The notes under the pieces: model-generated
The model's database searches: none
Told to the model about the DNA's origin: nothing
What the model saw: the letters and a program-made list of their open reading frames with translations, nothing else
Source: Actinomycetota bacterium
GTDB taxonomy: Bacteria > Actinomycetota > Acidimicrobiia > Acidimicrobiales > CAIXPF01
Direction of reading: 5' to 3'
Length of the DNA stretch: 58,512 bases
NCBI GenBank assembly: GCA_016870475.1
Contig: VGBO01000008.1
Location: forward strand, 1-58,512
Shown: in pieces, positions 1 through 58,512 of the stretch
How the letters are laid out: each line of letters starts with the position of its first letter
Numbering within the stretch: position 1 is the stretch's first letter
Program-made: the position numbers and the translations under genes

Positions 1-1474
1 CGTCGAGGGCGTCCTCGAGGGCCCGCAGCGTGTCGACGTCGAGGTCGTTGGTCGGCTCGTCGAGGAGCAGCACGTTGCCGCCGGTGCGCAGCATCTTCGC
101 GAGGTGGACCCGGTTGCGTTCGCCGCCGGAGAGGTCGCCGACCCGCTTCTGCTGGTCGGAACCCTTGAAGTTGAAGCTCGCGACGTAGGCGCGGCCGTTG
201 ACCTCGCGTCCGCCGACGACGAGCGTCTCCGCCCCGTCCGTGATCTCCTGGTACACCGTGCGGTCGGCCTCGAGCGCGTCGCGCGACTGGTCGACGTAGG
301 CGAGTTTCACCGTGCTGCCGATGGTCAGCGTGCCCCCGTCGGGTGCCTCGCCGCCGGTGATCATGCGGAACAGGGTCGTCTTGCCGGCGCCGTTCGCGCC
401 GATCACGCCGACGATTCCCGCCGGCGGGAGGGAGAACGAGAGGTCGTCGACGAGCAGCCGGTCCCCGTAGGCCTTGCTGAGGTGGTCGGCGACCACCACC
501 TGGTCGCCGAGACGGTCGCCGGAGGGGATGGTGATCTGCAGGCGCTCGGTGCCGCGGTCGGCGGCCTGTGCCTCGGCGAGCAGCTTGTCGTAGTTCTGCA
601 GGCGGGCCTTTCCCTTCGCCTGGCGGGCCTTGGGGGCCATGCGCACCCAGTCGAGCTCGCGCTCGAGTGCCCGCCAACGGTTCTGGTCGGCCTTCTCCTC
701 CCGTCGGAGACGGTCCTGCTTCTGTTCGAGCCACGAGCTGTAGTTGCCCTCGAAGGGCATGCCGCGACCCCGGTCGAGCTCAAGGATCCAGCGGGCGACG
801 TTGTCGAGGAAATAGCGGTCGTGGGTCACCGCGACGACGGTTCCGTGGTAGTCCTGCAGCGTCCGTTCGAGCCACGCCACCGATTCGGCGTCGAGGTGGT
901 TCGTCGGCTCGTCGAGGAGCAGCAGATCGGGCTTCGCGAGCAGGAGGCGGCAGAGAGCGACCCGTCGGCGCTCGCCACCGGAGAGGTGCTCGATGCGGGC
1001 GTCGCCGGGCGGGAGCCGGAGCGCGTCCATGGCAATCTCCACGGTGCGCTGCAGGTCCCAGCCGTCGACGGCGGCGATGCGGGCCTCGAGGTCGGCCTGT
1101 TCGGCGCCGATCTTCTCGTAGTCGGCGTCGGGGTCGGACCACTTCGCCATCACGGCGTCGTACCGGGCGAGGAGGTCGCGGATCGGCCCGAGGCCGTCGA
1201 GCACGTTCCCCTCGACGTCCTTGTCCGGGTCGAGGTCCGGTTCCTGGGCGAGGTAGCCGACGGTGAACCCGGGGGTGAGTCGGGCCTCCCCGGTGTACCC
1301 ATCGTCGATCCCGGCCATGATCCGCAGAAGGGTCGACTTCCCCGAGCCGTTGTGGCCGAGGACACCGATCTTCGCCCCCGGGTAGAAGGCGAGGGTGATG
1401 TCCTTGAGGACCTCCCGGTCCGGCGGGTGGAAGCGGGAGACCTTCCGCATCGTGAAGATGAACTGTGCGCTCAC
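1..1474 (-). CDS. ettA: Energy-dependent translational throttle EttA (ABC-F ATPase), 3' part cut by window edge
   Basis: ABC-F ATPase that binds the ribosomal E site and couples elongation to the ATP/ADP ratio. About 491 of the usual ~555 residues are present; the C-terminus lies beyond base 1. The first ABC domain has Walker A GHNGSGKST, signature LSGGERRRVALC and Walker B LLLLDEPTNHLD. A linker rich in Arg, Lys and Glu follows. The second domain has GANGAGKTT, LSGGERNRVHLAK and LLLDEPTNDLD. There is no membrane segment, as expected for ABC-F. I chose the GTG at 1474 because the protein then opens like EttA (SAQFIFTMRKV) and a TAGCCT box lies 9 nt upstream. It is divergent from the HAD gene. 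Confidence 0.95.
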   Translation of the reverse strand, partial: MSAQFIFTMRKVSRFHPPDREVLKDITLAFYPGAKIGVLGHNGSGKSTLLRIMAGIDDGYTGEARLTPGFTVGYLAQEPDLDPDKDVEGNVLDGLGPIRDLLARYDAVMAKWSDPDADYEKIGAEQADLEARIAAVDGWDLQRTVEIAMDALRLPPGDARIEHLSGGERRRVALCRLLLAKPDLLLLDEPTNHLDAESVAWLERTLQDYHGTVVAVTHDRYFLDNVARWILELDRGRGMPFEGNYSSWLEQKQDRLRREEKADQNRWRALERELDWVRMAPKARQAKGKARLQNYDKLLAEAQAADRGTERLQITIPSGDRLGDQVVVADHLSKAYGDRLLVDDLSFSLPPAGIVGVIGANGAGKTTLFRMITGGEAPDGGTLTIGSTVKLAYVDQSRDALEADRTVYQEITDGAETLVVGGREVNGRAYVASFNFKGSDQQKRVGDLSGGERNRVHLAKMLRTGGNVLLLDEPTNDLDVDTLRALEDALD

Positions 1475-1483
1475 GAAGGGGCG

Positions 1484-1489
1484 AGGCTA
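1484..1489 (-). promoter_or_regulatory. -10-like box TAGCCT for ettA
   Basis: On the minus strand TAGCCT ends 9 nt before the GTG start at 1474. It is flanked by a perfect 7-bp inverted repeat: GAAGGGG at 1475-1481 and CCCCTTC at 1490-1496. No Shine-Dalgarno sequence is visible, so a leaderless or nearly leaderless mRNA is predicted. Confidence 0.5.
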
Positions 1490-1507
1490 CCCCTTCGGCC
1501 GGCACGG

Positions 1508-1513
1508 TAGAGT
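1508..1513 (+). promoter_or_regulatory. -10-like box TAGAGT for the HAD gene
   Basis: TAGAGT lies 8 nt before the GTG at 1522, back to back with the ettA box. Only 47 bp separate the two start codons, so both genes share one compact divergent promoter. Confidence 0.5.
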
Positions 1514-1521
1514 CCGACCCC

Positions 1522-2154
1522 GTGATCAAGGCCGTGCTGTGGGATTTCGGTGGTGTCGTGACGTCCTCGCCCTTCGAGGCGTTCAACGCGTACGAGGCCG
1601 AGGCCGGCCTCCCCAAGGACCTCATCCGCACGATCAACGCCACGAACCCCGACACGAACGCCTGGGCGCAGCTCGAACGCAGCACCGTCGACCTCGACAC
1701 GTTCGCCCGACTCTTCGAGCAGGAGGCGGCGGCGCTCGGCCACACGCTCGACGGCTCACGGATCATCGGACTGCTGCACGGCCGGGTGCGCCCGCAGATG
1801 GCCGAGGCGGTGCGACGGGTCGCGGAGCGGCTGCGGTGCGTGTGCCTCACGAACAACTTCGCGGGTGGCGGGCTCATGGCCGACCAGGGGCGCGTCTCGG
1901 AGGTCCGGGCGGTGCAGGCGCACTTCCACGCGATCATCGAGAGCTCGAAGGTGGGGTTGCGCAAGCCCGACCGGCGGATCTACGAGCTCGCGTGCGAGAC
2001 CATGGAGGTCGAACCGGTCGAGGTGGTGTTCCTCGACGACCTCGGGGTGAACCTCAAGCCCGCCGCGCAGATGGGCATGACGACGATCAAGGTCGTCGAC
2101 CCCGACGACGCACTCGACCGCCTCGAGGCCGTCGTCGGCTTCGCGCTCCGGTGA
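1522..2154 (+). CDS. HAD-IA family hydrolase-like protein
   Basis: Predicted 210-residue cytosolic HAD-superfamily protein. Motif I is WDFGGVVTS near residue 8, motif II is CLTNNF, the motif III lysine is in KVGLRKPDR, and motif IV is VVFLDDLGVN. The nucleophile Asp is present, but the Asp two residues later (the general acid of most phosphatases) is Gly. DFGGVV occurs in HAD proteins related to the N-terminal domains of epoxide hydrolases and ACAD10, so phosphatase activity should not be assumed. I chose GTG 1522 over the upstream in-frame ATG at 1465, which lies inside the divergent ettA promoter. Substrate unknown. The exonuclease III gene follows 25 nt downstream, probably in the same operon. 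Confidence 0.85.
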   Translation: MIKAVLWDFGGVVTSSPFEAFNAYEAEAGLPKDLIRTINATNPDTNAWAQLERSTVDLDTFARLFEQEAAALGHTLDGSRIIGLLHGRVRPQMAEAVRRVAERLRCVCLTNNFAGGGLMADQGRVSEVRAVQAHFHAIIESSKVGLRKPDRRIYELACETMEVEPVEVVFLDDLGVNLKPAAQMGMTTIKVVDPDDALDRLEAVVGFALR

Positions 2155-2179
2155 CCGCAGCGGGACGGGGGACGGTGCT

Positions 2180-2953
2180 GTGAAGCTCGCCACCTGGAAC
2201 GTGAACTCGCTGAACGCCCGCATGCCCCGGGTGGTGCAGTGGATCGAGGAGATGGAGCCGGACGTCCTCTGCCTGCAGGAGACCAAGCTCGCCGACGACG
2301 CCTTCCCGCACCTCGAGTTCCGGGCGCTCGGCTACGACACGGTCCACCACGGGCAGGGCCAGTGGAACGGTGTGGCCATCCTGTCTCGGGTCGGCCTCGA
2401 CGATCCCGTCGCCGGCTTCGACGACGGCGGCCCGCCGGACCGGGACGCCAGGCTCGTCTGGGCGACCTGCGGCGGGCTGCGGGTCGCCTCGATGTACGTG
2501 CCGAACGGTCGGGAGCTCACCGACGACCACTACACGTACAAGCTCGGGTGGCTCGACCGCCTCGCGGTGCTGCTCGAGGGCCGGACGCCGGGGCGCTCGC
2601 ACGCGCTGTGCGGCGACTTCAACATCGCCCCGGGCGACGACGACGTGTGGGACCTCGCGGCGTTCGTCGACTCGACGCACGTCTCCGCTCCCGAACGCGC
2701 CGCGTTCGACCGGCTCGTCGGCCTCGGCTTCCGGGACGTGTTGCGCACCCGGCACCCCGACGCCGGCCTGTACACGTACTGGGACTACCGGGGCGGGGCG
2801 TTCCACAAGCGCCAGGGGATGCGGATCGACCACGTGCTCGTGGACGGGGCTGCGGCGGACACCGTGTCGTTCGTGTTCGTCGACCGCAACGCCCGAAAGG
2901 GCGACAAGCCGTCCGACCACACGGTGCTCATGGTCGAGGTGGAACCGGCCTGA
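2180..2953 (+). CDS. xth: Exodeoxyribonuclease III / AP endonuclease (EEP family)
   Basis: Class II AP endonuclease and 3'-5' exonuclease acting in base-excision repair. At 257 residues it matches the XthA family. Visible motifs are the N-terminal LATWNVNSLNAR, the metal-binding Glu in LCLQETKL, the catalytic GDFNIAPGDDD, YTYWDYRGGAF and a C-terminal RIDHVLVD followed by KPSDHTVLM, which carries the catalytic Asp-His pair. Start GTG 2180; GGGGGA upstream is a weak ribosome site. Its 3' end overlaps the convergent helicase gene by 26 bp. Confidence 0.95.
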   Translation: MKLATWNVNSLNARMPRVVQWIEEMEPDVLCLQETKLADDAFPHLEFRALGYDTVHHGQGQWNGVAILSRVGLDDPVAGFDDGGPPDRDARLVWATCGGLRVASMYVPNGRELTDDHYTYKLGWLDRLAVLLEGRTPGRSHALCGDFNIAPGDDDVWDLAAFVDSTHVSAPERAAFDRLVGLGFRDVLRTRHPDAGLYTYWDYRGGAFHKRQGMRIDHVLVDGAAADTVSFVFVDRNARKGDKPSDHTVLMVEVEPA

Positions 2954-4922
2954 GCGTGCCCGGTACGGCGGCGAGGGCCTCGAGCAGCGACGGCCCGAGT
3001 CGTGCCGCCCGCAACGATCCGACCTCTGCACGTCGGGCGAGGTCGTCGAGGTCGACCGGCGGATCGACGGCGAGCGCCTCGAGGGCGGCGTCGTCGAGCA
3101 CGGTGCCCGGTTCCACGGCCGCCGCACGGGCGCGGCCGTCGCGCCAGGCGACGAGCGCGACCCGTCGACGGGACGCCTCGGCGTCGGTGTCGGTACCGGG
3201 CTCCGGGTCGTTCCCCGTCGCCGATCGGCGCGGCGGGAGCGCCGCGCGCACCGCAGCCGGCGGCGGCGCCGGACGGGCGGTCGCCTGCAAGGTCCGGCAG
3301 GTCGCCACGACCGCCTCGAGGTAGGGGCTCCGCCGTCGGGCCTGTGGGCCGTCACCCCGGTCGCGCTCGAGCGCCCAGGTGCAGGCGAGCAGATCGGTCG
3401 CCCGACTGAGCGCCACGTAGCAGAGCCGTTGCTCCTCGTCCCGGTCGGCGCCGACGACCCGGAGCGGGGACCGTTCGGCCACGTCGAGACCGGCGACGAC
3501 GACGCCGTGCCACTCCCGACCCTTGGCGGCGTGGAACGTGGCGACGGTGACGCCGCGCCACGGCGTGGTCGTCGCGCCACCGAGGTCGACACCGGGTCGC
3601 TCGGCGGGCGGTAGCGCCCGCCACCAGGCGGCGAACCCTTCTGCGCTCGGTCGTTGTTCGAGGGCCGCGTACTCGGCGAGCGCGGTCTCCACGACCGTGC
3701 GACGGGCGGGCGCGAGGGCTCGCACGGCGTCGCCGAGGTCGGCCCAGGTGCCGTCGGTGGGGAGCCCGACGGTCGGATCGTCCCGGTCGTCGTCCGCCGC
3801 AGCGACGGGGACGCCGCCGGCCCGCAGTGCCGTCGCGAGCGCGGCGGCCGCGGCGCGCGTGCGGGCGAGGACGGCGAGCGACGTCCAGGGGGTGCCGACA
3901 TCGTGCCAGCGGCGCAGGGTGCGGAGCACCGCGGCCCCCTCGTCGGCGGCGTCGTCGCAGGCGATTACCGTCGGCACCGGCCCGGCCTCCCGGCCCGGCG
4001 CGGGGCGGGGGAGGGAACGCGGTGCGTCACCACCGATGAGCGCGGCGGCGGAGACGCGCACGATCTCGGGCGACGAGCGGTGATTCGTCGGCAGCTCGAC
4101 CACCTCGAGTGCACCGACGAGCTCGCCGACACGGTCCATGAGGCGCGGGTCGGCGCCGTTCCATCCGTAGATCGCCTGGTTCGGATCGCCGACGACGAAG
4201 AGGTCGTCGCCGTCGCCCACCCAGGCGCGCAGCAGGCGGAACTGCAACGGGTTCACGTCCTGGAACTCGTCGACGTGGAGGTGCCGGTGACGCCACCGCT
4301 GCGCCGCGGCGAAGGTCGGGTCGTCCTCGAACGCCGTCGCGCAGCGGGCGAGCAGGTCGTCGTAGTCGACGAGGCCCGCCGACCGCTTCGCCGCCTCGAC
4401 CGCCTCGAACGCCGTCCGCACCGTCCGGGCGGCGACGCCGGGCCGCCGTCCCGCCGCCGAGGCCGCCGCCGCGTAGGCGGCCGGGGTGAGGTCGTTGGCG
4501 CGCGCCCAGTCGATCTCGGCGGAGATGCGGCCGAGGCGCGGCCGGTCGTCCCGGTCGACGAGCCGGGCGAGCAGCGTGCGGCGGTCGGTGAGCAGCGTCG
4601 GCGCCGGGATGCGCCGGTCGTGCCAGTGGGTGCGCAGCATCGCCCAGGCGACGGCGTGGAACGTGCCGGCGGCGGGCAGGTCCCGCAGCCCGAGCCGGGT
4701 GAGGCGGCGGCGCAGTTCGGCGGCGGCGGGTCGGGTGAAGGTGACGCAGAGGGTGTGCATGGGGTCGAGGTCGCCGCGTCCGGCCCGGTGGGCGATGCGC
4801 CGGGTGAGCACCCGGGTCTTGCCCGCACCGGCGGCGGCCCGCACGACGACCGCCCGGGAGGGCGTGGTGACGGCATGTCGTTGGGCCTCGTCGAGGCCGA
4901 CGAGCAGCGGGTCGGGCGTCAC
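2928..4922 (-). CDS. uvrD2: UvrD2-like ATP-dependent DNA helicase (SF1A) with HRDC-like C-terminus
   Basis: Superfamily 1 3'-5' DNA helicase, 664 residues. Visible motifs in order: Walker A AAAGAGKTRVL (about residues 29-38), Walker B VDEFQDVN, motif III VVGDPNQAIYGWNGAD, motif IV NHRSSPEIV, motif V VATFHAAKGREWHGV and motif VI EEQRLCYVALSRATD. The last ~70 residues (WRDGRAR onward) look like the HRDC domain of mycobacterial UvrD2. I chose GTG 4922, which gives a normal N-terminus (TPDPLLVGLDEAQ); a longer in-frame start at 5054 would run into the divergent gene. A TAGGAT box lies 7 nt before this GTG. Confidence 0.93.
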   Translation of the reverse strand: MTPDPLLVGLDEAQRHAVTTPSRAVVVRAAAGAGKTRVLTRRIAHRAGRGDLDPMHTLCVTFTRPAAAELRRRLTRLGLRDLPAAGTFHAVAWAMLRTHWHDRRIPAPTLLTDRRTLLARLVDRDDRPRLGRISAEIDWARANDLTPAAYAAAASAAGRRPGVAARTVRTAFEAVEAAKRSAGLVDYDDLLARCATAFEDDPTFAAAQRWRHRHLHVDEFQDVNPLQFRLLRAWVGDGDDLFVVGDPNQAIYGWNGADPRLMDRVGELVGALEVVELPTNHRSSPEIVRVSAAALIGGDAPRSLPRPAPGREAGPVPTVIACDDAADEGAAVLRTLRRWHDVGTPWTSLAVLARTRAAAAALATALRAGGVPVAAADDDRDDPTVGLPTDGTWADLGDAVRALAPARRTVVETALAEYAALEQRPSAEGFAAWWRALPPAERPGVDLGGATTTPWRGVTVATFHAAKGREWHGVVVAGLDVAERSPLRVVGADRDEEQRLCYVALSRATDLLACTWALERDRGDGPQARRRSPYLEAVVATCRTLQATARPAPPPAAVRAALPPRRSATGNDPEPGTDTDAEASRRRVALVAWRDGRARAAAVEPGTVLDDAALEALAVDPPVDLDDLARRAEVGSLRAARLGPSLLEALAAVPGTLRPVPPRP

Positions 4923-4929
4923 CGCGGGG

Positions 4930-4935
4930 ATCCTA
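4930..4935 (-). promoter_or_regulatory. -10-like box TAGGAT for the UvrD2 helicase
   Basis: On the minus strand TAGGAT ends 7 nt before the GTG at 4922 with no Shine-Dalgarno in between; leaderless start predicted. Confidence 0.55.
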
Positions 4936-4952
4936 CGGAGCGGTCGTGGCGG

Positions 4953-4958
4953 TAGCGT
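4953..4958 (+). promoter_or_regulatory. -10-like box TAGCGT for the zincin gene
   Basis: TAGCGT lies 7 nt before GTG 4966. A 6-bp inverted repeat, GGCGGT at 4948-4953 and ACCGCC at 4960-4965, brackets the box. Only 43 bp separate the start codons of this gene and the helicase. Confidence 0.5.
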
Positions 4959-4965
4959 CACCGCC

Positions 4966-5313
4966 GTGGAACCGGTCCCGTCGCGGCGTTTCGAGGAGCT
5001 CGTCGTCCGGGCGCTCGACCTGCTGCCCGACGAGCTGGCCCGTCTCGTCGACAACGTCGCGGTCGTCGTGGAGGACCGTCATCCGGACGACGACGAGCTC
5101 CTCGGCCTCTACGAGGGCGTGCCCCTCGTCGAACGCGGTGACTACGGCGGGCTCGCGCTCCCGGATCGGGTCACGATCTACCGGCTGCCGTTGTGCGCGT
5201 TCTGCGCGGACGAGGACGAGCTCGTCGACGAGGTTGCGGTCACGGTCCTGCACGAGATCGCCCACCACTTCGGCATCGACGACGACCGTCTCGCCGAGTT
5301 GGGCTGGGACTGA
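4966..5313 (+). CDS. Minimal zincin-type metallopeptidase family protein
   Basis: Small protein of 115 residues carrying HEIAHHFGIDDD near its C-terminus (HExxH at residues 96-100, likely third ligand Asp 105), the pattern of the minimal MMP-like zincin family typified by TTHA0227. No signal peptide, so cytosolic. The biological substrate of this family is not established. I chose GTG 4966 because of the conserved FEELVVRALDLLPDELA opening and the adjacent promoter box; longer in-frame starts lie inside the divergent helicase gene. Confidence 0.88.
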   Translation: MEPVPSRRFEELVVRALDLLPDELARLVDNVAVVVEDRHPDDDELLGLYEGVPLVERGDYGGLALPDRVTIYRLPLCAFCADEDELVDEVAVTVLHEIAHHFGIDDDRLAELGWD

Positions 5314-5325
5314 GCGAGGCCTGCC

Positions 5326-5331
5326 TAGGCT
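5326..5331 (+). promoter_or_regulatory. -10-like box TAGGCT for the PH-domain gene
   Basis: TAGGCT lies 6 nt before GTG 5338 and overlaps the 8-bp palindrome GCCTAGGC at 5323-5330. Confidence 0.45.
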
Positions 5332-5337
5332 GACGGG

Positions 5338-5805
5338 GTGCCTCCGACGCCCTCCGTGCAACGCGCCGACGTCGTTCTGCTCGACGTCCGCGAGCACTGG
5401 TGGTGCATGGTGCTCCCGGTCGGGGTGCTCCTCGTCGCGGTCGGCGCCGGGATGGTCGCCGCCGTGCTCGCCGAGCCGGTGTTCAGCATCGCGGCGGTCG
5501 TCGGCATCTTCGCCGCCCTCACCTTCGCCGGGTGGCGGTACGTGCGCTGGGTGGCGGGGCGTCTCGTGCTGACGGGTGACCGCCTCGTCCACCGCCGCGG
5601 CCTGGTCGTGCGGCGCCACACCGCAGTGCCGCTCGAACGGATCGACGCCGTCGACGTGCGGCAGGGCCTCTTCGGTCGGCTCGTCGGGGCCGGTGACCTC
5701 GTGGTCGATCAGGGCCCGGAGGTCGAACCGTTGGTGCTGCACCGCGTCCGGCGACCCGTCGAGGTCGCCGACACCGTGCTCGACGCGATCGCGGCGCGTC
5801 CGTGA
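5338..5805 (+). CDS. Bacterial PH-domain (YdbS/bPH2-like) membrane protein
   Basis: Predicted 155-residue protein with two N-terminal transmembrane helices (about residues 22-45 and 47-66) followed by a cytosolic bPH-type domain: GRLVLTGDRLVHRRGLVVRR, then VPLERIDAVDVRQGLFGRL and a GAGDLVVDQG strand. This is the layout of the YdbS-like DUF304 family, whose molecular role is unclear. GTG 5338 is the only sensible start. The stop overlaps the next start by 4 bp (GTGA), indicating translational coupling. Confidence 0.85.
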   Translation: MPPTPSVQRADVVLLDVREHWWCMVLPVGVLLVAVGAGMVAAVLAEPVFSIAAVVGIFAALTFAGWRYVRWVAGRLVLTGDRLVHRRGLVVRRHTAVPLERIDAVDVRQGLFGRLVGAGDLVVDQGPEVEPLVLHRVRRPVEVADTVLDAIAARP

Positions 5806-6506
5806 GCACGCCCCGGGTTGTCTCCCTCGTCCCCTCGGTGACCGAGTCACTGCTCGCCTGGGGGGTCACCCCCGTGGCGTGCACGCGGTTCTGCGAGCAG
5901 CCGACGCTGCGACACGTCGGCGGGACGAAGGACCCCGACCTCGACGCGATCGTCGAGCTCGCCCCGGACCTCGTGGTGCTCTGCGAGGAGGAGAACCTCC
6001 TCGAACACCACGACGCTCTCGTCGCGGCGGGTGTGGGTTGCCACACCGTGCGGATCGACGCCGTGACCGACGTACCGGGTCAGCTGGCCGGGATCGCCCT
6101 GGCGCTCGGCATCGACGTGGCACCGGTCGACGTCCCCCCGGCGGGGCCCGCTGCGCCGTCGGTGCGGGCGTTCGTGCCGATCTGGCGCCGGCCGTGGATG
6201 ACGCTGTCGCCGGGGACCTACGGCTCGTCGCTGCTCCGTCACCTCGGGATCGACACGCTCTTCGCCGACGCGACGGTCCGCTACCCGACGACGGATCTCG
6301 ACGAGGTGGCGGCGCTGCGCCCCGATGTGGTGCTGCTGCCGACGGAGCCGTACCCCTTCACCGACCGGCATCTCGCCGAGTGGCACGAGATCGCCCCGGT
6401 CCGCCTCGTCGACGGGCAGGACCTGTTCTGGTGGGGGACGAGGACCCCGGCGGCGGTCGCCCGACTGCGGGACGCCCTCGCCGACCTCGTCGGCGGCGGT
6501 CGCTGA
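5802..6506 (+). CDS. BtuF-like helical-backbone metal receptor protein, apparently cytosolic
   Basis: Protein of 234 residues with the fold signature of periplasmic cobalamin/siderophore-binding proteins: RVVSLVPSVTESLLAWG at the N-terminus, GGTKDPDLDAIVELAPDLV, and a second lobe with TYGSSLLRHLGIDTLFAD and LRPDVVLLPTEPYPF. It lacks a signal peptide and lipobox, and no ABC permease or ATPase is nearby, so it belongs to the cytosolic helical-backbone metal-receptor group rather than an obvious importer. Overlaps the PH-domain gene by 4 bp. Ends 3 nt from the convergent xdhC stop. Confidence 0.8.
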   Translation: MSTPRVVSLVPSVTESLLAWGVTPVACTRFCEQPTLRHVGGTKDPDLDAIVELAPDLVVLCEEENLLEHHDALVAAGVGCHTVRIDAVTDVPGQLAGIALALGIDVAPVDVPPAGPAAPSVRAFVPIWRRPWMTLSPGTYGSSLLRHLGIDTLFADATVRYPTTDLDEVAALRPDVVLLPTEPYPFTDRHLAEWHEIAPVRLVDGQDLFWWGTRTPAAVARLRDALADLVGGGR

Positions 6507-6509
6507 CCC

Positions 6510-7532
6510 TCAGCCGTTGATCGGACCCTCGCCGTCGACGAGGGCGCCCGCGCTGCGACCGGACCGGACGGCGAGGATCTGGGCGCAGATCGCGAGTGCC
6601 GTCTCGGCGGGCGTCCGACCCCCGAGGTCGAGTCCGACCGGACCGTGGACCCGGGCGACGGCCGCCTCGGCGACGCCGAGCTCGGCGAGACGTTCCGCCC
6701 GACGTCGTTGGGTGTGACGCGACCCGAGCGCCCCGACGAAGAACGGCGCTCCGGCGAGCGCGGCGGCGAGCACCTCCGGGCCGACGACGGGGTCGTGCGT
6801 GGTGACCACGACGGCGTCGGGCTCGCCGAGTGCACGCACGGCGGCGACCGCGGCGGGTCCGGCTTCGGCGCCGTCGGCGGGAACGGTCTCGAACAGCCAC
6901 CCCAGCGCCGCGCATGCGTCACGCAGCGCGTCGACGACCTCGCCACCACCGAAGGTCATCACGCGGGTACGGGGGTGGACGACGTCGAGGAACAGGGTTC
7001 CCCGGTCGAGCTCGACACGGTGTCGGGTGGCCCGGGCCTCGGCGGCGAGGTCGGCGGCGGCCCGCACCACGTCGGTGTCGAGGGACGGGTCACCGGTAGT
7101 GCCGGCGAGGCGGCCGTCCTCGACCACGACGGTCCTCGGGGGCAGGTTCGGGTGGTCGACGACGACGCCGACCACCACCGCCCGGCCGCCGCGCACCGCC
7201 TCCCACACCCCGGGGTCGACCGAGGCGACCGGCTCGACGACCAGCCGGGCGCGGCCCCCACACGACAGCCCCGCGCCAGGGGCATCGGGATCGCCGAGGC
7301 GGAACCCGACTGCGGTGCCGGCTCCCGCGGCGAGGGTCGTGGCAGCGGCGTCGGCGACGAGCCCGTCGGCCGCGCCGCGCAGCACCGTCCCGGCCCGTCG
7401 GCCGTCGGCGGTGAGCAGGGCCGCTTGGTCGTACTGCCCGGCGCCGAACCCGTGGACGTCGACCGCCCGCACCAGCACCGCGTCGGCGCCTTCCCGGCGG
7501 ACGGCATCGAGGAGGGACAGGAGATCGCGCAC
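6510..7532 (-). CDS. xdhC: XdhC/CoxI family protein
   Basis: Protein of 340 residues with the two XdhC regions. The N-terminal XdhC_CoxI segment contains GLSCGGRARLVVEPV. The C-terminal Rossmann-like domain contains MTFGGGEVVDALRDACAALG, FVGALGSRHTQRRRAERLAE and HGPVGLDLGGRTPAETALAI. Family members deliver or sulfurate molybdenum cofactor for xanthine-dehydrogenase-type enzymes. No such hydroxylase is encoded in the window, so its partner must be elsewhere. Start GTG 7532, supported by a TAGCGT box 6 nt upstream. Confidence 0.9.
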   Translation of the reverse strand: MRDLLSLLDAVRREGADAVLVRAVDVHGFGAGQYDQAALLTADGRRAGTVLRGAADGLVADAAATTLAAGAGTAVGFRLGDPDAPGAGLSCGGRARLVVEPVASVDPGVWEAVRGGRAVVVGVVVDHPNLPPRTVVVEDGRLAGTTGDPSLDTDVVRAAADLAAEARATRHRVELDRGTLFLDVVHPRTRVMTFGGGEVVDALRDACAALGWLFETVPADGAEAGPAAVAAVRALGEPDAVVVTTHDPVVGPEVLAAALAGAPFFVGALGSRHTQRRRAERLAELGVAEAAVARVHGPVGLDLGGRTPAETALAICAQILAVRSGRSAGALVDGEGPING

Positions 7533-7538
7533 GACCGG

Positions 7539-7544
7539 ACGCTA
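7539..7544 (-). promoter_or_regulatory. -10-like box TAGCGT for xdhC
   Basis: On the minus strand TAGCGT ends 6 nt before GTG 7532; leaderless start predicted. Confidence 0.5.
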
Positions 7545-7585
7545 GCTGCGGCCGGCGCGGTCCGGATCTGGCAGGCTCTGCACCC

Positions 7586-8413
7586 ATGACTGGACGACTC
7601 GGGGGCAAGGTCGCGCTCATCACCGGTGGCGCGAGCGGGATCGGTCGGGCGTGCGCGCTGCGCTTCGCCGAGGACGGGGCGGCGGTCGCGGTCGCGGATC
7701 TCGACACCGCTCGCGCGGCCGAGGTCGCCGAGCGGATCGTCGCCGCGGGCGGTCGGGCCGTGGCGGTCGGCGTCGACGTGGCGGACGAGGCCGCCGTCGA
7801 GGCGATGGCGGACGCGACCGTGCACGAACTCGGCGGCATCGACCTGTGCGTCGCAGCCGCCGGCATCTCCCACGCCGGCTACGTGTCCTCCGAGGACGGC
7901 GACGCCCGCACCGAGCGCGGTCGCCCACGTGGGGTCGGTCCGATTCTCGACAAGTCCCTCGAGGACTGGCAGCGCGTGCTCGACGTCGACCTGACCGGGG
8001 TGTTCCTCACGGACCGTGCCGTCATCCGCCGGATGGTCGCGGTCGGCCGGGGTGGTGCCGTGGTGAACATCGCGTCCGGCGCAGCCCAGGTGGCGATCGC
8101 AGGCTCCGTCGAGTACTCGGTTGCGAAGACGGGGGTGTGGATGCTGACGAAGGGGTTCGCGGTCGAGGTCGGCCGGCACGGGATCCGCGTCAACGCCGTC
8201 GGACCCGGGGTGATCGAGACCCCGATGACCGCCGAGTTGCGGCGGGCAGGTCGGTTCGTGGAGAAGATCGAGCGGGCGACCCCGCTCGGACGGCTCGGTC
8301 GACCCGAGGACATCGCCGCCGCATGCGCCTTCCTGTGCTCCGACGACGCCTCCTTCGTCACGGGCGAGATCCTCTACCCCGACGGCGGGTACCTCGCACC
8401 ACAGCGACTGTGA
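7586..8413 (+). CDS. Short-chain dehydrogenase/reductase (SDR)
   Basis: NAD(P)-dependent oxidoreductase of 275 residues. Cofactor motif TGGASGIG at 13-20; Asp at the end of the second strand (VADLD) favours NAD(H). The catalytic Ser is in VVNIASGAA and Tyr-Lys in EYSVAK; GPGVIETPM follows. The segment EDGDARTERGRPRGVGP before the catalytic helix is longer than in most classical SDRs. Start ATG 7586; a weaker CAGGCT box lies 8 nt upstream. It heads a run of fatty-acid/acyl-CoA type genes; substrate not predictable. Confidence 0.9.
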   Translation: MTGRLGGKVALITGGASGIGRACALRFAEDGAAVAVADLDTARAAEVAERIVAAGGRAVAVGVDVADEAAVEAMADATVHELGGIDLCVAAAGISHAGYVSSEDGDARTERGRPRGVGPILDKSLEDWQRVLDVDLTGVFLTDRAVIRRMVAVGRGGAVVNIASGAAQVAIAGSVEYSVAKTGVWMLTKGFAVEVGRHGIRVNAVGPGVIETPMTAELRRAGRFVEKIERATPLGRLGRPEDIAAACAFLCSDDASFVTGEILYPDGGYLAPQRL

Positions 8414-8436
8414 CCGTTCCGCGCTAGACCGTTCGG

Positions 8437-9267
8437 ATGCAGATCACCGAGGGCAAGGTCGCCGTCGTCACCGGCGCGGGAAGTGGCATCGGTCTGGGCA
8501 TGGCCCGGGCCTTCGCGGGGGCGGGCATGCGGCTCGTGCTGGCCGACATCGAGTCGGGGGCGCTCGACGCGGCGGTCGCCGAGCTCCGGGTCGCGGGGCA
8601 CGAGGCGATCGGGGTGCGCACCGACGTGTCCCGGCTGAGCGAGGTCGAGGCGCTCGCCTCGGCGACGATGGACACCTACGGCGCCGTGCACGTGCTGTGC
8701 AACAACGCCGGGGTGGGCGTCGCCGCACCGATCGGGCAGACCTCGATCGAGGACTGGGAGTGGACCCTCGCCATCGACCTGTGGGGTCCGATCTACGGCG
8801 TGAAGACGTTCCTGCCGCTCATCGAGGCACAGGGCGAGGGCCACCTGAACTCCACGGCGTCGATGGCGGGCCTGCTCGCCGGTCCGACCCTCGGCGCGTA
8901 CAACGTCGCGAAGCACGGGGTGGTCGCGCTCATGGCGTCGCTCGAGCGCGACCTCCGCGTCTCCCGGTCCCCGATCCGGGCGTCGGTGCTCTGCCCCGGG
9001 CCGATCAACACGAAGATCACCTCGAGCGAGCGCAACCGTCCGGCGGACTCCGCGGCCGGGCACGTGCAGACCGCGCAGGGGGACAAGTTCTGGGGCAACC
9101 TCTCGGCGCTGCTCAGCCAGGGCATGGATCCCGACGAGGTCGGCACCATGGTCCTCGACGCGATCCTGCAGGAGCGCTTCTGGGTGCTCACGCACCCGAA
9201 GATGGCCCGACTGGTGCAGGCGCAGGTCGACGCCATGGTCGGCGACCAGTCCCTCGTGCGGGTCTGA
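8437..9267 (+). CDS. Short-chain dehydrogenase/reductase (SDR)
   Basis: Second SDR, 276 residues, not a close duplicate of the preceding one. TGAGSGIG at residues 12-19, NNAG after the fourth strand, catalytic Ser in NSTASMAGL, Tyr-Lys in AYNVAKH, and GPINTKI after the catalytic strand. Asp in LADIES favours NAD(H). The C-terminus (GMDPDEVGTMVLDAI) is of the kind seen in actinobacterial SDRs linked to fatty-acid metabolism. ATG 8437 lies 23 nt after the upstream stop, and the crotonase gene starts 2 nt after this stop, so the three form one transcription unit. Confidence 0.9.
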   Translation: MQITEGKVAVVTGAGSGIGLGMARAFAGAGMRLVLADIESGALDAAVAELRVAGHEAIGVRTDVSRLSEVEALASATMDTYGAVHVLCNNAGVGVAAPIGQTSIEDWEWTLAIDLWGPIYGVKTFLPLIEAQGEGHLNSTASMAGLLAGPTLGAYNVAKHGVVALMASLERDLRVSRSPIRASVLCPGPINTKITSSERNRPADSAAGHVQTAQGDKFWGNLSALLSQGMDPDEVGTMVLDAILQERFWVLTHPKMARLVQAQVDAMVGDQSLVRV

Positions 9268-9269
9268 CC

Positions 9270-10064
9270 GTGGCCGGCGCGCTTCCGGCTGAGCCGGTCG
9301 GCGTCCGGTTCGACGACGGCGTCGCCGTCGTCACCCTGCAGCGACCGGAGCGGTTGAACGCCTTCGATCCGGTGACGGTGCGCCGTCTCCGGGCGGTGGT
9401 CGCAGAGCTCGCGACCGACGCCGAGGTGCGGGCGGTGGTGCTCACCGGGACCGGGCGGGGGTTCTGCGCCGGTCTCGACCTCGCCGACATCGACGTCGAC
9501 GGCCCGGCCGAGGCGCTCGGTGCCTGGGTCGGGGCGTTCATGCGCGACGAACTGAACCCGCTCGTGCTCGAGCTCTCCGGTCTTCCGAAGCCCGTGGTGA
9601 CGGCGGTGAACGGTGTGGCTGCGGGGGGAGGGGTCGGGCTCGCGCTCGCCGGCGACCTCGTGGTCGCAGCGCGATCGGCGACGTTCCGCGTGGTCTTCAC
9701 CCCCGCACTCGGGATCGTGCCCGACACCGGGTCCACCTGGTGGCTGCCCAACCTCGTCGGTCGGGCCCGGGCCCGTGGCCTGTCGCTGCTCGGCGATGCG
9801 CTCGACGCTACGACGGCCTGCTCGTGGGGTCTCCTCTGGGAGGTCGTCGACGACGACGCGCTCCTCGACACGGCGATCGCGCTCGCCCGTCGGGCCGCGG
9901 CGACGACGCCGGCGGTGTGGCCGCACGTGAAGGCGGCGCTCGACGCGGCGCCCGCCACCGACCTCGCCGCGCAGCTCGCTCTCGAGGCCGACGCGAACGA
10001 GGTCCTCACCGGGACCGAGGCGTTCGCCTCCCGCGTACAGGCGTGGAGGACCCGGGGTCGCTGA
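9270..10064 (+). CDS. Enoyl-CoA hydratase/isomerase family protein, PaaG-like
   Basis: Crotonase-fold protein of 264 residues. The oxyanion-hole strands are GRGFCAGLDLADI and VNGVAAGGGVGLALAGDL. The active-site loop reads GIVPDTGSTWWLP with Asp at about residue 152, and ARGLSLLGDALDA...WGLLWEVV follows. This matches PaaG (ring-1,2-epoxyphenylacetyl-CoA isomerase) rather than classic crotonase, which has Glu residues here. The true substrate is uncertain. Start GTG 9270 sits 2 nt after the SDR stop. Its 3' end overlaps the convergent MFS gene by 59 bp. Confidence 0.85.
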   Translation: MAGALPAEPVGVRFDDGVAVVTLQRPERLNAFDPVTVRRLRAVVAELATDAEVRAVVLTGTGRGFCAGLDLADIDVDGPAEALGAWVGAFMRDELNPLVLELSGLPKPVVTAVNGVAAGGGVGLALAGDLVVAARSATFRVVFTPALGIVPDTGSTWWLPNLVGRARARGLSLLGDALDATTACSWGLLWEVVDDDALLDTAIALARRAAATTPAVWPHVKAALDAAPATDLAAQLALEADANEVLTGTEAFASRVQAWRTRGR

Positions 10065-11214
10065 GTGCGCCGCCGTCACGCAGGCGACGGTGGGTGAGCA
10101 ACGCGACGCCGCTCAGCAACGAACCGCCGGCCGCGCCGGCGAACGCGACGGGGATGCTCCGCGTGGCGACGGGGAGCCACAGGGCAGGGGCGACGGCCGA
10201 GCCCAGGAACCGGAACGCCGACTGCACCGACGCGGCACCCCCGCGGTTGGCGGGGACGGCCTCGACGGTGAGCCGTTGCACCGACACGACGAGCAACGAC
10301 GCCGCAGCGCCGGTGCCGACCCACAGCGCAGCGAGCGCGGGCAGGCCGTCCGCCCTCCCGGCGACGAGGAGGAGCCCGGCGGCCGTCCCCGCGGCGAGCG
10401 GGCCGGTGACCGCGGCGTCGATGCGGTCGGTGACCCGGCCGCCGAGTGGGCCGACGAGCAGCCCGGCGAGCCCGAAGCCGACGAGGACGACACCGGCGAC
10501 TCCGGGTGACGTGCCGAGGTCGTCGCGCAGCCGCAGCGCCACGAGGAACCCGGTTCCGACCACGCACGAGCCGATCCCGAACCCGCACACGCACAGCGTC
10601 GCCATCGGCGCGCCGAGCAGGCTCCGGAACGAGGGTGAGGCCGCCGCGCGTCGTGGTGCACCGTCGGGCGGGGCGAGGGTGAGGAGCCCGGCGATCGCCG
10701 CGACGGCCACGAACGCCACCCTCCAGTTCCACCCTGCGGCGATGCCGCCGAGGAACGGTCCGAGCGAGACCCCGGCGGCCTGGAACGCACCGAAGATCCC
10801 GACGCGGCGACCGAGGTGCGCGCGCGGCTCGAGCTCGGACAACCCGGCCAGCACGAGCGGGGTGGTGAACGCGTTGACGACCCCCTGGGTGGCCCGCCCG
10901 AGCAGGAAGGTGCCGGCCGTCGGGGCGACGGCGCAGCCGAGCGACGCGACGGCGTACGCGACGAACGCCCACCGCACGGTCCGCCGTCGGCCCCAGCGCT
11001 CCCCGAGCGTGCCCGAGACGAGCAGCAACGCGGCGTAGGGGAGGAAGTAGACGGTCAGCGACGCTGCGGCAGTTGCGGTGGAGGTCCGGAGTCCGACGGC
11101 GAGCTCGGGCAGCATCGGCTGCACGACGCTGCCCCCGAGCGGACCGAGTGCGCCGCCGACGTAGAGCGCCACCGACGTGAGGGCCCGAGGGGGAGCGTTG
11201 TCCGTGGGCGCCAC
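10006..11214 (-). CDS. MFS transporter
   Basis: Major facilitator superfamily permease of 402 residues with about 12 hydrophobic helices. The loop between helices 2 and 3 carries GERWGRRRTVRWAF, the MFS signature, and the domain repeat has GPLGGRVTDRID. This topology is typical of drug/metabolite exporters of the DHA group. Start GTG 11214 with a TAGGGT box 6 nt upstream. It interrupts a block of acyl-CoA genes on the other strand; a role in exporting a product of that pathway is only inference. Confidence 0.9.
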   Translation of the reverse strand: MAPTDNAPPRALTSVALYVGGALGPLGGSVVQPMLPELAVGLRTSTATAAASLTVYFLPYAALLLVSGTLGERWGRRRTVRWAFVAYAVASLGCAVAPTAGTFLLGRATQGVVNAFTTPLVLAGLSELEPRAHLGRRVGIFGAFQAAGVSLGPFLGGIAAGWNWRVAFVAVAAIAGLLTLAPPDGAPRRAAASPSFRSLLGAPMATLCVCGFGIGSCVVGTGFLVALRLRDDLGTSPGVAGVVLVGFGLAGLLVGPLGGRVTDRIDAAVTGPLAAGTAAGLLLVAGRADGLPALAALWVGTGAAASLLVVSVQRLTVEAVPANRGGAASVQSAFRFLGSAVAPALWLPVATRSIPVAFAGAAGGSLLSGVALLTHRRLRDGGALSDPGSSTPVRGRRTPRSR

Positions 11215-11220
11215 GGCGGC

Positions 11221-11226
11221 ACCCTA
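11221..11226 (-). promoter_or_regulatory. -10-like box TAGGGT for the MFS transporter
   Basis: On the minus strand TAGGGT ends 6 nt before GTG 11214; no Shine-Dalgarno. Confidence 0.5.
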
Positions 11227-11263
11227 GAGCGCGCCACCGATCGGCGAGCGCGAACGGCGTGGG

Positions 11264-11269
11264 TAGCAT
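11264..11269 (+). promoter_or_regulatory. -10-like box TAGCAT for the alpha/beta hydrolase
   Basis: TAGCAT lies 7 nt before GTG 11277 and supports that start over the in-frame GTG at 11259, which would sit upstream of the box. Divergent from the MFS promoter 37 bp away. Confidence 0.55.
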
Positions 11270-11276
11270 CATCCGG

Positions 11277-12161
11277 GTGTCGACAGGATCCGCCCGAGTG
11301 GGGGAGATCGAGCTCGCGTACGAGACGCTCGGCGAGCCGTCCGACCCGACGTTGCTGCTGATCATGGGGCTCGGCGCCTCGGCGATCGCCTGGCCGGACG
11401 AGATGTGTTGGGCGTTCGTCGGACGCGGCTTCCACGTGGTCCGCTTCGACAACCGCGACTGCGGCCGGTCCACCGTGCTCGCCGACCGGCCGGTGGACCT
11501 CGCCACCCTTGCGATGAGCTTCTTCTCCGGCGGCACGGTCGAGGCGCCCTACCGCTTGTCGGACATGGCGTCGGACACCGTCGGACTACTCGACGCCCTC
11601 GGGGTCGAACGGGCGCACGTCCTGGGGGCGTCGCTCGGCGGCATGGTCGCGCAGACGCTCGCGATCGACCACCCGACCCGTGTGGCGAGCCTCACCTCGC
11701 TCATGTCGACCACCGGGGAGGCCGACGTCCTGCTCCCCGATGCCGACGTGCTGCCGTTGCTGCTCACGCCGCCGCCCGCCGACCGCAACGGCGCGATCGC
11801 GGCGGCGGTGCACTGGATCGAGGTGGTGGGGAGCCCGGACCACCTCGACCGGGAGGCCGCCGCCGACCTCGCCGCTCGCGCCTACGACCGGGGTTTCCAC
11901 CCCGAGGGGACGGTTCGGCAGCTCGCTGCCGTGCTGGCGTCGGGGAGCCGTGCCGACGCACTCGCGCAGCTCCGGCTGCCGACGCTCGTCATCCATGGGA
12001 CGGAGGATCGGCTCCTCCGCCCGGAGGGGGGTCGACGGACCGCCGAGCTCGTCCCGGGGGCGCGGCTCGTGGAGGTCCCGGGCATGGGCCACGACCTCCC
12101 CCCGGCGTTCTGGTCGGTCATCGTGGAGCAGGTGACGGCGCTCGCCGCCTCGACGGCGTGA
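11277..12161 (+). CDS. Alpha/beta hydrolase (RdmC-like)
   Basis: Serine hydrolase of 294 residues. The opening LAYETLGEPSDPTLLLIMG and the RFDNRDCGRST strand resemble aclacinomycin-methylesterase (RdmC)-like hydrolases. The nucleophile elbow is GASLGGM, the acid is in HGTEDRLL and the histidine in GMGHDLPP. No signal peptide. GTG 11277 was chosen because a TAGCAT box ends 7 nt before it. The racemase gene follows 83 nt downstream on the same strand. Substrate unknown; a thioesterase or ester hydrolase is plausible. Confidence 0.88.
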   Translation: MSTGSARVGEIELAYETLGEPSDPTLLLIMGLGASAIAWPDEMCWAFVGRGFHVVRFDNRDCGRSTVLADRPVDLATLAMSFFSGGTVEAPYRLSDMASDTVGLLDALGVERAHVLGASLGGMVAQTLAIDHPTRVASLTSLMSTTGEADVLLPDADVLPLLLTPPPADRNGAIAAAVHWIEVVGSPDHLDREAAADLAARAYDRGFHPEGTVRQLAAVLASGSRADALAQLRLPTLVIHGTEDRLLRPEGGRRTAELVPGARLVEVPGMGHDLPPAFWSVIVEQVTALAASTA

Positions 12162-12244
12162 CGGACGGTGTCCGTGCAGACGCTGTGGTCGCCACGTGCC
12201 ATGCTGCCGGGGCGGTCGCGGGAGCCGCGTCGAGGAGGAACACG

Positions 12245-13390
12245 ATGGGTCCGCTGTCGGGCGTGAAGGTCATCGAGATGCAGGGCATCGGCCCCGGCCC
12301 CTTCGCCGGGATGATGCTGTCGGACATGGGTGCCGAGGTGATCCGGGTCGACCGCGCGGGCAACGTGCCGGCGTCGGCCCCGGCCTCCCCGCCGTCCGAC
12401 GTGCTGGCCCGTGGACGACGTTCCGTGGCGGTCGATCTGAAGAACCCGGCGGGGGTCGAGGCGGTGCTCCGTCTCGTCGAGGGTGCCGACGCGCTCATCG
12501 AGGGGTTCCGTCCCGGGGTCATGGAGCGTCTCGGGCTCGGGCCCGACGTGTGTCTCGGCCGGAACCCGCGCCTCGTCTTCGGCCGGATGACGGGGTGGGG
12601 CCAGGACGGCCCCTACGCACCGATGGCCGGTCACGACATCAACTACATCGCCCTCGCCGGTGCGCTCGCGCACATCGGCCGGGTCGGCGAGGCCCCGGTG
12701 CCGCCCCTGAACCTCGTCGGTGACTTCGGCGGCGGCGGCATGTTGCTGGCGTTCGGTGTGGCGTGCGGGCTCGTCGAGGCCCGGGCGTCCGGGCGGGGTC
12801 AGGTCGTCGACGCGGCGATGGTCGACGGCACGGCGACGCTGATGGCGATGTTCGCCGGGATGATGCACTCGGGCGTCTTCACCGACCAGCGCGGCACGAA
12901 CATGCTTGACACCGGGTCGCACTTCTACGACGTCTACGCGACCTCCGACGGCCGCTATGTGTCGTTCGGCTCGATCGAGCCGCAGTTCTACGCCGAGCTG
13001 CTCCGGTTGTCCGGCCTCGGCGAGGAGGCCGACCTCCCGCACCAGCTCGACAAGACCCGCTGGCCGGAGATGAAGGAGCGCCTCACCCGGCTCGTGGCGA
13101 CGAAGACCCGGGACGAGTGGTGCGCCATCATGGTCGGCTCCGACGTCTGCTTCGCCCCGGTGCTCACCTACGGCGAGGCGGCCCAGCACCCCCACGCCGT
13201 GGCCCGGTCGAGCTTCGTGGAGGTGGCCGGGATCACCCAGCCCGCGCCGTCGCCCCGGTTCAGCCGGACCACCCCGGCCATCGCCGGGCCGCCGGCGCAC
13301 CCGGGACAGCACACCGACGACGTGCTGCGGGACGCCGGGTTCGGCGCGGACGAGATCGCCGCGCTGCGTGCCTCGGGAGCGGTGGCCTGA
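12245..13390 (+). CDS. mcr: Alpha-methylacyl-CoA racemase (CoA-transferase family III fold)
   Basis: Protein of 381 residues interconverting (R)- and (S)-2-methylacyl-CoA, needed for beta-oxidation of methyl-branched chains. The racemase catalytic pair is visible: His130 in GHDINYIALAG and Asp160 in NLVGDFGGGGM, equivalent to His126/Asp156 of the mycobacterial enzyme. GSIEPQFYAELL further supports AMACR over formyl- or carnitine-CoA transferases. ATG 12245 has a strong Shine-Dalgarno, GAGGAGGA, 5-12 nt upstream, unlike its leaderless neighbours. The stop is immediately followed by the next gene in a CTGA overlap. Confidence 0.92.
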   Translation: MGPLSGVKVIEMQGIGPGPFAGMMLSDMGAEVIRVDRAGNVPASAPASPPSDVLARGRRSVAVDLKNPAGVEAVLRLVEGADALIEGFRPGVMERLGLGPDVCLGRNPRLVFGRMTGWGQDGPYAPMAGHDINYIALAGALAHIGRVGEAPVPPLNLVGDFGGGGMLLAFGVACGLVEARASGRGQVVDAAMVDGTATLMAMFAGMMHSGVFTDQRGTNMLDTGSHFYDVYATSDGRYVSFGSIEPQFYAELLRLSGLGEEADLPHQLDKTRWPEMKERLTRLVATKTRDEWCAIMVGSDVCFAPVLTYGEAAQHPHAVARSSFVEVAGITQPAPSPRFSRTTPAIAGPPAHPGQHTDDVLRDAGFGADEIAALRASGAVA

Positions 13391-14463
13391 CCGCCTGGAC
13401 CCACACTGCCCTGCCGCAGGAGATCCGTGTCGGCGCCGGGGTCGCGGAGCGGCTCCGGCCGCTGCTGCGCGACGCCGGGAGTCGCCGGACCCTCGTGCTC
13501 ACGGGCCCGGGGGCGAACCCGCCCGTCGTGGTGGAGGGACTCGGCCGAACGGTCGTGGAGGTCGTCGAGGCGTCGGTGGTCGGCGTTCCCGTCGAGGCGG
13601 TGCGGCGCGGGGTGCAGCTCGTGCGCGACGCCGCGATCGACACGATCGTCTCCATCGGCGGCGGCGCCACGGTCGACGCGGCGAAGGCGATCGCGTTCTT
13701 CACCGAGCGCGAGGCCGGAACGCCCGGCACCTCGTTCACCGACCGGCCGGTGCTCGCGCACGTGGCGATCCCCACCACGCTGTCCACCTCGGCGTTCTCG
13801 TCGTCGTTCGCCATGACCGACCCGGCGACCAAGCACCGCCAGTCGACCTCGTCGCCGACGCTCGTGCCGCGGTGGGTGGTGCTCGACACCACGCTCCTCG
13901 GCGCCACGCCGCGTCGCGTGCTCGGATCGTCCCTCCTCGCGGCGGTCGACGCAGCGCTCGCGGCGGCGGTCGGTGGCCGATCGCCGGAGTCGGAGGTCGT
14001 CGGTGTCGCTGCGCTGGCCCGCCTCGTCGCGGTCGCCGACCTGCTCGACGACGACGCGGTACGGGGGACCGCGGTCGCGGCCGCCACGCTCGCCGGCCGT
14101 GCTGCCGCGAACGCGGCGCCATCGCTCGCGCACGGGCTCGCCGTGCTGCTCGGTGGCCGTCGACCCCTCGACCACGGCGCAGCGCTGGCCATCCTCCTGC
14201 CGGTGGTGGTCGACCTCGCCCGTCCGGCGCTCGGGGCCCGCCTCGACCAGGCGGCGCAGGCGGTCGGCACGGCCGACCTCGTCGGTCGGTTGACCGAGCT
14301 GCGTGCCGATCTCGGACTCCCGTCCCGTTTCGACGAGCTGTCGATCAGCCTCGAGGACCTTGAGGCGGTCGTCCGTCATGCCCGTGCGGGTGCGTCGTGG
14401 GCGGACTTCCCGGTACCGCTCGAGGAGGGTGCGCTCCTCGAGCGCCTCGAGGCGGCGTGGTGA
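13387..14463 (+). CDS. Iron-containing alcohol dehydrogenase / maleylacetate reductase family protein
   Basis: Dehydroquinate-synthase-like fold, about 358 residues. The N-terminus (HTALPQEIRVGAGV) aligns with maleylacetate reductases, and the nucleotide site is SIGGGATVDAAKAIA. Putative metal ligands are Asp188 in VDAALAAAV, His249 in LAHGLA and His263 in LDHGAA, but the second ligand (usually His four residues after the Asp) is Ala192. Maleylacetate reductases also work without metal, so activity is possible. No ATG, GTG or TTG exists near the conserved N-terminus; the CTG at 13387, overlapping the upstream TGA as CTGA, is the likeliest start, which makes the start uncertain. Confidence 0.78.
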   Translation: MTAWTHTALPQEIRVGAGVAERLRPLLRDAGSRRTLVLTGPGANPPVVVEGLGRTVVEVVEASVVGVPVEAVRRGVQLVRDAAIDTIVSIGGGATVDAAKAIAFFTEREAGTPGTSFTDRPVLAHVAIPTTLSTSAFSSSFAMTDPATKHRQSTSSPTLVPRWVVLDTTLLGATPRRVLGSSLLAAVDAALAAAVGGRSPESEVVGVAALARLVAVADLLDDDAVRGTAVAAATLAGRAAANAAPSLAHGLAVLLGGRRPLDHGAALAILLPVVVDLARPALGARLDQAAQAVGTADLVGRLTELRADLGLPSRFDELSISLEDLEAVVRHARAGASWADFPVPLEEGALLERLEAAW

Positions 14464-14467
14464 GCCC

Positions 14468-14839
14468 GTGGCGCTGAGGGCCGTGCACGAGGCGTTCGCC
14501 TGGCTGCTCCTCGTCACGAACCTCGTCGCGGGAGGGTGGGCGCTCGTCGCGCACCGTCGACCGGCGGCTCGGGTCCCGGCGTTGTGGTGGGCGACGACGG
14601 TCGCGCAGGTCCTCGTGTTCGTCCAGCTCAGCATCGGCGGCGCGCTCATCGCGGTCGCCGGGCGAACCGTCGAGCAGATGCACGTGCTCTACGGGTTCAG
14701 CGCCGGCGTCGCGGTCGCCGTGCTGTACGGCTACCGCGCACAGGTCGGTGACCGGCGCTACCTGCTCTACGGCCTCGGTGGCCTGTTCATCGCCGGGTTG
14801 GCGGTGCGGGAGATGTTCCTCACCGGGGCAGGAGCCTGA
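14468..14839 (+). CDS. Hypothetical four-helix membrane protein
   Basis: Protein of 123 residues with four predicted transmembrane helices (about 8-28, 38-62, 71-88 and 97-115). Short charged loops contain HRRPAA and YRAQVGDRRY, and a conserved-looking LSIGGAL lies in helix 2. I do not recognise the family. GTG 14468 is 4 nt after the dehydrogenase stop, so it is probably co-transcribed with the acyl-CoA genes. Ends 19 nt from the convergent IMPDH-family gene. Confidence 0.7.
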   Translation: MALRAVHEAFAWLLLVTNLVAGGWALVAHRRPAARVPALWWATTVAQVLVFVQLSIGGALIAVAGRTVEQMHVLYGFSAGVAVAVLYGYRAQVGDRRYLLYGLGGLFIAGLAVREMFLTGAGA

Positions 14840-14858
14840 CCCGGTCCGAGTCGTCCGG

Positions 14859-15908
<1,050 letters not shown>

Positions 15909-15988
15909 GGTCGGCTCCAGGGGGACGGCGCGGGCCCGAGGCGCCGCGGTAGGGGTCGGAACCGCCGGGGGTCCGGGAGTTCCGGCCG

Positions 15989-15994
15989 AGCGTA
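15989..15994 (-). promoter_or_regulatory. Candidate -10 box TACGCT upstream of the IMPDH-family gene
   Basis: On the minus strand TACGCT lies about 80 nt before GTG 15908, inside the 151-bp gap after the pckG stop. The same hexamer precedes pckG and rpmF. The rest of the gap is a GC-rich leader in which I see only a GGAG ribosome site. Confidence 0.35.
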
Positions 15995-16059
15995 CCGCGG
16001 CGCCGGGTCCCGGTCCGTTGTGCGACTGCTGTGGTCCGAGCTCCGGGCGCCGCCCGGGA

Positions 16060-17856
16060 TCAGCCGGCGAGACGCTTCTCGAGCTCGACGAGCTGGTCCC
16101 GCAGATCGGCCGGCAGGCGCTCGCCGATCTGGGCGAAGTGCTCCTCGTACAGCGGGAGCTCCTGCCGCCAGGCCTCCTCGTCGACCCGGAGCAGCTCGGC
16201 GATCGTCGCCCCGTCGAGGTCGAGGCCCGACGTGTCGAGCGCGCCCGGTGCGGGCACCCGGCCGATCGCGGTCTCGACGGCGTCGGCCCGGCCGTCGAGC
16301 CGGTCCATGATCCACTTCACGACCCGGCTGTTCTCGCCGTAACCCGGCCACAGGAACGAGCCGTCGGCCCCCTTGCGGAACCAGTTGACCCAGTAGAGAC
16401 GGGGGAGCTGCGCAGCATCCGACCGATTGCCGAGGGACAGCCAGTGGGCGAAGTAGTCACCCATGTTGTACCCGCAGAACGGCAGCATCGCGAACGGGTC
16501 GAACCGGACGTCGCCCACGGCCCCGGCCGCGGCGGCGGTCTTCTCCGAGCTCATGATCGAGCCGAGGAACACGCCGTGCGCCCAGTCGCGCGCCTCGGTC
16601 ACGAGCGGCACGTTGGTCGCCCGGCGGCCACCGAAGAGGATCGCCGAGATCGGCACCCCGGCGGGGTCCTCCCACTCGGGAGCGCACGCCGGGTTCTGCG
16701 ACGCAGCGACCGTGAAGCGGGCGTTGGGGTGGGCGGCGGGCGTGCCGGACGCCGGCGTCCAGTCCTCGCCCCGCCAGTCACGGAGGTGACCGGGCGTCCC
16801 GCCGTCCATGCCCTCCCACCAGATGTCGCCGTCGTCGGTGCGGGCGACGTTGGTGAACAGGGTGTCCCGGGCGATCGTGCGCATGGCGTTCGGGTTCGTC
16901 GCCGTCGACGTCCCCGGCGCGACGCCGAAGAAGCCCGCTTCCGGGTTGATCGCGTAAAGGCGGCCGTCCTCGCCGAACTTCATCCAGGCGATGTCGTCGC
17001 CGACGGTCTCGACCTTCCAGCCGGGCAACGTCGGGATCATCATCGCCATGTTCGTCTTGCCGCACGCCGAGGGGAACGCCGCGGCGACGTAGCGCTTCTC
17101 GCCGTTCGGCGGGGTCACCCCGAGGATCAGCATGTGTTCGGCGAGCCAGCCGCCGTCGCGCGCCATCGTCGAGGCGATCCGCAGCGCGAAGCACTTCTTG
17201 CCGAGGAGGGCGTTGCCGCCGTAGCCCGAGCCGTACGACCAGATCTCCCGGGACTCCGGGAAGTGGACGATGTACTTGTTGTCGGGGTTGCAGGGCCATG
17301 CGCTGTCCTGGGCGCCGTCGAGCAGCGGCGCGCCGAGGGAGTGCACGCAGGGGACGAACTCGCCGTCCGCACCGAGCACGTCGAGCGCTCCCTGCCCCAT
17401 GCGGGTCATTATCCGCATGCTCACCGCCACGTACGGCGAGTCGGTGAGCTGCACGCCGATGTGGGCGATCGGGGAGCCGAGCGGGCCCATCGAGAACGGC
17501 ACCACGTACATGGTGCGGCCCTTCATCGCGCCCGTGTACAGCACAGTGAGCTCCGCCCGCATCTCGGCGGGGGCACGCCAGTTGTTGGTGGGCCCGGCGT
17601 CGACCTCACGCTCCGAGCAGATGAACGTGCGGTCCTCGACCCGGGCCACGTCACCGGGGTCGGAGAGCGCGAGGTAGCTGCCGGGGCGCTTCGCCTCGTC
17701 GAGCGGTTCGAGGGTGCCGGCGTCGACGAGCTGGCGGATCAGCCGCCGGTTCTCGTCCTCGGCGCCGTCGCACCACTCCACGGCTGCGGGCTGGAGGATC
17801 CCCGCCCAGTCGCGCACCCAGTCGAGGAGACGCTGGTTCTTCGTGGCAGCGGGCAT
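16060..17856 (-). CDS. pckG: Phosphoenolpyruvate carboxykinase (GTP)
   Basis: Converts oxaloacetate and GTP to PEP, GDP and CO2 in the cytosol; the main gluconeogenic entry step. Full length at 598 residues. The GTP-class P-loop [12 protein letters not shown], with the characteristic Cys, is at 261-272. Kinase-2 VGDDIAWM is at about 285-292, and the substrate loop has [15 protein letters not shown] at 208-222. [14 protein letters not shown] and WVNWFRKG follow. ATG 17856 has GAGG 7 nt upstream. A TACGCT box about 75 nt upstream, with an adjacent palindrome, suggests regulated transcription, as expected for this enzyme. Confidence 0.97.
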
Positions 17857-17931
17857 GGCAACCTCGGTTCGTTCGACGCCGTTGTCGTAATCCTCGAACC
17901 CCTCGGGGGAGGGAACGGAGGATGACCTCGA

Positions 17932-17937
17932 AGCGTA
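17932..17937 (-). promoter_or_regulatory. Candidate -10 box TACGCT for pckG
   Basis: On the minus strand TACGCT would start a transcript about 70 nt before the pckG ATG. The leader contains a possible small stem (CCTC with GAGG around 17895-17925) and a GAGG ribosome site. Confidence 0.4.
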
Positions 17938-17938
17938 G

Positions 17939-17955
17939 CAGCGCCCGTGGCGCTG
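17939..17955. promoter_or_regulatory. 7-bp inverted repeat next to the pckG -10 box
   Basis: CAGCGCC at 17939-17945 and GGCGCTG at 17949-17955 are perfect inverted copies with a 3-nt spacer. The repeat sits immediately upstream of the pckG -10 box, between the expected -10 and -35. It could be an operator, or a hairpin ending the transcript of the cold-shock-like gene, whose stop is 25 bp upstream. Confidence 0.45.
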
Positions 17956-17980
17956 AACCGGGCCGTCCGGCCGCAGGGCC

Positions 17981-18214
17981 TCAGGCCTCGGCGCCGAACC
18001 CGGGGGTGGCCATGTCGACCTCGGACCCGAGACGGAGCGCCGTGGCGCGCCCGTCGCCGTCGAGGTCGAACACGACGCGCTGGCCGGGCCGCACCATGCG
18101 GAAGATCGACCCGTCGAGCGCGTCGGCGGCGAGTTCGACCTCTGCGAGGTCGGTGTCCCGGAGGACGCTCCCGGTGCGGGTCCCCGGGTCGTAGGACTTG
18201 ATCACGCCTTGCAC
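17981..18214 (-). CDS. Small cold-shock-domain-like protein
   Basis: Predicted 77-residue cytosolic protein with the outline of an OB/cold-shock fold. [18 protein letters not shown] resembles the first CSD strands (Csp: GTVKWFN...GFGFI), VELAADAL gives a middle strand, and [14 protein letters not shown] then RATALRL match the last strands. The aromatic RNP residues are largely missing, so nucleic-acid binding is uncertain. GTG 18214 is supported by a TAGCCT box 7 nt upstream. Divergent from recG across 51 bp; pckG follows 124 bp downstream on the same strand. Confidence 0.72.
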
Positions 18215-18221
18215 GCCCCGC

Positions 18222-18227
18222 AGGCTA
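18222..18227 (-). promoter_or_regulatory. -10-like box TAGCCT for the cold-shock-like gene
   Basis: On the minus strand TAGCCT ends 7 nt before GTG 18214; leaderless start predicted. Confidence 0.5.
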
Positions 18228-18232
18228 CCCCT

Positions 18233-18250
18233 CCCGGGGGGACCCCCGGG
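18233..18250. promoter_or_regulatory. Palindrome CCCGGGGG-GA-CCCCCGGG between divergent promoters
   Basis: Perfect 8-bp inverted repeat with a 2-nt centre. It fills most of the space between the two divergent -10 boxes and abuts the recG box. A protein bound here could control both genes. It could also simply be a GC-rich chance palindrome. Confidence 0.45.
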
Positions 18251-18256
18251 TAATCT
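18251..18256 (+). promoter_or_regulatory. -10-like box TAATCT for recG
   Basis: TAATCT lies 9 nt before the recG ATG at 18266, directly after the palindrome. Confidence 0.5.
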
Positions 18257-18265
18257 CGGGCCGTC

Positions 18266-20440
18266 ATGGCGCAGGTGCGGCCCGCCGAGCCTTCCCCGGC
18301 CCCCGGTGGCGGCGGCCCGATCACCGTGGCGGAGCTCGACGCGCTGGGCGTCGAGAGGCTGCGTTCCCCGGGGGCCCGGCGCGTCGAGGCGATGGGGGAG
18401 CTCGGACTGCACTCGGTGTGGGACCTGCTGACGCACTATCCGCGCCGCTACATCGACCGGAGCCGCCAGGCGGTCGTCCGCGACCTGCGGGTCGGCGAGG
18501 AAGCGATGGTGCTCGTCCGGATCGGCGCGGCGTCGACCCGCCGGTCGGGTCGTCGGGCGATCACCACGGTCCACACCGTCGACGGTGAGGGCGACCGGTT
18601 GCGGCTGACGTTCTTCAACCAGCCGTGGCGGGAGCGGCAGCTCACCGCGGGTACCGAGGCGGTCGTCTTCGGGCGCCTCGAACGGTTCCGTGACGTCGCC
18701 GGGATGACGGCACCGATCGTCGACCTCGTCGGCGACCGGACCGGCCGGATCGTGCCCGTGTACCCGCAGTCGGAGCGGGTCGGGCTCTCGACCTGGGACA
18801 TCGGTCGGGCGGTCGAGGAGGTGTTGCGCCGCGCCGCGCCACGAGGCTTCGCCGATCCCCTCGACGAGACGGCACGTCGACGGCTCGGCATGGTCGACAG
18901 GGGCGCGGCGCTCGTGGGCATCCACACCCCGGCCGCACCCGACGAGGCCGCGGCAGCGCGTCGCCGACTCACCTTCGACGAACTGCTCCGCATGCAGGTC
19001 GCGCTCCTGGCGAGGAAGCGACGCCTCGAGGCCTCCGCGATCGGTCGGGTGCAACGGCTCGACGGGCCGCTCGTGCGGCGGCTCCTCGACGGGCTGCCGT
19101 TCCCCTTGACGGGCGCCCAGCGGCGGGTCCTCGGCGAGATCGACGCCGATCTCGCCCGACCGGTGCCGATGCACCGGCTGCTGCAGGGCGACGTCGGGGC
19201 GGGCAAGACCGTCGTGGCGGTGGCGGCGATGCTCGGCGCGGTCGACTCGGGGAACCAGGCGCTCCTCATGGTGCCGACCGAGGTGCTCGCCGAACAGCAC
19301 GCGGCCGCCGTGCGCGGCATGGTCGAGGGGCTCACCGTCGAGGACCACTCGACACTCACCGGGACGAGACCGCTGCGCGTCGATCTGCTCACGAACCGCA
19401 CGCCCGCCGGGGAGCGGCGTCGCATCCTCGCCGGACTCCGGACGGGCGACGTCGAGGTCGTCGTCGGCACGCACGCCCTCATCGGCGATGCCGTGACCGT
19501 CGCCCGCCCGGGCGTGGTGGTCATCGACGAACAGCACCGGTTCGGGGTGGAGCAGCGGGCCGCCCTGCTGCGCCGGTCGGCCGACGACGCCGTCCCCGAC
19601 GTCCTCGTGATGACCGCGACACCGATCCCCCGCACGGCGGCGATGACGGTCTACGGCGACCTCGACGTGTCGGTGCTGAACGAGCTCCCGCCGGGGCGCA
19701 CCCCGATCACGACGACGTGGGCCCGCACGCCCGAGGAGGTCGCGTCCGCCTGGGCGACGGTGCGCGCGGCGGTCACCGCCGGCCGGCAGGCCTACGTGGT
19801 GACCCCGCTCGTGGAGGACTCCGAGAAGTCCGAGGTCGCCTCGGCCGAGCGGACGCGCGCCGAGCTCGCCGACGACGAGCTCCTCGGCCTGCGCGTCGGT
19901 CTGCTGCACGGTCGGGTGCCCGCTGCGGAGCGGCTGACGGTCATGGACGACTTCCGGCTCGGTCGGATCGACGTGCTCGTGGCGACGACGGTGATCGAGG
20001 TCGGGGTCGACGTGCCGAACGCCACGGTCGTGGTCATCCTCGACGCCGACCGGTTCGGGATCGCCCAGCTCCACCAGCTCCGTGGCCGCGTCGGCCGGGG
20101 GGTGCACGCCTCGACCTGCATCCTCGTCGCCGCGGACGACGACAACCCCACCGCCGCCGCCCGTCTCGGGGCGCTCGTCCGCACGACCGATGGATTCGAG
20201 CTCGCCGAGGTCGACCTCGACCTGCGCGGTGAGGGCACGGTGATGGGGGAGCGTCAGAAGGGTCGGAGCGACCTGAAGCTCGCGTCGCTGCGACGCGACC
20301 GCGCCCTCGTCGAGCTCGCCCGTGAGGTCGCCGGCGAGCTCGTTGGACCCTCGGGCGAGCTCGCAGCGATCCCGCTCCTCGCCGAGGAGGTAGCGGTCGT
20401 CCTCGGCGAGGAGGCCGTCGACTTCCTCGCAAAGTCCTGA
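18266..20440 (+). CDS. recG: ATP-dependent DNA helicase RecG
   Basis: Branch-migration helicase for stalled forks and Holliday junctions. 724 residues, normal length. The N-terminal wedge/OB region (VWDLLTHYPRRYIDRS to about residue 160) precedes the SF2 core: Walker A GDVGAGKT near 308, DEQH box VIDEQHRFGVEQR near 421, TATPIPRTAAM, then VVTPLVEDSEKSE, LHGRVPAAER and the QLRGRVGRG motif. The RecG-specific C-terminal segment (GERQKGRSDLKLA) is present. Start ATG 18266. rsmD follows after 20 nt. Confidence 0.97.
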   Translation: MAQVRPAEPSPAPGGGGPITVAELDALGVERLRSPGARRVEAMGELGLHSVWDLLTHYPRRYIDRSRQAVVRDLRVGEEAMVLVRIGAASTRRSGRRAITTVHTVDGEGDRLRLTFFNQPWRERQLTAGTEAVVFGRLERFRDVAGMTAPIVDLVGDRTGRIVPVYPQSERVGLSTWDIGRAVEEVLRRAAPRGFADPLDETARRRLGMVDRGAALVGIHTPAAPDEAAAARRRLTFDELLRMQVALLARKRRLEASAIGRVQRLDGPLVRRLLDGLPFPLTGAQRRVLGEIDADLARPVPMHRLLQGDVGAGKTVVAVAAMLGAVDSGNQALLMVPTEVLAEQHAAAVRGMVEGLTVEDHSTLTGTRPLRVDLLTNRTPAGERRRILAGLRTGDVEVVVGTHALIGDAVTVARPGVVVIDEQHRFGVEQRAALLRRSADDAVPDVLVMTATPIPRTAAMTVYGDLDVSVLNELPPGRTPITTTWARTPEEVASAWATVRAAVTAGRQAYVVTPLVEDSEKSEVASAERTRAELADDELLGLRVGLLHGRVPAAERLTVMDDFRLGRIDVLVATTVIEVGVDVPNATVVVILDADRFGIAQLHQLRGRVGRGVHASTCILVAADDDNPTAAARLGALVRTTDGFELAEVDLDLRGEGTVMGERQKGRSDLKLASLRRDRALVELAREVAGELVGPSGELAAIPLLAEEVAVVLGEEAVDFLAKS

Positions 20441-20448
20441 TCGCCGTC

Positions 20449-20454
20449 TACCGT
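20449..20454 (+). promoter_or_regulatory. -10-like box TACCGT for rsmD
   Basis: TACCGT lies 6 nt before GTG 20461, in the short gap after recG. Confidence 0.4.
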
Positions 20455-20460
20455 CGGCCC

Positions 20461-20976
20461 GTGCGCGTCATCGCCGGATCCGCCCGCGGTCGTCCGCTCG
20501 TCGCGCCGACGGGCGCAACGACCCGCCCGACCCTCGACCGGGTCCGCGAAGCGGTCTTCAACGCCCTCGCCAGTCTGGACGTGCTCGAGGGGGCGACCGT
20601 GCTCGACCTGTTCGCCGGCAGCGGTGCGCTCGGGATCGAGGCGCTGTCCCGCGGGGCGGCCGCTGCGACCTTCTGCGACGTCGACCCGGCCGCACGTCGG
20701 GCGGTGCAGGCGAACCTCACGGCCACCGGGCTCGGTGACCGGGCGGTCGTGCTCGGCACCGATGCGCTCCTCCACGCCGCCGCGGCCGAGGCGGTCGATC
20801 TCGCGTTCTGTGACCCGCCGCACCGGTTCGACCGGTGGGAGGAGCTCTTCGGTGTGCTCCGCGCCGGCCTCGTCGTGGTCGAGTCCGACCGTGCGGTGGA
20901 GCCGCCCGAGCCGTGGGAGGTCGTCCGGTCGAAGCGCTACGGCGGTACCGTGGTGTCCTTCGTCCGGCAACGGTGA
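20461..20976 (+). CDS. rsmD: 16S rRNA (guanine-966-N2)-methyltransferase RsmD
   Basis: SAM-dependent rRNA methyltransferase of 171 residues. RVIAGSARGRPLVAP is the RsmD opening, RPTLDRVREAVFNAL is family-typical, the SAM loop is VLDLFAGSGALGIEALSRGA, and the catalytic motif is CDPPH in place of the usual DPPY/F. GTG 20461. Its stop overlaps one possible coaD start by 4 bp (GTGA at 20973). Confidence 0.94.
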   Translation: MRVIAGSARGRPLVAPTGATTRPTLDRVREAVFNALASLDVLEGATVLDLFAGSGALGIEALSRGAAAATFCDVDPAARRAVQANLTATGLGDRAVVLGTDALLHAAAAEAVDLAFCDPPHRFDRWEELFGVLRAGLVVVESDRAVEPPEPWEVVRSKRYGGTVVSFVRQR

Positions 20977-21008
20977 CCGGACGCCAGGATGAACGGACCG
21001 AGGGCAGG

Positions 21009-21500
21009 GTGGCGACCGCACTGGTACCCGGAAGTTTCAACCCCGTGCACCTCGGCCACGTCCGCATCGTCGAGACGGTCGCGGCGACGGTCGAGCGGGT
21101 CGTGGTCGCGGCGGTCGGCAACCCGAACAAGCCGTCGGAGCTCTTCGACCTCGACCGCCGGGCGCAACTGCTCGGCGAGTCCCTCGCCCACCTCGGCAAC
21201 GTGGAGGTGGTGATCGGCGGGCCGGGTCTCGTCGTCGACCTCGCACGTCGTGTCGGCGCGACCGTGCTCGTGAAGGGGATCCGTGGGGTCGCCGATCTCG
21301 AGAGCGAGTCGCAGATGGCGCACATGAATCTCGCCATGGCGGGCATCCCCACCGTGTTCGTCCCGACGTCGCAGGAGTTCGCCCACCTCTCCTCGACGCT
21401 CATCCGTGAGATCTGGCGTCTCGGCGGTAACGTGTCGGCGATGGTCCCGGCGCCGGTTCTCCGGGCGCTGGCCGAGATGCAGGAGCCCCCCCGCTCGTGA
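21009..21500 (+). CDS. coaD: Phosphopantetheine adenylyltransferase
   Basis: Penultimate step of CoA synthesis: 4'-phosphopantetheine plus ATP gives dephospho-CoA. 163 residues. The nucleotidyltransferase motif is PGSFNPVHLGH, LVKGIRGVADLESESQMAHMN binds phosphopantetheine, and HLSSTLIRE is the ISSTxxR-like motif. I chose GTG 21009, which gives the usual short N-terminus and has GAGG upstream. GTG 20973, overlapping the rsmD stop, would add 12 residues and cannot be excluded. The stop overlaps the next start as GTGA. Confidence 0.95.
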   Translation: MATALVPGSFNPVHLGHVRIVETVAATVERVVVAAVGNPNKPSELFDLDRRAQLLGESLAHLGNVEVVIGGPGLVVDLARRVGATVLVKGIRGVADLESESQMAHMNLAMAGIPTVFVPTSQEFAHLSSTLIREIWRLGGNVSAMVPAPVLRALAEMQEPPRS

Positions 21501-22087
21501 CCGACATCGACGAAGCAGGCCCCGAGGACGACCTCCCCGACATCACCGAGCCGCCGCTCACCGCGACGGAGGAGGCGATCCGTCGGGTGGTCGAGCTGGT
21601 CGAGAACGCCCGGCCGGTGCCGCTGTCCACCTCGGCGATGATCAACCGTGACGAGATCCTCGCCCTCCTCGACGAGGCGCTCGAGGCCTTCCCCCGGGAG
21701 ATGCGCGAGTCCAGGTGGTTGCTGAAGGAGCGGGCGGACTTCCTCGCCAAGGCCCGCAGCGAGGCCGAGGATCTCATCGTTCGGGCACGCGCTCGTGTCG
21801 AACAGATGGTGCAGCGGAGCGAGGTCGTGCGTGAGGCCGACCGGCGCGCCCGACAGCTCCTCGACGCGGCGGAGGCGGAGTCCCGGCGGTTGTTGCTCGA
21901 GACCGACGACTTCTGCGACCGCAAGCTCGGCAGCTTCGAGATCCTGCTCGAGCGCACGGCGAAGCTCGTCCAGCAGGGCCGGGAGAAGCTGCAGATCGCG
22001 TCGGAGCAGCTCCATGCCGACGACGCCGAGGAAGCAGCGGCCGAGGCCTCCGACGGCGGCGCGTTCTTCGACCAGGACCGTTCCTGA
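21497..22087 (+). CDS. DivIVA/SepIVA-like coiled-coil protein
   Basis: Protein of 196 residues: an acidic N-terminus, then a long charged helix from about residue 20 to 175 with heptad-like Ala, Leu and Arg/Glu patterning (DEILALLDEALEAFPREMR, then ADFLAKARSEAEDLIVRA). There is no membrane segment and no enzymatic motif. In mycobacteria the gene just upstream of yceD-rnc-fpg is sepIVA, a DivIVA-domain protein of septation and cell-wall growth; position and composition suggest an ortholog, but I cannot confirm the DivIVA domain. GTG 21497 overlaps coaD by 4 bp. Confidence 0.7.
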   Translation: MTDIDEAGPEDDLPDITEPPLTATEEAIRRVVELVENARPVPLSTSAMINRDEILALLDEALEAFPREMRESRWLLKERADFLAKARSEAEDLIVRARARVEQMVQRSEVVREADRRARQLLDAAEAESRRLLLETDDFCDRKLGSFEILLERTAKLVQQGREKLQIASEQLHADDAEEAAAEASDGGAFFDQDRS

Positions 22088-22097
22088 TCGAGCGCCC

Positions 22098-22646
22098 GTG
22101 GCTCCGCTGACCGATCGCCCGTTCGGGGAGCCGGCCGTCGTGGTCGGCGTCACCCGGATCCTCGGTCGCAGTGGCGCCCGCATGGAGGTGCTCCGCCCCG
22201 TCGATCTCGGCGGACTGACGGTGGGTGGGTGCACCGTCCCGGCGTCGCGGCCGGTCGACGTCGACCTCGACCTCGAGTGCGACGGCGCCGCGATCGTCGC
22301 GACGGGGACGGTCCGGGCGGTCGCCGACGGCGAGTGTCGTCGTTGTCTCGACCTTTTCCCGGTCTCCGTCGACCTGCGGGTCCGCGAGGTCTTCGAACGT
22401 CGTCCGACGGAGGGCGAGACCTATCCGATCGTGGGCGAGACGATCGATCTCGCCCCGGTGCTGCGCGACGCGGTGCTGCTCGCCCTCCCGTTGGCTCCGC
22501 TGTGCCGACCCGACTGTCCGGGGCCGGCGCCGGAGCGGTTCCCGACCGGCGGCCCGACCGCGCCGGAGAACGGGGAGGAGCCGGAGCCGGTGGTGGCGCC
22601 GGACCCGCGATGGGCGGCGCTGTCAGAGCTCCGGCTCGACGACTGA
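22098..22646 (+). CDS. YceD/DUF177 family protein
   Basis: Protein of 182 residues with the YceD pattern: GVTRILGRSGARMEVL, then a strand with GTVRAVADGECRRCLDLF and a second pair CRPDC; the CxxC-type cysteines may bind metal. YceD genes almost always precede rpmF, as here (94 bp), and the family is linked to 23S rRNA/ribosome biogenesis. GTG 22098 is 10 nt after the upstream stop. The C-terminus is acidic and Pro-rich. Confidence 0.88.
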   Translation: MAPLTDRPFGEPAVVVGVTRILGRSGARMEVLRPVDLGGLTVGGCTVPASRPVDVDLDLECDGAAIVATGTVRAVADGECRRCLDLFPVSVDLRVREVFERRPTEGETYPIVGETIDLAPVLRDAVLLALPLAPLCRPDCPGPAPERFPTGGPTAPENGEEPEPVVAPDPRWAALSELRLDD

Positions 22647-22678
22647 CCCGCCGGGTCGCTCCACCTCCGCGGAGCCGC

Positions 22679-22684
22679 TACGCT
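22679..22684 (+). promoter_or_regulatory. Candidate -10 box TACGCT for rpmF
   Basis: TACGCT gives a predicted leader of about 50 nt before the rpmF ATG; GAGGG at about 22728 is a plausible ribosome site. Confidence 0.4.
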
Positions 22685-22740
22685 TGCGCCCTCGTGTCCG
22701 GCGTACCGGGCACAGCCGCCCACCCGAGGGACAGATCGCG

Positions 22741-22920
22741 ATGCCGGTTCCGAAGAAGAAGACCTCCAAGGCGAAGACCCGCAGCCGCCGGGCTGCCGCG
22801 TGGACGCTCGACGTCCCGCCCCGTAGCACGTGCCCCCGGTGCGGCTCGGCGAAGCTGCCCCACGTCGTGTGCCGGTCGTGCGGATGGTACGGCGGTCGTC
22901 AGGCGATCGAGGTCGGCTGA
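22741..22920 (+). CDS. rpmF: 50S ribosomal protein L32
   Basis: Large-subunit protein of 59 residues. The N-terminus MPVPKKKTSKAKTRSRRAA is the L32 signature. Four cysteines (CPRC and CRSC) form the zinc ribbon, so this is the Zn-binding (C+) paralog type. ATG 22741 with GAGGG upstream. Followed by plsX, the common yceD-rpmF-plsX order. Confidence 0.97.
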   Translation: MPVPKKKTSKAKTRSRRAAAWTLDVPPRSTCPRCGSAKLPHVVCRSCGWYGGRQAIEVG

Positions 22921-22933
22921 GGCCCTCGACGGC

Positions 22934-23998
22934 GTGAGGACCGGCGCCGCCGTGTCGTTCGTCGAACAGTTCCCCCAACTCGCCGATGCGGTCGAACGCA
23001 GCGGCGTCCTCCCGGTCGCCCTCGATGCGATGGGCGGTGATCACGCGCCCGCCGAGGTCGTCGCCGGGGCGCGGCTCGCGTTCGAGGAGCGCGGGATCCC
23101 CGTCGTGTTGTTCGGCCGACCCGACGAGCTCGGCGACGTCGGGCCGCTGCCGGTCGTGGCGGCGTCCGAGGTGATCGCCATGGACGCCGATCCCGGTGCG
23201 AGCGTCCGTCGCATGAAGGACTCCTCCCTCGTGCGCGCCGCGGAGGCGGTCCGGGACGGCCGGGCGTCTGCGATGGTCAGCGCCGGCAACACGGGCGCGG
23301 CGATGGCGGCGTCCCTCCTGCGGATGGGCCGCATCCCCGGCATCAACCGCCCGGCGATCGCGATCCCGATCCACTCGCCCGGCGGGACGCCGACCGTCCT
23401 CCTCGACGCGGGCGCCAACGCCGAGTGTCAGCCGGAGTGGCTGGTCCAGTTCGCCATGATGGGTGCCGTCTACGCCCGACTCTGCTACGGCGTCGAACGA
23501 CCCCGGGTCGGCCTCATGTCCATCGGTGAGGAGGACGTGAAGGGCGACCCGCTCGTCAAGGCGACCCACGCTCTGCTCGTGGCCGATCCGTCCTGGGCGA
23601 CCGCGGCCGGTGCGACCTTCGTCGGCAACATCGAGGGCCGAGATCTCATGACGCTCGACGTCGATGTCGCCGTCACCGACGGGTTCACCGGCAACGTGAT
23701 CCTGAAGGCCATGGAGGGGATGCTGACGGGGATCATGCGCACGCTCGAGCTCGGCGCACCGGACGAGGCGGTCGCCTCGGTGCTGCCCACGCTCACCGCG
23801 CTCGCCCCCGAGCACACCGGCGGCGGCATGCTCCTCGGTGTGCGGGGCGTCTCGATCATCAGCCACGGTTCCTCCCACGCCCCGGCAATCGTGAACGCCC
23901 TGCTCCGGGCCACGGAGATGGTCCGCAACGGAGCCGTCGACGCCCTGCGTGCCGTCGCCGCGGCGACGGTCGCCGTCGGCGACGTCGACGGCGGCTAG
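22934..23998 (+). CDS. plsX: Phosphate acyltransferase PlsX
   Basis: Makes acyl-phosphate from acyl-ACP at the membrane surface for phosphatidic acid synthesis. About 354 residues. VALDAMGGDHAPAEVVAGA is the family signature; SAGNTGAAMAASLLRMGRI, NAECQPEWLVQFAMMG and VAVTDGFTGNVILKAMEG follow. Two GTG starts (22934 and 22952) are possible; both leave a short extension before the conserved core. It is followed by acpP, its acyl-carrier partner. Confidence 0.96.
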   Translation: MRTGAAVSFVEQFPQLADAVERSGVLPVALDAMGGDHAPAEVVAGARLAFEERGIPVVLFGRPDELGDVGPLPVVAASEVIAMDADPGASVRRMKDSSLVRAAEAVRDGRASAMVSAGNTGAAMAASLLRMGRIPGINRPAIAIPIHSPGGTPTVLLDAGANAECQPEWLVQFAMMGAVYARLCYGVERPRVGLMSIGEEDVKGDPLVKATHALLVADPSWATAAGATFVGNIEGRDLMTLDVDVAVTDGFTGNVILKAMEGMLTGIMRTLELGAPDEAVASVLPTLTALAPEHTGGGMLLGVRGVSIISHGSSHAPAIVNALLRATEMVRNGAVDALRAVAAATVAVGDVDGG

Positions 23999-24043
23999 CG
24001 TTCCGGCCGGATCCCGTCCCGCAACCGACGTTCAGGAGCACCC

Positions 24044-24334
24044 GTGCCCGCGGAGACCCATATCGAGCAAGGACCGATCTCGCGTGACGAGGTCCTGACG
24101 CTCGTGCGCGACCGTCTCGCCGACATCCTCGAGATCGACGCCGCCGGGATCAAGGAGGGCGACTCCTTCAAGGACGATCTCGACGCCGACTCGCTCGCAC
24201 TCATCGAGCTGGTCGAGGCGATCGAGGAGGAACTCGGCGAACGCTCCGTCGGCTTCCGCATCGAGGACGACGACCTCGAGGACCTGAAGACGGTCCGCGA
24301 TGCCGTCGACTACGTTGTCGGCCGCGTCGGCTGA
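24044..24334 (+). CDS. acpP: Acyl carrier protein
   Basis: Acidic 96-residue carrier with the phosphopantetheine attachment Ser50 in DLDADSLALIELV. Helix I (VLTLVRDRLADIL) and the DxxLxxLxTVxDAV-like C-terminal helix (LEDLKTVRDAVDYV) are present. It has N- and C-terminal extensions relative to the ~78-residue E. coli ACP, including an acidic RIEDDDLED insert. GTG 24044 with CAGGAG 5-10 nt upstream. Overlaps rnc by 35 bp. Confidence 0.95.
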   Translation: MPAETHIEQGPISRDEVLTLVRDRLADILEIDAAGIKEGDSFKDDLDADSLALIELVEAIEEELGERSVGFRIEDDDLEDLKTVRDAVDYVVGRVG

Positions 24335-25049
24335 TCCCGCGACCGTCGGTGGCGACCTCGGCGGCCTCGCCCGTCGGATCGGCCACGAGTTCCGCGACCC
24401 CGACCTGCTCGTCGAGGCGGTCCGCCACCGGTCGTGGTGCGCCGAACACGGGGGCGCCGCATCCAACGAACGCCTCGAGTTCCTCGGTGACGCGGTGCTG
24501 GGGCTGGCGGTCACGGACCATGCGTTCGCCGCGCGCCCCGCTCGCTCCGAGGGGGCACTCGCCAAGATCCGGGCATCCGTCGTGAACACGGCCACCCTCG
24601 CCGTCGTTGCCGAGGAGCTCGGCATCGGCGATCACCTGTTGCTCGGACGGGGCGAGGAGACGACGGGCGGTCGCCGGAAGGCGTCGATCCTCGCCGACAC
24701 CTTCGAGGCACTGCTCGGCGCTGTGTACCTCGACGCCGGCTGGGAGACCGCCCGTCGGGTCGTCGTGGACCTGCTCGAGGACCGGATCGCCGAAGCGGCG
24801 AGCGCGCCGGGTGTCGCCGACCACAAGACGCGGTTGCAGGAGCTCGCCGCGCGTCGGTTCGGCGCGACCGTGGACTACGAGGTCGTCGACGAGGGTCCTG
24901 ATCACGAGAAGACCTTCCGGGCGGTGGTCCGTGTCGGCGAGGAGATCGTCGGCGCCGGAATCGGCCGGACCAAGAAGCAGGCGCAACAGGCTGCGGCCCG
25001 CGAGGCGTGGCATCGTCTCGTGGATCGGGAAGGGGACCACGATGCTTGA
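24300..25049 (+). CDS. rnc: Ribonuclease III
   Basis: Double-stranded RNA endonuclease for rRNA processing. The catalytic signature ERLEFLGDAVL is at 57-67, the second acidic cluster is in ADTFEALLGAVYLDAG, and the C-terminal dsRNA-binding domain begins at DHKTRLQELAARR and ends GRTKKQAQQAAAREAW. ATG 24300 gives 249 residues and a 35-bp overlap with acpP; TTG 24315 is an alternative giving a more usual length. The stop overlaps the Fpg-like start by 8 bp. Confidence 0.95.
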   Translation: MPSTTLSAASADPATVGGDLGGLARRIGHEFRDPDLLVEAVRHRSWCAEHGGAASNERLEFLGDAVLGLAVTDHAFAARPARSEGALAKIRASVVNTATLAVVAEELGIGDHLLLGRGEETTGGRRKASILADTFEALLGAVYLDAGWETARRVVVDLLEDRIAEAASAPGVADHKTRLQELAARRFGATVDYEVVDEGPDHEKTFRAVVRVGEEIVGAGIGRTKKQAQQAAAREAWHRLVDREGDHDA

Positions 25050-25854
25050 GCTGCCCGAACTCGAACTGCTGCGCCGCGAGCTCGACCGCGAGGTCGCCGG
25101 ACGGAAGATCAAGTCGATCGCGGTGGGGGAGAAGAGCGCGCTCGGATCCGGCACCGGACCCGCCGCCATGGCGTCACTCGAGGGGGCGAAGGCCACCTCG
25201 GTGGTGCGTCGTCCGGGCGTGCTCGCGATCGGTACCGACGCCGGCCGGAGGCTCGTCCTCGAGCTGCGGGGCCCCGCACCGTTCCGCCGGACCAAGGGCG
25301 ATGAGCCGACCGCGTTCACGGTGACCTTCACCCAGGGGGCGCCGTTGCGGGTGCTGAAGGGCACGGTGCGGGCGACGGTCGTTCCCGAGGAGTCCTTCGA
25401 CGCGACCCACCCCGGGCCGGGCGGCATCGACCTCGCCGAGGGTGCGGTGTCCTGGATGGTCTTCGCCCGTGCGCTCGTCGGGCGCGGCGGGTCGCTCCGT
25501 TCCCTCCTGCTCGACGACACGGTGATCGCCGGTCTCGGGCCCGTGTACGTCGACGAGATCCTCTGGCACGCCGGCCTGCGCCCCGACCGGAACGTCGACC
25601 AGTTCGGCACCCAGGAGCTCCGGCGCCTGTCGCGGGCGGTGTCGGAGGTGCTCCACGAGGCCATGAAGGCCGGCGGCACGACGACCGATGCCTACGGGTT
25701 CACCGACCTCGGCGGGAAGCCCGGTGGCTACACCGACCAGCTCGAGGTCGTGGGCCGGGTCGGCAAGCCGTGTCGACGTTGCCGCCGTGGCACGGTCGCC
25801 GTCGCGAAGATCGACGGGAAGCCAGCGACGATCTGCCCGGAGTGCCAGGTCTGA
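25042..25854 (+). CDS. Fpg/Nei-fold protein lacking key catalytic residues
   Basis: Protein of 270 residues with the whole Fpg architecture: N-terminal beta-sandwich starting MLELPELELLRREL, helix-two-turn-helix around LRSLLLDDTVIAGLGPVYVD (152-171), and a C-terminal zinc finger with CRRC (244-247) and CPEC (265-268). Position 2, the catalytic Pro of Fpg, is Leu. The beta-hairpin Lys of the RRxGK motif is Val60 (RRPGV), and the Asn of GxGN is Pro167. A normal glycosylase/AP-lyase reaction is therefore unlikely; damage or DNA binding without cleavage is a possibility. It occupies the usual actinobacterial rnc-fpg-smc locus. ATG 25042 overlaps rnc. Confidence 0.85.
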   Translation: MLELPELELLRRELDREVAGRKIKSIAVGEKSALGSGTGPAAMASLEGAKATSVVRRPGVLAIGTDAGRRLVLELRGPAPFRRTKGDEPTAFTVTFTQGAPLRVLKGTVRATVVPEESFDATHPGPGGIDLAEGAVSWMVFARALVGRGGSLRSLLLDDTVIAGLGPVYVDEILWHAGLRPDRNVDQFGTQELRRLSRAVSEVLHEAMKAGGTTTDAYGFTDLGGKPGGYTDQLEVVGRVGKPCRRCRRGTVAVAKIDGKPATICPECQV

Positions 25855-25890
25855 TCGGCGACCGGTCCCGGTGCGGTCTCCCCGGCGCCG

Positions 25891-26619
25891 TCAGTAGCTG
25901 ACGAGGGCGACGTCGACCTCGGCGAGGTGGTGGGTCTCGTTGAGGCTGCCGAGTGCTCGCACGGTCGACCGGGCCCGAACCCGCTGCACCGACGCGTGCG
26001 CGGGCCGGAAGAACATCGCGGTGTCGAGCCCGAGGATCTCGCCGAGGTACGCGTTGATCACCCCGCCGTGGCAGGCGATGACGACGCGCCGCCCGGCGTG
26101 GAGTGAGGCGATCCCCTCGATCGCGTTGACCGTGCGGTGGCGGAACTCGTCGTAGCGCTCGGTGCCCGGGTACACGTCCCATGTGCGGTGGCGGAGCCAC
26201 CGTTCGCGAGCACCGCGGAGGGTCAGCTCGCCAAGGACCTCCATCGGGGTCCGGTCCTGGGGGAGGTCGCGGAACGTCTCGATCTCCCGGAGTTCCTCCA
26301 CGACCCGCACGTCGAGACCGTGGTGCGCGGCGATCGCACGTCCGGTGTCGTGCGCCCGGGCGAGATTCGAGCTGTACACGGCGTCGATCCGCTCGCCGGC
26401 GAGCGCGTGACCGACCGTGTCGGCCTGCCGTCGGCCGAGCGCCGACAGCGGCGGGTCCACCCAGTCGGCGATCCGCGCACCCGTCGGGTCGGGCACGTCC
26501 TGCTGGCCGTGCCGGACGAGGATCAGCTCCGTCACGTCGTCGTGCCGGGTGAGGAACGCCCGGTCGAGCGGGGACAGGGGCGGGGCAGGGACGGCGTCGT
26601 CCGAGGCGTGTGCGGACAT
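25891..26619 (-). CDS. Histidine phosphatase family protein
   Basis: Phosphoglycerate-mutase-like phosphatase of 242 residues. The catalytic RHG motif is ELILVRHGQQD (36-38); YSSNLARAHDTG, the Glu-containing REIETFRDLP and the second histidine in VIACHGGVINAY are present. Substrate unknown. ATG 26619 has GGGGGG 4-9 nt upstream, better than the ATG 18 nt further upstream. It is convergent with the Fpg-like gene (36-bp gap with a short ACCGG/CCGGT stem) and divergent from smc. Confidence 0.88.
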   Translation of the reverse strand: MSAHASDDAVPAPPLSPLDRAFLTRHDDVTELILVRHGQQDVPDPTGARIADWVDPPLSALGRRQADTVGHALAGERIDAVYSSNLARAHDTGRAIAAHHGLDVRVVEELREIETFRDLPQDRTPMEVLGELTLRGARERWLRHRTWDVYPGTERYDEFRHRTVNAIEGIASLHAGRRVVIACHGGVINAYLGEILGLDTAMFFRPAHASVQRVRARSTVRALGSLNETHHLAEVDVALVSY

Positions 26620-26681
26620 GGTCCCCCCAGCATGCACGACGCTGCGCGGCTGGGTCGCACCGGCGGGGTCGGCGGGTGGGA

Positions 26682-26687
26682 TAGCTT
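26682..26687 (+). promoter_or_regulatory. Candidate -10 box TAGCTT for smc
   Basis: TAGCTT lies 18 nt before the smc ATG, giving a leader of about 11 nt with only a weak GGAAT before the start. Confidence 0.4.
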
Positions 26688-26705
26688 CGCCCCCGGAATC
26701 CGCCC

Positions 26706-29700
26706 ATGCACCTGAAGACGCTGACCATCCGGGGCTTCAAGTCCTTCGCCGACAAGGCCGTGCTCGACCTCGAGCCGGGGATCACCGTCGTCGTCGGTCC
26801 GAACGGGTCGGGCAAGTCCAACGTGGTCGACGCGATCGCGTGGGTGCTGGGCGCGCAGGCCCCCTCCACGGTGCGGTCCCAGCGCATGGACGACGTGATC
26901 TTCGCCGGAACGGCGGCCCGTCCGGCGCTCGGTCGGGCGGAGGTGTCCCTCACGATCGACAACAGCGACGGCACCCTGCCGGTGGAGTTCACCGAGGTGA
27001 CCGTCACCCGGACGTTGTTCCGGTCGGGTGACTCGGAGTACGCCATCAACGGCGTGCCGTGTCGGCTCCTCGACGTCCAGGAACTGCTCTCCGACGTCGG
27101 GGTCGGCCGCAACCAGCACGTCATCGTCTCCCAGGGCCAGATCGACGCGATCCTCAACGCCCGGCCCGAGGAGCGTCGGGCGATCATCGAGGAGGCGGCC
27201 GGCATCCTCAAGTACCGGCGCCGCCGGGAACGCGCGGAACGACGACTCGCCTCGACCGAGGCCGACCTGCAGCGGGTCGCCGACCTGCTGCGGGAGATCC
27301 GACGCCAGCTCCGGCCCCTCGAACAGCAGGCCGAGGCCGCCCGCCGGCACGGCGCGCTCGCCGAGGAGCTCGCCACCTTGCAGCGGGCCGCGGCCGGCCA
27401 GGAGCTCGGCGGTCTCCGGAGCCGGCTCGACGCGGTCCTGCAGCGGCAGGTCGACCTCGGCCGCCGCCGGGACGACATCACGACCGAGCTCGCCGGCCTC
27501 GACGCGGCGGTCGTCGTGGCGGAGGGGGAGCTGCGGGCGCACGGCATAAGGCCCGTGGGCGATCTGATCGCCCGATTCGAGACCGCCCGGGAGCGCGCTC
27601 GCGGTCTCGCTGCGCTCGCCGGGGAGCGTCGACGTGGTCTCGAACGCGTCCTCGCCGAGCAGTCCGGCACCGAGGCGATCACCGACCTTGAGGAACAGGA
27701 ACGACGGGCGCTCGCCGATCTCGCGGAGCTCGAGGACGACCTCGGTCGCCTCGTCCCGGAGCGGGATGCCGCGGCGGCGACGGAGGCGGCGCTCGCCGAG
27801 GATCGGGCGCGCTTCGCCCGGCCCGAGGGTGACGGGCCGGACCCGCTCGTCGCGCAGGCCGTGGAGGTGCGCCGCGAGCTCACGGGGCTCCGGGCCGCCC
27901 TCGAGCGGACGACCGGCGAGCTCGGTCGGCTCGAGGACCGCCGTGGCGGCCTGGTCCGCCGTCGGGACGCCGCGCAGGACGAGGTGCGACGTCACGACGC
28001 CACCCTCGCCGGCGCCGATGCCGAGGAGATCGCTCGCCGCGACGAGCTCGGGCGAGCCGATGCCGCGCTCGCTGCAGTGGGGACCGAGGCGGACCTCGCC
28101 GCGGAGGCGCTGCGGGACGCGGAGGCGACCGATCGCGCCGCTCGCGCCCGGGCCGACGCCCTCGGCCAGGCGCTCCACGCCGCGCGCTCCCGGGCCGGCG
28201 CCGCCCGACTCGACGATCTCGACGGCGTCCTCGGGACCGTCCTCGACGCCGTCGAGGTGGACCCGGGCTGGGAGGCGGCGTTCGAGGCTGCCGTCGGTGA
28301 GGCCGTCGGCGCGATCGTGGTCCGCACCACCGACGTGGCACGACGGGGACTCGAACGTCTCGTCGCCGAGGGCGGTGCAGTGCTCGCGCCGTCCGGGGCC
28401 GACCGTGCGACGGAGCTCGACGCCGCGGTGTCGGACCTCTCGGTGCGCCGCCGCGTGCGTGCCCGCACTGCCGACGTCGAGGTCGTACTCGACCGCCTCC
28501 TCGCCGGGGCGGTCCGGGTCGACGGAGGCTGGCGCGAGGCGCTCGAGCTGGCTTCCGACCGTCCGGACCTCGTCGTCGTCACCGACGCGGGAGACCGCTT
28601 CGGCCCGACCGGCTGGCGCGTCGGTACCCGGGTCGCCGGGGTCACGGCAGCGCTCGTGGACGACGCCGAACGGGACGCCGTGGACGCCGGGACCCATGTC
28701 GAACCGGCACGTGCCCGCCTCGCTGCATCTCGCGCCGCGCTCGAGGCCGCCCGGGAGTCCCAGCGCGCCGCCGCTCGCGCCGGCGACGACCACGCGACCG
28801 CCGTTCGTGTCGCCCGGGACGCCCTCGAGCGCGCCGCCCGGTCACTCGGCGACCTCGCCGGGGAGCTCGATCAGGTCGCCACCCAGGCGCAGGCCCTCCA
28901 GGAACGGCTCGACCGGGACGCCCGGCGCATCGCCGACCTCGACGCCCGTCTTCCGGCGCTGACCGCAGCGGAGGCCGACGAGGCCGCCCGGGCCCGAGCC
29001 CGAGCCGAGACCCAGGCCGACCTCGATACCCGCTGGACGGAGGCGGGCCGCCGCCGGCGCGAGCTCGAGGTGGAGGTCGCCGCCCGGACGCAGCGTCGTG
29101 CCGCGCTCGCCGACCGGGCGGAGGACCTGCGACGCCGGGCCGAGGCGGCACGGGTCGCCTCCCTCGGACGCGACGCCGAGCGGGTGCGGGCGCGACGTTC
29201 CACGGCGGTGCTCGAAACGCTCGAGACGCGTCTCGGTGGCGTCGGGGCGTCCATCGGCGTCCAACTCGAGGCGCTCGGCGCGGAGCGTCGGCGACAGTCC
29301 GAGGCGAGTCGTCAGATCGGCGGTCGCCTCGACGATCTCCGGCGGCGGCGCGCCGATGCGGAACGAACGCTCGCGGGTACGAACGAGCTCGCATCGCGGG
29401 CCGAGATCGAGCGGGCGGAGCTCGACGTGCGGCTCGAGGCGCTGTGCGACCGGATCCGCCGGGAACTCGACTGCGAGCCGGACGCGACCCTCGACGCGCC
29501 AGCCCCCGAACTTCCCGAGGGCGTCACCGCGGCGGGACGCGCCCGCGAACTCGAGCGGGACCTGCGGCTGCTCGGTCCAGTGAACCCGCTCGCGGTCGAG
29601 GAGCACGCCGCCCTGTCGGAGCGCCACACCGTGATCGAGACGCAGCTCGAGGACGTCCGGTCGTCGCGCCGCGAGTTGCAGAAGGTGGTGCGGGCCATCG

Positions 29701-30170
29701 ACGAGGAGATCACCCGCACGTTCGCGGCTGCGTTCGCGGACGTGTCGGGTCACTTCGAGTCGCTGTTCGCCACGTTGTTCCCCGGCGGCAGCGGCACGCT
29801 GCGGCTCACCGATCCCGACGACCTGCTGCGCACCGGTGTTGACGTCGAGGCGAAGCCGTCCGGGAAGAACGTGCGGAAGCTCTCGCTTCTCTCCGGCGGC
29901 GAGCGGTCCCTGACGGCGCTCGGTCTGCTGTTAGCGATCTTCCGCAGCCGGCCGTCGCCGTTCTACGTGATGGACGAGGTCGAGGCCGCGCTCGACGACA
30001 TCAACCTTCGGCGGTTCCTCGATCTCGTCGAGGAGTTCCGCGCCGAGGCCCAGCTGATCATCGTCAGCCACCAGAAGCGGACGATGGAGGTGGCCGACTG
30101 CCTCTACGGCGTGACCATGCGGACCGGCGAGAGCTCGCGGGTCGTGTCGGAACGCTTGCGCTCCGCCTGA
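26706..30170 (+). CDS. smc: Chromosome segregation protein SMC
   Basis: Condensin ATPase organising the nucleoid, working with ScpAB. 1154 residues. Walker A GPNGSGKSNVVDAI is near residue 32. The first coiled coil is rich in Arg, Glu and Ala to about 490, the hinge lies at about 500-640 (starts near DDLDGVLGTVLDAVEVDPGW), and the second coil runs to about 960. Signature LSLLSGGERSLTALGLL is near 1058 and Walker B FYVMDEVEAALDD near 1085. The acyP gene often found here is absent. ATG 26706. Confidence 0.97.
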   Translation: MHLKTLTIRGFKSFADKAVLDLEPGITVVVGPNGSGKSNVVDAIAWVLGAQAPSTVRSQRMDDVIFAGTAARPALGRAEVSLTIDNSDGTLPVEFTEVTVTRTLFRSGDSEYAINGVPCRLLDVQELLSDVGVGRNQHVIVSQGQIDAILNARPEERRAIIEEAAGILKYRRRRERAERRLASTEADLQRVADLLREIRRQLRPLEQQAEAARRHGALAEELATLQRAAAGQELGGLRSRLDAVLQRQVDLGRRRDDITTELAGLDAAVVVAEGELRAHGIRPVGDLIARFETARERARGLAALAGERRRGLERVLAEQSGTEAITDLEEQERRALADLAELEDDLGRLVPERDAAAATEAALAEDRARFARPEGDGPDPLVAQAVEVRRELTGLRAALERTTGELGRLEDRRGGLVRRRDAAQDEVRRHDATLAGADAEEIARRDELGRADAALAAVGTEADLAAEALRDAEATDRAARARADALGQALHAARSRAGAARLDDLDGVLGTVLDAVEVDPGWEAAFEAAVGEAVGAIVVRTTDVARRGLERLVAEGGAVLAPSGADRATELDAAVSDLSVRRRVRARTADVEVVLDRLLAGAVRVDGGWREALELASDRPDLVVVTDAGDRFGPTGWRVGTRVAGVTAALVDDAERDAVDAGTHVEPARARLAASRAALEAARESQRAAARAGDDHATAVRVARDALERAARSLGDLAGELDQVATQAQALQERLDRDARRIADLDARLPALTAAEADEAARARARAETQADLDTRWTEAGRRRRELEVEVAARTQRRAALADRAEDLRRRAEAARVASLGRDAERVRARRSTAVLETLETRLGGVGASIGVQLEALGAERRRQSEASRQIGGRLDDLRRRRADAERTLAGTNELASRAEIERAELDVRLEALCDRIRRELDCEPDATLDAPAPELPEGVTAAGRARELERDLRLLGPVNPLAVEEHAALSERHTVIETQLEDVRSSRRELQKVVRAIDEEITRTFAAAFADVSGHFESLFATLFPGGSGTLRLTDPDDLLRTGVDVEAKPSGKNVRKLSLLSGGERSLTALGLLLAIFRSRPSPFYVMDEVEAALDDINLRRFLDLVEEFRAEAQLIIVSHQKRTMEVADCLYGVTMRTGESSRVVSERLRSA

Positions 30171-30219
30171 GCCGGGCCCGCTCCGACCGCGACGCGCGTC
30201 AGGCCAGACTGGTCCTCGC

Positions 30220-30894
30220 ATGCGCCTGCTGGTCGTCGACGACGAAGTCTCCCTCGCCGAGGCGGTCGCGCGCGGTCTGCGGCGCGAGGGCTATGCGGTC
30301 GACGTGTGCCATGACGGCGCGGCCGCGATCGCACAGCTCGACGAGGTCGCCTACGACCTGGTGTGCCTCGACCGGACGATGCCCGGCATGGACGGCATCG
30401 AGGTCTGTCGACACATCCGGCGTGCCGGCTCGACGGGTCCACGGGTGCTCCTGCTCACGGCCCGGGACACGGTGGAGGACCGGGTCGACGGGCTCGACGC
30501 CGGTGCTGACGACTACCTCGTCAAGCCGTTCGCGTTCGCGGAGCTCGGCGCACGGGTTCGGAACCTGCTGCGTCGAGACCGGCCCCAGCACGCCGCGGTG
30601 CTCGCGGTCGGCGACGTGCGGGCCGACGAGGCCCGGCGAACGGCGTTCCGAGGCGAGCGTGCGCTCGAGCTCACGACGAAGGAGTTCGCCCTCCTCCGGT
30701 ACTTCCTCCTGCACCCCGGTGAGGTGCTCTCCCAGGAGCGGCTCCTCGACCACGTCTGGGACCACGCGGCCGATCCGTTCACGAACACGGTGCGGGTGAC
30801 GGTGGGGACGCTGCGCCGCAAGTTGTCCGCCGCCGGTGAACCACCGGTGATCGAGACCGTCGTCGGGGCCGGCTACCGGTTGGTGGAACGGTGA
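30220..30894 (+). CDS. OmpR-family response regulator
   Basis: Two-component DNA-binding regulator of 224 residues. Receiver domain 1-118: acidic pair in VVDDE, phosphoacceptor Asp51 (CLDRTMPGMDG), Thr in LLLTARD and Lys102 in DDYLVKPF. C-terminal winged helix 125-222: LELTTKEFALLRYFLLHPG, LLDHVWD, NTVRVTVGTLRRKL and VVGAGYRLVER. ATG 30220; a CAGACT box 9 nt upstream is a weak leaderless-type promoter. Overlaps its kinase by 4 bp (GTGA). Confidence 0.95.
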   Translation: MRLLVVDDEVSLAEAVARGLRREGYAVDVCHDGAAAIAQLDEVAYDLVCLDRTMPGMDGIEVCRHIRRAGSTGPRVLLLTARDTVEDRVDGLDAGADDYLVKPFAFAELGARVRNLLRRDRPQHAAVLAVGDVRADEARRTAFRGERALELTTKEFALLRYFLLHPGEVLSQERLLDHVWDHAADPFTNTVRVTVGTLRRKLSAAGEPPVIETVVGAGYRLVER

Positions 30895-32132
30895 GACGAT
30901 CGGCGTCGATCCGGTTGCGGATGTCGTTGCTCTACTCGGGCGTCGTGTTCGGGCTCGGGGCGATCCTCGTCGCGCTCGTCTACGTGGGACTGAGCCGGGC
31001 CCTCGCCGGCCAGCCGGTGACCGAGACCCAGGTCCGCACCATGGAGGGTGACCCGTCCTGCCTGCAGGTGGGTGGGGTGATCCTGTGTGAGCGCAGCGTG
31101 GAGACGCGTGAGGTCACTGTCGTCGACGAGCTGAAGGTGGTCGAGAAGGCCACGAACCAGCGGGCGCTCGAACGGTTCCGCACCGTGGCGTTCGGGGGGC
31201 TCGGCGGCCTATTCGTCGTCAGCCTCGTGGTCGGTTGGGTGCTCGCGGGTCGGTTCCTCGCGCCGGTCGGTCGGATCACAGGCGTCGCCCGCTCGATCGG
31301 GGAGACCGACCTCTCGCGGCGGATCCGTCTCGAGGGTCCCGACGACGAACTCAAGCGTCTCGCCGACACCTTCGACGCCATGCTGGCGCGGGTCGAAGGC
31401 GCGTTCGAGGAGCAGCGGAGCTTCATCCACGAGGCCTCCCACGAGCTACGCAACCCGCTCGCGGTGATGCGCACCAACGTCGAGGTGGCGCTCGCCGATC
31501 CCGACGCCTCACCCGACGAGCTCCGCGACGCCCTCGCCGTGGCGGGACGGTCGGCGGAGCGGATGGGGGTCCTCGTCGACGACCTCCTCACCTACGCCCG
31601 GCGCGGCGCGCCGGAGGTCGGTCGGGAGCGGGTCGACCTCGGCGTCGTCGTGGCCGAGGCGGTGGAGGGGTTCCGGGCTGCGGCGTCGGCGCGGGACCTG
31701 CGACTCGTCGCCGAGGTCACGGGAACGGTCGCGGTCGCGGGTGACGCGGGACGGCTCACGCAGGCTTTGTCGAACCTCGTCGCGAACGCGGTGCGGCTCG
31801 CCCCGCCGGGCACCATGGTGACGGTCGCCTGCGGGAGGGCCGACGAGTCGGGTCGTCCGGCGGCGGAGGGCCCGTGGGCGTGGACGACGGTCACCGACGA
31901 GGGTCCGGGTATCGACGTCGAGGAGCAGGCGCGGGTCTTCGAGCGGTTCCACCGGGTGCCCACGGGCGCCGGCGACGAGGCGGTCCGGTCCGGTCTCGGG
32001 CTCACGATCGTGCGCCGGATCGCTCTCGCACACGGCGGTTCGGTGGGTCTGCGGTCGACCCCCGGCGCCGGGTCGACGTTCTCGATCTGGCTTCCCGCGC
32101 TCCGAGGCGAGGACGTAGGGTCCCCGGCATGA
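30891..32132 (+). CDS. Sensor histidine kinase with two-cysteine extracytoplasmic loop
   Basis: Membrane kinase of 413 residues. TM1 about 12-34, extracytoplasmic loop 35-98, TM2 about 99-120, HAMP 121-172, H-box EASHELRNPLAV with His184, N box LSNLVANAVRLA, G boxes DEGPGI and RSGLGLTIV. The loop has two cysteines, Cys57 and Cys66, nine residues apart, which could form a disulfide. This makes redox or thiol sensing a possibility but does not prove it. GTG 30891 overlaps the regulator; the AhpD-like gene overlaps its stop. Confidence 0.93.
   Translation: MRRSASIRLRMSLLYSGVVFGLGAILVALVYVGLSRALAGQPVTETQVRTMEGDPSCLQVGGVILCERSVETREVTVVDELKVVEKATNQRALERFRTVAFGGLGGLFVVSLVVGWVLAGRFLAPVGRITGVARSIGETDLSRRIRLEGPDDELKRLADTFDAMLARVEGAFEEQRSFIHEASHELRNPLAVMRTNVEVALADPDASPDELRDALAVAGRSAERMGVLVDDLLTYARRGAPEVGRERVDLGVVVAEAVEGFRAAASARDLRLVAEVTGTVAVAGDAGRLTQALSNLVANAVRLAPPGTMVTVACGRADESGRPAAEGPWAWTTVTDEGPGIDVEEQARVFERFHRVPTGAGDEAVRSGLGLTIVRRIALAHGGSVGLRSTPGAGSTFSIWLPALRGEDVGSPA
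32116..32121 (+). promoter_or_regulatory. -10-like box TAGGGT for the AhpD-like gene
   Basis: TAGGGT lies inside the end of the kinase gene, 7 nt before ATG 32129. It would let the peroxidase-like gene be expressed apart from the two-component operon. Confidence 0.45.
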
Positions 32133-32707
32133 GCGAACACCCCATCAGCCGCTTCCCCGTCCCTGCGATCGACGCCCTACCGGACGACCTGCGGGAGCGG
32201 GTCGAGGGGATCGCCGCCCGCTCGGGCTTCGTGCCGAACGTGTTCCTCGCGATGGCCCACCGTCCGGACGAGCTGCGGGCCTTCATGGCGTACCACGACA
32301 TCCTCATGGAGAAGGAGAGCGGGCTCACGAAGGGGGAGCGCGAGCTCATCGTCGTGGCGACCTCGGCGGCGAACAACTGCAACTACTGCGTCGTCGCCCA
32401 CGGGGCCATCGCCCGGATCCGGATGAAGGACCCGTTGATCGCCGACCAGGTGGCGATCAACTACCGCAAGGCGGACCTGACCGAGCGTCAACGGGCGATG
32501 ATCGAGTTCGCGATGAAGGTCGCGCTGCGAAGCCAGGAGATCGTCGACGCCGACCTCGAGGTGTTGCGCGGGCACGGGTTCACCGACGAGGACATCTGGG
32601 ACATCGGTGCGATCGCAGCGTTCTTCGCCATGTCGAACCGGATGGCGAACGTCATGGCGACCCGTCCGAACGACGAGTTCTACGCGATGGGGCGTTCACC
32701 CCGCTGA
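32129..32707 (+). CDS. AhpD-like peroxidase-related protein
   Basis: Protein of 192 residues of the carboxymuconolactone-decarboxylase/AhpD superfamily, of the uncharacterised-peroxidase-related type. The active-site CNYCVVAHG provides the CxxC pair (Cys84, Cys87) and His91; LTKGERELIVVATSAANNC precedes it. AhpD-type proteins use these residues in thiol peroxidase or reductase chemistry; the physiological substrate here is unknown. ATG 32129 overlaps the kinase stop by 4 bp. Ends 25 nt from the convergent rhodanese. Confidence 0.88.
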   Translation: MSEHPISRFPVPAIDALPDDLRERVEGIAARSGFVPNVFLAMAHRPDELRAFMAYHDILMEKESGLTKGERELIVVATSAANNCNYCVVAHGAIARIRMKDPLIADQVAINYRKADLTERQRAMIEFAMKVALRSQEIVDADLEVLRGHGFTDEDIWDIGAIAAFFAMSNRMANVMATRPNDEFYAMGRSPR

Positions 32708-32732
32708 ACGACGGACCGCGGCGACCGTCCGC

Positions 32733-33155
32733 TCAGGACACGTCGGAGCGGAGCACCCACTTGGCGCCGGTCTTGCAGTCCTCGACAGGCATGCCCGCCT
32801 CGGACCAACCGGTGAAGCCGGCTTCCATGTGCGCGACATCGGGGTAGCCCATGTCCTTCATCGCCTTGGCGGCGAGGGCGGACCGGCCACCTCCGGCGCA
32901 GTAGACGATGTAGCGCTTGTCGGGCGTGAACAGGTCCCGGTAGTACTGGCTCGCCGGATCGACCCAGAACTCGAGCATGCCCCGATCGGCGTGGAACGCG
33001 CCGGGAACCTTGCCCCGCAGGTACAGCTCGCGGAAGTCGCGGATGTCGACGACCACGGCGGTCCCGGCGTCGAGCTCGGCCTTGACCTGCTCGACGGAGA
33101 GGTTCTCGAGGTCCTTCTTGGCCTCGTCGACCATGTCCCACACCTTCTTGATCAT
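32733..33155 (-). CDS. Rhodanese-like domain protein
   Basis: Single-domain rhodanese of 140 residues, cytosolic. LSVEQVKAELDAGTAVVVDI is the domain start; the active-site loop is YCAGGGRS with Cys86, and KAMKDMGYPDVAHMEAGFTGW is the family C-terminal signature. An N-terminal amphipathic helix of ~18 residues precedes the domain. ATG 33155 has a TAGCGT box 7 nt upstream. Possible persulfide carrier; partner unknown. Confidence 0.92.
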   Translation of the reverse strand: MIKKVWDMVDEAKKDLENLSVEQVKAELDAGTAVVVDIRDFRELYLRGKVPGAFHADRGMLEFWVDPASQYYRDLFTPDKRYIVYCAGGGRSALAAKAMKDMGYPDVAHMEAGFTGWSEAGMPVEDCKTGAKWVLRSDVS

Positions 33156-33162
33156 GTCGGGG

Positions 33163-33168
33163 ACGCTA
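33163..33168 (-). promoter_or_regulatory. -10-like box TAGCGT for the rhodanese gene
   Basis: On the minus strand TAGCGT ends 7 nt before ATG 33155; leaderless start predicted. Confidence 0.5.
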
Positions 33169-33239
33169 GTCCGCGTCGTCTCGACGCGCCGTGCGACGAG
33201 GTCCGGAGCGGCCTTACACGGGCTTTCGGTGGCGCGACG

Positions 33240-33245
33240 TACCGT
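33240..33245 (+). promoter_or_regulatory. Candidate -10 box TACCGT for the HtrA-type protease
   Basis: TACCGT about 60 nt upstream of GTG 33308. A GGAGGT ribosome site lies 5-10 nt before that start, so this gene, unlike most nearby, looks leadered. Weak support. Confidence 0.3.
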
Positions 33246-33307
33246 GCGTGCGTCGGCGACCCGTCGCAATCGGGTACGCCCGCCCCCCGAGCACTGGAGG
33301 TCACCCC

Positions 33308-34690
33308 GTGAACCCCGAGGATCCCACGCCGCACCCCGAGGAGTCGTCCGGTCCGTCCGGTCCGCCGCCCCCGCCCGTCCCGCGTACGCCCCCGCCCCCT
33401 CCGGTCGGCCCGGACATGTCCCCTGTGCCGCCTGCGCCACCCGCACCACCCACACCGCCGGCGCCGGTGGTCCCCCTGCTCCCGCCCCCGCCGGACATCG
33501 ATCTGCCGCCCGCGGCGGCGTCGGCGTCGTGGGGCGAGCCGAACGCCGGCTCAGGAGTCCTGCCCCCGCCGCCCCCGCCCCAGTACCCGCCGTTCGCCGA
33601 CCTGCCGGCGCCGCTGCCGACCCCCGCGGCGCCGCGAGCGACACGCGGCCGGGTGGTGCCGTTCTTCCTCGGAGCGTGCGCGTCGCTGCTGCTCGCTACG
33701 ACGGTGCTCGCCGGGGTCGCCGCCTTCGACACCGACGACGACGACGCTGACGACCGCCGTTCGGAGGAGGTCGACACCGTCGTCGGATACCGCAACCGGG
33801 CACCCCAGCTCGACGAGGACCTCGAGGTCGCCGCCGCGGTAACCAAGGCGGTGTCGCCATCGGTCGTGCAGATCCAGACCTCCGGCGGCCTCGGCAGCGG
33901 GTTCGTCTACGACGCTGCGCAGGGGCTGATCCTCACGGCGGCCCATGTGATCGACGACGCGACCGACGTGACCGTCGTGCTCGCGGACGGTCGTCGTCTC
34001 CCCGGCACCGTGGTGGGTACCGACGAGAACAGCGACACCGCCGTGGTGCGCGTCAGCGACCCCGCCGGCGAGCTGGTCGAGGCGGCGCTCGCCGTCGGGG
34101 TGACCCCGCTCGTCGGGCAGACGGCGATCGCGATCGGCAGCCCCTTCGGTCTCGAGCAGACCGTCACCCAGGGCATCGTGTCGGCGTTGAACCGGGCGGT
34201 GCCGACCCAGTCGGGGAACCTCGTCGCGATGATCCAGACCGACGCGTCGATCAACAGCGGGAACTCCGGTGGTCCGCTCGTCGACCGGTACGGCGAGGTG
34301 ATCGGGATCAACGTGCAGATCCGCACGTCGTCGGGGGACAACGCCGGCATCGGGTTCGCCGTGCCGATCGACCTCGCCTACGAGGTGGCGACCCGACTCG
34401 TGGAGGGCAAGCCCGTCGATCTCGGATACCTCGGCGTGTCCTCGAGCGGTGACGCGCCGGTCGGCCGCAGCGGTGCGTTGATCACCCAGGTCGTGCCCGG
34501 AAGTCCCGCGGCGTTGGCGGGGGTGCAGGTCGGCGACCTCGTGCTCTCTGCGGACGGACGCCAGATCAAGATGTTCAGCGACCTCGCGATCATCGTGCGG
34601 GCGAAGCGCCCCGGGCAGGTGCTGCGCCTCGTCGTCGACCGGAACGGCACTGAGCTGCGGCTCGACGTGACGGTCGGCAAGGCCGGCTGA
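33308..34690 (+). CDS. HtrA/DegP-type trypsin-like serine protease with PDZ domain
   Basis: Envelope protease of 460 residues. A Pro-rich cytosolic N-terminus (1-110), a transmembrane helix at about 117-140, then an acidic linker and the trypsin-like domain with the triad His213 (LTAAHVID), Asp243 (NSDTAVVRV) and Ser320 (NSGNSGGPLV). The PDZ domain is at about 365-455 (YLGVSSSGDAP to LDVTVGKAG). This is the PepD/HtrA layout of Actinobacteria. GTG 33308 with GGAGGT upstream. Probably anchored with the protease outside the membrane. Confidence 0.94.
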   Translation: MNPEDPTPHPEESSGPSGPPPPPVPRTPPPPPVGPDMSPVPPAPPAPPTPPAPVVPLLPPPPDIDLPPAAASASWGEPNAGSGVLPPPPPPQYPPFADLPAPLPTPAAPRATRGRVVPFFLGACASLLLATTVLAGVAAFDTDDDDADDRRSEEVDTVVGYRNRAPQLDEDLEVAAAVTKAVSPSVVQIQTSGGLGSGFVYDAAQGLILTAAHVIDDATDVTVVLADGRRLPGTVVGTDENSDTAVVRVSDPAGELVEAALAVGVTPLVGQTAIAIGSPFGLEQTVTQGIVSALNRAVPTQSGNLVAMIQTDASINSGNSGGPLVDRYGEVIGINVQIRTSSGDNAGIGFAVPIDLAYEVATRLVEGKPVDLGYLGVSSSGDAPVGRSGALITQVVPGSPAALAGVQVGDLVLSADGRQIKMFSDLAIIVRAKRPGQVLRLVVDRNGTELRLDVTVGKAG

Positions 34691-34700
34691 CCCCGAGGGT

Positions 34701-34706
34701 TAGGCT
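34701..34706 (+). promoter_or_regulatory. -10-like box TAGGCT for ftsY
   Basis: TAGGCT lies 9 nt before ATG 34716; no Shine-Dalgarno. Confidence 0.5.
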
Positions 34707-34715
34707 CGCCGCCGC

Positions 34716-35840
34716 ATGGAGCTCGCTGTCCTCGTCCTCATCCTCGCCCTGGCCGGGGCGCTCGTCGCGGTCGCGCTGGTCTTCCTCCGGCACCGCAGCA
34801 GGACAGCCGCCCCGCGTCTCGGCACGGCCGACCGGTCCGACCGGGTCGCCCGTGCGGCGACCACGGTGCTCGAGGAACCGGTCGTCGAGGAGACGCCGGT
34901 CGTCGAGGAGACGCCCGCCGTCGTCGAGGCGCCGCCACCGGTCCGGCCGTCCTTCGTCGACCGGCTCACCCGGGCCCGGGAGGCGATCGCCGGGCCGTTC
35001 CGGGCGGTGCTCGCCCGCGGTGCGCTCGATGCCGGTACCTGGGACGATCTCGAGGATGCGCTCATCGGGGCCGACGTCGGAGTCGAGCTCACGGGTGAGC
35101 TGCTCGAGGAGCTGCGTGGCGTCGCCCGGGAACGGCGGATCGAGGATCCCGCCGTGCTCATCGCCGCGCTGAAGGAGCTCGTCGTCGCTCGTCTCGGCGG
35201 TCGCGACCGATCGCTCCGACACGATGCGGATGCGACGAACGTGTGGCTGTTCGTCGGGGTGAACGGGGTCGGCAAGACCACGACGGTCGGCAAGGTCGGC
35301 CACCGTGAGAGGGCCGGCGGCCAGTCGGTGGTCATGGCGGCGGGCGACACGTTCCGCGCCGCTGCGGCCGAACAGCTCGCCACCTGGGCCGAACGCGCCG
35401 GGTGCGACTTCGTGCGCGGTGCCGAGGGCGGCGACCCCTCCTCGGTGGTCTTCGACGCCGTGCAGCGCGCCGCCGCACGGGGGTCGGACCTCGTGCTCGC
35501 CGACACCGCAGGTCGCCTGCACACCAAGTCCAACCTCATGGACGAACTGGCGAAGGTACGTCGTGTCGCCGACCGGGATCCGGGCCGGGTCACCGAGTGC
35601 CTGCTCGTGCTCGATGCGGTGACCGGGCAGAACGGTCTCGTGCAGGCCGAGCAGTTCACGGCGGCGACGGCGTTGACCGGTGTGGTGCTCACCAAGCTCG
35701 ACGGATCGGCGAAGGGTGGCATCGTGCTGGCCATCGAGCACCGACTCGGGATCCCGGTGAAGTTGGTCGGACTCGGGGAGGGCGTCGAGGACCTCGTGCC
35801 CTTCGAGCCCGTCGAGTTCGCCGACGCGCTCTTCGGCTGA
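34716..35840 (+). CDS. ftsY: Signal recognition particle receptor FtsY
   Basis: SRP receptor GTPase that docks ribosome-SRP complexes at the membrane. 374 residues. It begins with a genuine hydrophobic helix (MELAVLVLILALAGALVAV), then an acidic A-region with EEPVVEETPVVEETP repeats. The N domain starts about 75; G1 GVNGVGKTTT is near 180, DTAGRLHT and TKLDGSAKGG follow. ATG 34716. ffh follows after 52 nt, with its own promoter box. Confidence 0.96.
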   Translation: MELAVLVLILALAGALVAVALVFLRHRSRTAAPRLGTADRSDRVARAATTVLEEPVVEETPVVEETPAVVEAPPPVRPSFVDRLTRAREAIAGPFRAVLARGALDAGTWDDLEDALIGADVGVELTGELLEELRGVARERRIEDPAVLIAALKELVVARLGGRDRSLRHDADATNVWLFVGVNGVGKTTTVGKVGHRERAGGQSVVMAAGDTFRAAAAEQLATWAERAGCDFVRGAEGGDPSSVVFDAVQRAAARGSDLVLADTAGRLHTKSNLMDELAKVRRVADRDPGRVTECLLVLDAVTGQNGLVQAEQFTAATALTGVVLTKLDGSAKGGIVLAIEHRLGIPVKLVGLGEGVEDLVPFEPVEFADALFG

Positions 35841-35877
35841 GCGCGGTGCGCGCCGCGGCCCCGGCCCGCGGCGTCGG

Positions 35878-35883
35878 TAGGAT
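35878..35883 (+). promoter_or_regulatory. -10-like box TAGGAT for ffh
   Basis: TAGGAT lies 9 nt before ATG 35893; no Shine-Dalgarno. Confidence 0.5.
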
Positions 35884-35892
35884 GCGCGCCGC

Positions 35893-37401
35893 ATGTTCGA
35901 GGCACTGTCCGACCGGTTCGAGGGGATCTTCTCCAAGCTGCGCAACCGCGGCCGCCTCGACGAGCGCGACGTCGACGAGGTCCTGCGGGAGATCCGGGTC
36001 GCGCTGCTCGAGGCGGACGTCAACCTCACCGTCGTCCGCTCCTTCGTCGAACGCCTCCGCGTCGAGCTCGTCGGCCAGGAGCTGTCCAAGGCGCTGAACC
36101 CGGCGCAGCAGGTCGTCAAGGCGGTCCACGCCGAGCTGGTCGCCACCCTCGGCGGCGAGGCCGTGCGCATCATCCCGGCCGCGAAGCCACCGACCGTCGT
36201 CCTCATGGCGGGTCTGCAGGGCTCGGGCAAGACGACGACGTCCGCGAAGCTCGCCGGCTGGTTCCGTTCCCAGGGACGTCAGCCGCTGCTCGTCGGCGCC
36301 GACCTGCAGCGGCCCGCTGCGGTGGCGCAGCTCCGCACCCTCGCAGCACAGATCGACGTCCCGGTCTTCTCCGCACCCGACGACGTCGTGGCATCGGCGA
36401 CGGGTGATCCGGTGGCCGTCGCCGCCGGCGCGGTGGAGGAGGCGCGCCGTCTCGGCCGCGACGTGGTCATCGTCGACACGGCCGGTCGTCTCGCGATCGA
36501 TGCCGAACTCATGGATCAGGTGCGCCGCATCAGCGACGCGGTCACCCCGACCTACACCTTCCTCGTCGTCGACGCGATGACCGGCCAGGACGCCGTCACC
36601 GTCGCCCGGGCGTTCCACGACACCCTCGCCCTCGACGGGGTGATCCTCACCAAGCTCGACGGCGACGCCGCGGGCGGTGCCGCACTGTCGGTGAAGGAGG
36701 TCGTGGGCCGCCCGATCGCCTTCGCCTCAACCGGTGAGAAGCTCGACGACTTCGACCTGTTCCACCCGGACCGGCTCGCCGGACGCATCCTCGGCATGGG
36801 CGACATGCTCACGCTGATCGAGCGCGCCGAGCAGGTCTACGAACGTGACCAGGCCGAGGAGGCCGCGGCGGCGCTGCTCGAGGGCCGGTTCACCCTCGAC
36901 GACTTCCTCGCCCAGATGCAGCAGTTGCGGCGCATGGGTCCGCTCCAGGGTCTGCTCGGGATGATGCCCGGCATGCCGAAGGAGATCCGCGAGGCGCAGA
37001 TCGAGGACCGCCACGTCAACCGGATCGAGGCGATCATCCGCTCGATGACACCGGCGGAGCGGGCACGCCCCGAGCTCATCGACGCCTCGCGTCGCTCGCG
37101 CATCGCCGTGGGGTCGGGGACCCAGCCCCAGGAGGTCTCCCAGCTCGTCACCCAGTTCTCCGAGGTCCAGCGGCTCATGAAGCGCTTCGGGGGCATGGGC
37201 TCCAAGCGCACCCGACCGGGCCGCAAGGACAAGGACAAGGGGCGCAAGAAGTCCGGCAAGGGCGGTGGCCGGGTGACCGGCAAGGGTCCGGCACCGCTGC
37301 CCAAGGTCGACTTCGAACAGCTCGCCGACCGGAACCGGGTGCCCGGTGGCGGTCTCCGCCTCCCCGGACTCGGCGGGACGACCCCGCCCGGTTTGCAATG
37401 A
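35893..37401 (+). CDS. ffh: Signal recognition particle protein Ffh
   Basis: SRP54 homolog that binds signal sequences and 4.5S RNA. 502 residues. N domain 1-95; G domain with [18 protein letters not shown] near 103-120, DTAGRLAID and [10 protein letters not shown]; then a Met-rich M domain from about 300 ([20 protein letters not shown]). A basic, Gly/Lys-rich C-terminal tail of about 65 residues ([14 protein letters not shown]) extends beyond the usual M domain. ATG 35893. Confidence 0.96.
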
Positions 37402-37456
37402 CCGACGCCGACCGACGACAGTAGTCGGCTGCCCGAGCAAGGAAGAGGACGACGAC

Positions 37457-37726
37457 GTGGCCGTGAAGCTCCGCCTGATGCGGATGGGGAAGAAGAAGCA
37501 GCCGACCTATCGCGTGGTCGCGGCCGACGGCCGGGCGCCGCGTGACGGCCGCTTCATCGAGATCGTGGGCAGCTATGACCCCCGTACCGAGCCCTCCACC
37601 GTGCGCATCGACAACGACAAGGCGCTGAAGTGGTTGCGCCAGGGTGCCCAGCCGACCGAGACGGTGCAGAAGCTGCTCAAGATCTCGGGCGCGTGGGAGA
37701 CCTTCCGTCCGGGCAGCAGCTCGTGA
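37457..37726 (+). CDS. rpsP: 30S ribosomal protein S16
   Basis: Small-subunit assembly protein of 89 residues: [19 protein letters not shown] and [14 protein letters not shown] are S16 signatures. GTG 37457 with GGAAGAGGA as ribosome site. Start of the rpsP-khpA-rimM-trmD-rplS unit; it overlaps khpA by 4 bp (GTGA). I see no clear -10 box in the 55-bp gap after ffh. Confidence 0.96.
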
Positions 37727-37980
37727 GCGACGCGCTCGCTCCGACCGCCGCGGCGGTGACCGGGTACCTCGCTCGGGCAGTGGTCGAGGATGCCGACGCA
37801 GTGCGCGTGGAGGTGGAGGAGCTCCGTGAGGGGCGCGTCCGGATCTCCGTGCATGCGGACCCGGACGACTTCGGGCGACTGATCGGTCGCCGCGGCCGGG
37901 TCGCTGCGGCGATCCGAACCGTGGTCGGTGCCGCCGCCGCCAAGGACGGGCTCGAGGCCGAGGTCGAGTTCGTCGAGTGA
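37723..37980 (+). CDS. khpA: KH-domain RNA-binding protein KhpA
   Basis: Small RNA-binding protein of 85 residues with a single KH domain; the GxxG loop is in [18 protein letters not shown]. KhpA pairs with KhpB in RNA chaperoning and cell-size control in other Gram-positives. It lies between rpsP and rimM, the usual position, and overlaps both by 4 bp (GTGA). Confidence 0.92.
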
Positions 37981-38441
37981 CGCTGCTCGAGGTCGGACGG
38001 ATCACCCGGGCGCACGGCGTGCGCGGCGAGGTGGTCGTCGACCTGATCACCCACCGGGTCGATCGGCTCGCAGCGGGAACGACGCTGCAGAGCGGGCGTG
38101 GTGATCTCACGATCGTCGCGTCGCGCCCCTTCGGGGAGAAGCATCTCGTGACCTTCGCCGGGGTCGCCGACCGGACCGGCGCCGAGGCGCTGCGCGGTGT
38201 GGTGCTCTCCGCACCGCCGCTCGACGACGAACCGGACGCCATGTGGGTGCACGAGCTCGTCGGGTCCTCGGTGGTGGAGGTGAACGGCACCGAACGGGGC
38301 GCCGTCGTGGCGGTCGAGGCGAACCCGGCCGCCGATCTCCTGGTGCTCGCGTCCGGAGCCCTCGTGCCCGTCATCTTCGTGGTCCGGCGGGAGGGCGACC
38401 GGATCGTCGTCGACGTGCCCGACGGGCTGTTCGAGCTCTGA
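37977..38441 (+). CDS. rimM: Ribosome maturation factor RimM
   Basis: 30S maturation factor of 154 residues. N-terminal RimM barrel: LLEVGRITRAHGVRGEVVVD. C-terminal PRC-like barrel: WVHELVGSSVVEVNGTERG, ending VPDGLFEL. GTG 37977 overlaps khpA by 4 bp. Confidence 0.93.
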   Translation: MTLLEVGRITRAHGVRGEVVVDLITHRVDRLAAGTTLQSGRGDLTIVASRPFGEKHLVTFAGVADRTGAEALRGVVLSAPPLDDEPDAMWVHELVGSSVVEVNGTERGAVVAVEANPAADLLVLASGALVPVIFVVRREGDRIVVDVPDGLFEL

Positions 38442-38455
38442 GCGGGGCCGTCGAC

Positions 38456-39229
38456 GTGCGCATCGACGTCATCACCATCTTCCCCGACCTCGTGGAGTCC
38501 TTCGCGTCGGCGAGCCTGCTCGGCCGGGCCCGCCGCTCCGGGCTGCTCGACGTCCGGGTGCACGACCTGCGTCAGGCGACCGACGACCCGCACCGCTCCG
38601 TCGACGACACGCCCTTCGGCGGTGGCGCGGGCATGGTGTTGCGACCCGAACCGATCTTCAGCCTCGTCGAGCGGGTCCGGCCACCGCGCCCGCTCTTCCT
38701 GCTCGGCCCCGGCGGGCGCACCCTCGACCAAGGGCTTGCCCGCGAGCTCGCGGCCGGCGACGGCTTCTCGCTCCTGTGCGGGCGCTACGAGGGGGTCGAC
38801 GACCGGGTGCGCACGGCGCTCTGTGACGACGAGCTCTCCATCGGCGACGTCGTCCTCGCCGGCGGGGAGGTCGCCGCGCTCGTGGTGCTCGAGGCGGTCG
38901 GTCGGCTCGTTCCGGGGGTGATGGGCAACGAGGCGTCGGGGGAGGACGAGTCCTTCACCGACGGGCTCCTCGAGTACCCGCAGTTCACCCGACCGGCGGA
39001 GTTCCGGGGCCTCGCCGTCCCCGACGTGCTGCGATCGGGTGACCACGGCCGGATCGGGCGCTGGCGGCGGGCGCAGGCGTTGCTGCGCACCGCGCAGCGC
39101 CGCCCCGACCTCCTCGCCCGTCGCGGAGGGCTCCGGCCCGGCGAGGCGGCGCTGCTCGAGGAGTTCGGCGTCGTCCTCGACGTCGACCCGACGACGCTTG
39201 GCCCACCCACCGGCGATCCACTATCGTAA
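38456..39229 (+). CDS. trmD: tRNA (guanine-37-N1)-methyltransferase
   Basis: SPOUT-fold tRNA methyltransferase that prevents frameshifting. 257 residues. [14 protein letters not shown] is the opening, [19 protein letters not shown] binds SAM, and [24 protein letters not shown] and [14 protein letters not shown] are family motifs. GTG 38456 is 14 nt after the rimM stop. An apparent rplS promoter lies in its last codons. Confidence 0.95.
39198..39227 (+). promoter_or_regulatory. Candidate rplS promoter, -35 TTGGCC and -10 TATCGT
   Basis: TTGGCC at 39198-39203 and TATCGT at 39222-39227 are 18 bp apart, inside the end of trmD. The predicted leader before rplS is about 65 nt. It is one of the few promoters here with a recognisable -35 element. 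Confidence 0.45.
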
Positions 39230-39296
39230 AGGGTCCCCGTTCGCTGATGCGGGCGTGCCCCGAGGAGTCGGTGGCGGCGGCCGAGGAGCTGAAGGC

Positions 39297-39638
39297 ATGA
39301 AGACCACCGACCTGATCGACAAGGCCAACCTGCGCGACGACGTGCCCGTGTTCGCCCCCGGCGACACGGTGAAGGTGCACGTGCGGGTGGTCGAAGGCAA
39401 CCGGGAGCGCGTCCAGATCTTCCAGGGCGTGGTGATCCGTCGTCAGGGTTCGGGGATCGCCGAGTGCTACACGGTGCGCAAGGTGAGCTTCGGGGTCGGC
39501 GTGGAGCGCACCTTCCCGGTGCACTCGCCGATCACGGCGAAGATCGAGCTCGTCACCCGCGGCGACGTCCGCCGGGCGAAGCTCTACTACCTGCGCGATC
39601 GCGTCGGGAAGGCCGCGAAGATCCGCGAGAAGCGCTGA
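39297..39638 (+). CDS. rplS: 50S ribosomal protein L19
   Basis: Protein of 113 residues at the 30S-50S interface: [44 protein letters not shown] and [17 protein letters not shown] are L19 signatures. ATG 39297 with GAGGAG upstream. The rnhB and lepB genes that often follow are absent; after 99 bp holding only a weak GGTCCG/CGGACC stem and a ribosome site comes yraN. Confidence 0.96.
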
Positions 39639-39737
39639 TCCGCTCGGGCGGCGGGTTGGTCCCGTCGTCCTGACCGGTCGGGTCCGCCGGAACTCCGGAC
39701 CTCCATCGACCACCGCTGTGGCACGAGGAGGTCTCCC

Positions 39738-40097
39738 ATGGCGGCACCACTGCGTGGGAAGGATCGGCAGCGTCTCGGACGCGCCGGAGAGGACCGGGCA
39801 GCCGCCTGGTACACGGAGCGCGGGTTCGCCGTGCTCGATCGGAACTGGCGGTGCCGCCACGGCGAGATCGACCTCGTCGTCCGGCGCGGACCGCTGGTTG
39901 CGTTCGTCGAGGTGAAGACCCGCGGGGGTTCGGGCTTCGGCGACCCGGTCGAGGCGGTGACGGGGGAGAAACGCCGTCGGCTCCGCCGCCTGGCCGCCGC
40001 CTGGATCGCGGCGGCTCCCGAGCGGCCGGTCGAGGTCCGCTTCGACGTGGTCGGCGTCCTGCCGACGGGGTTGTCGGTGATCCCCGGTGCGTTCTGA
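39738..40097 (+). CDS. yraN: YraN/UPF0102 family nuclease-like protein
   Basis: Protein of 119 residues with the restriction-endonuclease-like fold: GRAGEDRAAAWYTERGFAVL, the putative active site HGEIDLVVRRG and FVEVKTRGG, and DPVEAVTGEKRRRLRRLA. Cellular role not settled for the family. ATG 39738 has GAGGAGG upstream. In many genomes it precedes comM and dprA, which lie about 1.4 kb downstream here. Confidence 0.92.
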   Translation: MAAPLRGKDRQRLGRAGEDRAAAWYTERGFAVLDRNWRCRHGEIDLVVRRGPLVAFVEVKTRGGSGFGDPVEAVTGEKRRRLRRLAAAWIAAAPERPVEVRFDVVGVLPTGLSVIPGAF

Positions 40098-40104
40098 GCC
40101 GACG

Positions 40105-40614
40105 TCAGTCGACCTGCAACAGCCGGCCGGCCTCGGTGACGAAGTTCTCCGCATCGGCACGATGGCCGGCGATCACGTCAAACATCACGATCGGTGCCGC
40201 ACGTTGCACGAACCGCACGGCGAGCGACTTGCCCCCACGCGGGGCCGGCACGACGCGCAGGTCGATCTCGAGGAGGTCAGCGAGGAGCACGTGGCCGAGC
40301 AGGGTTCCGGTCCCGCCCGAGCGGGCCGTCGACCAGACGATCACCCGGGTCGTGGTCAGCCCGAGGGTCATGTCCCACGCTGTGGGGAAGCCGGGGATGC
40401 GCTGCACCTCCCGGCTCAAGGGGTTCGGCGCCCGTTCCGCCGGACCGCGCTCCGTGCGCGGACCGATGCGGAACCCCCGGGGCGTCATGTCGGGTCGCGG
40501 CGGGGGCCGGGGGAGCGACAGCCGAACGGCGCCGACGTACCACTCGTAGGGGTCGAGCTCGTCGGACCGGGCGGCGCGCAGCCGTTCGAGCAGATCGGGA
40601 CGGCTCACCACCAT
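40105..40614 (-). CDS. Hypothetical protein (169 aa)
   Basis: Not recognised. Soluble protein of 169 residues: LLERLRAARSDELDPYEWYV at the N-terminus, a basic Pro-rich stretch (LPRPPPRPDMTPRG), then alternating strands (MTLGLTTTRVIVWST, HVLLADLLEIDLRVVP) that suggest a beta-rich, PH- or LOLA-like fold. No catalytic motif visible. ATG 40614 overlaps the zinc-finger gene by 10 bp, so it is the last gene of a three-gene minus-strand operon. Confidence 0.7.
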   Translation of the reverse strand: MVVSRPDLLERLRAARSDELDPYEWYVGAVRLSLPRPPPRPDMTPRGFRIGPRTERGPAERAPNPLSREVQRIPGFPTAWDMTLGLTTTRVIVWSTARSGGTGTLLGHVLLADLLEIDLRVVPAPRGGKSLAVRFVQRAAPIVMFDVIAGHRADAENFVTEAGRLLQVD

Positions 40615-40856
40615 GCCCCCCCGTCACGGCCGTTCCTGCGGCGGAGCTCCCGCTCCCAGCAGGCGCGGTGCCAGTGCCGCCGCAGGTCGGGCGCCGTCCG
40701 GGGGACCACGACGAGATGCCCGGTGCCGGCGGGCATCTCGCGGTTGCACCCGGGACAGAGGTACGCCTTCGTCGCCTGGTACGGCTGCAGGAACCGCACG
40801 TCCACCTCGTCGAGCCAGGACCCGGTGACCTCCCGGAGGGGTCGTTCCGCGCTCAT
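40605..40856 (-). CDS. Small zinc-ribbon-like protein
   Basis: Protein of 83 residues with a CPGCNREMPAGTGH motif (CxxC), then VVPRTAPDLRRHWHRACWER, giving a C2-H-C type metal site. Actinobacteria often carry such short proteins under uninformative names; function unknown. ATG 40856 overlaps the upstream stop as ATGA, and the next gene overlaps by 10 bp, indicating coupled translation. Confidence 0.72.
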   Translation of the reverse strand: MSAERPLREVTGSWLDEVDVRFLQPYQATKAYLCPGCNREMPAGTGHLVVVPRTAPDLRRHWHRACWERELRRRNGRDGGAWW

Positions 40857-40963
40857 CCGAGGAACGCCCAGGCGACCAGGCCGAGCGCGACCACGGTGGC
40901 TGCCACGACGAACGCCAGGTCGGCGGGTCGGCGTCGGTGCGCTCGGTAGGGATTGAGCCCCAT
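40853..40963 (-). CDS. 36-residue single-pass membrane peptide
   Basis: Very short reading frame with a basic, cytosolic N-terminus (MGLNPYRAHRRRPAD) and one hydrophobic helix (LAFVVAATVVALGLVAWAFL). It is supported as a gene by its ATGA overlap with the zinc-ribbon gene, by the CATACT box 6 nt upstream and by its membrane-peptide composition. Function unknown. It would head the operon and is divergent from the cytochrome lipoprotein across 31 bp. Confidence 0.6.
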   Translation of the reverse strand: MGLNPYRAHRRRPADLAFVVAATVVALGLVAWAFLG

Positions 40964-40969
40964 GTCGCC

Positions 40970-40975
40970 AGTATG
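40970..40975 (-). promoter_or_regulatory. -10-like box CATACT for the membrane-peptide operon
   Basis: On the minus strand CATACT ends 6 nt before ATG 40963. The opposing TAGCCT box is only 6 bp away, so polymerase binding at the two sites should be mutually exclusive. Confidence 0.4.
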
Positions 40976-40981
40976 CCGTCC

Positions 40982-40987
40982 TAGCCT
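40982..40987 (+). promoter_or_regulatory. -10-like box TAGCCT for the cytochrome lipoprotein
   Basis: TAGCCT lies 7 nt before GTG 40995; leaderless start predicted. Confidence 0.5.
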
Positions 40988-40994
40988 CCCCTGC

Positions 40995-41429
40995 GTGGGG
41001 TCGACCAGCGGGGAGGGGTGTCTCCGGGGAGCTCGGTGGGGTGCATCGCGCCGCCGCGCCGCGGCGGTCGCCGTGGTCGCCGTGGTCGCCGTGGTCGCCG
41101 GTTCGACGCTCAGCGGGTGCGCTGTCGGCGAGCAGGCCGAGGCGCCGGTGGTGCCGGCGTCGGCCGACGGATCGGTCGACGCGCAGCTCGTGGCGGGCCG
41201 CACCGTCTGGGTCGGCTCGTGCGCCCGTTGCCACGGCTCGGCCGGCGGTGGGGGCGCAGGCCCTCAGCTGAACGGCAGGAGCGTGCTGGAGCGCTTCCCG
41301 ACGGCCGCATCGATGGAGTCGGTGGTGCGCTCCGGCCGAGGCGGCATGCCGGCGTTCGGTGATCGGCTCGACCGCGCCGAGATCGAGGCCGTGGTGGCCT
41401 ACACGAGAACGCTGCTCGCTTCCCCCTGA
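40995..41429 (+). CDS. Lipoprotein c-type cytochrome
   Basis: Exported monoheme cytochrome of 144 residues. Basic n-region (RGARWGASRRR), hydrophobic stretch rich in Ala-Val, lipobox LSGC with Cys42, then a linker and the heme site CARCHG (Cys76, Cys79, His80). The likely distal ligand is Met118 in RGGMPAFG; a final VVAYTRTLL helix closes the class I fold. Anchored outside the membrane; the electron partner is unknown. GTG 40995 was chosen for its TAGCCT box. Signal-peptide codons contain a 9-bp tandem repeat. Confidence 0.88.
   Translation: MGSTSGEGCLRGARWGASRRRAAAVAVVAVVAVVAGSTLSGCAVGEQAEAPVVPASADGSVDAQLVAGRTVWVGSCARCHGSAGGGGAGPQLNGRSVLERFPTAASMESVVRSGRGGMPAFGDRLDRAEIEAVVAYTRTLLASP
41066..41100 (+). 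repeat. 9-bp tandem repeat (unit GGTCGCCGT, 3.9 copies)
   Basis: Copies begin at 41066, 41075, 41084 and 41093 (the last lacks one base). They encode the Val-Ala core of the lipoprotein signal peptide. Gain or loss of a unit changes the hydrophobic stretch by three residues without a frameshift. Confidence 0.85.
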
Positions 41430-41512
41430 ACCAGCGAACCTCCGGGCGGTGACCGCCCGAGGCATCGGTCGCCGGAGGGCGCCCACGACGTCGTCGTCCA
41501 GGTGGAGGCCTC

Positions 41513-43033
41513 GTGCTCGCCTCGGTCCAGTCCGCGGTCGTCCGCGGTGTCGACGGCCATGCCGTCCGTGTCGAAGTCCACGTCTCCAACGGGCTCCCCG
41601 GGTTCACCGTCGTGGGGCTGCCCGATGCGTCCTGCCGGGAGGCCCGCGACCGAGTGCGGGCCGCACTGCTGTCGAGCGGGCTCGCCTGGCCGCTCCGCAG
41701 GGTGACGGTCAATCTCGCGCCGTCCGGCCTCCCCAAGGCCGGGGCCGGCCTCGATCTGGCGATCGCGGTCGGGTTATTGGTCGCCTCGGGGGTGGTGCCC
41801 GAGGCGGCGATCGCCCACACGGCGTTCGTCGGGGAGCTCGGGCTCGACGGGGCGGTGCGACCGGTGCCGGGACTGCTGGGTGTCGTGGACGCGATCCGCA
41901 CCGACGAGGTCGTCGTCCCTGCGACCGGGTTCGCCGAGGCGTCGGTGCTCGGGCGCCACCGGGTGCGCGCCGTCCCCGACCTCGCCACCCTCGTCCGGGT
42001 GCTCGTCGGTGAGGAGCCGTGGCCCGACCCGCCGCCGCCGCCGCCGCCGTGCTCGCCGCCACCGCCTCCCGATCTCGCCGACGTCGTCGGCCAGCCCGTC
42101 GGCCGTCGAGCGGTCGAGGTCGCCGCGGCGGGTGGTCACAACCTGCTGCTGTGTGGGCCGCCCGGCGCGGGCAAGACGATGCTCGCCCGCCGCCTCCCGG
42201 GTCTCCTCCCGCCCCTCACACAGGAGGTGGCGGTGGTCGCGACCCGGGTGCACTCCGCTGCCGGGGAGCCGCTCCCCGCCACCGGCCTGCTCACCAACCC
42301 GCCCTTCCGGTCGCCGCACCACGGGGCGTCGATGGCGGCGCTCGTCGGTGGCGGATCGACGCGGCTGCGTCCCGGCGAGGTCGCGCTCGCCCACGGTGGC
42401 GTCCTCTTCCTCGACGAGCTCGCCGAGTTCCCGCCGTCGGTCCTCGACGCGTTGCGCCAGCCGCTCGAGGAGGGCGTGATCCGGGTGGCGCGTGCGGTGG
42501 CGACCGTGCAGTTCCCCGCCGACTTCCTGCTCGTGGCCGCGACCAACCCGTGCCCGTGCGGGTTCGCGTTCACGCCGGGCGCGTGTCGGTGCAGCGATGC
42601 GGCACGACGTCGCTACGCCCGGCGCCTGTCCGGCCCACTGCTCGACCGGTTCGACCTGCGGGTGATCGTCGGGCGGACCGAGGCCGGTGCGCTCGCCGGC
42701 CCGGTGGGAGAGGGCACCGCCGAGGTCGCCGCACGGGTGCGTACGGCCCGGGAGCTCGCTGCGGCCCGGGGGGTCGTGGCGAACGCCGCGCTCGTGGGCG
42801 CGGCGCTCGACCGGCACGCCCCTCTCTCCAGTGCGGGGCGGGCGATCCTCGAGCGGGCGCTGGCCACCGGCCGTCTCTCGGCGCGCGGGTTCCAGCGCGT
42901 TCGACGGGTGGCGCGCACCCTCGCCGATCTCGACGGCGAGGCGGGCCCGCTCGGCGGAGGTCACGTGGCCCTCGCCCTGCAGCTCCGGGCCGAGCGAGTC
43001 GTACCCGCCGACGTGGGGGAGGGGGTGGCGTGA
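41513..43033 (+). CDS. comM: ComM/YifB family Mg-chelatase-like AAA ATPase
   Basis: AAA+ helicase of 506 residues that promotes branch migration during natural transformation in other bacteria. The N-terminal Lon-S5-like domain (VEVHVSNGLPGFTVVGLPD, NLAPSGLPKAGAGLDL) is followed by a Pro-rich linker (172-186) and the ATPase: Walker A CGPPGAGKT at 214-222, PFRSPHHGAS and Walker B GGVLFLDELAEF, then NPCPCGF and a C-terminal lid. GTG 41513 with GGAGG upstream. Overlaps dprA by 4 bp. Confidence 0.95.
   Translation: MLASVQSAVVRGVDGHAVRVEVHVSNGLPGFTVVGLPDASCREARDRVRAALLSSGLAWPLRRVTVNLAPSGLPKAGAGLDLAIAVGLLVASGVVPEAAIAHTAFVGELGLDGAVRPVPGLLGVVDAIRTDEVVVPATGFAEASVLGRHRVRAVPDLATLVRVLVGEEPWPDPPPPPPPCSPPPPPDLADVVGQPVGRRAVEVAAAGGHNLLLCGPPGAGKTMLARRLPGLLPPLTQEVAVVATRVHSAAGEPLPATGLLTNPPFRSPHHGASMAALVGGGSTRLRPGEVALAHGGVLFLDELAEFPPSVLDALRQPLEEGVIRVARAVATVQFPADFLLVAATNPCPCGFAFTPGACRCSDAARRRYARRLSGPLLDRFDLRVIVGRTEAGALAGPVGEGTAEVAARVRTARELAAARGVVANAALVGAALDRHAPLSSAGRAILERALATGRLSARGFQRVRRVARTLADLDGEAGPLGGGHVALALQLRAERVVPADVGEGVA
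42028..42048 (+). repeat. CCG-rich microsatellite in the comM linker
   Basis: A run of CCG triplets encodes the first half of a poly-proline linker between the two ComM domains. A second C-rich Pro run follows at about 42055-42070. Triplet slippage would only alter linker length. Confidence 0.7.
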
Positions 43034-44208
43034 GCGCGGTCGTGGAGCGTCGTGACGGCTCGGTGGACGACGCCGACCGGGCCTGCCTACTCGCCCTGCT
43101 AGCGCTCCCCGGGATGGGGCCGCACCGGCTTGCGGTCCTGCTCGCAGGTCGGCGGCCGGTGGAGGCGTGGGAGGTGGTGCGTTCGGGCCTCGGCGTCGCC
43201 GATCTCGGTCCGGGTCGCTCGCTGCGGGGCGACGTGTCGGCGCTCGGGGACCGTTGGCGGCGCGCCGCCGGTCCGGTCGTGCCCGAGGCGCTCCTTCTGG
43301 CGCACCGTGCGGCCGGTGTGGCGGTCCTCGTGCCGGAGGACGACGGGTACCCCGCCCGGCTGCGGGGCGACCCGGAACGGCCGCCGGTGCTGTTCTGCCG
43401 GGGTCGTCCGGCCGTGCTCGGCACCCGCACGGTCGCGCTGGTGGGCACGCGTCGTTGTTCGGGCTACGGACAGGAGGTCGCGTTCGACCTCGGCGAACGC
43501 CTGGCGGCTGCGGGGGTCACGGTGGTCTCCGGACTCGCTCGTGGCGTCGACGCAGCGGCGCACGCCGGTGCCCTGCGCGCCGCCGGTGCCCCGCCTGCAG
43601 CGGTCGTGGGCACCGGCCCCGACGTGCTGTACCCGCGGTCGAGCGCTGCGCTGTGGCGGCGGGTCGCCGAGGTCGGGGTCGTGGTCGGGGAGGCCCCTCT
43701 CGGCGCGCCGCCGGAGCGCTGGCGGTTCCCGGCGCGCAACCGGATCCTCGCCGCACTCGCGGAGGTCGTCGTGGTCGTCGAGTCGGCCGCGCGCGGCGGG
43801 GCGATGACGACGGTGGAGGAGGCGTTGGCCCGGGGAGTCGCCGTGGCGGCGGTGCCCGGGTCGATCCGCTCACCGCTCTCGGTCGGTCCCCACCGGTTGC
43901 TCGCCGAGGGCGCGTCGGTGGTGACGTGCGCGGGGGATCTGCTCGCGCTCCTGGGGTGCGGCGGCGCGCCGTCGCCGGTAGCGGTCGCGGCCGAGGGTGC
44001 AGCGGAGCTTCCCGCGCTCGAGGGGGCCGTGCTCGACGCCGTCGGCTTCGAGCCGGTCGGCCTCGACGTCCTCGCCGACCGGCTGGTGGCCCTCGACGTC
44101 CCCGGTGGTGGGCCCGTGCGCCTCGACGAGCTCGCCGGAGCACTCGAGTCCCTCGCGGCCGGCGGACGGGTCCGGTTCGACGGCGGCTTGGTGGTGCGCA
44201 GCCGATGA
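43030..44208 (+). CDS. dprA: DNA-processing protein DprA
   Basis: Loads RecA on incoming single-stranded DNA during transformation. 392 residues. Helix-hairpin-helix-like N-terminus (LLALLALPGMGPHRLAVLL), Rossmann core with VALVGTRRCSGYGQEVAF, VVSGLARGVDAAAHAGAL, VVGTGPDVLYPRS, FPARNRILAALAEVVVVVES and GGAMTTVEEALARG; a winged-helix domain follows (about 335-392). GTG 43030 overlaps comM by 4 bp. Confidence 0.95.
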   Translation: MSAVVERRDGSVDDADRACLLALLALPGMGPHRLAVLLAGRRPVEAWEVVRSGLGVADLGPGRSLRGDVSALGDRWRRAAGPVVPEALLLAHRAAGVAVLVPEDDGYPARLRGDPERPPVLFCRGRPAVLGTRTVALVGTRRCSGYGQEVAFDLGERLAAAGVTVVSGLARGVDAAAHAGALRAAGAPPAAVVGTGPDVLYPRSSAALWRRVAEVGVVVGEAPLGAPPERWRFPARNRILAALAEVVVVVESAARGGAMTTVEEALARGVAVAAVPGSIRSPLSVGPHRLLAEGASVVTCAGDLLALLGCGGAPSPVAVAAEGAAELPALEGAVLDAVGFEPVGLDVLADRLVALDVPGGGPVRLDELAGALESLAAGGRVRFDGGLVVRSR

Positions 44209-44257
44209 GATTTCCCACCCTCCGCGCGATTGTCACTACTCTACGTGGTCAATCGGC

Positions 44258-44263
44258 TACGTT
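44258..44263 (+). promoter_or_regulatory. -10-like box TACGTT for the sigma factor
   Basis: TACGTT lies 8 nt before ATG 44272, and supports that start over the in-frame one at 44230. Confidence 0.45.
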
Positions 44264-44271
44264 CGGTCGTC

Positions 44272-45030
44272 ATGCCGATGACCGCGGTGCGCGCCCGGGA
44301 CGATGTCGACGCTGTCGGGGCCCTCTGGGACCGCTACGGCTCGACCGGCGACGCCGGCGCACGCGACCGGCTCATCACGCACTACGCCCCGCTCGCCACG
44401 ACGGTCGCCCGTCGCTTCGCCCAGGGGCTGCCCCCCTCGGTGGAAACGGCCGACCTCGCGGGCTACGGGACCGTCGGCCTGATCGACGCCGTCGAACGCT
44501 TCGACCCGACGCGTGGTGTCGCCTTCGAGGCCTACGCCGTCCGGCGGATCCAGGGTGCGATCCTCGACGGCCTGCGCGCGGTGGACTGGGTGCCCCGATC
44601 GGTTCGGCGTGCCGCTCGACGGATCGACCAGGCACGCTCGCGACTCGAGAACGAACTCGGCCGCACGCCGGGCGACGCCGACCTCCAGCGGGAGCTCGAG
44701 GTCGGCGGGGACGGGCTCCGAGCGCTGCGGACCAAGGCGGCGGCGGCGACGCTCCTGCTCCTCGACGACCCGACCGCCGACGCGATCATCGACCTTACCG
44801 ACGGCCCCGCCGTGCGCTACGAGCGCAAGGAACTGCTCGCCGCTCTCGCCCGGGCGATCACCGGGATGGGGGAGCGCGACCGATCGATCGTCGTGTGGTC
44901 CTACCTCGAGCACCAGACGCTCGCCGAGATCGGCCGACGACTCGGCATCACCGAGGGTCGGGTCTGCCAGCTTCGGGCCCGCGCCCTCGTCGATCTGCGG
45001 CGGCGGCTCGACCACGTGCTCGTCGACTGA
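44272..45030 (+). CDS. FliA/WhiG-family RNA polymerase sigma factor
   Basis: Sigma-70 group 3 factor of 252 residues. Region 2: LITHYAPLATTVARRFAQGL, DLAGYGTVGLIDAVERFDP and FEAYAVRRIQGAILDGLR, then VDWVPRSVRR, a WhiG/FliA hallmark. Region 3 starts about 115; region 4 is ERDRSIVVWSYLEHQTLAEI to GRVCQLRARALVDLRRRL. In Streptomyces whiG occupies the same place before rpsB. No flagellar or sporulation genes or anti-sigma factor are visible here, so the regulon is unknown. Confidence 0.93.
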   Translation: MPMTAVRARDDVDAVGALWDRYGSTGDAGARDRLITHYAPLATTVARRFAQGLPPSVETADLAGYGTVGLIDAVERFDPTRGVAFEAYAVRRIQGAILDGLRAVDWVPRSVRRAARRIDQARSRLENELGRTPGDADLQRELEVGGDGLRALRTKAAAATLLLLDDPTADAIIDLTDGPAVRYERKELLAALARAITGMGERDRSIVVWSYLEHQTLAEIGRRLGITEGRVCQLRARALVDLRRRLDHVLVD

Positions 45031-45599
45031 TCAGCGGTCGTCTCGCCGGGCTGGCGGTGGTCGCCGCGATCGGGGCGCCGGTCGCCGCGGCGGAGGTGGC
45101 GTCCCCGCCGCTCCGATGCCCTTCCTCGCTGACCCCGCCCGTCGACGGTGCACCCGCCGAGGGGTTCGACCTCCCTGAGGGGCCCTACGGACCCGGGAGC
45201 CGCGGGGTCACCTGGTCGGTCGATCCGGGCACCCCGGTGCGCGCCCCGGTGACGGGCACGGTGACCTTCTCCGGTCGGGTCGTCGACACGACCTGGGTCA
45301 CCATCCGCCCGACCGGGGACGACTCGCTGCTCGTCACCGTCGGCGACGTCGTGGCCCCACGCCTCGGGCGCGGCGCTGCGGTCGCTGTGGGCACGGTGAT
45401 CGGGACGAGCGGAACGTCGGTGCACCTCGGGTTGCGGCGTGACGGGCTCCACGTCGATCCGGCGCCGTTGCTCGCTCCTCGGCCGGCGGCGGTCCGCCTC
45501 GTGGCCGACCATCACTTCGGGGACGGGGGCGGGTGCCGTGGCCGACCCTCACGACCGGCCGTCGCCGTCGTCTCGCCCGCCGCGTCGACCAGCGGCTAG
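45027..45599 (+). CDS. Exported LytM/M23-fold protein, probably inactive
   Basis: About 190 residues with an N-terminal signal peptide (ISGRLAGLAVVAAIGAPVAA) and an M23/LytM-like beta domain: GTPVRAPVTGTVTFSGRVV, LVTVGDVVAPRLGRGAAV, GTVIGTSGTSVHLGLRRDG and HVDPAPLL. The HxxxD zinc pair is replaced (GSRGVTWS) and HxH is reduced to VHLGL, so peptidase activity is unlikely; dead LytM proteins can activate amidases. The start is unclear: no ATG, GTG or TTG allows the full signal peptide, but CTG 45027 overlaps the sigma stop as CTGA. GTG 45057 would truncate the signal. Confidence 0.75.
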   Translation: MISGRLAGLAVVAAIGAPVAAAEVASPPLRCPSSLTPPVDGAPAEGFDLPEGPYGPGSRGVTWSVDPGTPVRAPVTGTVTFSGRVVDTTWVTIRPTGDDSLLVTVGDVVAPRLGRGAAVAVGTVIGTSGTSVHLGLRRDGLHVDPAPLLAPRPAAVRLVADHHFGDGGGCRGRPSRPAVAVVSPAASTSG

Positions 45600-45602
45600 G
45601 GT
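45597..45602 (+). promoter_or_regulatory. Candidate -10 box TAGGGT for rpsB
   Basis: The first three bases are also the stop codon of the LytM-like gene. The predicted leader is about 85 nt, a length compatible with S2 autoregulation. A GGAGGAG ribosome site lies before ATG 45693. I see no clear hairpin in the leader beyond GC-rich runs. Confidence 0.4.
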
Positions 45603-45692
45603 TCTCCCGGTTTTCCGTCACCTACCTCGCCCTCCGCCACTTCGGTCACCCTCGGGTGCGGCGGCGGGTACCACCAACCGGAGGAGCACACC

Positions 45693-46556
45693 ATGGCCGT
45701 CGTCACGATGAAGCAGTTGCTCGATGCGGGCGTCCACTTCGGACACCAGACGCGTCGCTGGAATCCGAAGATGCGCCGGTTCATCCACGGCGAGCGCAAC
45801 GGGATCTACATCATCGATCTCGCGCAGACGCTCGACCGCGTGGAGACCGCCTACACCTTCATCCGCGACCTCGTCGCCGAGGGCGGCACCGTGCTGTTCA
45901 TCGGCACGAAGAAGCAGAGCCAGGATGCGGTGCGCTCCTACGCTGAGAAGTGCGGCATGCCCTACATCAACGAGCGCTGGCTCGGCGGCATGCTCACCAA
46001 CTTCCAGACCATGCTCAAGCGCGTCGGGAAGATGAAGGAGTACCAGCGCATGCGGGACTCCGGTGAGCTCGCCATGATGCCGAAGAAGGAAGCGCTGCTC
46101 ATCGGCCGCGAGCTCGAGAAGCTCGAGCGCAACCTGAGCGGCATCCGGAACCTCGAGCGTCTGCCCGACGCCGTCTTCGTGATCGACACGAAGAAGGAGG
46201 CGATCGGCGTGACCGAGGCCAACAAGCTCGGCATCCCCGTCGTCGCCGTGGTCGACACGAACTGCGACCCCGACATCATCCAGTACGTGATCCCGGGCAA
46301 CGACGACGCGATCCGTGCCGGGAACCTCATGTGCCGCATCGTCGCCGACGCGGTGGAGGAAGGGCACTTCATCCGCTCGCGCCGTTCGGGTGGTGAGGCC
46401 GCTGCTGGCCCGGCCCCCCGTCTGCTCACCCCCGAGGAGGAGCAGGCCTGGGCCGCCGAGCAGGCCGAGGCCCGCCGCCAGGCGTCCCTCGCCGCGGCCG
46501 AGCGTGAGGCCCGGATCGCCGCGCAGCGCACCGCTGCCCCCGGCGACGAGGCCTGA
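45693..46556 (+). CDS. rpsB: 30S ribosomal protein S2
   Basis: Small-subunit protein of 287 residues: MKQLLDAGVHFGHQTRRWNP, YIIDLAQTL, TVLFIGTKKQSQDAV, RWLGGMLTNFQTM and VVDTNCDPDIIQYVIPGNDD are S2 signatures. An Ala/Glu-rich C-terminal extension of about 50 residues is common in Actinobacteria. ATG 45693 with GGAGGAG upstream. Confidence 0.97.
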   Translation: MAVVTMKQLLDAGVHFGHQTRRWNPKMRRFIHGERNGIYIIDLAQTLDRVETAYTFIRDLVAEGGTVLFIGTKKQSQDAVRSYAEKCGMPYINERWLGGMLTNFQTMLKRVGKMKEYQRMRDSGELAMMPKKEALLIGRELEKLERNLSGIRNLERLPDAVFVIDTKKEAIGVTEANKLGIPVVAVVDTNCDPDIIQYVIPGNDDAIRAGNLMCRIVADAVEEGHFIRSRRSGGEAAAGPAPRLLTPEEEQAWAAEQAEARRQASLAAAEREARIAAQRTAAPGDEA

Positions 46557-46602
46557 GCCGAGACCACCCCCCACCCCCCACGAACAACGAGGACGACGAA
46601 TC

Positions 46603-48709
<2,107 letters not shown>

Positions 48710-48766
48710 GCGCGGGGAGACCCGTCGTCCGGGGCCACGGGGTCCCGGCGGGAGGCGAGGGTTGCC

Positions 48767-50314
48767 ATGAGCGAAGACAACGACCAGAACCCGCCGAGGC
48801 GCAGACCCGCGCCGACGGAGACCTTCCGCATCGTGGGTGCCGAGGAGGCCGGTGCCATCGTCGCCCGGCAGACGGGCAGTCAGCCGCGCGTGCGCAGCTT
48901 CGACGACCTGCTCGGCGGCGACCCGACACCGGAGCGCCCGCCGCTGTTCGCCTCCGTCCCCGACGGGCCGGAGGACGACCCGTGGGACGACGCGCCCGCG
49001 CCGGGCGCAGCGGTCCGGCCCACCCCCGAGGCACCGTTGCAGCACTGGACCGAGCCCCCGACGGGGCAGGTCCCCCGGGTGCTCCTCGACGACGACGCCG
49101 ATGACGCCGGCTGGTCGGCGTTCGCCGCGTCGCCCCGCTGGCAGGACCCGGCGAACGACTTCGAGGCCGACGACTTCTCCGACCTCGCCGACCCCGAGCC
49201 GACGGAGCGCCGGCGTGCCGCCGACCCGGTCCGGCCGGTCATCGACGACTTCTTCTCCCTCGACGACGACGGTGCCGACGACCTCGAACTGCCGCCGCCC
49301 CCGGCGATCCGCGCCGAGGCGCCCGCTGCGGCGGAGCGGCTCGACGCCCCGCCGCAGCGGGTCCGGACCTCGCCGCCGCGTGCGGGGCGTAGCGGCTCCG
49401 TCGTCGACCCGATCGCCGCGCTCGGCCCCGAGGCGTCAGAGGGCGATCCGTTCGCCCGCAGGCGGGGCAACGGCGGCGGTGGGACCTCCGGTCGGAACGT
49501 GCCCGTCGCCGTCGGTGTCGGCGTCACACTGGCGGTCGTCGCGATCGTGCTCTTCCGGATCGGGCCGTTGCCGACCGTCGTGCTCGCCGCGCTCGTGATC
49601 GGTGCGGGGGCCGTCGAGTACTTCGGTGCGCTGCAGCGCGCCGGGCGCCGACCGGCGACCCTGCTCGGGATCGTCGCATCGTTCGGCCTCCCGCTGGCCG
49701 CCTACTGGCGGGGACCGGGTGGCGCGCTGGTCGTGGTCGGCCTGACCGTGGTGCTCGGCTTCCTGTGGTACCTCGGTGACGCGGTCGAGGGCGTCGTCAC
49801 CAACTTGTCGGCGACCCTGTTCGGTGTCGTGTGGATCGGCGGGGGCGGGGCCTTCGCCGGCCTCCTGCTGCGGGGGGGCGGCTCCGGCTACGACGCGACC
49901 TCGGCACTGCTCGCCATCGTGCTGCCGACGGTGGCGCACGACGTGTTCGGGTACGTGGTCGGCCGGAACGCCGGTCGGACCCCGTTGCTGCCGTCGGTGA
50001 GCCCGAACAAGACGACCGAGGGCACCCTCGGCGGGGTGCTCGGCGCCGTGATCGTGTCGGTGCTGTTCAACGCGGTGATCCTCGACACCCCCTTCGGCGG
50101 GTTGGGGACCGCGCTGTTGCTCGGCCTCGCGGTCGGGGTCCTCGCGCCGCTCGGCGACCTCGCCGAGTCGCTCGTGAAGCGTGACCTCGGCGTCAAGGAC
50201 CTCGGTGTGGTCCTGCCCGGCCACGGCGGGGTGCTCGACCGTTTCGACTCGCTGCTCTTCGCCCTCCCCGGCGGCTACGCGATCGCCCAGCTCGCCGGCA
50301 TCCTGCCGTTCTGA
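48767..50314 (+). CDS. cdsA: Phosphatidate cytidylyltransferase with long acidic N-terminal extension
   Basis: Makes CDP-diacylglycerol in the membrane. 515 residues, almost twice the usual ~270: residues 1-240 are a Pro/Asp/Glu-rich, low-complexity cytosolic segment (for example LASVPDGPEDDPWDD-like stretches). About eight transmembrane helices follow from about 243. CdsA motifs are SPNKTTEGTLGGVLGA (about 410) and LGDLAESLVKRDLGVKDLG followed by LPGHGGVLDRFDSLL. ATG 48767 with GGAGG upstream. Confidence 0.94.
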   Translation: MSEDNDQNPPRRRPAPTETFRIVGAEEAGAIVARQTGSQPRVRSFDDLLGGDPTPERPPLFASVPDGPEDDPWDDAPAPGAAVRPTPEAPLQHWTEPPTGQVPRVLLDDDADDAGWSAFAASPRWQDPANDFEADDFSDLADPEPTERRRAADPVRPVIDDFFSLDDDGADDLELPPPPAIRAEAPAAAERLDAPPQRVRTSPPRAGRSGSVVDPIAALGPEASEGDPFARRRGNGGGGTSGRNVPVAVGVGVTLAVVAIVLFRIGPLPTVVLAALVIGAGAVEYFGALQRAGRRPATLLGIVASFGLPLAAYWRGPGGALVVVGLTVVLGFLWYLGDAVEGVVTNLSATLFGVVWIGGGGAFAGLLLRGGGSGYDATSALLAIVLPTVAHDVFGYVVGRNAGRTPLLPSVSPNKTTEGTLGGVLGAVIVSVLFNAVILDTPFGGLGTALLLGLAVGVLAPLGDLAESLVKRDLGVKDLGVVLPGHGGVLDRFDSLLFALPGGYAIAQLAGILPF

Positions 50315-50322
50315 CCGGCGGC

Positions 50323-51480
50323 GTGTCCGTGACCACGCTCGCGGTGCTGGGGTCGACCGGCTCGATCGGCACCCAGACCCTCGACGTCGTGCGGGACCGC
50401 GAGGACGCCCCGCGTGTCAGCGTCCTCGGTGCGCACCGCTCCGTCGACCTCCTCGCCCGGCAGGCGGAGGAGTTCCGACCCGATGTCGTGGTGGTGACCG
50501 ATCCCGCTGCGGCCGCGGAGTTGCGGCCGTTGCTCCCGATCGGCGTCGAGCTCGCCGTGGGCGCGGAGGCGCTCGCGTCGGCGGCGGCGACCGCGGACGT
50601 GGTGCTGAACGCCGTCGTCGGCTTCGCCGGCCTCGGGGTCACCCTGGCGGCGCTCGGGGCAGGTCGCCGGCTGGCGCTCGCGAACAAGGAGTCACTCGTC
50701 GCCGCAGGGCCGGTGGTCCGGGGGGTGCTCCGGACACCGGGGGCGGAGCTCGTGCCCGTCGACAGCGAGCACTCGGCGCTGCACCAGTGTCTGCGGTCCG
50801 GGCGTTCGACGGAGGAGGTCGCCCGGTTGCTTCTGACCGCGTCCGGCGGTCCCTTCCGCGGTCGTTCACGGGAATCGCTGCGGGACGTCGGCGTGGCCGA
50901 GGCGCTCGCGCACCCGACGTGGTCGATGGGTCCGAAGATCACCGTCGACTCGTCGACCCTGATGAACAAGGGGCTCGAGGTCATCGAGGCGTACGAGCTG
51001 TTCGACGTGCCGCTCGACCGGATCGACGTGGTCGTCCACCCGAGCTCGATCGTGCACTCGATGGTCGAGTTCGTCGACGGCTCGACGATAGCGCAGCTCT
51101 CCCGGCCGGACATGCGCCTGCCGGTCGCGTATGCGCTGCGGCTCCCAGATCGCGCCGCGCCGCCGTACGGGCGGATCGACTGGAGCACCCCGCTGCACCT
51201 CGACTTCGAGCCGCCGGACCATGCGGCCTTCCCGTGCCTGGGGCTTGCGTATTCGGCGGCGCGGATCGGGGGTACGGCCCCGGCGTGGCTGAACGCGGCG
51301 AACGAGGTCGTCGTCGAAGCGTTCCTCGCCGGGCGGCTCGACTGGATCGAGATCTCCGAGGTCCTGCAGGCATCACTGGCACGCCATGATGGATCGGCGG
51401 CGTCGACCGTCGACGACGTGGTGGGCGCCGACGAGCGGGCCCGAGCGGTGACGGCCGAACTGCTCCGGAACTGGACGTGA
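50323..51480 (+). CDS. dxr: 1-deoxy-D-xylulose 5-phosphate reductoisomerase
   Basis: First committed MEP-pathway enzyme of isoprenoid synthesis, NADPH-dependent. 385 residues. LAVLGSTGSIGTQTLDVV is the NADPH motif, ALANKESLVAAG and VPVDSEHSALHQCL are substrate/metal motifs, ASGGPFRGRSRESL and HPTWSMGPKITVDSSTLMNK follow, and APAWLNAANEVVVEAFL is near the end. GTG 50323. Overlaps rseP by 4 bp. ispG two genes later belongs to the same pathway. Confidence 0.97.
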   Translation: MSVTTLAVLGSTGSIGTQTLDVVRDREDAPRVSVLGAHRSVDLLARQAEEFRPDVVVVTDPAAAAELRPLLPIGVELAVGAEALASAAATADVVLNAVVGFAGLGVTLAALGAGRRLALANKESLVAAGPVVRGVLRTPGAELVPVDSEHSALHQCLRSGRSTEEVARLLLTASGGPFRGRSRESLRDVGVAEALAHPTWSMGPKITVDSSTLMNKGLEVIEAYELFDVPLDRIDVVVHPSSIVHSMVEFVDGSTIAQLSRPDMRLPVAYALRLPDRAAPPYGRIDWSTPLHLDFEPPDHAAFPCLGLAYSAARIGGTAPAWLNAANEVVVEAFLAGRLDWIEISEVLQASLARHDGSAASTVDDVVGADERARAVTAELLRNWT

Positions 51481-52775
51481 GGCGAGCCATGCAGACCGAC
51501 GACGGTGAGATGGGCGGCACCGGTTCGAAGCCCGACGTCACGACGGCCCGGGGTGGTCCGCTTCGGCTGGCGCTCCTCGCCTCGGCGGTGCTGCTCCTCG
51601 GGGTTGCGACGGGCTGGGGCTGGTTCGTCATCATCGGCGCGCTGCTGCTCATGATCTTCCTGCACGAGCTCGGGCACTACCTGACGGCGCGCTGGGCGGG
51701 CATGAAGGTGACCGAGTTCTTCATCGGGTTCGGTCCGAAGCTGTGGAGCTTCGAGCGTGGGGAGACGACGTTCGGGGTGAAGGCGATCCCGGCGGGCGCC
51801 TACGTCCGGGTGATCGGCATGTACGGGGGCGACGACGTCGACCCGGACGAGGAGCACCGGACGTACCGCCAGAAGAAGTACTACCAGCGGGTCGTCATGG
51901 CGTCGGCGGGCTCGGCGATGCACCTCGTCATCGCCCTCGTGCTGATCTTCGTCGTGCTCGTCGGGTTCGGTCGGCCGACGACCGCCGACTGGCGGATCGC
52001 AGATGTGACCGCATCAAGTCCGGCCGCGTCGGCGGGACTGCAGCCGGGAGACCGGGTGCTCGCCATCGACGGGGTGGACGTCACCGACTGGGAGGACCTC
52101 ACCGAGGCGGTCCGGCCCGCAGCCGGACAGACCGTCGAGGTCGTCGTGGAACGCGACGGCGCACGCCGGTCCGTCGCCGCGACACTCGGTTCCCACCCCG
52201 ACGGGACCGACCGAGGCTTCCTCGGCGTCGCGCCTCGGTTCGGCAACGAGCGGTCGTCGGTGGTGGAGGCGGTCCCCGAGACCGGCCGGATCCTCGGCGT
52301 CCTGGTCGTCGAGTCGACCCGGTCGATGGTGCGGATCCTCTCGCCCGAGGGCCTCGAGAACTTCTTCGGGCTGGTCGCCGAAGGGCGGCCGGACCCGGTG
52401 CCCGACAGCGCGTCGCCGACGGCGGCGTCGGCCGTCCCGGGCCCCGACGGCGACCGTCCGATGTCGATCTACGGAGCCGCCCGCCTCGGCGTCGATCTGC
52501 TCGACGACGGCGTCGACGCCTTTCTCGGCCTGATGATCCTGCTGAACGTCTTCATCGGGCTGTTCAACCTGATCCCCCTCCTGCCGCTCGACGGCGGTCA
52601 CATCGCGGTCGCGACCTACGAGCGGCTGCGAGAACTGGTGCGCCGCGACGGCCGGCGCTACTTCGTCGACGTCGGCAAGCTGATGCCGATCACCTATGCG
52701 GTCGTCGTGCTCCTCGTCGTGCTCGGCGGTTCGTCCCTGTTCCTCGACATCGTGAACCCCATCTCGCTCCCCTGA
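51477..52775 (+). CDS. rseP: RseP-type site-2 zinc metalloprotease (M50)
   Basis: Intramembrane protease of 432 residues. HExxH in FLHELGHYLTARWAGM (His63, Glu64, His67), conserved FFIGFGPKLW and GVKAIPAGAYVRVIGM, PDZ domain at about 185-270 (TASSPAASAGLQPGDRV), and the second metal motif NLIPLLPLDGGH. A cytosolic extension of about 28 residues precedes TM1. It lies between dxr and ispG as in mycobacteria (Rip1). GTG 51477; the internal ATG at 51489 is an alternative. Confidence 0.95.
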   Translation: MRRAMQTDDGEMGGTGSKPDVTTARGGPLRLALLASAVLLLGVATGWGWFVIIGALLLMIFLHELGHYLTARWAGMKVTEFFIGFGPKLWSFERGETTFGVKAIPAGAYVRVIGMYGGDDVDPDEEHRTYRQKKYYQRVVMASAGSAMHLVIALVLIFVVLVGFGRPTTADWRIADVTASSPAASAGLQPGDRVLAIDGVDVTDWEDLTEAVRPAAGQTVEVVVERDGARRSVAATLGSHPDGTDRGFLGVAPRFGNERSSVVEAVPETGRILGVLVVESTRSMVRILSPEGLENFFGLVAEGRPDPVPDSASPTAASAVPGPDGDRPMSIYGAARLGVDLLDDGVDAFLGLMILLNVFIGLFNLIPLLPLDGGHIAVATYERLRELVRRDGRRYFVDVGKLMPITYAVVVLLVVLGGSSLFLDIVNPISLP

Positions 52776-52800
52776 CCGGGGCTCCCCAGGCGGTCCTCCC

Positions 52801-54030
52801 ATGCAGTTCGAGACGAGCTTCCCCCGACGTGCGACGCGCCAGATCATGGTGGGCGGCGTGCCGGTGGGTGGTGGGGCGCCGATCACGGTGCAGTCGATGA
52901 CGGTCACCAAGACCGCGGACGTGGACGGGACGCTGCAGCAGATCTACGCACTCGCCGCGGCCGGCTGCGACATCGTGCGATGCACGTGCAACGAGGCGGA
53001 GGCCGCCGAGGGGCTGGCCCGGATCGTGCCCCGGTCGCCGATCCCGATCATCGCCGACATCCACAACAACCACCGGATGGCGCTCGCCGCGCTCGAGGCC
53101 GGGGTCCAGGGGCTGCGGCTCAACCCGGGCAACATCCGCCGCCCGGAGCACATCAAGGCGGTCGCTGCGGAGTGCCGGGACCGCGGGGTGTCGATCCGCA
53201 TCGGGGTGAACGGCGGGTCGCTCGACGAGTCGTTGTACGCGAAATACGGCGGGAAGGTGACCCCCGAGGCGATGGTCGAGTCCGCGCTGATGGAGCTCGC
53301 CTACTTCCGCGAGGTCGACTTCGAGCTCGTCAAGATCTCGGTGAAGGCGTCGAACGTCCCGCTGATGATCGAGGCGTACCGCCAGCTCGCGGACGTGACC
53401 GACCACCCGCTGCACCTCGGGGTGACCGAGGCCGGCCCGCCACCCGCAGGGCTGCTGAAGGCGACCGCCGGCATCGCGACGCTGCTCGCCGAGGGTATCG
53501 GCGACACGATCCGCTATTCGCTCACCGCGGACCCGGTCGAGGAGGTGCGCGCCGGACGCCAGCTCCTCGAGGCGATGGGTCTGCGCGCACGCAAGAACGT
53601 CGACCTGATCGCCTGTCCGTCCTGCGGGCGGGCGGAGATCGACGTGATCGACGTCGCCCGTCGGGCGATGGAGGCGTTCGGGGATCGGGAGATCCCGCTG
53701 CAGATCGCGGTGATGGGCTGCGTCGTCAACGGCCCCGGCGAGGCGCGCGACGCCGACCTCGGGATCGCAGCGGGCAACAAGCGCGGGCACCTGTTCGTGA
53801 AGGGGCGGAACGTGGCGGTCGTGCCCGAGGACCGGATGGTGGAGGAGCTCGTCGCCTGGGCGGAGCTGATCCACACCGAGGGTGTCGACGCGGCGCTCGC
53901 CCGCGCCGACGTCGCGGTCGCCGAGCGGGAGGCGCGCAAGGACCGTGCCCGTCTGCTCGAGGAACAGGGGGACGACGCCAACGCGTCGGAGGCTCGGGTC
54001 GACCTCATCCGCCGCAATCTGGGCGGCTGA
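52801..54030 (+). CDS. ispG: 4-hydroxy-3-methylbut-2-enyl diphosphate synthase
   Basis: Iron-sulfur enzyme of the MEP pathway, 409 residues. TRQIMVGGVPVGGGAPITVQ and SMTVTKTADVDGT open the TIM barrel; GLRLNPGNI and DFELVKISVKAS are core motifs. The [4Fe-4S] ligands are in LIACPSCGR and VMGCVVNGPGEA, with the conserved Glu after the last motif. A charged C-terminal tail of about 25 residues is added. ATG 52801 without a clear ribosome site. Confidence 0.97.
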   Translation: MQFETSFPRRATRQIMVGGVPVGGGAPITVQSMTVTKTADVDGTLQQIYALAAAGCDIVRCTCNEAEAAEGLARIVPRSPIPIIADIHNNHRMALAALEAGVQGLRLNPGNIRRPEHIKAVAAECRDRGVSIRIGVNGGSLDESLYAKYGGKVTPEAMVESALMELAYFREVDFELVKISVKASNVPLMIEAYRQLADVTDHPLHLGVTEAGPPPAGLLKATAGIATLLAEGIGDTIRYSLTADPVEEVRAGRQLLEAMGLRARKNVDLIACPSCGRAEIDVIDVARRAMEAFGDREIPLQIAVMGCVVNGPGEARDADLGIAAGNKRGHLFVKGRNVAVVPEDRMVEELVAWAELIHTEGVDAALARADVAVAEREARKDRARLLEEQGDDANASEARVDLIRRNLGG

Positions 54031-54051
54031 CCCTCGTCGCCGTCGCGCCGG

Positions 54052-54057
54052 TAGCAT
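54052..54057 (+). promoter_or_regulatory. -10-like box TAGCAT for proS
   Basis: TAGCAT lies 9 nt before ATG 54067; no Shine-Dalgarno. Confidence 0.5.
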
Positions 54058-54066
54058 CCGGCGCCT

Positions 54067-55467
54067 ATGGCGAAGGCTCCCATCCTCACCCCTCGTGCCG
54101 AGGACTTCCCGCGCTGGTACCAGGACGTGCTCGCCAAGGCCGAGCTCGCCGAGAACGGTCCGGTGCGGGGCACGATGGTCATCAAGCCGTACGGCTACGG
54201 CATCTGGGAGCGGATGCAGGCCGAGATGGACGCCCGCATCAAGGACGCCGGTGCCGAGAACGTCTACCTGCCGCTGTTCATCCCGGAGAGCTACCTGCGC
54301 CGGGAGGCCGAGCACGTGGAGGGCTTCAGCCCCGAGCTCGCGGTCGTCACCGTCGCCGGCGGCAAGACCCTCGAGGAGCCGGTCGTCGTGCGTCCGACCT
54401 CGGAGACGGTCTTCGGTGAGGTGATGGCCCGCTGGGTGCAGTCCTACCGGGACCTCCCGCTCCTGCTGAACCAGTGGGCGAACGTGGTGCGTTGGGAGCT
54501 GCGCCCCCGGGTGTTCCTGCGCACGACGGAGTTCCTGTGGCAGGAGGGGCACACGGCGCACGCGACGCGGGACGACGCCGTCGCCTGCTACCTGGACTTC
54601 ATGCACTACGTGCTGGCCGTCCCGGTGCAGGTCGGGGTGAAGACCCGGCGCGAACGCTTCGCCGGAGCGATCAACACGATGACCTGCGAGGGGATGATGG
54701 GCGACGGCAAGGCCCTGCAGATGGCGACGAGCCACGAGCTGGGCCAGAACTTCGCGGTCGCCTTCGACATCGACTACCTCGATGACACCGGCACCCGGCA
54801 GCACTGCTGGACGACGTCGTGGGGGTCCTCCACACGGATGGTCGGCGGACTCGTGATGTGCCACGGCGACGACGCCGGTCTGCGGGTCCCGCCCCGGGTC
54901 GCCCACGTGCAGGCGGTGGTGCTGCTCGTCCGGGACGAGGACGGCGCGGGGGCCGCGGCCGCAGCACTCGACGCGGACCTTCGCGCGGTGGGGGTGCGGT
55001 CGAGGCTCGACGCGCACACCTCGACGAGCTTCGGTCGACGCGCGACCGACTGGGAGCTGAAGGGCGTACCGGTCCGGCTCGAGGTCGGACCGCGCGACCT
55101 CGCCGAGGGTCGGGTGACGCTCGTGCGGCGGGACACCGGCGCGAAGACCGACGTGCCCATCGGCGGGGCGGTCGACGCGGTCGTCCGGGCGCTCGAGGAC
55201 GTCCAGGCCGGTCTGCTCGCCGAGGCGACGAGCCGACGCGACGAGCGCACGGTCCGGGTCGGCTCGGTCGAGGAGGCGATCGAGGTGGCGCAGACCGGCT
55301 TCGCCCGGATCCCCTGGTCGATGCTCGGCGACGACGGTGAGGACCGCCTCGCCACCCAGGCGATCACGGTCCGCTGCCTGCAGCGGGCGGACGGGTCGGT
55401 GCCCGAGGTCGTCGACGGGTCGCCGGTCGGGGAGGACCTCGAGGCGCTCGTCGCCCGTTCCTACTGA
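54067..55467 (+). CDS. proS: Prolyl-tRNA synthetase, archaeal/eukaryotic type
   Basis: Class II synthetase of 466 residues without the bacterial editing insertion. Motif 1 region IKPYGYGIWERMQAEMDAR, motif 2 RPTSETVFGEVMARW and LRTTEFLWQEGHTAHAT, motif 3 TTSWGSSTRMVGGLVMCHGD. The anticodon domain follows from about 275. As in Thermus ProRS the last residue is Tyr, which reaches the active site in that structure. Most zinc-domain cysteines seem absent. ATG 54067. Confidence 0.95.
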   Translation: MAKAPILTPRAEDFPRWYQDVLAKAELAENGPVRGTMVIKPYGYGIWERMQAEMDARIKDAGAENVYLPLFIPESYLRREAEHVEGFSPELAVVTVAGGKTLEEPVVVRPTSETVFGEVMARWVQSYRDLPLLLNQWANVVRWELRPRVFLRTTEFLWQEGHTAHATRDDAVACYLDFMHYVLAVPVQVGVKTRRERFAGAINTMTCEGMMGDGKALQMATSHELGQNFAVAFDIDYLDDTGTRQHCWTTSWGSSTRMVGGLVMCHGDDAGLRVPPRVAHVQAVVLLVRDEDGAGAAAAALDADLRAVGVRSRLDAHTSTSFGRRATDWELKGVPVRLEVGPRDLAEGRVTLVRRDTGAKTDVPIGGAVDAVVRALEDVQAGLLAEATSRRDERTVRVGSVEEAIEVAQTGFARIPWSMLGDDGEDRLATQAITVRCLQRADGSVPEVVDGSPVGEDLEALVARSY

Positions 55468-55476
55468 TCCGGGCAC

Positions 55477-55482
55477 TACAGT
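55477..55482 (+). promoter_or_regulatory. Candidate -10 box TACAGT for the rimP-nusA operon
   Basis: TACAGT just after proS gives a predicted leader of about 90 nt that contains the two hairpins at 55495-55538. Confidence 0.4.
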
Positions 55483-55494
55483 GTGGGTGCCGAT

Positions 55495-55515
55495 CTTCCA
55501 TCCCCTCGGATGAAG
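55495..55515 (+). promoter_or_regulatory. First leader hairpin upstream of rimP
   Basis: CTTC-C-ATCC pairs with GGATGAAG across a CCTC loop, with one bulged C. Its 3' arm (GAAG) overlaps the lower part of the next hairpin, so the two may compete. Confidence 0.45.
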
Positions 55516-55538
55516 GCGTGGGCTCCGGCCCACGCCTT
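55513..55538 (+). terminator. Strong leader hairpin upstream of rimP, possible terminator/attenuator
   Basis: AAGGCGTGGGC (55513-55523) pairs perfectly with GCCCACGCCTT (55528-55538) around a UCCG tetraloop, an 11-bp stem, then TCCC. It could end the proS transcript or attenuate rimP-nusA. The short U-tract makes pure intrinsic termination uncertain. Confidence 0.55.
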
Positions 55539-55577
55539 TCCCATAGGGGGGTGACCGCTGCGGCGAGGAGGTGCGAG

Positions 55578-56141
55578 ATGCCGACGTCCGACCGACTGCT
55601 CGCGCTCGTCGCGCCCATCGTGTCATCGGCCGGTGTCGAGCTCGTCGACCTCGAGTACGGCGGCGGTTCGCTCCGCGTCGTGGTGGACGAACCCGGTGGC
55701 ATCGGCACTGAGCGCCTCGGCGCCGTCACGGTGGCGATCTCGCGCGCGCTCGACGCCGCCGACCCCCTTCCCGGCCGGTACACGCTCGAGGTGTCGAGCC
55801 CCGGGGTCGAGCGACCGTTGCGGACCCCGGAGCACTTCCGTCGGGCGGTCGGCCAGCGGGTGACGCTGCGTGACACCGGAGCCGAGGGTTCGCCGTCGCG
55901 GCGGATCGTCGGCGTGGTGGTCGCCGCCGACGACGAGGCGGTCACCGTGCGGGCGGATCCGGAGCGTCCGACCGAGGAACCCTCCGACGTGCGGCTCCAC
56001 TACGACCGCATCGACCGTGCCCGCTCCGTCTTCGAATGGGGCCCTGCCCCGAAACCGGGCAAAGGGTCCAAGCCCGGAGCTGCCAAGCGGCGCCCGTCCG
56101 GCGCCCCGACCACCCGTGCGACCCGAGGAGCAACGACATGA
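55578..56141 (+). CDS. rimP: Ribosome maturation factor RimP
   Basis: 30S assembly factor of 187 residues. N-terminal domain GVELVDLEYGGGSLRVVVDE, then LEVSSPGVERPLRTPEHFRR, the RimP signature, and a C-terminal SH3-like barrel; a basic Pro/Lys tail of about 35 residues follows. ATG 55578 with GAGGAGGTG upstream. Overlaps nusA by 4 bp (ATGA). Confidence 0.94.
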   Translation: MPTSDRLLALVAPIVSSAGVELVDLEYGGGSLRVVVDEPGGIGTERLGAVTVAISRALDAADPLPGRYTLEVSSPGVERPLRTPEHFRRAVGQRVTLRDTGAEGSPSRRIVGVVVAADDEAVTVRADPERPTEEPSDVRLHYDRIDRARSVFEWGPAPKPGKGSKPGAAKRRPSGAPTTRATRGATT

Positions 56142-57271
56142 GCAACGTCGACATGATGGACGCCCTCCAGGCCATCGCTGCCGAGAAGGGCATCTCGATC
56201 GACACGCTGTTCCGTGCGCTCGCCGACGCCCTCGAGTCGGCGTACAAGCGGATGCCGAAGTCCGAGGAGTACGCGTGGGTCACCATCGACCCCGACACCT
56301 TCGCGATCCGGGTGTTCGCCCAGGACGTCGACGAGGAGGGTGAGCCGTACGGGCCGGAGCGCGACGTCACGCCGTCGAACTTCGGTCGGATCGCCGCGCA
56401 GACCGCCAAGCAGGTCATGCTGCAGCGGATCCGTGAGGCCGAGCGCGAGCTCAAGTACGAGGAGTACGCCGGGCGCGAGGGCGACATCGTCACCGGCATC
56501 ATCCAGCAGAACGACAGCCGGTACACGCTGCTGGACCTCGGCCGGGTGGAGGCGTTGCTCCCGCAGTCCGAGCAGGTGTCCTTCGAGCGACCCGAACCGG
56601 GCGCGCGCCTCAAGGCGTACATCGTCGAGGTCCGACGCACGGCGAAGGGTCCCCAGATCGTCGTGAGCCGGACCCACCCCGGGCTCATTCTCGAGCTGTT
56701 CAAGCTCGAGGTGCCCGAGATCGCCGACGGCGTCGTCGAGATCAAGGCCTGCGCCCGTGAGCCAGGTCATCGCACGAAGATCGCCGTGTGGTCGAACGAC
56801 TCGAACGTCGACCCGGTGGGCGCGTGCGTCGGTGCGCGGGGGTCCCGCGTCCGTCAGGTCGTGAACGAGCTCCGCGGCGAGAAGATCGACATCGTCCCCT
56901 TCAGCCACGACCCGGCCGACTTCGTCACCAAGGCGTTGTCGCCGGCGAAGGTGAAGGAGGTCCGGATCCATCCGGATTCCGGGACCGCCGAGGTGATCGT
57001 CCCCGACCACCAGCTCTCCCTGTCGATCGGCAAGGAGGGCCAGAACGCCCGCCTCGCCGCGCGGCTGACGGGCTGGCGTGTGGACATCCGGTCGGAGAGC
57101 CAGTACCTCGAGCCGCAGATCGCCGAGGCACCCGAGGGCCAGGAGTGGGCCGAGGGTGAGTGGACGGTCGATCCGGCGACGGGCGAACAGGTCTGGCAGC
57201 CCGCCGAGGGTGGGCCGGCGATGTCGGCCCAGGAGTGGTCGGGTGGTGACGCCCCCGCCGCCGACGCCTGA
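56138..57271 (+). CDS. nusA: Transcription termination/antitermination factor NusA
   Basis: RNA-polymerase-binding factor of 377 residues. N-terminal domain (LQAIAAEKGISIDTLFRALA to about 110), S1 domain at about 112-175 (EGDIVTGIIQQNDSRYTLLD), KH1 with GACVGARGSRVRQVVNEL and KH2 with SIGKEGQNARLAARLTGW. No acidic C-terminal repeat domain; instead a short tail from about 340 with four or more Trp among Glu and Gly (EWAEGEW). ATG 56138; overlaps ylxR by 26 bp. Confidence 0.96.
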   Translation: MSNVDMMDALQAIAAEKGISIDTLFRALADALESAYKRMPKSEEYAWVTIDPDTFAIRVFAQDVDEEGEPYGPERDVTPSNFGRIAAQTAKQVMLQRIREAERELKYEEYAGREGDIVTGIIQQNDSRYTLLDLGRVEALLPQSEQVSFERPEPGARLKAYIVEVRRTAKGPQIVVSRTHPGLILELFKLEVPEIADGVVEIKACAREPGHRTKIAVWSNDSNVDPVGACVGARGSRVRQVVNELRGEKIDIVPFSHDPADFVTKALSPAKVKEVRIHPDSGTAEVIVPDHQLSLSIGKEGQNARLAARLTGWRVDIRSESQYLEPQIAEAPEGQEWAEGEWTVDPATGEQVWQPAEGGPAMSAQEWSGGDAPAADA

Positions 57272-57512
57272 CGGGGCACCTCGTCGTACCTGCATCGGGT
57301 GCCGTCGCACGGCACCGGCGTCGGAGCTCCGCCGCTATGCGCTGGTCGGTGACCGTGTCGTCGCCGACCCTCTCGCCCCCGGGCGGGGGGCATGGTTGTG
57401 TGCCGGGGGAGTGTCCTGTCTCGAGAGCGCGCGGCGCGGCCGCCGGTTCCAGCGGACGCTCCGCCTCCCGGCCGGTCGCGACGTTGTCTTGCCGGACGTC
57501 GCCGCGGGCTAG
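57246..57512 (+). CDS. ylxR: YlxR family RNA-binding protein
   Basis: Small basic protein of 88 residues with RRTCIGCRRTAPASELRRY (the YlxR signature), a RGAWLC strand and RRGRRFQRTLR. It lies in the standard nusA-ylxR-infB order. GTG 57246 gives a 26-bp overlap with nusA; a shorter start is not evident. Its TAG stop is also the start of a TAGCAT box for infB. Confidence 0.9.
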   Translation: MTPPPPTPDGAPRRTCIGCRRTAPASELRRYALVGDRVVADPLAPGRGAWLCAGGVSCLESARRGRRFQRTLRLPAGRDVVLPDVAAG

Positions 57513-57515
57513 CAT
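57510..57515 (+). promoter_or_regulatory. Candidate -10 box TAGCAT for infB
   Basis: TAGCAT overlaps the ylxR stop codon; TTGCCG 15 bp upstream is a possible -35. The predicted leader is about 80 nt, with GAGGGG about 10 nt before the infB start. Confidence 0.4.
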
Positions 57516-57602
57516 TCACCGTCGCGTCGCCGCCGGACGGTTCGCCCGTCACGCCCCGGCACCGATGTACCTCCAGAACGACCCGAGGGGCTGAGACCGC
57601 AG

Positions 57603-58512
57603 TTGCCCGCCAAGATCCGGCTGTATGAGCTCGCACGAGAGCTCGGCATGACCAACAAGGAGACGCTCGACCTCTGCGAATCGCTGGGGATCGGGGTCAA
57701 GAGCCACTCCTCGAGTGTCGTCGACGCACAGGCCGACCGCGTCCGCCGCAAGGCCGAGCGTGAGGGGCTGATCCGCGATGTGCAGCCCGCCGAGGAGGAG
57801 CCGGTCCGTCCGGCCCGCAGTAAGGCCCGCAAGGACGAACCGGCGACCGCCGAGCCGGCTGCAACCGCACCCGAGGCCGCCGCGGCGCCTTCACCGGCAC
57901 CGGCACCCGTCGAGGAGTCGACATACGTCGCGCCGGTCGTCAAGTCGCCGGAGCCCGTGACGACTCCGCAGGCCGAGCCGGTCACGGCAGCCGTCGACGA
58001 ATCCTTCGACGGCGCGTCCGTCGCTCCGGCGGCGCCGTTCGTCGCGCGCGGGCCGATCGAGTCCGGTGGTCGTGCCGGTGGGCCGCGCCGTCCCGAGCCG
58101 ATGCCGCCGCGGGTCGAACCGCGACCGCCGATGCCGCCCCGTGCACCGCAGGCGCCGACAGCGCCGGCTGGCGGCCCGCGCCCGCCGATGCCGATCCCGG
58201 GGACCACGGGTGGCGCCCCGCGGCCTCCCATGCCGCCTCCCGGTGCCGTGCCGCCCGGCGGTGGTCCGCCGCGCCGACCGGGTGGTCCGCCGAGCTCCAC
58301 GGGTGGACGTCCGATCCCGCCGCCTCCCGGCGGTCCGCCGTTGTCGCACACCGGACGTCCCATCCCGCCGCCTCCCGGCGGCTTCCGTCGACCCGGCCCG
58401 GCCGGGCCGGGCGGTGCCGGCGGACCCGGCGGTGCCGGCGGTCCCGGGCAGCGTCCCGGTGGTGGGTTCCGTCCGGGTGGCGGTCCCGGTGGTGGGTTCC
58501 GTCCGGGTGGCA
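57603..58512 (+). CDS. infB: Translation initiation factor IF-2, 5' part
   Basis: Only the first ~303 codons are inside the window. The IF2_N domain is LPAKIRLYELARELGMTNKE and LCESLGIGVKSHSSSVVDAQ. From about residue 65 the protein is low-complexity: Ala/Pro/Glu-rich, then Pro/Gly-rich with PPPPGG and GGGFRPGG repeats, as in long actinobacterial IF-2. The GTPase domain lies beyond base 58512. TTG 57603 fits the conserved N-terminus; no better start exists. Confidence 0.94.
   Translation, partial: MPAKIRLYELARELGMTNKETLDLCESLGIGVKSHSSSVVDAQADRVRRKAEREGLIRDVQPAEEEPVRPARSKARKDEPATAEPAATAPEAAAAPSPAPAPVEESTYVAPVVKSPEPVTTPQAEPVTAAVDESFDGASVAPAAPFVARGPIESGGRAGGPRRPEPMPPRVEPRPPMPPRAPQAPTAPAGGPRPPMPIPGTTGGAPRPPMPPPGAVPPGGGPPRRPGGPPSSTGGRPIPPPPGGPPLSHTGRPIPPPPGGFRRPGPAGPGGAGGPGGAGGPGQRPGGGFRPGGGPGGGFRPGG
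58453..58511 (+). repeat. 30-bp direct repeat in infB
   Basis: Two near-perfect tandem copies (58453-58482 and 58483-58511) encode a ten-residue unit containing GPGGGFRPGG. An earlier pair of nearly identical ~20-bp blocks (encoding RPIPPPPGG) lies at about 58310-58335 and 58355-58382. Confidence 0.8.

Follow-up and report, generated by a model that had tools for sequence, protein, structure and literature searches.

How does a gene that appears to lack an Fpg active site come to occupy the slot between rnc and smc, and what might its product do? An earlier note on this DNA had described a protein of the Fpg fold without its catalytic residues and had suggested a DNA-lesion reader or a structural protein rather than a glycosylase. 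We analyzed the gene in a window of 58,512 nucleotides (contig VGBO01000008.1, an Acidimicrobiales genome) and compared its product, here called the slot protein, with those of other genomes.

Locus, reading frame, and fold of the slot protein

The slot was checked gene by gene in this window, and synteny in other genomes was assigned by homology to rnc and smc. The noted place between rnc and smc was borne out, with a reverse-strand histidine phosphatase gene intervening before smc (Table 1). The translation starts MLELPELELLRREL. Because relatives share the MLELPE start and a plausible Shine-Dalgarno sequence lies 5' of it, a wrong start codon concealing a Pro was ruled out. Sequencing error, chance, and local mutation were likewise ruled out, as both the MLELPE start and the losses recur in four genomes of the same family.

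The slot protein matched Pfam H2TH (PF06831) with 59.2 bits against a cut-off of 34.7 and Fapy_DNA_glyco (PF01149) with 36.5 bits against 25.5, and it fell far under the cut-offs of the NCBIfam Fpg equivalogs (136 versus 212 and 132 versus 203 bits). Its AlphaFold2 model, with a mean pLDDT of 95.8, matched MutM/Fpg along the whole chain in Foldseek (E value of 5e-23), and VIA-align placed 265 residues of the model on MutM with a Z score of 29. With full-length homology in both sequence and fold, and nested in canonical Fpg in trees, the slot protein belongs to the Fpg/Nei superfamily by descent.

Table 1. Features of the slot gene and its neighbors (positions in the window)
Feature	Position	Strand	Remark
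rnc (RNase III)	24300..25049	+	8-nt overlap at the pseudo-Fpg start codon
Predicted pseudo-Fpg CDS	25042..25854	+	270 aa; Fpg/MutM fold without active site
Leu2, replaces catalytic Pro	25045..25047	+	Codon CTT; Leu2 in all same-family relatives having the gene (L007-L010)
Gly59, replaces catalytic Lys57	25216..25218	+	Ungapped alignment RRPGVL / RRGKYL
Gly77, replaces intercalating Met75	25270..25272	+	
K106-G-T108, replaces Arg109-x-Phe111 intercalation loop	25357..25365	+	
Trp138	25453..25455	+	Member of a clade-specific conserved putative patch
Pro167, replaces Asn of H2TH GxGN motif	25540..25542	+	Codon CCC; GLGPVY for GxGNxY
Helix αF region, residues 183-212	25588..25677	+	E192, R194, R195, R198, K209; equally conserved in dead and catalytic slot members
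C-terminal zinc finger, Cys 244, 247, 265, 268	25771..25845	+	All four Cys present; contact Arg replaced by Lys260
Histidine phosphatase gene	25891..26637	-	Separates pseudo-Fpg from smc
smc	26706..30170	+	

Active-site and contact residues

Leu at position 2 in place of the catalytic Pro and Pro167 at the Asn position of the helix-two-turn-helix were both read correctly in the earlier note, and the conservation of Leu2 that it proposed to check extends through the family (Table 1). The catalytic Lys is indeed lost, but the residue that faces it is Gly59 and not Val60, the alignment having been one residue off. Similarly, the zinc finger and fold described as intact stand as to the four Cys and the fold but not as to the zinc-finger Arg. 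The losses exceed those first claimed, extending to Met75, Arg109-x-Phe111, the phosphate-contacting His, at whose position stands Glu74, and the zinc-finger Arg. Retained are Glu3 and Glu6 of MLELPE, the GxG-xYxDE/H2TH core, the four zinc Cys, and the fold. From these changes, we infer that the slot protein is inactive. Met-aminopeptidase does not remove a Met that precedes Leu, so Met1 should stay on the slot protein. An activity of the NEIL3 type, through a Val2 exposed by Met1 removal, would be unlikely here because Met1 is not removed and the Lys is gone.

Dead slot genes in two clades

The same rnc/smc slot was occupied in 57 of 59 genomes searched. When 20 catalytic and contact positions were scored, 35 of these slot genes were canonical, 21 were dead (13 or fewer of the 20 positions), and one was intermediate (L015; 16/20). 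Overall, canonical slot members scored 20/20 and dead members mostly 13/20 or lower, with a few at 14 or 15. In a tree from which most trait columns were excluded, the dead members (20 full-length rows) formed a clade within canonical Fpg (support of 100/98), which named relatives place in Acidimicrobiia/Acidimicrobiales, Microthrixaceae included. As judged from sequence, the rnc-smc slot of Acidimicrobiia holds an order-wide clade of predicted pseudoenzymes. Pro2 and the Lys, about which the earlier note had asked, are not kept in close relatives and do occur only in less closely related slot-family members.

In the dead clade, Pro2 was present in 26% of members, the catalytic Lys in 2%, Met75 in 0%, Arg109 in 2%, Phe111 in 0%, His74 in 12%, the H2TH Asn in 4%, and the zinc-finger Arg in 24%. 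The zinc Cys were gone in more than half of the Acidimicrobiia dead members. The dead members L030, L034, L040, L046, L048, L112, L229, and others lack two or more. Acidimicrobiia dead members without the zinc Cys retain the finger hairpin sequence and the terminal QV.

Named genomes and 296 from this phylum were scanned, and Nitriliruptoraceae, Euzebyales, and families f60, f68, f72, f83, f90, f97, and f116 also proved to have dead slot genes next to rnc. In a careful tree, these genes formed a separate clade (91/95) with canonical neighbors. Two origins were better by 44.8 log-likelihood units, and a single clade was not rejected by the AU test (p of 0.089). A single origin of all dead members is thus disfavored by the best tree, though with this AU value, and catalysis was probably lost twice, in the two separate dead clades.

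Departures from these patterns were also observed. The intermediate L015 (G010) has Pro2, the Lys, and four Cys, together with M75T, F111S, Asn-to-Ala, and zinc-finger Arg-to-Gly changes, in a genome without MutM2, the second Fpg described below. The most degraded slot gene seen, L338 (5/20), is in a small genome of 2.1 Mb without MutM2 (G124, family f83); other genomes of this family, unlike G124, do have MutM2. In G002, which belongs to the same family as the window's genome, no pseudo-Fpg was found, the histidine phosphatase gene comes immediately after rnc, and MutM2 is present. The dead protein is dispensable in this one lineage.

MutM2, a second canonical Fpg

The source genome contains five Fpg/Nei-family genes. 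Among them is the second canonical Fpg whose presence the earlier note had proposed to check: L001 on contig C76, which is fully canonical (MPELPEVE, RRGKYL, GVGN, and four Cys) and belongs to a family here termed MutM2. In the order-wide set, where an E-value gap (4e-53 to 4e-46) sets MutM2 apart, it occurred in 19 of 21 dead-slot genomes and none of the 35 canonical-slot genomes. Among named genomes, the figures were 20/23 and 0/5, and in the phylum sample, with genomes counted once only, 11/12 and 0/21. In a follow-up test, a MutM2 profile was used to choose genomes by MutM2 state before the slot gene was read, with orthology of the 40 loci to the slot gene assigned by profile match. A dead slot was found in all 28 MutM2-positive genomes and a canonical slot in 11 of 12 MutM2-negative genomes, with G124 as the exception; by slot state, MutM2 was present in 28 of 29 dead-slot genomes. 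Overall, 78 of 85 dead-slot genomes and 0 of 72 canonical-slot genomes had MutM2, counts that are not phylogenetically independent and reflect one or two independent events.

MutM2 was not detected in seven dead-slot genomes (G022, G058, G059, G066, G067, G323, and G124). Completeness is about 95% for G022 and G058 and 68% for G323, and G066 carries a further canonical-like Fpg (L182); most of the genomes were assembled from metagenomes, in which single absences carry little weight. Apparent MutM2 genes in G107 and G092, two genomes with a canonical slot gene, proved not to be of the MutM2 type. The MutM2 family is a single clade whose two halves parallel the two dead-slot clades, a pattern that fits shared ancestry and MutM2 transfer alike.

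Selection and a putative conserved patch

Dead slot genes are under purifying selection. In close pairs, dN/dS was 0.10 to 0.22 for dead genes, 0.02 to 0.19 for most canonical genes, and 0.11 to 0.14 for MutM2; the all-pairs median was discarded because dS was saturated in distant GC-rich pairs. Reading frames were intact in 50 Acidimicrobiia dead members.

Identity in the helix αF region was 0.61 in dead versus 0.64 in canonical slot members (ratio of 0.95), and the dead/canonical ratio in the intercalation and lesion-probing region was 0.53. Seven residues (K24, K50, W138, R194, R195, R198, and K209) were conserved at 0.96 to 1.00 in the Acidimicrobiia dead clade, 0.84 to 1.00 in the second dead clade, and 0.82 to 1.00 in canonical slot members. 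The corresponding values were 0 to 0.07 in MutM2, except for R195 at 0.51, and 0 to 0.19 in other actinobacterial Fpg proteins, with R195 at 0.62. R194, R195, and R198 reached at least 0.98 in both dead and live slot groups and 0.04 to 0.51 in MutM2. This putative patch was also found in slot members without MutM2, both canonical and of the Met1 type (beginning V/M-E-L-P-E; see below), and its presence in canonical members places it before the loss of catalysis. Net charge fell from +6.7 in canonical members to +0.9 in the Acidimicrobiia dead clade and -8.8 in the second dead clade, which argues against a DNA- or RNA-binding role.

Discussion

We consider it probable that the slot protein is a pseudo-glycosylase that has given up catalysis to MutM2 and kept a noncatalytic role, most likely protein binding via the αF patch. 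The slot gene would descend from the rnc-linked Fpg/MutM of Actinomycetota, with DNA cleavage lost and 8-oxoG/FapyG repair presumably taken over by MutM2 (L001 in the source genome). The ancestral slot Fpg would have been bifunctional, with a second, noncatalytic role in place before catalysis was lost, and we propose that the slot protein was retained because this role predated the loss. The role would reside on the H2TH/αF helix patch (W138, R194, R195, R198, and K209) with K24 and K50 of the N-domain, which may together form a functional surface whose ligand would be a protein and not DNA. We give even chances to the broader idea that the rnc-linked Fpg of one large actinobacterial group was bifunctional, that a second Fpg took over repair, and that catalysis was then lost, probably twice, leaving adaptors across dozens of families.

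Strong sequence support for the earlier view that the protein is no glycosylase comes from the joint, clade-wide catalytic loss, the second canonical Fpg, and purifying selection. The earlier note's suggestion of a lesion reader, which would flip or sense oxidized bases without cutting and recruit MutM2 or other repair proteins, finds support in the retained Fpg fold, H2TH, and zinc finger, as well as in published work in which NEIL3 has noncatalytic roles and mycobacterial Nei2 has roles independent of its AP lyase (PMC11323726). However, the intercalating residues have almost vanished from the dead clade, most phosphate contacts are gone, the zinc-finger Arg is uncommon, the zinc Cys are missing from over half of the Acidimicrobiia members, and net charge is down to about zero or negative. 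We therefore regard a lesion reader as unlikely and find the earlier idea better expressed as a structural or adaptor role. By analogy with NFACT-N of RqcH/NEMF, which is related to Fpg/MutM/Nei (PMC6514570), the protein could instead be an RNA- or ribosome-related factor, with its rnc linkage reflecting RNA processing; an NFACT_N match over H2TH (16.8 bits, below the cut-off of 31) and the overlap with rnc, a dsRNA nuclease gene, are consistent with this. Yet rnc-fpg linkage is common in Actinomycetota with catalytic Fpg (PMC2734929), canonical slot genes show the same 8-nt overlap, NFACT-specific domains are missing, and the acidic second clade is poorly suited to RNA binding, which together make such a factor quite unlikely.

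The nearly perfect co-occurrence with MutM2 and the mirrored clades would also fit a partner or regulator of MutM2, such as a heteromeric pseudo-subunit. This reading is quite improbable given that the patch predates MutM2, occurring as it does in slot members without it, and that either gene can be found alone, MutM2 in G002 and the dead slot in seven genomes without detected MutM2. Free drift of catalytic and zinc residues and the complete absence of the gene from G002 might suggest a decaying, functionless relic held only by translational coupling in the rnc operon. Against this very improbable outcome stand dN/dS values of about 0.1 to 0.2, intact frames over dozens of families, and a specific residue set that is almost invariant in 50 divergent sequences.

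M. tuberculosis Fpg1, which is rnc-linked, is the characterized major Fpg homolog and has conserved N-terminal catalytic residues (PMC2734929). With this protein and MutM (1r2y), the slot protein shares the full-length fold, H2TH, the four-Cys zinc finger, and the place beside rnc, and it differs from them in being without Pro2, Lys57, Met75, Arg109, Phe111, the Asn, and the zinc-finger Arg. M. tuberculosis Fpg2 (Rv0944) is likewise an actinobacterial Fpg paralog without the catalytic N terminus, but it is truncated and at another locus, whereas the slot protein is full length, is itself the rnc-slot ortholog, and is found clade-wide. NEIL3, which has been reported as a scaffold and whose activity needs Met1 removal exposing Val2, also lacks the N-terminal Pro, and mycobacterial Nei2 acts in psoralen repair independently of its AP-lyase activity (PMC11323726). 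Unlike NEIL3, the slot protein also lacks Lys57 and the lesion-contact residues and should keep Met1. NFACT-N is a distant relative of the fold tied to nonrepair work; it is not a full-length Fpg and, unlike the slot protein, sits in a multidomain ribosome-quality-control protein. A literature search, with most subscription journals outside it, found no inactive Fpg in Acidimicrobiia and no Fpg pseudoenzymes.

Annotation pipelines would tend to label the dead genes mutM/Fpg and thereby credit them with base-excision repair capacity, which would be wrong for a whole actinobacterial group. The pairing of MutM2 with a dead slot may be a natural experiment that parts catalysis from another function of a well-studied repair fold, and its analysis names surface residues for mutation. 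If live catalytic orthologs share the second function, it would add a new aspect to the biology of rnc-linked Fpg.

Several other Fpg variants were also observed. L142 encodes a slot Fpg that is canonical but for a broken zinc finger (Cys positions 2, 3, and 4 changed), and L299 and L303 (G186 and G249, family f95) encode an off-slot Fpg paralog with Pro and Lys and with altered Met, Arg/Phe, and Asn positions. In families f66, f100, and f108 (L190-L215 and L339-L341), the slot Fpg begins V/M-E-L-P-E with no Pro, the initiator Met standing at the Pro position, and has the Lys, Met75, Arg, Phe, Asn, and all Cys. In L192 and L215, a stop codon immediately precedes this start, and in G093, G134, G158, and G285, the V/M-E-L-P-E slot Fpg is the sole strong Fpg match in the genome. 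Slot Fpg proteins of this type may possibly be active via the Met1 amine.
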